Source: Lautropia sp. (lineage in GTDB: Bacteria; Pseudomonadota; Gammaproteobacteria; Burkholderiales; Burkholderiaceae_E). From it: a stretch of DNA of 15,855 bases. The stretch is from contig JACCRJ010000158.1 of assembly GCA_013813615.1 (NCBI GenBank), forward strand, positions 1-15,855. The letters are read 5' to 3'. The notes beneath the pieces were generated by a model. The model ran no database searches. It worked only from the letters and a program-made list of their open reading frames with translations, and was not told where the DNA came from. The translations under genes were made by a program, and so were the position numbers. Below are positions 1-15,855 of this stretch, one piece after another (positions within the stretch are counted from its first letter, which is position 1; each line of letters opens with the position of its first letter).

Positions 1-36
1 ATCATGGATGGGCCGATCATGGATGGGGCGGATCAT
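1..36. repeat. Short direct repeat at window edge
   Basis: The 12-mer ATCATGGATGGG occurs at 1-12 and again at 16-27, and a third partial copy (GATCAT) lies at 31-36. It is too short and too close to the window edge to interpret. It may belong to a larger repeat or to regulatory DNA of a gene outside the window. No convincing coding sequence covers it. Confidence 0.4.
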
Positions 37-171
37 ATTGGACCGGGCCCCTCCAACCCGGCTCTCGGCCCGCGGCGGGCGTCACGGGCAGAGCGCCACC
101 AGCAAGCGCCGCGGAGTTCGCGCCCGACCCACCGACACGGCATGAGCGTCGACGGTGACACGCGGAGGTTC

Positions 172-213
172 GACCTCGGCGACCTCGGCGACCTCGGCGA
201 CCTCTACCTCGGC
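172..213. repeat. 9-bp tandem repeat (GACCTCGGC)n
   Basis: Three perfect head-to-tail copies of GACCTCGGC occupy 172-198. A degenerate copy (GACCTCTAC, 199-207) and a partial CTCGGC follow. The unit length is a multiple of three, so every overlapping frame stays open and reads as a dipeptide- or tripeptide-rich string. None of those frames has a recognisable protein or a good ribosome-binding site. The rest of 1-233 shows nothing else. The array sits just beyond the cold-shock gene's terminator and is most simply a small intergenic minisatellite. Confidence 0.7.
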
Positions 214-233
214 GCCTTGCTGGTGGGGTGGAC

Positions 234-261
234 AAAAAAAGCCCCGGCACGCCGGGGCTTT
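234..261 (-). terminator. Intrinsic terminator of the cold-shock gene
   Basis: Inverted arms GCCCCGGC (241-248) and GCCGGGGC (251-258) form a very GC-rich hairpin. On the minus strand it is followed at once by seven T residues (A7 on the plus strand, 234-240), the classic rho-independent pattern. It lies about 50 bp downstream of the cold-shock stop codon and faces the right way for that gene. Confidence 0.9.
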
Positions 262-308
262 CACTTCAGTACAACCAGACTTCAGCGCGGCTTGTGAAGC
301 CGCAGTTC

Positions 309-512
309 CTACAAAATCTGGATGTTCGCAGCCTGTTTGCCTTTGGGGCCGGTGACCACGTCAAAAGAAACCTTCTGGTTCTCTTGCAGGGACTTGAAAC
401 CCGTCCCCTGGATTGCCGAGTGATGTGCAAAAAGGTCTTCCCCACCCCCGTCCGGGCTGATGAAACCAAAACCTTTCGAATCATTGAACCACTTTACTGT
501 ACCTGTACTCAC
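309..512 (-). CDS. cspA: Cold-shock protein, CspA family
   Basis: A 67-residue single cold-shock domain, the usual size for bacterial CspA/CspE proteins, which bind single-stranded RNA and DNA and act as RNA chaperones in the cytoplasm. The sequence shows the N-terminal VKWFN followed by KGFGFI (RNP1-like, about residues 13-18) and the DLFAHHSAI segment (RNP2-like, about 27-35), with a [10 protein letters not shown] ending typical of betaproteobacterial members. The start is a GTG, supported by an AGGA ribosome-binding site at 522-525, about 9 bases upstream. It is transcribed alone: a strong terminator follows, and about 200 bp separate it from the upstream thioesterase. The exact paralogue (cspA, cspD or another) cannot be fixed from sequence, so the symbol is generic. 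Confidence 0.95.
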
Positions 513-552
513 TTACTGTTTCCTAACAAAGTATTGTTCCGGCGGCGCCGGA

Positions 553-569
553 TTGCATTCTCAATGCAA
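553..569. promoter_or_regulatory. Inverted repeat in the csp upstream region
   Basis: A perfect 7-bp inverted repeat, TTGCATT (553-559), CTC loop, AATGCAA (563-569), lies about 40-60 bp upstream of the cold-shock start. A second GC-rich inverted repeat, CCGGC/GCCGG, sits between it and the gene at about 538-551. These could be leader-RNA stem-loops, as are common in cold-shock mRNAs, or an operator. Seen directly; the function is inferred. Confidence 0.4.
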
Positions 570-574
570 GCGGC

Positions 575-580
575 ATTATG
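575..580 (-). promoter_or_regulatory. Possible -10 box of the csp gene
   Basis: On the minus strand CATAAT (five of six matches to TATAAT) lies about 63 bp upstream of the cold-shock start. No good -35 lies at the standard distance; the best hexamer, TGTCCA at 17 bp, matches three of six. If it is used, the leader would be about 55 nt long and would contain both inverted repeats described for this region. The rest of 513-725 shows nothing else supportable except a GCCGGC/GCCGGC repeat (711-724) just after the thioesterase stop, which lacks a T run. Confidence 0.3.
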
Positions 581-725
581 GCAGAGTCTTCAGGCTTTGG
601 ACAGGTAAACCTGGGCAGGGCTTTTTGGCGGGTGAACGGCAGTCCGGGCCGGCGGTTCGGCAGCCCACAGCTGGCGACCGGTCGGGCGGCAACGTGGCGG
701 GAGCAACGCCGCCGGCGTGCCGGCC

Positions 726-1184
726 TCAGGTCATCAGCCTGTCCACCGCCTGGATGAACTCCCGGGGAATCGGAAGCGCAGCCAGCCGGCGTCCTTGCTC
801 CGGCAGATGCACACCGATGAAGCGCGTCTGCCAGCCCTCGACGAGCAGCAGGCCGTCGCGAAGGATCCGGTGATCGAGCAGGAACATCTTCGGGCGCCAT
901 TCCCGGACCCGCGTCTCGATGCGAAGCTGGTCGTTGATGGTGGCCGGTCTATGAAACCGCGCACCCGCCTCCGCCAGGGGGAAGCCCACCCACTGCCGCT
1001 CGCGCCGGACCGCTACCAGTTCAAATCCCGCGGCCTCGCAAAGATCATGCGTCGACTGATCCAGCCACCGGTAGAAATTCGGAAAGTAGACGATGTTGGC
1101 CGGATCGCAGTCGCCGAAGGCGACTCGAACGGAAGTGACGAAGCAGGGCGAACTGCCGGTCGTTGAATCTGCAGATGACTCCAT
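726..1184 (-). CDS. Acyl-CoA thioesterase, 4-hydroxybenzoyl-CoA thioesterase (4HBT) type
   Basis: A 152-residue hotdog-fold thioesterase that hydrolyses an acyl- or aryl-CoA to the free acid and CoA in the cytoplasm. The N-terminal signature FGDCDPANIVYFPN (residues 23-36) followed by RW-D matches the active-site segment of the Pseudomonas 4-hydroxybenzoyl-CoA thioesterase, as recalled from family knowledge. Asp27 corresponds to its catalytic Asp17. The length is typical. A strong AGGAG ribosome-binding site (minus strand, 1190-1194) sits 5 bases before the ATG. The gene begins 15 bp after livF ends, so it is the last gene of the liv operon. With the CoA ligase divergent from livH, it suggests that the imported compound passes through an aryl-CoA stage, or that the thioesterase relieves CoA trapping. 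The exact substrate cannot be read. Confidence 0.88.
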   Translation of the reverse strand: MESSADSTTGSSPCFVTSVRVAFGDCDPANIVYFPNFYRWLDQSTHDLCEAAGFELVAVRRERQWVGFPLAEAGARFHRPATINDQLRIETRVREWRPKMFLLDHRILRDGLLLVEGWQTRFIGVHLPEQGRRLAALPIPREFIQAVDRLMT

Positions 1185-1199
1185 GGATGCTCCTGCCGA

Positions 1200-1922
1200 T
1201 CAGGCGCCAAGGTAGCGGCTCCAGAGCGATCGATCGGCGGCGAGTTCCGCCGACGAGCCGCTCCATGCGAGCCTGCCACGTTCGATGATGACGTGCCGAT
1301 CGGCCAGTTCGATCAGGCGGTTCACATACTTGTCGACAATGAGGATGGTCTGTCCCGCATCGCGGAGCTGGTCGAGGCAGCGCCAGATCTCCTCTCGGAT
1401 CAACGGCGCGAGGCCTTCGGTCGCTTCGTCCAGGATCAGCAGCTTCGGGTTGGTGACCAGCGCCCTGCCGATCGCCAGCATCTGCTGCTCACCGCCGGAA
1501 AGCTGGTTACCCATGTGGCTTTCCCGCTCCGCCAGCCGCGGAAACAGCCGGTAGACCTTGCCCGGTGTCCACGGCTGTGCGGCGCCGTTGCGGTTCGCGA
1601 TGAAGGCCGTCAGGTGCTCGTCGACCGTCAGGTTCGGAAAGATCTGACGCCCTTCCGGGACCAACGCGATGCCGAGCCGGGCAATGCGGTCGGCAGGCAG
1701 GCCCAGCACCGGCGACCCGCCGAACCGGATCGAGCCGCTGCGCGCACGCGTCAGGCCGCAGATGGTGCGGATGAGCGTCGTCTTGCCCATGCCGTTGCGA
1801 CCGAGAAGCCCCAGCACCTCGCCGGCCTCGACATGGCAATCGACGCCGAAGAGTACCTGGCTCGCGCCATACGCGGTCTCCAGCCGCTCGACCTGTAGCA
1901 GCGCCGACGCCCCCGCCGTCAC
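1200..1922 (-). CDS. livF: Branched-chain-type ABC importer ATP-binding protein LivF
   Basis: A 240-residue cytoplasmic ATPase of the HAAT (hydrophobic amino acid/aromatic acid) ABC importer family. Visible motifs are Walker A GRNGMGKT (41-48), Q-loop region VPEGRQIFPNLTV (88-100, diagnostic of LivF), signature LSGGEQQ (141-147) and Walker B LLILDEA (161-167). The switch region reads VDKY where E. coli LivF has VEQN, so the usual glutamine/histidine position is changed; I believe this variant recurs in betaproteobacterial LivF proteins. Its start overlaps the livG stop by 4 bp (ATGA), indicating translational coupling. It should pair with LivG to drive LivH-LivM. Confidence 0.93.
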   Translation of the reverse strand: MTAGASALLQVERLETAYGASQVLFGVDCHVEAGEVLGLLGRNGMGKTTLIRTICGLTRARSGSIRFGGSPVLGLPADRIARLGIALVPEGRQIFPNLTVDEHLTAFIANRNGAAQPWTPGKVYRLFPRLAERESHMGNQLSGGEQQMLAIGRALVTNPKLLILDEATEGLAPLIREEIWRCLDQLRDAGQTILIVDKYVNRLIELADRHVIIERGRLAWSGSSAELAADRSLWSRYLGA

Positions 1923-2665
1923 GCAGCCTCCTCGCCGAGATAGGCAGCGACGACAGCGCGGTCGGCCCTGACGACCTGAGGATCCCCGGAAGCGATGACC
2001 TTGCCGTTGACCAGGACGGTCAGTCGGTCCGCCAGCCGGAACACCGCTTCCACGTCATGCTCCACCAGCAGGACCGCGAGCTTTCCGCGCAGGCTCCCGA
2101 TGAGTCCGATCAGGCGCTCCGATTCCTCCGGTCCGGTGCCGGCCAGCGGCTCATCGAGGAGCACGAGATCCGGCCGCGTGGCGAGCGCGAGGCCCACCTC
2201 GAGCGCGCGCTGCTCGCCGTGTGCGAGCTGATCGGCACGCGTCCCCGCGCGTTCCGACAGGCCCACGTCGGCCAGCAGCGTCCGCGCCTCGTCGAACAGT
2301 GCCGACTCGCGATGCGCCTCGCGCCAGAAGGAGAGGCTCGAGCCGCTGCGCGCCTGCACCGCCAGCGCCAGGTTGTCGAGCGCGGTCATGGATTTGAACA
2401 GGCGGGTGATCTGGAAGGAGCGGACCAGGCCGCGTGCCACTCGCTGATGGGTCGGCAGCCGGGTGATGTCGTCACCCTTGAACAGGATCCGGCCACGATC
2501 CGGCAGCAATGTCCCGGCAAGCTGGTTGATGAAACTGGTCTTGCCGGCGCCGTTCGGTCCCAGCAGCCCATGCACCTCGCCTGCTTCGACATCGAGCGAG
2601 ACGTCGTCGGTGGCGTTGACACCGCCGAAGCGCTTGGAGAGCCCTTTCACCGAGAGCAGGCTCAT
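1919..2665 (-). CDS. livG: Branched-chain-type ABC importer ATP-binding protein LivG
   Basis: A 248-residue ATPase partner of LivF. Motifs are Walker A GPNGAGKT (36-43), Q-loop segment with SFQITRLF (83-90, typical of LivG), signature LAHGEQ (147-152, a variant of LSYGEQ), Walker B LVLLDEP (167-173) and H-loop histidine 203 in LLVEHD. The open frame runs far upstream into livM, but homology begins at the internal ATG whose first bases overlap the livM stop by 4 bp (ATGA at 2662-2665). That start gives a normal LivG length. It is the third transporter gene in the operon. Confidence 0.93.
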   Translation of the reverse strand: MSLLSVKGLSKRFGGVNATDDVSLDVEAGEVHGLLGPNGAGKTSFINQLAGTLLPDRGRILFKGDDITRLPTHQRVARGLVRSFQITRLFKSMTALDNLALAVQARSGSSLSFWREAHRESALFDEARTLLADVGLSERAGTRADQLAHGEQRALEVGLALATRPDLVLLDEPLAGTGPEESERLIGLIGSLRGKLAVLLVEHDVEAVFRLADRLTVLVNGKVIASGDPQVVRADRAVVAAYLGEEAA

Positions 2666-3642
2666 GGCGGCATCCGGTCGGATGCCGGTTTCCGGCCGAG
2701 GCTTCGCAGCGCCATCAGGCCGCGCGGCGCGAACAGCACGACGGCCAGCAGGATCCAGCCGACGAAGAACTGCCAGTGGCTGGTGTAGTCCGCGGCGACC
2801 TCCTCCATCGCAAGCAAGGCAAGCGCCCCCAGAGCGCCGCCGAACAGCGTGCCGACACCGCCGATGATCACCATGACCATCAGCGTGCCGGAATGAGTCC
2901 AGTGCAGAAGGTTCGGGCTGATGTAATTCTGCTGGTTCGCCATCAGTGCGCCAGCCAGGCCGCCCAGCGCGCCGCTGATGACGAACAGGATGAGCTTGTA
3001 GCGATAGGTCGGAAAGCCGATCGCCTCCGCCCGCACGTCGTCCTCGCGCATCGCACGCACCACCCGCCCGAAGCGGGAATGCACCAGCCGGTGCACCAGG
3101 AGAATGACCAACGCGAGGACGACCAGCACCAGATAGTAGAAAGTGGTGTCGTCCCGCAGGTCCAGGCCGAGGCCGAAGTCCGAGCGCTGCAGCAGGCTCA
3201 GGCCTTCGTCGCCACCGTAGGCCTTCACCGAGTTCGTCAGGTAGAAGAGCATCTGCGCAAAGGCCAGCGTGATCATGATGAAGTACACGCCACGCGTGCG
3301 TAGGGACACCGCCCCGATCACGGCGGAGAAGGCGGCCGCAATAACCATCGCTGCGCCGAAGCCCAGCCAGCCGTTGACGATGCCGCCGTTGATCATCACC
3401 CCGACCGTGTAGGCGCCGACGCCGACGAAGGCGGCATGGCCGAAGGAGACCAGGCCGCCGTAGCCTAGGATCAGGTTCAGGCTGGTCGCTGCGATCGCGA
3501 AGATCCCGATCCGGCTCGCGGTGCTTATGTAGAACTCTTCGCCGAGGGCGGTCACGATCCACGGGAAGGCGATCAGCAAGGCGCCGACCGCCGCCAGCGC
3601 AACGCTCGCAGCCACGGTGAGGCCAGGCGCCGGCTCCCTCAT
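2662..3642 (-). CDS. livM: Branched-chain-type ABC importer permease LivM
   Basis: A 326-residue inner-membrane permease with about eight to ten hydrophobic segments. It carries the LivM hallmark LNLILGYGGLVSFGHAAF (about residues 55-72) and the cytoplasmic coupling segment SRFGRVVRAMREDDVRAEA (about 198-216) that contacts the ATPases. The start is taken at 3642, where ATGA overlaps the livH stop by 4 bp. Upstream in-frame codons lie inside livH and encode no membrane protein. With LivH it forms the translocation channel. The substrate cannot be deduced from the permease. Family members carry branched-chain amino acids, but also benzoate-like and other aromatic acids, short amides and urea. 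Confidence 0.93.
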   Translation of the reverse strand: MREPAPGLTVAASVALAAVGALLIAFPWIVTALGEEFYISTASRIGIFAIAATSLNLILGYGGLVSFGHAAFVGVGAYTVGVMINGGIVNGWLGFGAAMVIAAAFSAVIGAVSLRTRGVYFIMITLAFAQMLFYLTNSVKAYGGDEGLSLLQRSDFGLGLDLRDDTTFYYLVLVVLALVILLVHRLVHSRFGRVVRAMREDDVRAEAIGFPTYRYKLILFVISGALGGLAGALMANQQNYISPNLLHWTHSGTLMVMVIIGGVGTLFGGALGALALLAMEEVAADYTSHWQFFVGWILLAVVLFAPRGLMALRSLGRKPASDRMPP

Positions 3643-4556
3643 CCGCGTGCCGGGAAGAGGCCTTGCGGCTTGATGAACAAGACGATGGCCATCAGCAGGT
3701 AGACGATGACGGACGATATCGCCGGGCCGGTGGCACTGGCCATCTGCGGCGGCAGGAAAAGGCCGAACAGTTCCGGCAGCAGCGTGCGGCCGAACGTGTC
3801 CACCATCCCGACCAGCAGCGAGCCGAACAAGGCCCCGCGGATCGATCCGATGCCACCGATCACGATAACGACGAAGGCGAGGATCAGGATGCTCTCGCCC
3901 ATCCCGACCTGGACGGCGAACAGCGGACCCAGCAGCGCGCCAGCCACCGCGCACAAGGCCGCACCCACGCCGAAGATGGCGGTGAACAGGTGCTTGATGT
4001 TGACGCCCATGGCCATCGCCATTTCGCGGTTGGAGGCGCCAGCCCGCACCAGTGCGCCAAGCCGCGTGCGGGCAACGAGCAGGTACAGCAGCAGCGCGAG
4101 GACCATGCCGACCGCGATGATCAGCAGGCGGTAGGCCGGATACAGCAGCCCCGGCACCAGCTCGACCGGACCCGACAGCGCCGCCGGCGCCGAAAGCGGC
4201 AGATCGGTGCCCCAGATCATCCGCACGCTTTCGTTGATGATGAGAATCAGGGCAAAGGTGGCCAGCACCTGCGAGAGGTGATCGCGTGCGTAGAGTGTTC
4301 GCAGCAGCGTGGCCTCCAGCAGCATGCCGACCGCCGCGGTGGCGGGTATCGACAACAGCACACCGGCAACGAAAGAACCTGTCAGGCTGGCGAACCAGGC
4401 GGCCAGGAAGGCACCCACCATGTAGAGGGAGCCGTGGGCCAGATTGATCATGTCCATGATGCCGAAGACCAGCGTCAGCCCCGCCGCCAGCAGGAACAGC
4501 ATCAGTCCGAACTGCAGGCCGTTGAGCGCCTGCTCGAGCACGAGAACGCCGGTCAT
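3639..4556 (-). CDS. livH: Branched-chain-type ABC importer permease LivH
   Basis: A 305-residue integral membrane protein, with almost the entire length in hydrophobic segments. The family signatures are FGIMDMINLAHGSLYMVGAF (about residues 31-50) and GANSREMA-like ASNREMAMAMG (about 175-185). It ends in KPQGLFP, a frequent LivH C-terminus. It is the first gene of the liv operon and lies 125 bp from the divergent CoA-ligase gene. There is no obvious Shine-Dalgarno sequence before the ATG. The binding protein that feeds this channel is absent from this operon; a candidate lies at 6960-8180 in the facing operon. Confidence 0.93.
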   Translation of the reverse strand: MTGVLVLEQALNGLQFGLMLFLLAAGLTLVFGIMDMINLAHGSLYMVGAFLAAWFASLTGSFVAGVLLSIPATAAVGMLLEATLLRTLYARDHLSQVLATFALILIINESVRMIWGTDLPLSAPAALSGPVELVPGLLYPAYRLLIIAVGMVLALLLYLLVARTRLGALVRAGASNREMAMAMGVNIKHLFTAIFGVGAALCAVAGALLGPLFAVQVGMGESILILAFVVIVIGGIGSIRGALFGSLLVGMVDTFGRTLLPELFGLFLPPQMASATGPAISSVIVYLLMAIVLFIKPQGLFPARG

Positions 4557-4603
4557 GACAACGCCGGAAAACCAGCGGATACTTCAGGCCTAAACATTCG
4601 GCT

Positions 4604-4632
4604 ATGGTATCGGCTGAGTGAGGCCGTGTCAC
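4604..4632 (-). promoter_or_regulatory. Candidate sigma-70 promoter of the liv operon
   Basis: On the minus strand GTGACA (4627-4632, five of six matches to TTGACA) is followed by exactly 17 bp and then TACCAT (4604-4609, four of six matches to TATAAT). This would place the transcription start about 40 bp before livH. The 4557-4681 gap is the shared control region for livH and the divergent CoA ligase. I see no equally good promoter for the ligase and no LacI-type operator here. Confidence 0.4.
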
Positions 4633-4681
4633 CGCCCGGCCCGTGCGCTGCGCAGTGTCGTCGAGGTGAATCGCCCCACGA

Positions 4682-6241
4682 GTGGACCGGATGCACACCC
4701 TTTACGAAGCGGTCGCGCGGCAGGCGCGACTTCGGCCGGATGCGCTGGCGCTTGCACATGCGCAGGGTCGCGTGACCTACCGCGAACTGCACCAGCTTGC
4801 GGCACGCGCCGCAGCCGGCCTTCGGGCGCGCGGCGTCGGCGCGCACGACGTCGTCGCGATCCAGCTGCCCAACTCGCTGCCCTTCGTGGTGTTACTGCTC
4901 GCAGCCGGGGCGGTGGGTGCCACGGTGCAGATGCTGCACATGCCTTACCGCCGTGCAGAATTATCGGCCCTGCTGCGCCACGGCAGGGCGAGCCTGTTCG
5001 TCGGACTGCCGGCGTTCAAGGACGAGACGCCGCTGGCCACCGTATCGTCGCTGGAGCTGGTGCGCCTGCTGGTATCCGGCGCGGAACAGGAGCAGCAGGA
5101 CGCCGCCACCGGCGGGTTGACCTGGAGCAGCCTGACGTCGCCGGATACAGAGGCGCCCGCCTTCCCGCCGGTGGATCCTGGCTCACGCTACGTGCTGCTG
5201 CACACCTCCGGAACCACCGCGGATCCAAAGGGCGTGCCGGTTTCGCATCACCAGTTCATCGGCAACGCCGCCGCGTCGATCGAACCCCTGCGGGTTCGCG
5301 CGGCGGACGTGATCCTCCCCGCCGCCCCGTTCACCCATCTCTACGGCCTGTTCGCCCTGGAGTTGGGCCTGCTGGCGGGCGCCGCCATTTCGCTGCTGCC
5401 CGCATTCACGCCGGCCGGCCTGCTGGAAAGCATCCGGCGCGACGGGGTTACCGCAGTCTTTGCCGGTCCGGCCCACTTCCGGCCGGTGCTGTCGATGACC
5501 GACGCCAAGGTGCTCGAGCCGCTGGCAGACGTGCGCCTGATCTGCCTGTCGGGAACCGCCGTCGCCACCGACCTGGCGCGGGCCGTCGAGGCGCTGATGT
5601 CGGACGGCAAGGTCATACAGCTCTGGGGCATGAGCGAGTTGCAGGCCGGAACCTACGGGCGGCCGGACGATCCGGAGGAGATCCGGCACCGCACAGCCGG
5701 CAGGCCCAGCCCGGGAACCGAGTTGCGCATCCGGACAGCTCACGGGGCCAGCGCGCCCGGCCGTACCGGAGCGCTGCAGGTGCGCGGCCCTTCCCTCTTC
5801 ACCGGCTATCTCGATGATCCTGCCGCGACCGCCGCAGCCTTCGAAGACGGCTGGTTCAATACCGGCGACCTCGGCTACCTGACGCCCGACGGCGCGCTGG
5901 TGCTGACCGGCCGCATCAAGGAGATCATCAACCGCGGCGGCATCAAGTTCAATCCGCTGGATGTCGAGGCAGTCATCGACACCCTGCCGGGCGTGGTGCG
6001 AAGCGCGGTGGTGCCGATGCCGGATCCGGTGCTCGGCGAGCGGGCCTGCGCCTTCGTGCAAGCCTCGTCCGCATTGACGCTGGAGCAGGTGAGCGCCGCG
6101 CTGGATCAGGCCGGGATCGCACGCTACAAGTGGCCCGAGCGGCTGGAGATGGTGGAAGAGATGCCGATGACGCCGACCCAGAAGATCATGCGCGGCCGGC
6201 TGACGGCGCGCTTCAGGAAAGCAGGGGGAGACCACGAATGA
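4682..6241 (+). CDS. AMP-dependent acyl/aryl-CoA ligase (ANL superfamily)
   Basis: A 519-residue adenylate-forming enzyme that activates a carboxylic acid as an acyl-adenylate and transfers it to CoA. The core motifs are in order: phosphate-binding loop HTSGTTADPKG (174-184), LWGMSE (314-319), TGDLG (394-398), the hinge TGRIKE (409-414), and the C-terminal PTQKIMRG (498-505) with the adenylation lysine Lys501. Length is normal. The GTG at 4682 is preferred because GAGGTGA (4663-4669) lies about 12 bases upstream; an ATG at 4691 (residue 4) is the alternative. Its stop overlaps the GST start by 4 bp. The likely substrate is the aromatic or fatty acid imported by the neighbouring transporter, but specificity cannot be read. 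Benzoate-, cinnamate- or medium-chain-CoA ligase are all possible. Confidence 0.9.
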   Translation: MDRMHTLYEAVARQARLRPDALALAHAQGRVTYRELHQLAARAAAGLRARGVGAHDVVAIQLPNSLPFVVLLLAAGAVGATVQMLHMPYRRAELSALLRHGRASLFVGLPAFKDETPLATVSSLELVRLLVSGAEQEQQDAATGGLTWSSLTSPDTEAPAFPPVDPGSRYVLLHTSGTTADPKGVPVSHHQFIGNAAASIEPLRVRAADVILPAAPFTHLYGLFALELGLLAGAAISLLPAFTPAGLLESIRRDGVTAVFAGPAHFRPVLSMTDAKVLEPLADVRLICLSGTAVATDLARAVEALMSDGKVIQLWGMSELQAGTYGRPDDPEEIRHRTAGRPSPGTELRIRTAHGASAPGRTGALQVRGPSLFTGYLDDPAATAAAFEDGWFNTGDLGYLTPDGALVLTGRIKEIINRGGIKFNPLDVEAVIDTLPGVVRSAVVPMPDPVLGERACAFVQASSALTLEQVSAALDQAGIARYKWPERLEMVEEMPMTPTQKIMRGRLTARFRKAGGDHE

Positions 6242-6924
6242 TCGAGATGTGGGAACTCGTCGGCGAGAACGACCGCCGCTACAGCAATTTCTCGTGGCGT
6301 ATCCGCATGGCCTTGCGTCACAAGCAGCTGGAGGTGCAATACCGGCCCGTACTGCTCACGGACAAGGCAAGCATCGGGTTCTCCGGCGGCAAGACCGTGC
6401 CGGTGATCCGAGACGGCGACACCGTGGTGCGGGACTCGTGGGCGATCGCAGAATACCTCGAAAGGCAGTATCCGGACAGGCCGACCCTGTTCGGCGGCGA
6501 CACCGGGCAGGCAGTGGCCCGCTTCGCCAACAACTGGGTCGACCGCACCCTGCTGGCGATCGCCTTCCCGCTACTGGCCGGCGATGCACTCGCGGTGCAG
6601 CGCGGGGAGGACCACGACTATTTTGCAGCACTGATCGAGCGCCTCACCGGCCTCACGCCGCCGGCCCTGAAGGAGCATCAGGGCCGCAACGCGGAGCGCC
6701 TCGCCAAAGCCGTCGACCCGGCGCGCGCGACCCTGAAACGGCAGCCGTTCCTCAGCGGAAACAGCCCGGCGTATGCGGACTATGCGCTGTTCTCGATCTA
6801 CCAGTGGGCGCGGATCGTCTCGCCGCTGGACCTGCTGGCGGACGATCCGGCGATGCGGGACTGGTGCGACCGCCTGCTCGACCTGAATGGCGGCTTCGCC
6901 CGGGACACCCCCGCCTTTCGCTGA
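6238..6924 (+). CDS. Glutathione S-transferase family protein, LigE/beta-etherase-like
   Basis: A 228-residue soluble GST. The N-terminal thioredoxin-like domain shows SNFSWRIRMALRHK (16-29, candidate catalytic Ser16 or Ser19), the cis-proline VPVI (54-57) and the gamma-Glu-binding DSWAIAEYLE (66-75). The C-terminal helical domain contains YADYALF and DDPAMRDWCDR. The runs DSW-IAEYL--YPDRP-LF and DDP-RDW-DR resemble, from memory, the Sphingobium lignin beta-etherase LigE and fungal Ure2p-like GSTs more than ordinary detoxifying GSTs. The ATG overlaps the ligase stop by 4 bp (ATGA), so the two are translationally coupled and probably act on related compounds. Possible roles are ether cleavage, isomerisation or glutathione conjugation; I cannot choose between them. 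Confidence 0.85.
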   Translation: MIEMWELVGENDRRYSNFSWRIRMALRHKQLEVQYRPVLLTDKASIGFSGGKTVPVIRDGDTVVRDSWAIAEYLERQYPDRPTLFGGDTGQAVARFANNWVDRTLLAIAFPLLAGDALAVQRGEDHDYFAALIERLTGLTPPALKEHQGRNAERLAKAVDPARATLKRQPFLSGNSPAYADYALFSIYQWARIVSPLDLLADDPAMRDWCDRLLDLNGGFARDTPAFR

Positions 6925-6943
6925 GGGGGCCCCGGCCCGGACT

Positions 6944-6959
6944 GCCCGCAGGCGCGGGC
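6944..6959. terminator. Hairpin between convergent operons
   Basis: Arms GCCCGC (6944-6949) and GCGGGC (6954-6959) with loop AGGC lie in the 35-bp gap between the convergent GST and binding-protein stop codons. The hairpin could act as a weak bidirectional terminator, but no T run follows on either strand, so intrinsic termination is not supported. Confidence 0.25.
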
Positions 6960-8180
6960 TCACTTCATGTTGCAGTCCTGGACGTAGGCGTCGCCGTGCA
7001 TCTTCAGGATCGGCTCGCCCAGCGTCTTGTTGATCAGCCGGCCGCTGGCGTCCTTGGTGATGCCCCGCAGATAATAGTTCTGGATCGGGAACTGATTGGT
7101 GTTGAACTTGAGGTCCCCGCGCACCGATTTGAAGTTCGCCTTCATCAGCGCCTGGCGCAGGGCTTTCTTGTCGTCGAGCCTGCCTTTGACGTCGCGCACG
7201 GCCGCATCGATCATCAGCGCGGTGTCGTAGCCTTGTGCGGCAAACACCGACGGCAGCCGGCTGTACTCCTTCTCGAAGGCCGCGACGAACTTGCGGTTCG
7301 CCTCGTTGTTCAGGTCCATCGCCCAATGAGCCGTGTCGAAGATGCCGGCCATCGCGTCGCCCACCGGTCGGATCACGTCCTGGTCCGACCCGAAACCCGG
7401 TGTGAGCAGTTGGGTGTCTTTGGAGAGGCCGGCACCGACGAACTGCTTGATGAAGTTGATACCCATCCCGCCCGGCAGGAAGGCGTACAGCACCTCCGGC
7501 TTCGCCGCGCGGATCGCGGCGATCTCGGCCGCGTAGTCTAGCTGCCCCAGGTTGGTGTAGACCTCGTTGACGACCGTCCCCTTGTACATCCGCTTGAAGC
7601 CTGCCAGCGAGTCCTTGCCGGCCTGGTAGTTGGGCGCGACCAGGTAGACGTTCTTGATGCCCTTGCTGGTGGCGTACTGGCCGGCTGCCTCGTGGTAGGC
7701 GTCGTTCGGCCACGCGGCAGCGAAGAAGTAGGGATTGCAGCTCTTGCCGGCCAGCGGCGACGGCGCCGCATTCGGGCTGATGTAGATGGTTTCGCTGCGA
7801 AACGCTTCCGGCACCCCTGCCATCAGCACGTTGGAGAACACCACCCCGGTGAGAAAGTCCACCTTGTCGCGCTTGATGTTCTTCTCGAAGAGCTGCTTGC
7901 CGACGTCGGGCTTGAACTGGTCGTCGCCGATCAGCACCTCAGCCGGCAGGCCGCCGAGCTTGCCCCCGTTCATTTTCACCGCCAGCATGAACGCGTCGCG
8001 GATGTCCACGCCGAGGCTCGCCGACGGACCGGACAAGGTGCTGATGAAGCCGACTTTGACGGCATCCGCCGCGGCCGCCGGCTGCATGGCACCGGCCAGC
8101 GACAGTGCTGCAGCGGCCATCAGTGCTGTCACCGGCCGTCTCGATCCCCAAGTCCCGAAGCCCCCGAAGCTCGCGTCCAT
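6960..8180 (-). CDS. Periplasmic substrate-binding protein of a branched-chain/aromatic-acid-type ABC importer (LivK-like)
   Basis: A 406-residue type I periplasmic binding protein (Peripla_BP_6 family). A signal peptide is visible: a long N-region with Arg-Arg at 14-15, a hydrophobic core at about 18-31 and an AAAA cleavage site near residue 38. The mature protein then opens VKVGFISTLSGPSASLGVDIRDAF, the hallmark of this family. A GGGAG ribosome-binding site (8187-8191 region) precedes the ATG. The protein captures a small solute for a LivHMGF channel. Such a channel lies in the neighbouring operon, which lacks its own binding protein, so the two probably form one importer. The gene is the last of the kinase-enolase-dioxygenase cluster and 88 bp after the beta subunit. 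A CATAAT on the minus strand (8207-8212) could give it an extra weak promoter. Confidence 0.92.
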   Translation of the reverse strand: MDASFGGFGTWGSRRPVTALMAAAALSLAGAMQPAAAADAVKVGFISTLSGPSASLGVDIRDAFMLAVKMNGGKLGGLPAEVLIGDDQFKPDVGKQLFEKNIKRDKVDFLTGVVFSNVLMAGVPEAFRSETIYISPNAAPSPLAGKSCNPYFFAAAWPNDAYHEAAGQYATSKGIKNVYLVAPNYQAGKDSLAGFKRMYKGTVVNEVYTNLGQLDYAAEIAAIRAAKPEVLYAFLPGGMGINFIKQFVGAGLSKDTQLLTPGFGSDQDVIRPVGDAMAGIFDTAHWAMDLNNEANRKFVAAFEKEYSRLPSVFAAQGYDTALMIDAAVRDVKGRLDDKKALRQALMKANFKSVRGDLKFNTNQFPIQNYYLRGITKDASGRLINKTLGEPILKMHGDAYVQDCNMK

Positions 8181-8240
8181 TTCTGTCTCCCGTTGGTATG
8201 CGCCCGATTATGCTGCCAGCGCCGGCTGCCTCATAGATTT

Positions 8241-8265
8241 TTGCGGCGGCGCGCTGTCGCCGCAA
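8241..8265. promoter_or_regulatory. Hairpin between dioxygenase beta gene and binding-protein gene
   Basis: A perfect 8-bp inverted repeat, TTGCGGCG (8241-8248) and CGCCGCAA (8258-8265), begins 3 bases after the beta-subunit stop. On the transcribed (minus) strand it is followed by A residues, not T residues, so it is not an intrinsic terminator. It may protect the upstream mRNA from 3' exonucleases or uncouple expression of the binding protein from that of the oxygenase. Confidence 0.45.
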
Positions 8266-8268
8266 TCC

Positions 8269-8916
8269 TCAGACCCAGGCCTGCAGGACGTAGTCGTACG
8301 CAGCCTGGCCGTTCATCATATCGACCCGCTGCAGACGGATCCGCAATCCGTCCGGTGTGCGCACCAGCCGGTGCCGATAGGTGCCGCCGAAATGCCGGAC
8401 ATGGTCGCGGCGCATCTCCATCATCTGGAAGCGCGAATAGACGACGATCTCCTGCGCCCCGGGTTGGGCGGATTCGATGATGAGGTTGCCGACGAGATGG
8501 TTGGTACCCCACATCGGGGCCTGCGACCAGGCATTGGGGTGGCTCAGCCGCCCCATCCGGATTTCCATCATCAACTTGTCCTCGGCGAAGATCGACGGTT
8601 CGGAAAGCCAGTCCGTCTGGCTCGGCTCGACCGGCATCCAGTAGACGCCGTCCTCCTCGAACAGGTCGATCCATTCCTGCCAGCGCTTCGCATCCAGCAA
8701 CGCAGCCTGCCTGAAGAGCAGCATCTCCACCTCCTGCCTGAGCAGCGCGGCATCCATGCCGGTCAGCGCCGCGCCAGCCGGCGGCACGTACATCGTCGGC
8801 GACTCGACGCCCCGTCCGAGGTGGTTCGGGGCGATCGAGTCGGCGCCCGTCATCGACTCCACCGCTTCGATCACGACGCTCTTGCCAAGCGCCTGGTCCA
8901 CATGCTTGCGTTCCAT
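8269..8916 (-). CDS. Ring-hydroxylating dioxygenase beta (small) subunit
   Basis: A 215-residue protein of the aromatic-ring-hydroxylating dioxygenase beta family (NTF2/SnoaL-like cone fold), the structural partner of the Rieske alpha subunit. The conserved stretch LLDAKRWQEWIDLFEEDGVYWMP (starting about residue 73) and the C-terminal pattern HFGGTYRHRLVRTPDGLRI are characteristic. The first 50 or so residues are extra compared with most beta subunits, whose homology would begin near Met54. The upstream ATG at 8916 is nevertheless preferred: GGGAG (minus strand, 8922-8926) sits 5 bases before it, while Met54 has no ribosome-binding site. It starts 13 bp after the alpha stop, so the pair should be made in equal amounts. 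Confidence 0.9.
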   Translation of the reverse strand: MERKHVDQALGKSVVIEAVESMTGADSIAPNHLGRGVESPTMYVPPAGAALTGMDAALLRQEVEMLLFRQAALLDAKRWQEWIDLFEEDGVYWMPVEPSQTDWLSEPSIFAEDKLMMEIRMGRLSHPNAWSQAPMWGTNHLVGNLIIESAQPGAQEIVVYSRFQMMEMRRDHVRHFGGTYRHRLVRTPDGLRIRLQRVDMMNGQAAYDYVLQAWV

Positions 8917-8929
8917 GGCTGCTCCCGGC

Positions 8930-10225
8930 TCAGGCCGAAGGGGAAAGGTAGTCGCGCCAGGCGCGGAACTGGTTGCGCATCACGACTTCGGAGGTGCCGT
9001 TGTTGGAGAAGAGCACTCCGTCCTTCTCGGTGTCCCCGCCGACGTTGCGATGAAAGCTCACCCAGTCGCCGCCGTTGGACTGCAGGCCTTTCTGGGCGCG
9101 ATTCCAGTTCTCGAGGTCGTCCGCATTGACCATCGTCGCCGGGGAATTGACCAGGTTGTAGTACCAGAGCGAGCGCCGGTAGATCGCTTCCGGCACACCC
9201 TTCAGCCGGAAGTGCCAGATCTCGGACAGCGTCTTGTCGGCGGAGATGGGTCGCAGGCAGCGCAACTGCTGCAGGGGCGACTGCACCGACAGGTACGGAT
9301 ACACCAGCACGTGATGGATGCTTCGGGACAGGTACTCCTCGGCCCTCTCCTCGCCGTAGGCCTGCTTCAGCAGGTTCTCGTGCTCGAGCGTGTCCGGGTC
9401 GGTCGGGCGAAGGCCCATGTAGGCTTGCAGGATGCCGTGGCCGTGCGGCAGGTTGATCGTCTGGACCGAGTCCCACTGCGCGAAGCTGGACGCGAAGGCG
9501 GAAAGATAGTGAAGGTAGAGCGGCGCGCTGCCCTGCTCCTTCTTCACCCGTTGCTCGATCCGCCGCGCGGAGACCCCGGTCGACTGATGGGTCACCGACG
9601 GGTGCAGCGCGTCGAGCTGGTTCTCCATGAAGAATTTCCAGTTGGAATGCTGGATCACCCGATGGCAGACCGGAACCACTTCCACCTCGCCGACCGGCGA
9701 GCGGTCGCACATGTCGTCGAACGCGACCTTGGCGTCGCCGAGGAATTCGAGCAGGCTGGGCCCCTCCGGCACCAGGCTTGCGAACACGAAGCCCCGGTAG
9801 CTGTCGACCCGGGCGGCAGCCTTCATGCTGCAGTCCGGGTTGTCGGTTGTCATGCGCGTGCCGTCGTACCCCTGCTTGAGCGGGATCGCGCGCACGCGGC
9901 CATCGAGATGGAAGGTCCAGGCATGGTACGAGCAGACGAAGGCATTTCCGGTGTTGCCTTTCTGGTTGCCGCAGACCTGCACGCCACGGTGCGGGCAACG
10001 GTTGTAAAGGACATGGATCCTGCCGTCACGGTTGCGCACCATCAGCATCGGCTGCCGGCCGATGGTCACGGCGTGGTAGTCGCCGGCGTTCGGCACCTGC
10101 GAGGCATGTCCGCAATAAACCCAGATGCGCTCGAAGATGTTGTCCATCTCCTGCTCGAAAATTGCCGGGTCGGTATAGCACCGCCGATGCACGCGATCGG
10201 GTTCAACCAGCTGATCGAGGTCCAT
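8930..10225 (-). CDS. Rieske ring-hydroxylating dioxygenase alpha (large, catalytic) subunit
   Basis: A 431-residue catalytic subunit that inserts dioxygen into an aromatic ring or related substrate, receiving electrons through its [2Fe-2S] cluster. Rieske ligands are Cys77-x-His79 and Cys98-x2-His101, with 18 residues between His79 and Cys98, slightly longer than the usual 15-17. The mononuclear iron site has the bridging Asp205 plus His208 and His213 (ENQLDALHPSVTH), and the third ligand is Asp369 or Asp370 (NADDLENW). The start at 10225 is supported by GGAAGAG just upstream; the longer open frame runs into the enolase gene and is not coding. It is followed by its beta gene and preceded by the enolase-like gene at 77 bp. 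No ferredoxin or reductase gene is in the window. The substrate is unknown; salicylate/benzoate-like acids are plausible from the overall pattern. Confidence 0.93.
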   Translation of the reverse strand: MDLDQLVEPDRVHRRCYTDPAIFEQEMDNIFERIWVYCGHASQVPNAGDYHAVTIGRQPMLMVRNRDGRIHVLYNRCPHRGVQVCGNQKGNTGNAFVCSYHAWTFHLDGRVRAIPLKQGYDGTRMTTDNPDCSMKAAARVDSYRGFVFASLVPEGPSLLEFLGDAKVAFDDMCDRSPVGEVEVVPVCHRVIQHSNWKFFMENQLDALHPSVTHQSTGVSARRIEQRVKKEQGSAPLYLHYLSAFASSFAQWDSVQTINLPHGHGILQAYMGLRPTDPDTLEHENLLKQAYGEERAEEYLSRSIHHVLVYPYLSVQSPLQQLRCLRPISADKTLSEIWHFRLKGVPEAIYRRSLWYYNLVNSPATMVNADDLENWNRAQKGLQSNGGDWVSFHRNVGGDTEKDGVLFSNNGTSEVVMRNQFRAWRDYLSPSA

Positions 10226-10302
10226 TCTCTTCCGCCTTTGCGATGGATGTCGGGCTGCGCCCAGCAGCGGACGCGAGCAGCGACTGTAGTCCACGCCGCA
10301 GG

Positions 10303-11616
10303 CTAGGGCAACGCTGGGTGCTGCCGGAGAGGCATCCATGAACAGCCGGCAAAAGCGGCACTGCTGCCCAGGCCCTGCTCGATCCGGATCAGCTCGTTCC
10401 ACTTCGCCATCCGCTCCGACCGCGAAAAGGACCCGACCTTGATCTGGCCGGCGTTCCAGCCGACAGCCAGGTGCGCAATGGTGAGGTCTTCGGTTTCTCC
10501 CGATCGGGCCGACACGATGGTGCCCATGCCCGCCGCCCTGGCGGCCCGCAGGGCGGCGCCGGTCTCGGAGACGGTTCCTGCCTGGTTCACCTTGATCAGC
10601 GCCGCGTTGACGTGGCCACCGGCCGCAGCCTGCTCGATGCGGGCGGCATCGGTGACGAGGAAGTCGTCTCCGATCACCTGCACCGTGGCACCGATGGCGG
10701 CGGTGAAGCGGCGCAGCCCCTCCGGATCGTCCTCGGCGAGGGGATCTTCCACCGAGACGATCGGATAGCGCCGGCACCAGCCGAGCAGCAGGTCGCAAAG
10801 CCCGTCCGTGTCCAGCTCCCGCGATTCCAGCCCCAGCCGGTACCGACCCTTGGCGCCGAACTCGGACGCAGCGACGTCGAGCGAAATCGCAACCTCCGCT
10901 CCCGGCACGAAACCAGCGGCCTCGATCGCCTTCACCAGGGTCTCGAGCGCCTCTTCGTTGCTGGCGAAGACCGGCCAATAGCCGCCCTCGTCGGCCACGC
11001 CTTGCAGGCGACCGGTCTCGGCCATGATGCGGCCGGCAGCGAGGTACACCTCCGCGGTCATCTCGATGGCCTGCTCGAAAGACGTCGCAGCAATCGCCAT
11101 CACCATCAGGTCCTGGATATCGATGCGCCGCCCGGCATGCGCACCGCCGCCAAAGATCTGGATCTCCGGCATCGGCAGGCTGACCGGCGCGCCATCGGCC
11201 AAATATTGCCACAGCGGCACGCCGGCGCTGGCGGCCGCGGCATGAAGCGTGGCGATGGACACCGCAACGATGGCGTTACCGCCGAGGCGGGACTTGTTCG
11301 GCATGCCGTCCAGGTTGATCAGCCGCTCGTCGATCTCAGCCTGCTCTGCCGCATCCATGCCGGTCAGCGCGGGCATGATTTCCGCAGCGATGCCCGCGAG
11401 CGCCTCCTTCACGTCGTGGCCCCCCAGCCGCGTGCCGCCGTCGCGCTTGTCGACCGACTCGTTCCTGCCTCGGGAGGCGCCGGCCGGGGCGATCCCGCGG
11501 CCGACGCTGCCGTCGTCGAGCCACACCTCGGCCTCGATGGTCGGGCGGCCGCGGGAATCCCAGACACGTCGGCCGTAGACGTCCACTATTTCACTGCTGC
11601 GTATCACGCTGTTCAC
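10303..11616 (-). CDS. Enolase paralogue with altered active site
   Basis: A 437-residue full-length homologue of enolase, which dehydrates 2-phosphoglycerate to PEP. Aligned by eye with yeast enolase, it keeps the metal ligands (Asp247, Glu290, Asp317), the catalytic Lys342 and Lys393, Glu210 (Glu211), His160 (His159) and the phosphate-contact Arg371-Ser372. It differs at Asp169 (Glu168), Ala370 (His373) and the mobile loop AGASRG (45-50), where Ser36 and Thr40 are Ala and Arg. The altered positions cluster on the C3-OH side of the substrate. The GTG at 11616 lies inside the kinase gene. A second GTG at 11607 (residue 4) has GGAG about 8 bases upstream and may be the true start. Its place between a kinase and a Rieske oxygenase argues against housekeeping glycolysis. 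A carboxyphosphonoenolpyruvate-synthase-like side function is another possibility. Confidence 0.88.
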   Translation of the reverse strand: MNSVIRSSEIVDVYGRRVWDSRGRPTIEAEVWLDDGSVGRGIAPAGASRGRNESVDKRDGGTRLGGHDVKEALAGIAAEIMPALTGMDAAEQAEIDERLINLDGMPNKSRLGGNAIVAVSIATLHAAAASAGVPLWQYLADGAPVSLPMPEIQIFGGGAHAGRRIDIQDLMVMAIAATSFEQAIEMTAEVYLAAGRIMAETGRLQGVADEGGYWPVFASNEEALETLVKAIEAAGFVPGAEVAISLDVAASEFGAKGRYRLGLESRELDTDGLCDLLLGWCRRYPIVSVEDPLAEDDPEGLRRFTAAIGATVQVIGDDFLVTDAARIEQAAAGGHVNAALIKVNQAGTVSETGAALRAARAAGMGTIVSARSGETEDLTIAHLAVGWNAGQIKVGSFSRSERMAKWNELIRIEQGLGSSAAFAGCSWMPLRQHPALP

Positions 11617-12610
11617 TCCAAGAATCTGCGACGTCGGCCAGGCGCACCACCGGTTGCTCGAGAAGCCGGCGCGCCGACTGCCTCACCCGCTCGCGGCTCG
11701 GCTCGTCCACCAGGTACTCGACCGGCGACTTGCCGTCGACCCGCGCCAGCGAAAGGCCAGGCAGCAAGGCCGCACAGCGGGCCTCGAACGCGTCCGGCGG
11801 CTCCCAGGACACATTTTCCAGGTAGGCGTGCGCCAGCCGGTCGAAGCACGCCCGGTAGCGGGTTTTCCATTGTGGCTTCCAGGCGCCTTTGAGCAACAGG
11901 TGATTCAGACAGAAGGCGAGATCGAAGGCAGGATCGCCATACCAGGCACATTCGGCGTCCAGGAACACCGGCCCGGTCGGGCCGCACAGGATGTTTTTCG
12001 GGCTGACGTCCCCGTGCACCAGCGCCAGCCGGGTGGCGAGGGTGGTGGCGGCAATCTCCTCCAAACGGTCAGCAAGGTCCGGATGCCGGGCGGCTGTAGC
12101 GCGCAGGTAGGGCTCGATGCGGATCGGCTCGAACGTCGCGTCGTTGGCGAAGAGGGAGGCGAGGTCGGCGCGGTTGGCGCTGTGCCGATGGATCTGCACC
12201 AGCCGCGCGCCGACTTCGGCGGCAAAGCCAGGCTCGATCCGCCCGTCGCGAAGCTCGTTTTTCCAGACCGGATAGCGCTGCGGCGCCAGGAACTCCATGG
12301 CGAACAATCCCTGCGCCGGGTCCTCCCCCAGCAGGTCCGGAACGCTGTCCGGAAGCCACTGGGCCACCGTCCGGATCCAAGCCGCTTCTGCCGCGTTGCG
12401 CTCCACCGGTGCCTCCCACAGCGCCGCTACCTTCAGCCGGGGGAGCGCCCGCTTGATGCAGAACCGCCGCCCGGCCACTTCCGCCAGCAGGATGTCCGAC
12501 GAAACCCCGCCGGTCAGCGGCATGAACTTCGGTACCTCACCATGTGCCACCAGCCCCAGCCTGCGCAGCGATTCGAGCACCTGCGGCAGCTTGTCCATGG
12601 TCTGGCTCAT
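11591..12610 (-). CDS. APH-fold small-molecule kinase (phosphotransferase family)
   Basis: A 339-residue cytoplasmic kinase of the aminoglycoside phosphotransferase/choline kinase fold. Visible elements are the nucleotide-binding loop LTGGVSSDI (32-40), the ATP-contacting Lys53 in FCIKRAL, the catalytic loop HGDVSPKNIL (199-208, with Asp201 and Asn206), and the metal-binding DAE (218-220), followed by WYGDPAFDLAF (223-233). The fold phosphorylates hydroxyl groups on diverse small molecules. Nothing points to antibiotic resistance here. Its end overlaps the enolase-like start by 17-26 bp, so the two are translationally coupled and its product is a good candidate substrate for that enzyme. A weak AGGG lies 3 bases before the ATG; Met5 (12598) is an alternative start. 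It follows the RES toxin gene by 63 bp on the same strand. Confidence 0.85.
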   Translation of the reverse strand: MSQTMDKLPQVLESLRRLGLVAHGEVPKFMPLTGGVSSDILLAEVAGRRFCIKRALPRLKVAALWEAPVERNAAEAAWIRTVAQWLPDSVPDLLGEDPAQGLFAMEFLAPQRYPVWKNELRDGRIEPGFAAEVGARLVQIHRHSANRADLASLFANDATFEPIRIEPYLRATAARHPDLADRLEEIAATTLATRLALVHGDVSPKNILCGPTGPVFLDAECAWYGDPAFDLAFCLNHLLLKGAWKPQWKTRYRACFDRLAHAYLENVSWEPPDAFEARCAALLPGLSLARVDGKSPVEYLVDEPSRERVRQSARRLLEQPVVRLADVADSWSEQRDTQQ

Positions 12611-12673
12611 CGGCCCTGTCCGGTCCTCATCGGGTGTCCCGTCGATGGCGAGCTTCGGGTGGCGGTGGGGCCG

Positions 12674-13378
12674 TCAGTCCGTCTGCTCGTAGACGCCGGA
12701 GAAGCGACTGCCGTCCCAGGCGTAGAGCAGGTAAGCGCCATGGATGCAGTTGCGCGCGGCCTTCGGCCTGAAAAGCCCGGCGCAATGGCCCCCGGGCTGG
12801 CGGACACTGCGGTAGGCGACGCCGTTTGCGCCGCTGGCTCGCAGGGCAGCGCCGACCTGGCGCGACACCAGGTAGTTGTCCGGATCATTGACCTTCGGGT
12901 CGACGACACCGTCCAGCCTCAGGTCATGGAGCTTCGTGTCGATGTCGACATGGTAGAGGCGCATCGGCAGGTGCATGGACCCCTCGCCGGTCGCCGCCAG
13001 GAAGCGGCCGTGGTGGTAGCGGGTCTCCGCGATAGCGGTCGCCCTGTCCTTGCCGGCGTAGAACACCCCGAAACTGCCGTCGGAGAAGCGGCTGCCGTCG
13101 GGGTTCAGGTGGGTGAACGCCGCCATGATCGGACCGCTGCCGGGGCCGAGGAGGCGGTCCTCCGGCGGGACCAGTTCTATCCTTCCGACCTCGTCGCGGA
13201 TCCGGTCGTTGGTCAGCGACTCGAGCGCGTAGAGGGCCTCGAAATCCTCCGGATCGGCCACCCGGTCGAACAGGAAGACGCTCGGATGGCGAGTAGGCAC
13301 GATCCTGAACGCCGGCTGCCAGCGGATGCGCCGCACCGGTATCCGCGTCAGCGCCGGGTCGGCGGCCGGATGCTTCAT
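12674..13378 (-). CDS. RES-domain toxin (MbcT/ParT-like)
   Basis: A 234-residue RES-family protein, an ADP-ribosyltransferase-like fold. Known members kill or arrest cells by degrading NAD+ (MbcT, Res) or by ADP-ribosylating Prs (ParT). The three name-giving residues are visible: Arg97 in GSRFSDG, Glu118 in TAIAET and Ser191 in YRSVR, with Tyr107 in GVFYAG between them. All are intact, so it should be active. Its ATG overlaps the antitoxin stop by 4 bp (ATGA at 13375-13378), and antitoxin first is the usual Xre-RES order. The longer upstream open frame overlaps the antitoxin and is not coding. Confidence 0.9.
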   Translation of the reverse strand: MKHPAADPALTRIPVRRIRWQPAFRIVPTRHPSVFLFDRVADPEDFEALYALESLTNDRIRDEVGRIELVPPEDRLLGPGSGPIMAAFTHLNPDGSRFSDGSFGVFYAGKDRATAIAETRYHHGRFLAATGEGSMHLPMRLYHVDIDTKLHDLRLDGVVDPKVNDPDNYLVSRQVGAALRASGANGVAYRSVRQPGGHCAGLFRPKAARNCIHGAYLLYAWDGSRFSGVYEQTD

Positions 13379-13818
13379 GACCAGCCGCCACCCCTTGCCG
13401 CATCCATGTAACGCCGCACCGCATCGAGGTCGCTGACATTGCCGCCGAGCATGCGGTCGAGCGCCGAGCGGTCGGCGAACATCGGAGCGGCATTCGGTTT
13501 TCTGACCCAGGCATCGGCAACGGCCGGATCCGGAAAGAGTATCTGCAGCGCCTTGTAGATCCCCAGCAGGTTGGAGATGCGCTCCAGCGTGTCTTTGGAC
13601 AGGCTGGCCCGCTCCGGATGCTTGCGCCAGGCGAAGAAGGTGGACCGCGCCGGCTCGCCCAGAAGGAGCAGCTGCTCCTCCACGCTGAGCCCCCACAGAC
13701 CGGCCAGGCGGGTGAACGCCCGGATCCCGGCGGCACCGAGCTGCGAAGGCGAGGGTTCCCGCTGGCTTTCTGCGGCTTGGGTCGTCATGGCGTTGCCGGC
13801 GTCGCGGAGCCACTTCAT
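13375..13818 (-). CDS. Xre/MbcA/ParS-type antitoxin of the RES module
   Basis: A 147-residue antitoxin. The N-terminal half (to about residue 85) carries the helix-turn-helix-like region of Xre-type partners (LSVEEQLLLLG followed by STFFAWRKHPE). The C-terminal half has the toxin-binding MbcA/ParS (DUF2384) pattern ISNLLGIYKALQILFPDP...WVRKPNAAPMF, ending in a short tail that would plug the RES active site. It should neutralise the downstream toxin and repress the operon. The frame stays open to a GTG at 13839, but that codon overlaps the -10 box. The ATG at 13818 is therefore chosen; another ATG at 13788 is possible. None has a strong ribosome-binding site. Confidence 0.87.
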   Translation of the reverse strand: MKWLRDAGNAMTTQAAESQREPSPSQLGAAGIRAFTRLAGLWGLSVEEQLLLLGEPARSTFFAWRKHPERASLSKDTLERISNLLGIYKALQILFPDPAVADAWVRKPNAAPMFADRSALDRMLGGNVSDLDAVRRYMDAARGGGWS

Positions 13819-13822
13819 CGGT

Positions 13823-13856
13823 GGACTAAATACGTACACTAGTCCATGTCCGGACT
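13823..13856. promoter_or_regulatory. Operator half-sites of the RES-Xre operon
   Basis: GGACTA (13823-13828) and TAGTCC (13840-13845) form an inverted repeat with an 11-bp spacer. A third half-site, GGACT (13852-13856), is inverted relative to AGTCC (13841-13845) with 6 bp between. They straddle the -10 and spacer of the antitoxin promoter. That is the expected position for autorepression by the antitoxin or antitoxin-toxin complex. Confidence 0.55.
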
Positions 13857-13864
13857 GGTGTCAA
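13836..13864 (-). promoter_or_regulatory. Sigma-70 promoter of the RES-Xre operon
   Basis: On the minus strand a perfect TTGACA (13859-13864) is followed by exactly 17 bp and TAGTGT (13836-13841). Transcription would start near 13829, about 10 nt before the ATG at 13818. The -35 lies 16 bp beyond the lacI stop codon, so the module has its own promoter. Confidence 0.65.
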
Positions 13865-13879
13865 GCACGGCAAAAAACC

Positions 13880-14899
13880 TCAGGCGGTGCGGCGGCGGAC
13901 GAGTTCGAAGCCAAGATCCACGGTGCTGGCCGCGCAGCCTTCTCCGGCCACCAGCGCCAGCAACAACTCTGCCGCGACGACCCCCATCCGGTAACCCGGG
14001 ATCCGCACCGTGGTCAGCGCCGGTGTCACGATCGAGGCGATGTCGAAGTCCCCGAAGCCGACGACGGCCAGGTCTTCCGGCACCCGGCGCCCGTGCTCCC
14101 CTGCCACCTGAAGCAGACCGCAGGCGAGCAGGTCGTTGGCGCAGAAGACGGCGTCGATGCGAGCACTGCCGCACAACAGCCTTTCTGCCGCCGCCCGCGC
14201 CTCGCCGATCATCATGGCGTTCTCCACGAAGGCGTCGATCGGACGGCGCAGCCCGGCCTCCTGCGCCGCCTTGCGGAAGCCTTCCATGCGTTTGTGCGAA
14301 CGATGCTCGCGCGCCGGCTGGGTGCCGATGAAGCCCCAGTGACGGCGCCCCAGCGCGGCCAGCATCTTGCCCACCGCCCTGCCCGCCGCGCGGTTGGAGA
14401 AGCCGATCGACAGTCCCAGCGGCTCGCGGCCGAGATCCCAGATCTCGGCGATCGGCAGGGCGTGCGCCACCACCAGGTCCCGAGTGGCCCGATCATGCTC
14501 GACGCCGGTGAGCACCAGCGCGTCTACTCCCCTCGCGATGAACGCCTCGACGAGGGACCGTTCGTTGCGCACGCTGTAGCCGCTATCGCCCAGCATCAGC
14601 TCGAAGCCGGCACCGCGCAGCCCGTCCGACAAGCCCTGCAGGGTCCCGGCATAGACGGAATACGACAGCGTCGGCACCACGGCCGCAACGATCCGGCTGC
14701 GCCGTGAGGCGAGCGACCGCGCACTCCCGTTGGGCAGGTAACCGAGCTCGTCGACCTTGGCGAGGATCTGCTTCAGCGTTTGCGGATGCAGGCGGTGCGG
14801 TTCGCGCAGTGCCCGCGATACCGTCATCGCCGAGACGCCGGCGGCAGCCGCGACATCCGCCAGGCGAGGCCTGCCGGATGGTGCACCGTAACTTGACAT
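13880..14899 (-). CDS. LacI-family transcriptional repressor, GntR-like subgroup
   Basis: A 339-residue regulator. The N-terminal helix-turn-helix reads RLADVAAAAGVSAMTVSRAL (12-31), followed by the hinge region LGYLPNGSARSLAS (52-65). The rest is a periplasmic-binding-protein-like effector domain (about 68-335). The AMTVSRALR and LGYLPN pattern resembles the gluconate repressor (GntR) branch of the family. GGGAG (minus strand, 14908-14912) precedes the ATG. The gene is divergent from the PhyH-type oxygenase, and a TGTTAGCGCAAACA site in the gap fits GntR-like operators. It therefore most likely represses that oxygenase and perhaps itself, with release by a sugar-acid-like or other small ligand. 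Control of the kinase-dioxygenase operon is unproven; I saw no matching site there. Confidence 0.92.
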   Translation of the reverse strand: MSSYGAPSGRPRLADVAAAAGVSAMTVSRALREPHRLHPQTLKQILAKVDELGYLPNGSARSLASRRSRIVAAVVPTLSYSVYAGTLQGLSDGLRGAGFELMLGDSGYSVRNERSLVEAFIARGVDALVLTGVEHDRATRDLVVAHALPIAEIWDLGREPLGLSIGFSNRAAGRAVGKMLAALGRRHWGFIGTQPAREHRSHKRMEGFRKAAQEAGLRRPIDAFVENAMMIGEARAAAERLLCGSARIDAVFCANDLLACGLLQVAGEHGRRVPEDLAVVGFGDFDIASIVTPALTTVRIPGYRMGVVAAELLLALVAGEGCAASTVDLGFELVRRRTA

Positions 14900-14921
14900 C
14901 GACGACGCTCCCGACTAATGT
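14893..14921 (+). promoter_or_regulatory. Sigma-70 promoter of the PhyH-type oxygenase
   Basis: A perfect TTGACA (14893-14898), a 17-bp spacer and TAATGT (14916-14921) form a strong promoter. Transcription would start near 14928. The -35 overlaps the lacI start codon (14897-14899), so transcription from here and lacI translation initiation share DNA. Short arms CCGAC (14911-14915) and GTCGG (14924-14928) flank the -10 and could be a further protein-binding site. Confidence 0.65.
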
Positions 14922-14929
14922 TCGTCGGA

Positions 14930-14943
14930 TGTTAGCGCAAACA
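14930..14943. promoter_or_regulatory. LacI/GntR-type operator
   Basis: The 14-mer TGTTAGCGCAAACA is an even palindrome with a central CG and one mismatched pair, close to the TGTTA-CG-TAACA form bound by GntR-type LacI proteins. It sits at about +3 to +16 of the predicted oxygenase transcript and upstream of lacI, so a bound repressor would block initiation of the oxygenase gene and could autoregulate lacI. Confidence 0.6.
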
Positions 14944-14973
14944 CCGGTTGCGTCGCTCGATGGAGAACGCGGG

Positions 14974-15855
14974 ATGATCAGCGAACAAGATGCGGCGTTC
15001 TATCGTGAGAACGGATACCTGGTCGTCCGCGACGTGCTGAGCGCCGGTCAGTTGAAGACGTTGCGCGACGCGGTGGCGGAAATGCTGGCCGGCGCGCAGG
15101 GCTTGACCGCCAACAGCGAAGTTTACGACCTCGAAGACAGCCACACGCCGCAGGCGCCCCGCGTGCGCCGCCTCAAGCTGCCGCACAGGAACCATCCGGC
15201 GTTCGGTGAACTGATCCGGTCCTCGACCCTGATCGACCTGATGAGACCGCTGCTGGGCCGCAGCATCCGCCTGCAGACTTCCAAGCTCAACCTCAAGTCG
15301 GCCGGCTACGGCGCGCCGGTTGAATGGCACCAGGACTGGGCCTTCTACCCGTACACGAACCAGGACGTGCTCGCCCTCGGAGTGCTGCTGGACGATTTCA
15401 AGGAAGACAACGGCGCGATGATGGTGGTGCCAGGCAGCCATACCGGTCCGGTCTACGACCACCATTCGGGCAGGCGCTTCTGCGGCGCCATGGATCCCGC
15501 CATCACCGGCTTCGATTTCAGCAAGGCCGTCAAGCTGCTGGCGCCCGCCGGCTCCATCACCCTGCACCACGCCCGCACGGTCCACGGCTCGGCACCGAAC
15601 CTGTCCGGCGCCTCGCGCAACTTCCTGCTCTATGAAGCCATGGCGGCCGACGCCTGGCCCCTGGCGGGAACTTTCGGCCCCTTTACCGACCTGGAGGAAT
15701 TCAACAGCCGGCTGCTCTGCGGCGAATCCACCCTGCAGCCGCGTCTCGAGGCGGTGCCCGTGCGGATGCCCCTGCCCAAGCCGCTCGATCCCTCCTCGCT
15801 CTACCAGAGCCAGAAGGGGCTGGGCCACCGCTACTTCGAACCGGTCAAGGCCTGA
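14974..15855 (+). CDS. Phytanoyl-CoA dioxygenase (PhyH) family Fe(II)/2-oxoglutarate oxygenase
   Basis: A 293-residue non-haem iron oxygenase that hydroxylates an unactivated carbon using O2 and, normally, 2-oxoglutarate. The facial triad is His119-Gln-Asp121 (VEWHQDW) and His204 in TVHGSAPN; Arg215 in SGASRNF is the expected 2-oxoglutarate contact. A second conserved segment is LDDFKEDNGAMMVVPGSH (140-156). GGAGAA (14962-14967) lies 6 bases before the ATG at 14974. An earlier in-frame ATG at 14929 falls at the predicted transcription start and inside the operator, so it is unlikely. The stop codon is the last three bases of the window, so the gene is complete but its downstream neighbours are unseen. 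The substrate is unknown. Family members act on acyl-CoAs, ectoine, mitomycin- and fumitremorgin-type compounds. Confidence 0.9.
   Translation: MISEQDAAFYRENGYLVVRDVLSAGQLKTLRDAVAEMLAGAQGLTANSEVYDLEDSHTPQAPRVRRLKLPHRNHPAFGELIRSSTLIDLMRPLLGRSIRLQTSKLNLKSAGYGAPVEWHQDWAFYPYTNQDVLALGVLLDDFKEDNGAMMVVPGSHTGPVYDHHSGRRFCGAMDPAITGFDFSKAVKLLAPAGSITLHHARTVHGSAPNLSGASRNFLLYEAMAADAWPLAGTFGPFTDLEEFNSRLLCGESTLQPRLEAVPVRMPLPKPLDPSSLYQSQKGLGHRYFEPVKA

Follow-up and report, generated by a model that had tools for sequence, protein, structure and literature searches.

Enolase proper is, to our knowledge, usually regarded as a single family that catalyses a single reaction, and the annotated records examined here name the proteins described below eno or phosphopyruvate hydratase. 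A stretch of 15,855 nucleotides from Lautropia sp. (contig JACCRJ010000158.1), referred to here as the window, raises the question of what reaction is carried out by an enolase homologue in which part of the active site has been exchanged. A preliminary description of the window had proposed that this protein acts on a substrate that still carries a phosphate and a carboxylate and differs from 2-phosphoglycerate at C3, with a neighbouring Rieske oxygenase as a clue to an aromatic origin. That description did not include the gene of an APH-family kinase, which proved to be the constant partner of the enolase variant.

The locus

The genes of the minus strand encode, in order, a LacI-type regulator, an Xre-RES pair, an APH-family kinase, the enolase-family protein, the Rieske oxygenase subunits and a periplasmic binding protein (Table 1), and beyond the binding protein there are also branched-chain amino-acid type ABC-transporter genes (named by eye), an AMP ligase and a thioesterase. 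The enolase open reading frame gives 437 aa when counted from the GTG at 11616, but a second GTG at 11607, with GGAG ahead of it, looks the likelier start; as this lies inside the last codons of the kinase gene, the two overlapping genes are probably translated together. The LacI-family protein is a possible regulator of the cluster, and LacI genes also adjoin the kinase-enolase pair in two other loci, L129 and L134 (compared loci and genomes carry L and G numbers). The RES-Xre toxin-antitoxin pair (12674-13839, minus strand) is not part of the kinase-enolase module; relatives of both of its genes are found downstream of the module in L126. PhyH genes occur in three further module loci (L036, L043 and L047).

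Table 1. Features of the window, with positions and the basis of each name
Feature	Position	Strand	Remarks
Enolase variant	10303..11616	-	Asp169, Ala370, Ala208, Val394; likely start GTG at 11607
APH-family small-molecule kinase	11591..12610	-	PF01636, 57.5 bits; directly upstream of enolase, overlapping; constant partner
LacI-family regulator, gluconate-repressor-like	13880..14899	-	NF052440, 287.9 bits against a cut-off of 400
RES-domain protein, toxin of RES-Xre pair	12674..13378	-	PF08808; between regulator and kinase
Xre/MbcA/ParS antitoxin of RES pair	13375..13839	-	PF09722, PF20432
Rieske oxygenase large subunit	8930..10225	-	PF00355, PF00848; local neighbour, not conserved with module
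Ring-hydroxylating oxygenase small subunit	8269..8916	-	PF00866; local neighbour
Periplasmic binding protein of ABC importer	6960..8180	-	PF13458; local neighbour
PhyH-family dioxygenase	14974..15855	+	PF05721; divergent from LacI gene
GST-like ORF	6238-6924		Name read from sequence by eye; beyond binding protein

An enolase with an altered pocket

Membership of the enolase family is clear, the protein scoring 471 bits against TIGR01060 (eno; curated cut-off 300), with PF03952 and PF00113 spanning nearly the whole chain and with an enolase fold. His160, Glu210, Asp247, Glu290, Asp317, Lys342, Arg371-Ser372 and Lys393 are kept, which amounts to the metal ligands, the lysine base, the Glu211-type acid (Glu210) and the phosphate contacts of a phosphopyruvate hydratase, whereas the catalytic Glu168 and His373 are replaced by Asp169 and Ala370. 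The yeast numbers are those that we take to correspond (Glu168 to window 169, His373 to window 370). On all these points, a full-length chain with most catalytic residues in place and Asp and Ala at the two exceptions, the preliminary description was right.

The extent to which the exchanges are fixed was judged from 94 kinase-linked enolases and 46 housekeeping enolases of the same phylum; one locus is counted twice, L034 being a duplicate of L047 that was kept in the 85- and 94-row counts, and six enolase matches of less than 380 aa were dropped. Position 169 is Asp in 94/94 kinase-linked proteins and Glu in 46/46 housekeeping ones, and at position 370 the kinase-linked set has Ala (92) or Gly (2) where all 46 housekeeping enolases have His. 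Gly208 and Thr394, present in every housekeeping enolase, give way to Ala (93) or Cys (1) and to Val (91) or Ile (3) respectively, position 401 is Glu throughout the kinase-linked set as opposed to 44 Asp and 2 Glu, and Trp occupies position 214 in 89/94 where the housekeeping proteins have Ala (46/46). The metal ligands, Lys342, Lys393, His160, Arg371 and Ser372 are invariant in both sets, and Glu210 is found in 93/94 kinase-linked enolases, the sole exception being a Lys in L130. The mobile loop of the window protein does read AGASRG as first described, but its arginine is not a defining trait of the family, position 49 being Arg in only 35 and Thr in 52 of the 94.

The catalytic residues of yeast enolase are given as E168, E211, K345 and K396 in PMC4922564. 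For the Mycobacterium tuberculosis enolase, section 2.3 of PMC10619443 records that alanine mutants other than S42A were non-functional, Glu163-to-Ala among them; by our own mapping Glu163 is the counterpart of yeast Glu168, the published mutant being Ala and Asp a milder change.

It could be held that the window protein is an ordinary second enolase whose pocket changes reflect neutral drift or a structural role, as the fold and most catalytic residues are kept. Enolases often moonlight. This reading is nevertheless highly improbable, because every one of the 94 kinase-linked proteins, one of them haloarchaeal, has the changes, and because the linkage to the kinase is near-perfect; the fixed loss of the Glu168 and His373 equivalents together with a kinase companion makes a spare glycolytic enolase unlikely. 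Both exchanges shorten side chains beside C3 and would leave room for a C3 substituent.

The kinase partner

The PF01636 score of the partner kinase lies well above the cut-off of 23.2 bits, a domain shared with methylthioribose kinase and other APH-family small-molecule kinases, and the nearest solved sequences are 2pyw and 2olc (methylthioribose kinase, E about 1e-11). Against the methylthioribose kinase model TIGR01767, however, it reaches 55 bits where the cut-off is 275, and it forms a separate, tight family of its own with ARVDGKSPVEYL and LDAECAWYGDPAFDLAF motifs (alignment A1). A Pfam scan at E 0.001 returned PF01636 and a sub-cut-off PF03881 match and neither of the glycerate kinase class I/II domains (PF02595, PF05161). 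The three glycerate kinase classes set out in the available portion of PMC2063504 include no APH-family enzyme.

When the kinase alignment was scanned against one genome per species (tblastn, E 1e-3) at least 564 stretches were found, and in the best 80 of these the enolase variant is present in 76, of which 72 have both genes on the same strand with no more than 255 bases between the match ends. In three of the four kinase loci without an enolase the contig stops 129, 125 and 1 bases past the kinase, and the fourth (L078) has no enolase in the 1631 bases that follow the kinase. The enolase of L072 lies 2.6 kb downstream, and the bins of L072 and L078 are both acidobacterial ('sponge-type' being a guess from the bin name). 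The same association is seen when whole genomes are compared, with kinase and enolase variant occurring in the identical 15 of 41 genomes (the window's own and 40 relatives) and the kinase absent from the remaining 26 at E 1e-20. It is also seen on plasmids: 31 plasmid records have the kinase, and each of the 12 that were inspected has an enolase in the stretch, including those of a Rhodococcus and of the haloarchaeon Haladaptatus. The counts show that the enolase variant, whose altered C3 pocket is fixed, goes together with an APH-family kinase. Since the two accompany each other in many bacteria of soil and water, they probably act in turn on a hydroxy acid, the kinase phosphorylating it and the enolase variant dehydrating it.

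Distribution and phylogeny

Relatives of the enolase variant are held by 14 of the 40 related genomes, 13 of them at 55-68% identity and one (G014) at 47%. Of 139 further genomes sampled across the class one match stands out at 63% identity, and a 52% match was found in G157. The loci are mostly from Alpha- and Betaproteobacteria, with Acidobacteriota and others in addition, and this patchy distribution makes horizontal movement probable. In a quick unrooted tree a branch with SH-aLRT support of 99 has the 16 housekeeping rows all to one side, and the window protein, which sits among the kinase-linked rows, lies outside the sampled housekeeping enolases, in keeping with the preliminary description. 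A distant kinase-linked set, comprising L045, Rhodococcus L128, Haladaptatus L131 and Methylobacterium L133, shares Asp169, Ala370, Ala208 and Glu401 and is housekeeping-like at the other positions; these four rows take an intermediate position, and a branch of support 100 groups them with the housekeeping rows. As the root is arbitrary and every housekeeping row belongs to the order of the window's own genome, the Asp/Ala pocket may have arisen once or twice.

Two divergent homologues were met with. In L130 (7268-18957), on plasmid pE20191216 of Enterobacter chuandaensis, a highly divergent enolase of 35% identity, whose annotation is hypothetical protein, combines Asp169 and Gly370 with a Lys at the Glu211 position, and its gene is divergent to that of a phosphotransferase. 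The genes that follow are those of a U32 peptidase, an aminotransferase, an M14 peptidase, an MFS protein and a nucleotidyltransferase, and the region looks like a small-molecule biosynthetic cluster with a further kinase-enolase pair. The other is a third enolase homologue of G033 (L046:9282-10478, minus strand; 37% identity), which with Ser160, Arg169, Ala210, Glu247, His317, Thr342 and Asp371 has lost most catalytic residues and, to judge from these, is not an enolase by chemistry; no kinase relative was found in the 19.5 kb L046 locus.

Housekeeping enolases and glycerate kinases

All 14 other module genomes carry a second enolase of 44-47% identity (two of them as partial matches); these are taken as housekeeping enzymes, residues having been checked for G014 (L025). 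Second enolases are also present in G211 and G215, and eight congeners have one enolase each, 44-46% identical to the window protein. The second eno gene for which the preliminary description had asked is found in the related genomes with the module, but in the window's own assembly (G000), a draft bin of 720 contigs that is 82% complete, no second eno was found. The eno of the congener G005 is flanked by kdsA and hsp33 (our own reading of the names), and both of these likewise have no match in G000, so that, an empty search being by itself no evidence of absence, an assembly gap is likelier than a true absence and the missing gene does not tell against a specialised function, as the preliminary description had allowed that it might.

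Of the 14 other module genomes 12 have a MOFRL glycerate kinase, as do 20 of the 26 that lack the module; in the window's own genome there is a partial match to a class I glycerate kinase but none to MOFRL. There is no trade-off between module and MOFRL kinase, and the idea that the module replaces a missing glycerate kinase is rejected.

Neighbours of the pair

Same-strand neighbours were tallied by Pfam family separately for loci with Arg or Lys at position 49 (113 of 120 neighbours scanned) and for those with Thr or another or unknown residue (125 of 166), and among the best 25 of 113 and 133 families respectively there is no constant third gene and no constant downstream enzyme. The partner met most often after the kinase is a D-2-hydroxyacid dehydrogenase (15/125 neighbours in the latter loci, 4/113 in the former), which resembles glyoxylate/hydroxypyruvate reductases at scores below every cut-off. 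Counted by locus it occurs in 24/52 with Thr49 and 4/37 with Arg/Lys49, whereas a sugar-pathway set (8/37 against 3/52), EamA (7/37 against 0/52) and PhyH (4/37 against 0/52) are commoner with Arg/Lys49. This contrast, from which L034, L130, L136 and three rows with neither Arg/Lys nor Thr were left out, is exploratory and serves as a lead only, the thresholds having been chosen after the data were seen and the sequences being related. A mixture is possible, in which the Thr49 type acts on glycerate-like acids and the Arg49 type on larger acids.

Several operons have the appearance of acid-sugar pathways. A RraA-like aldolase is encoded in L052, L054 and L073, together with a split GD_AH (galactarate/altronate-type) dehydratase in the first two. 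In L084 (3011-6956) the pair is followed by genes for a 2-hydroxyacid dehydrogenase, a four-carbon acid-sugar kinase, PdxA and a nitronate-monooxygenase-family protein (by Pfam), and the same set is found in L097 from 10270 onwards, with the nitronate-monooxygenase-family gene assigned by similarity; in both loci two different kinases are encoded within one operon. L129 has an SDR, a sugar ABC importer and a FAH gene that scores 342 bits against 2,4-didehydro-3-deoxy-rhamnonate hydrolase (cut-off 500), and relatives of this hydrolase context are seen in L134 and L136. No dehydratase is annotated in the L129 and L134 operons. In Roseibium a gene of the mandelate racemase family lies, by annotation, some 13 kb from the kinase-enolase pair, and in Paracoccus a UxaA pair lies some 20 kb away, so that a dehydratase could lie elsewhere in the genome, which would count against a dehydrating role for the pair. 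In L042 and L044 a ketopantoate-reductase-like gene takes the place of the D-2-hydroxyacid dehydrogenase, just upstream of the kinase (ApbA_C in 2/125 scanned neighbours). Operons of the acid-sugar type repeatedly encode a protein of some 260 residues on, or close to, the upstream side of the kinase (L036:7508-8293, L052:6008-6781, L054:5957-6760, L073:7205-7978); the L054 copy gave no Pfam match and the protein is hydrophobic by eye.

The aromatic origin once suggested, a C3-aryl or otherwise aromatic-derived 2-phosphoglycerate analogue, has a Rieske oxygenase in its favour in the window. Aromatic context also exists in some relatives: an HpaD-like ring-cleavage dioxygenase near the pair on a Rhizobium plasmid (L127; 272 bits, below its cut-off of 321; annotated VOC there and in L138) and, by similarity, on Cupriavidus and Paraburkholderia plasmids, and a UbiD gene beside the pair in L100. 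Further along L138, P450 and ferredoxin genes are annotated. Against this, among 94 distinct loci the window and a single other have a Rieske large subunit close to the pair (the other at 32% identity; flanks of up to about 10 kb were used and many contigs are shorter), and aromatic genes are missing among the recurrent neighbours (best 25 of 113 and 133 families). A Rieske-linked aromatic substrate is rejected as a general answer and the aromatic reading as such appears distinctly improbable, although that part of the original proposal in which the substrate keeps a phosphate and a carboxylate and differs at C3 fits the residues.

Proposed function

The best explanation of these observations is a two-gene catabolic module, patchily spread and separate from glycolysis. 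Specifically, the kinase is proposed to phosphorylate O2 of a (2R)-2,3-dihydroxy acid and the variant enolase to expel the 3-hydroxyl, with a C3-extended substrate such as an acid sugar; we put the probability of this reading at roughly 0.45. In many loci the neighbouring 2-oxo-acid reductase would make the (2R)-2-hydroxy acid and the APH-family kinase would convert the dihydroxy acid to the 2-phospho acid. The enolase variant, whose metals, Lys342 base and Glu210 acid are intact, would then take the C2 proton and expel the 3-hydroxyl to give a phosphoenol acid, the shorter Asp169 and Ala370 making room for a carbon substituent at C3; its substrate would thus be a glycerate with a lengthened chain, such as a C4-C6 acid sugar or a similar compound, and not 2-phosphoglycerate. 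A C3-extended acid would thereby become a 3-deoxy-2-oxo acid in its enol-phosphate form, to be taken over by aldolases and the SDR-FAH pair, and the two proteins would amount to an ATP-using acid-sugar dehydratase that feeds 3-deoxy-2-oxo-acid pathways. That kinase and remodelled enolase act as a phosphorylation-driven dehydratase, stripping the 3-hydroxyl from C3-substituted 2-hydroxy acids to yield substituted phosphoenolpyruvates, is advanced a shade more tentatively.

An important consideration is whether the substrate might be glycerate itself, formed from hydroxypyruvate or another source, in which case the APH kinase would be a new D-glycerate 2-kinase and the enolase variant, with altered kinetics or regulation, would form PEP from 2-phosphoglycerate. 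The order of reactions would be that of the known route of the serine cycle and glycerate pathway (reductase, 2-O-kinase, enolase). On two Rhizobium plasmids (L127:5139-8943 and L138:12140-15943), and in no other compared locus, PEP carboxylase heads an operon with a 2-hydroxyacid dehydrogenase and the kinase, and it is present in the known route as well. As glycerate would yield PEP, such a neighbour would favour glycerate; together with the glyoxylate/hydroxypyruvate-reductase likeness of the dehydrogenase beside many pairs it fits plain glycerate and PEP and counts against the C3-extended reading. The TIGR01060 score is also well over its cut-off, and glycerate could be the shared end product of very varied pathways. 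On the other side, the module kinase is without the class I/II domains of the known route and the enolase pocket is altered, the loss of Glu168 and His373 being absolute in the kinase-linked set, and a normal enolase with Ala at the Glu position is non-functional according to PMC10619443. It is these residues, together with the second enolase of 14/14 genomes and the MOFRL kinase of 12/14 (and the class I match in the window's own genome), that lead us to prefer a C3-extended acid, and glycerate is regarded as the chief alternative, though a less likely one.

A different departure from glycolysis would be one in which the kinase phosphorylates a 3-X-lactate, X being a group other than hydroxyl, and PEP is formed when the variant enolase removes X. 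In enolase the altered residues surround the leaving hydroxyl, and a PEP carboxylase adjoining the kinase would use the product. This is rather improbable, since Glu210, the acid that protonates the leaving hydroxyl, is kept in 93/94 and no X-handling gene is prominent in the neighbour tallies (best 25 of 113 and 133 families).

Comparison with known systems and significance

The window protein differs from enolase as ordinarily understood (TIGR01060, PF00113 and PF03952) in its Asp for Glu168 and Ala for His373, in its Ala208, Val394 and Glu401, in having its own kinase partner and in forming a branch apart from the 16 housekeeping rows. The acid-sugar dehydratases of the mandelate racemase group also abstract an alpha-proton beside a carboxylate, lose the 3-hydroxyl and feed 2-oxo-3-deoxy acids, but act on the free acid without a kinase; the window protein is an enolase proper, with MR_MLE_C at only 29.7 bits (cut-off 29.4). 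Carboxyphosphonoenolpyruvate synthase, an enolase homologue recruited for another reaction in the bialaphos pathway, is likewise enolase-like but belongs to secondary metabolism. No description of a kinase-enolase module was found among the matches listed from the open-licence literature.

A conserved, kinase-coupled enolase in which two key pocket residues are exchanged would show functional branching of the enolase family. If the proposal is correct, annotation would have to be corrected for at least 76 loci and perhaps for several hundred, given that there are at least 564 kinase-relative stretches of which the best 80 were examined, and the module would indicate a catabolic step that pathway maps do not yet include. 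Should the phosphorylation-driven dehydratase prove true, it would mean that there is a widespread second catalytic function within enolase proper, at present named phosphopyruvate hydratase, and that this function spans Proteobacteria, Acidobacteria, Actinobacteria and haloarchaea.
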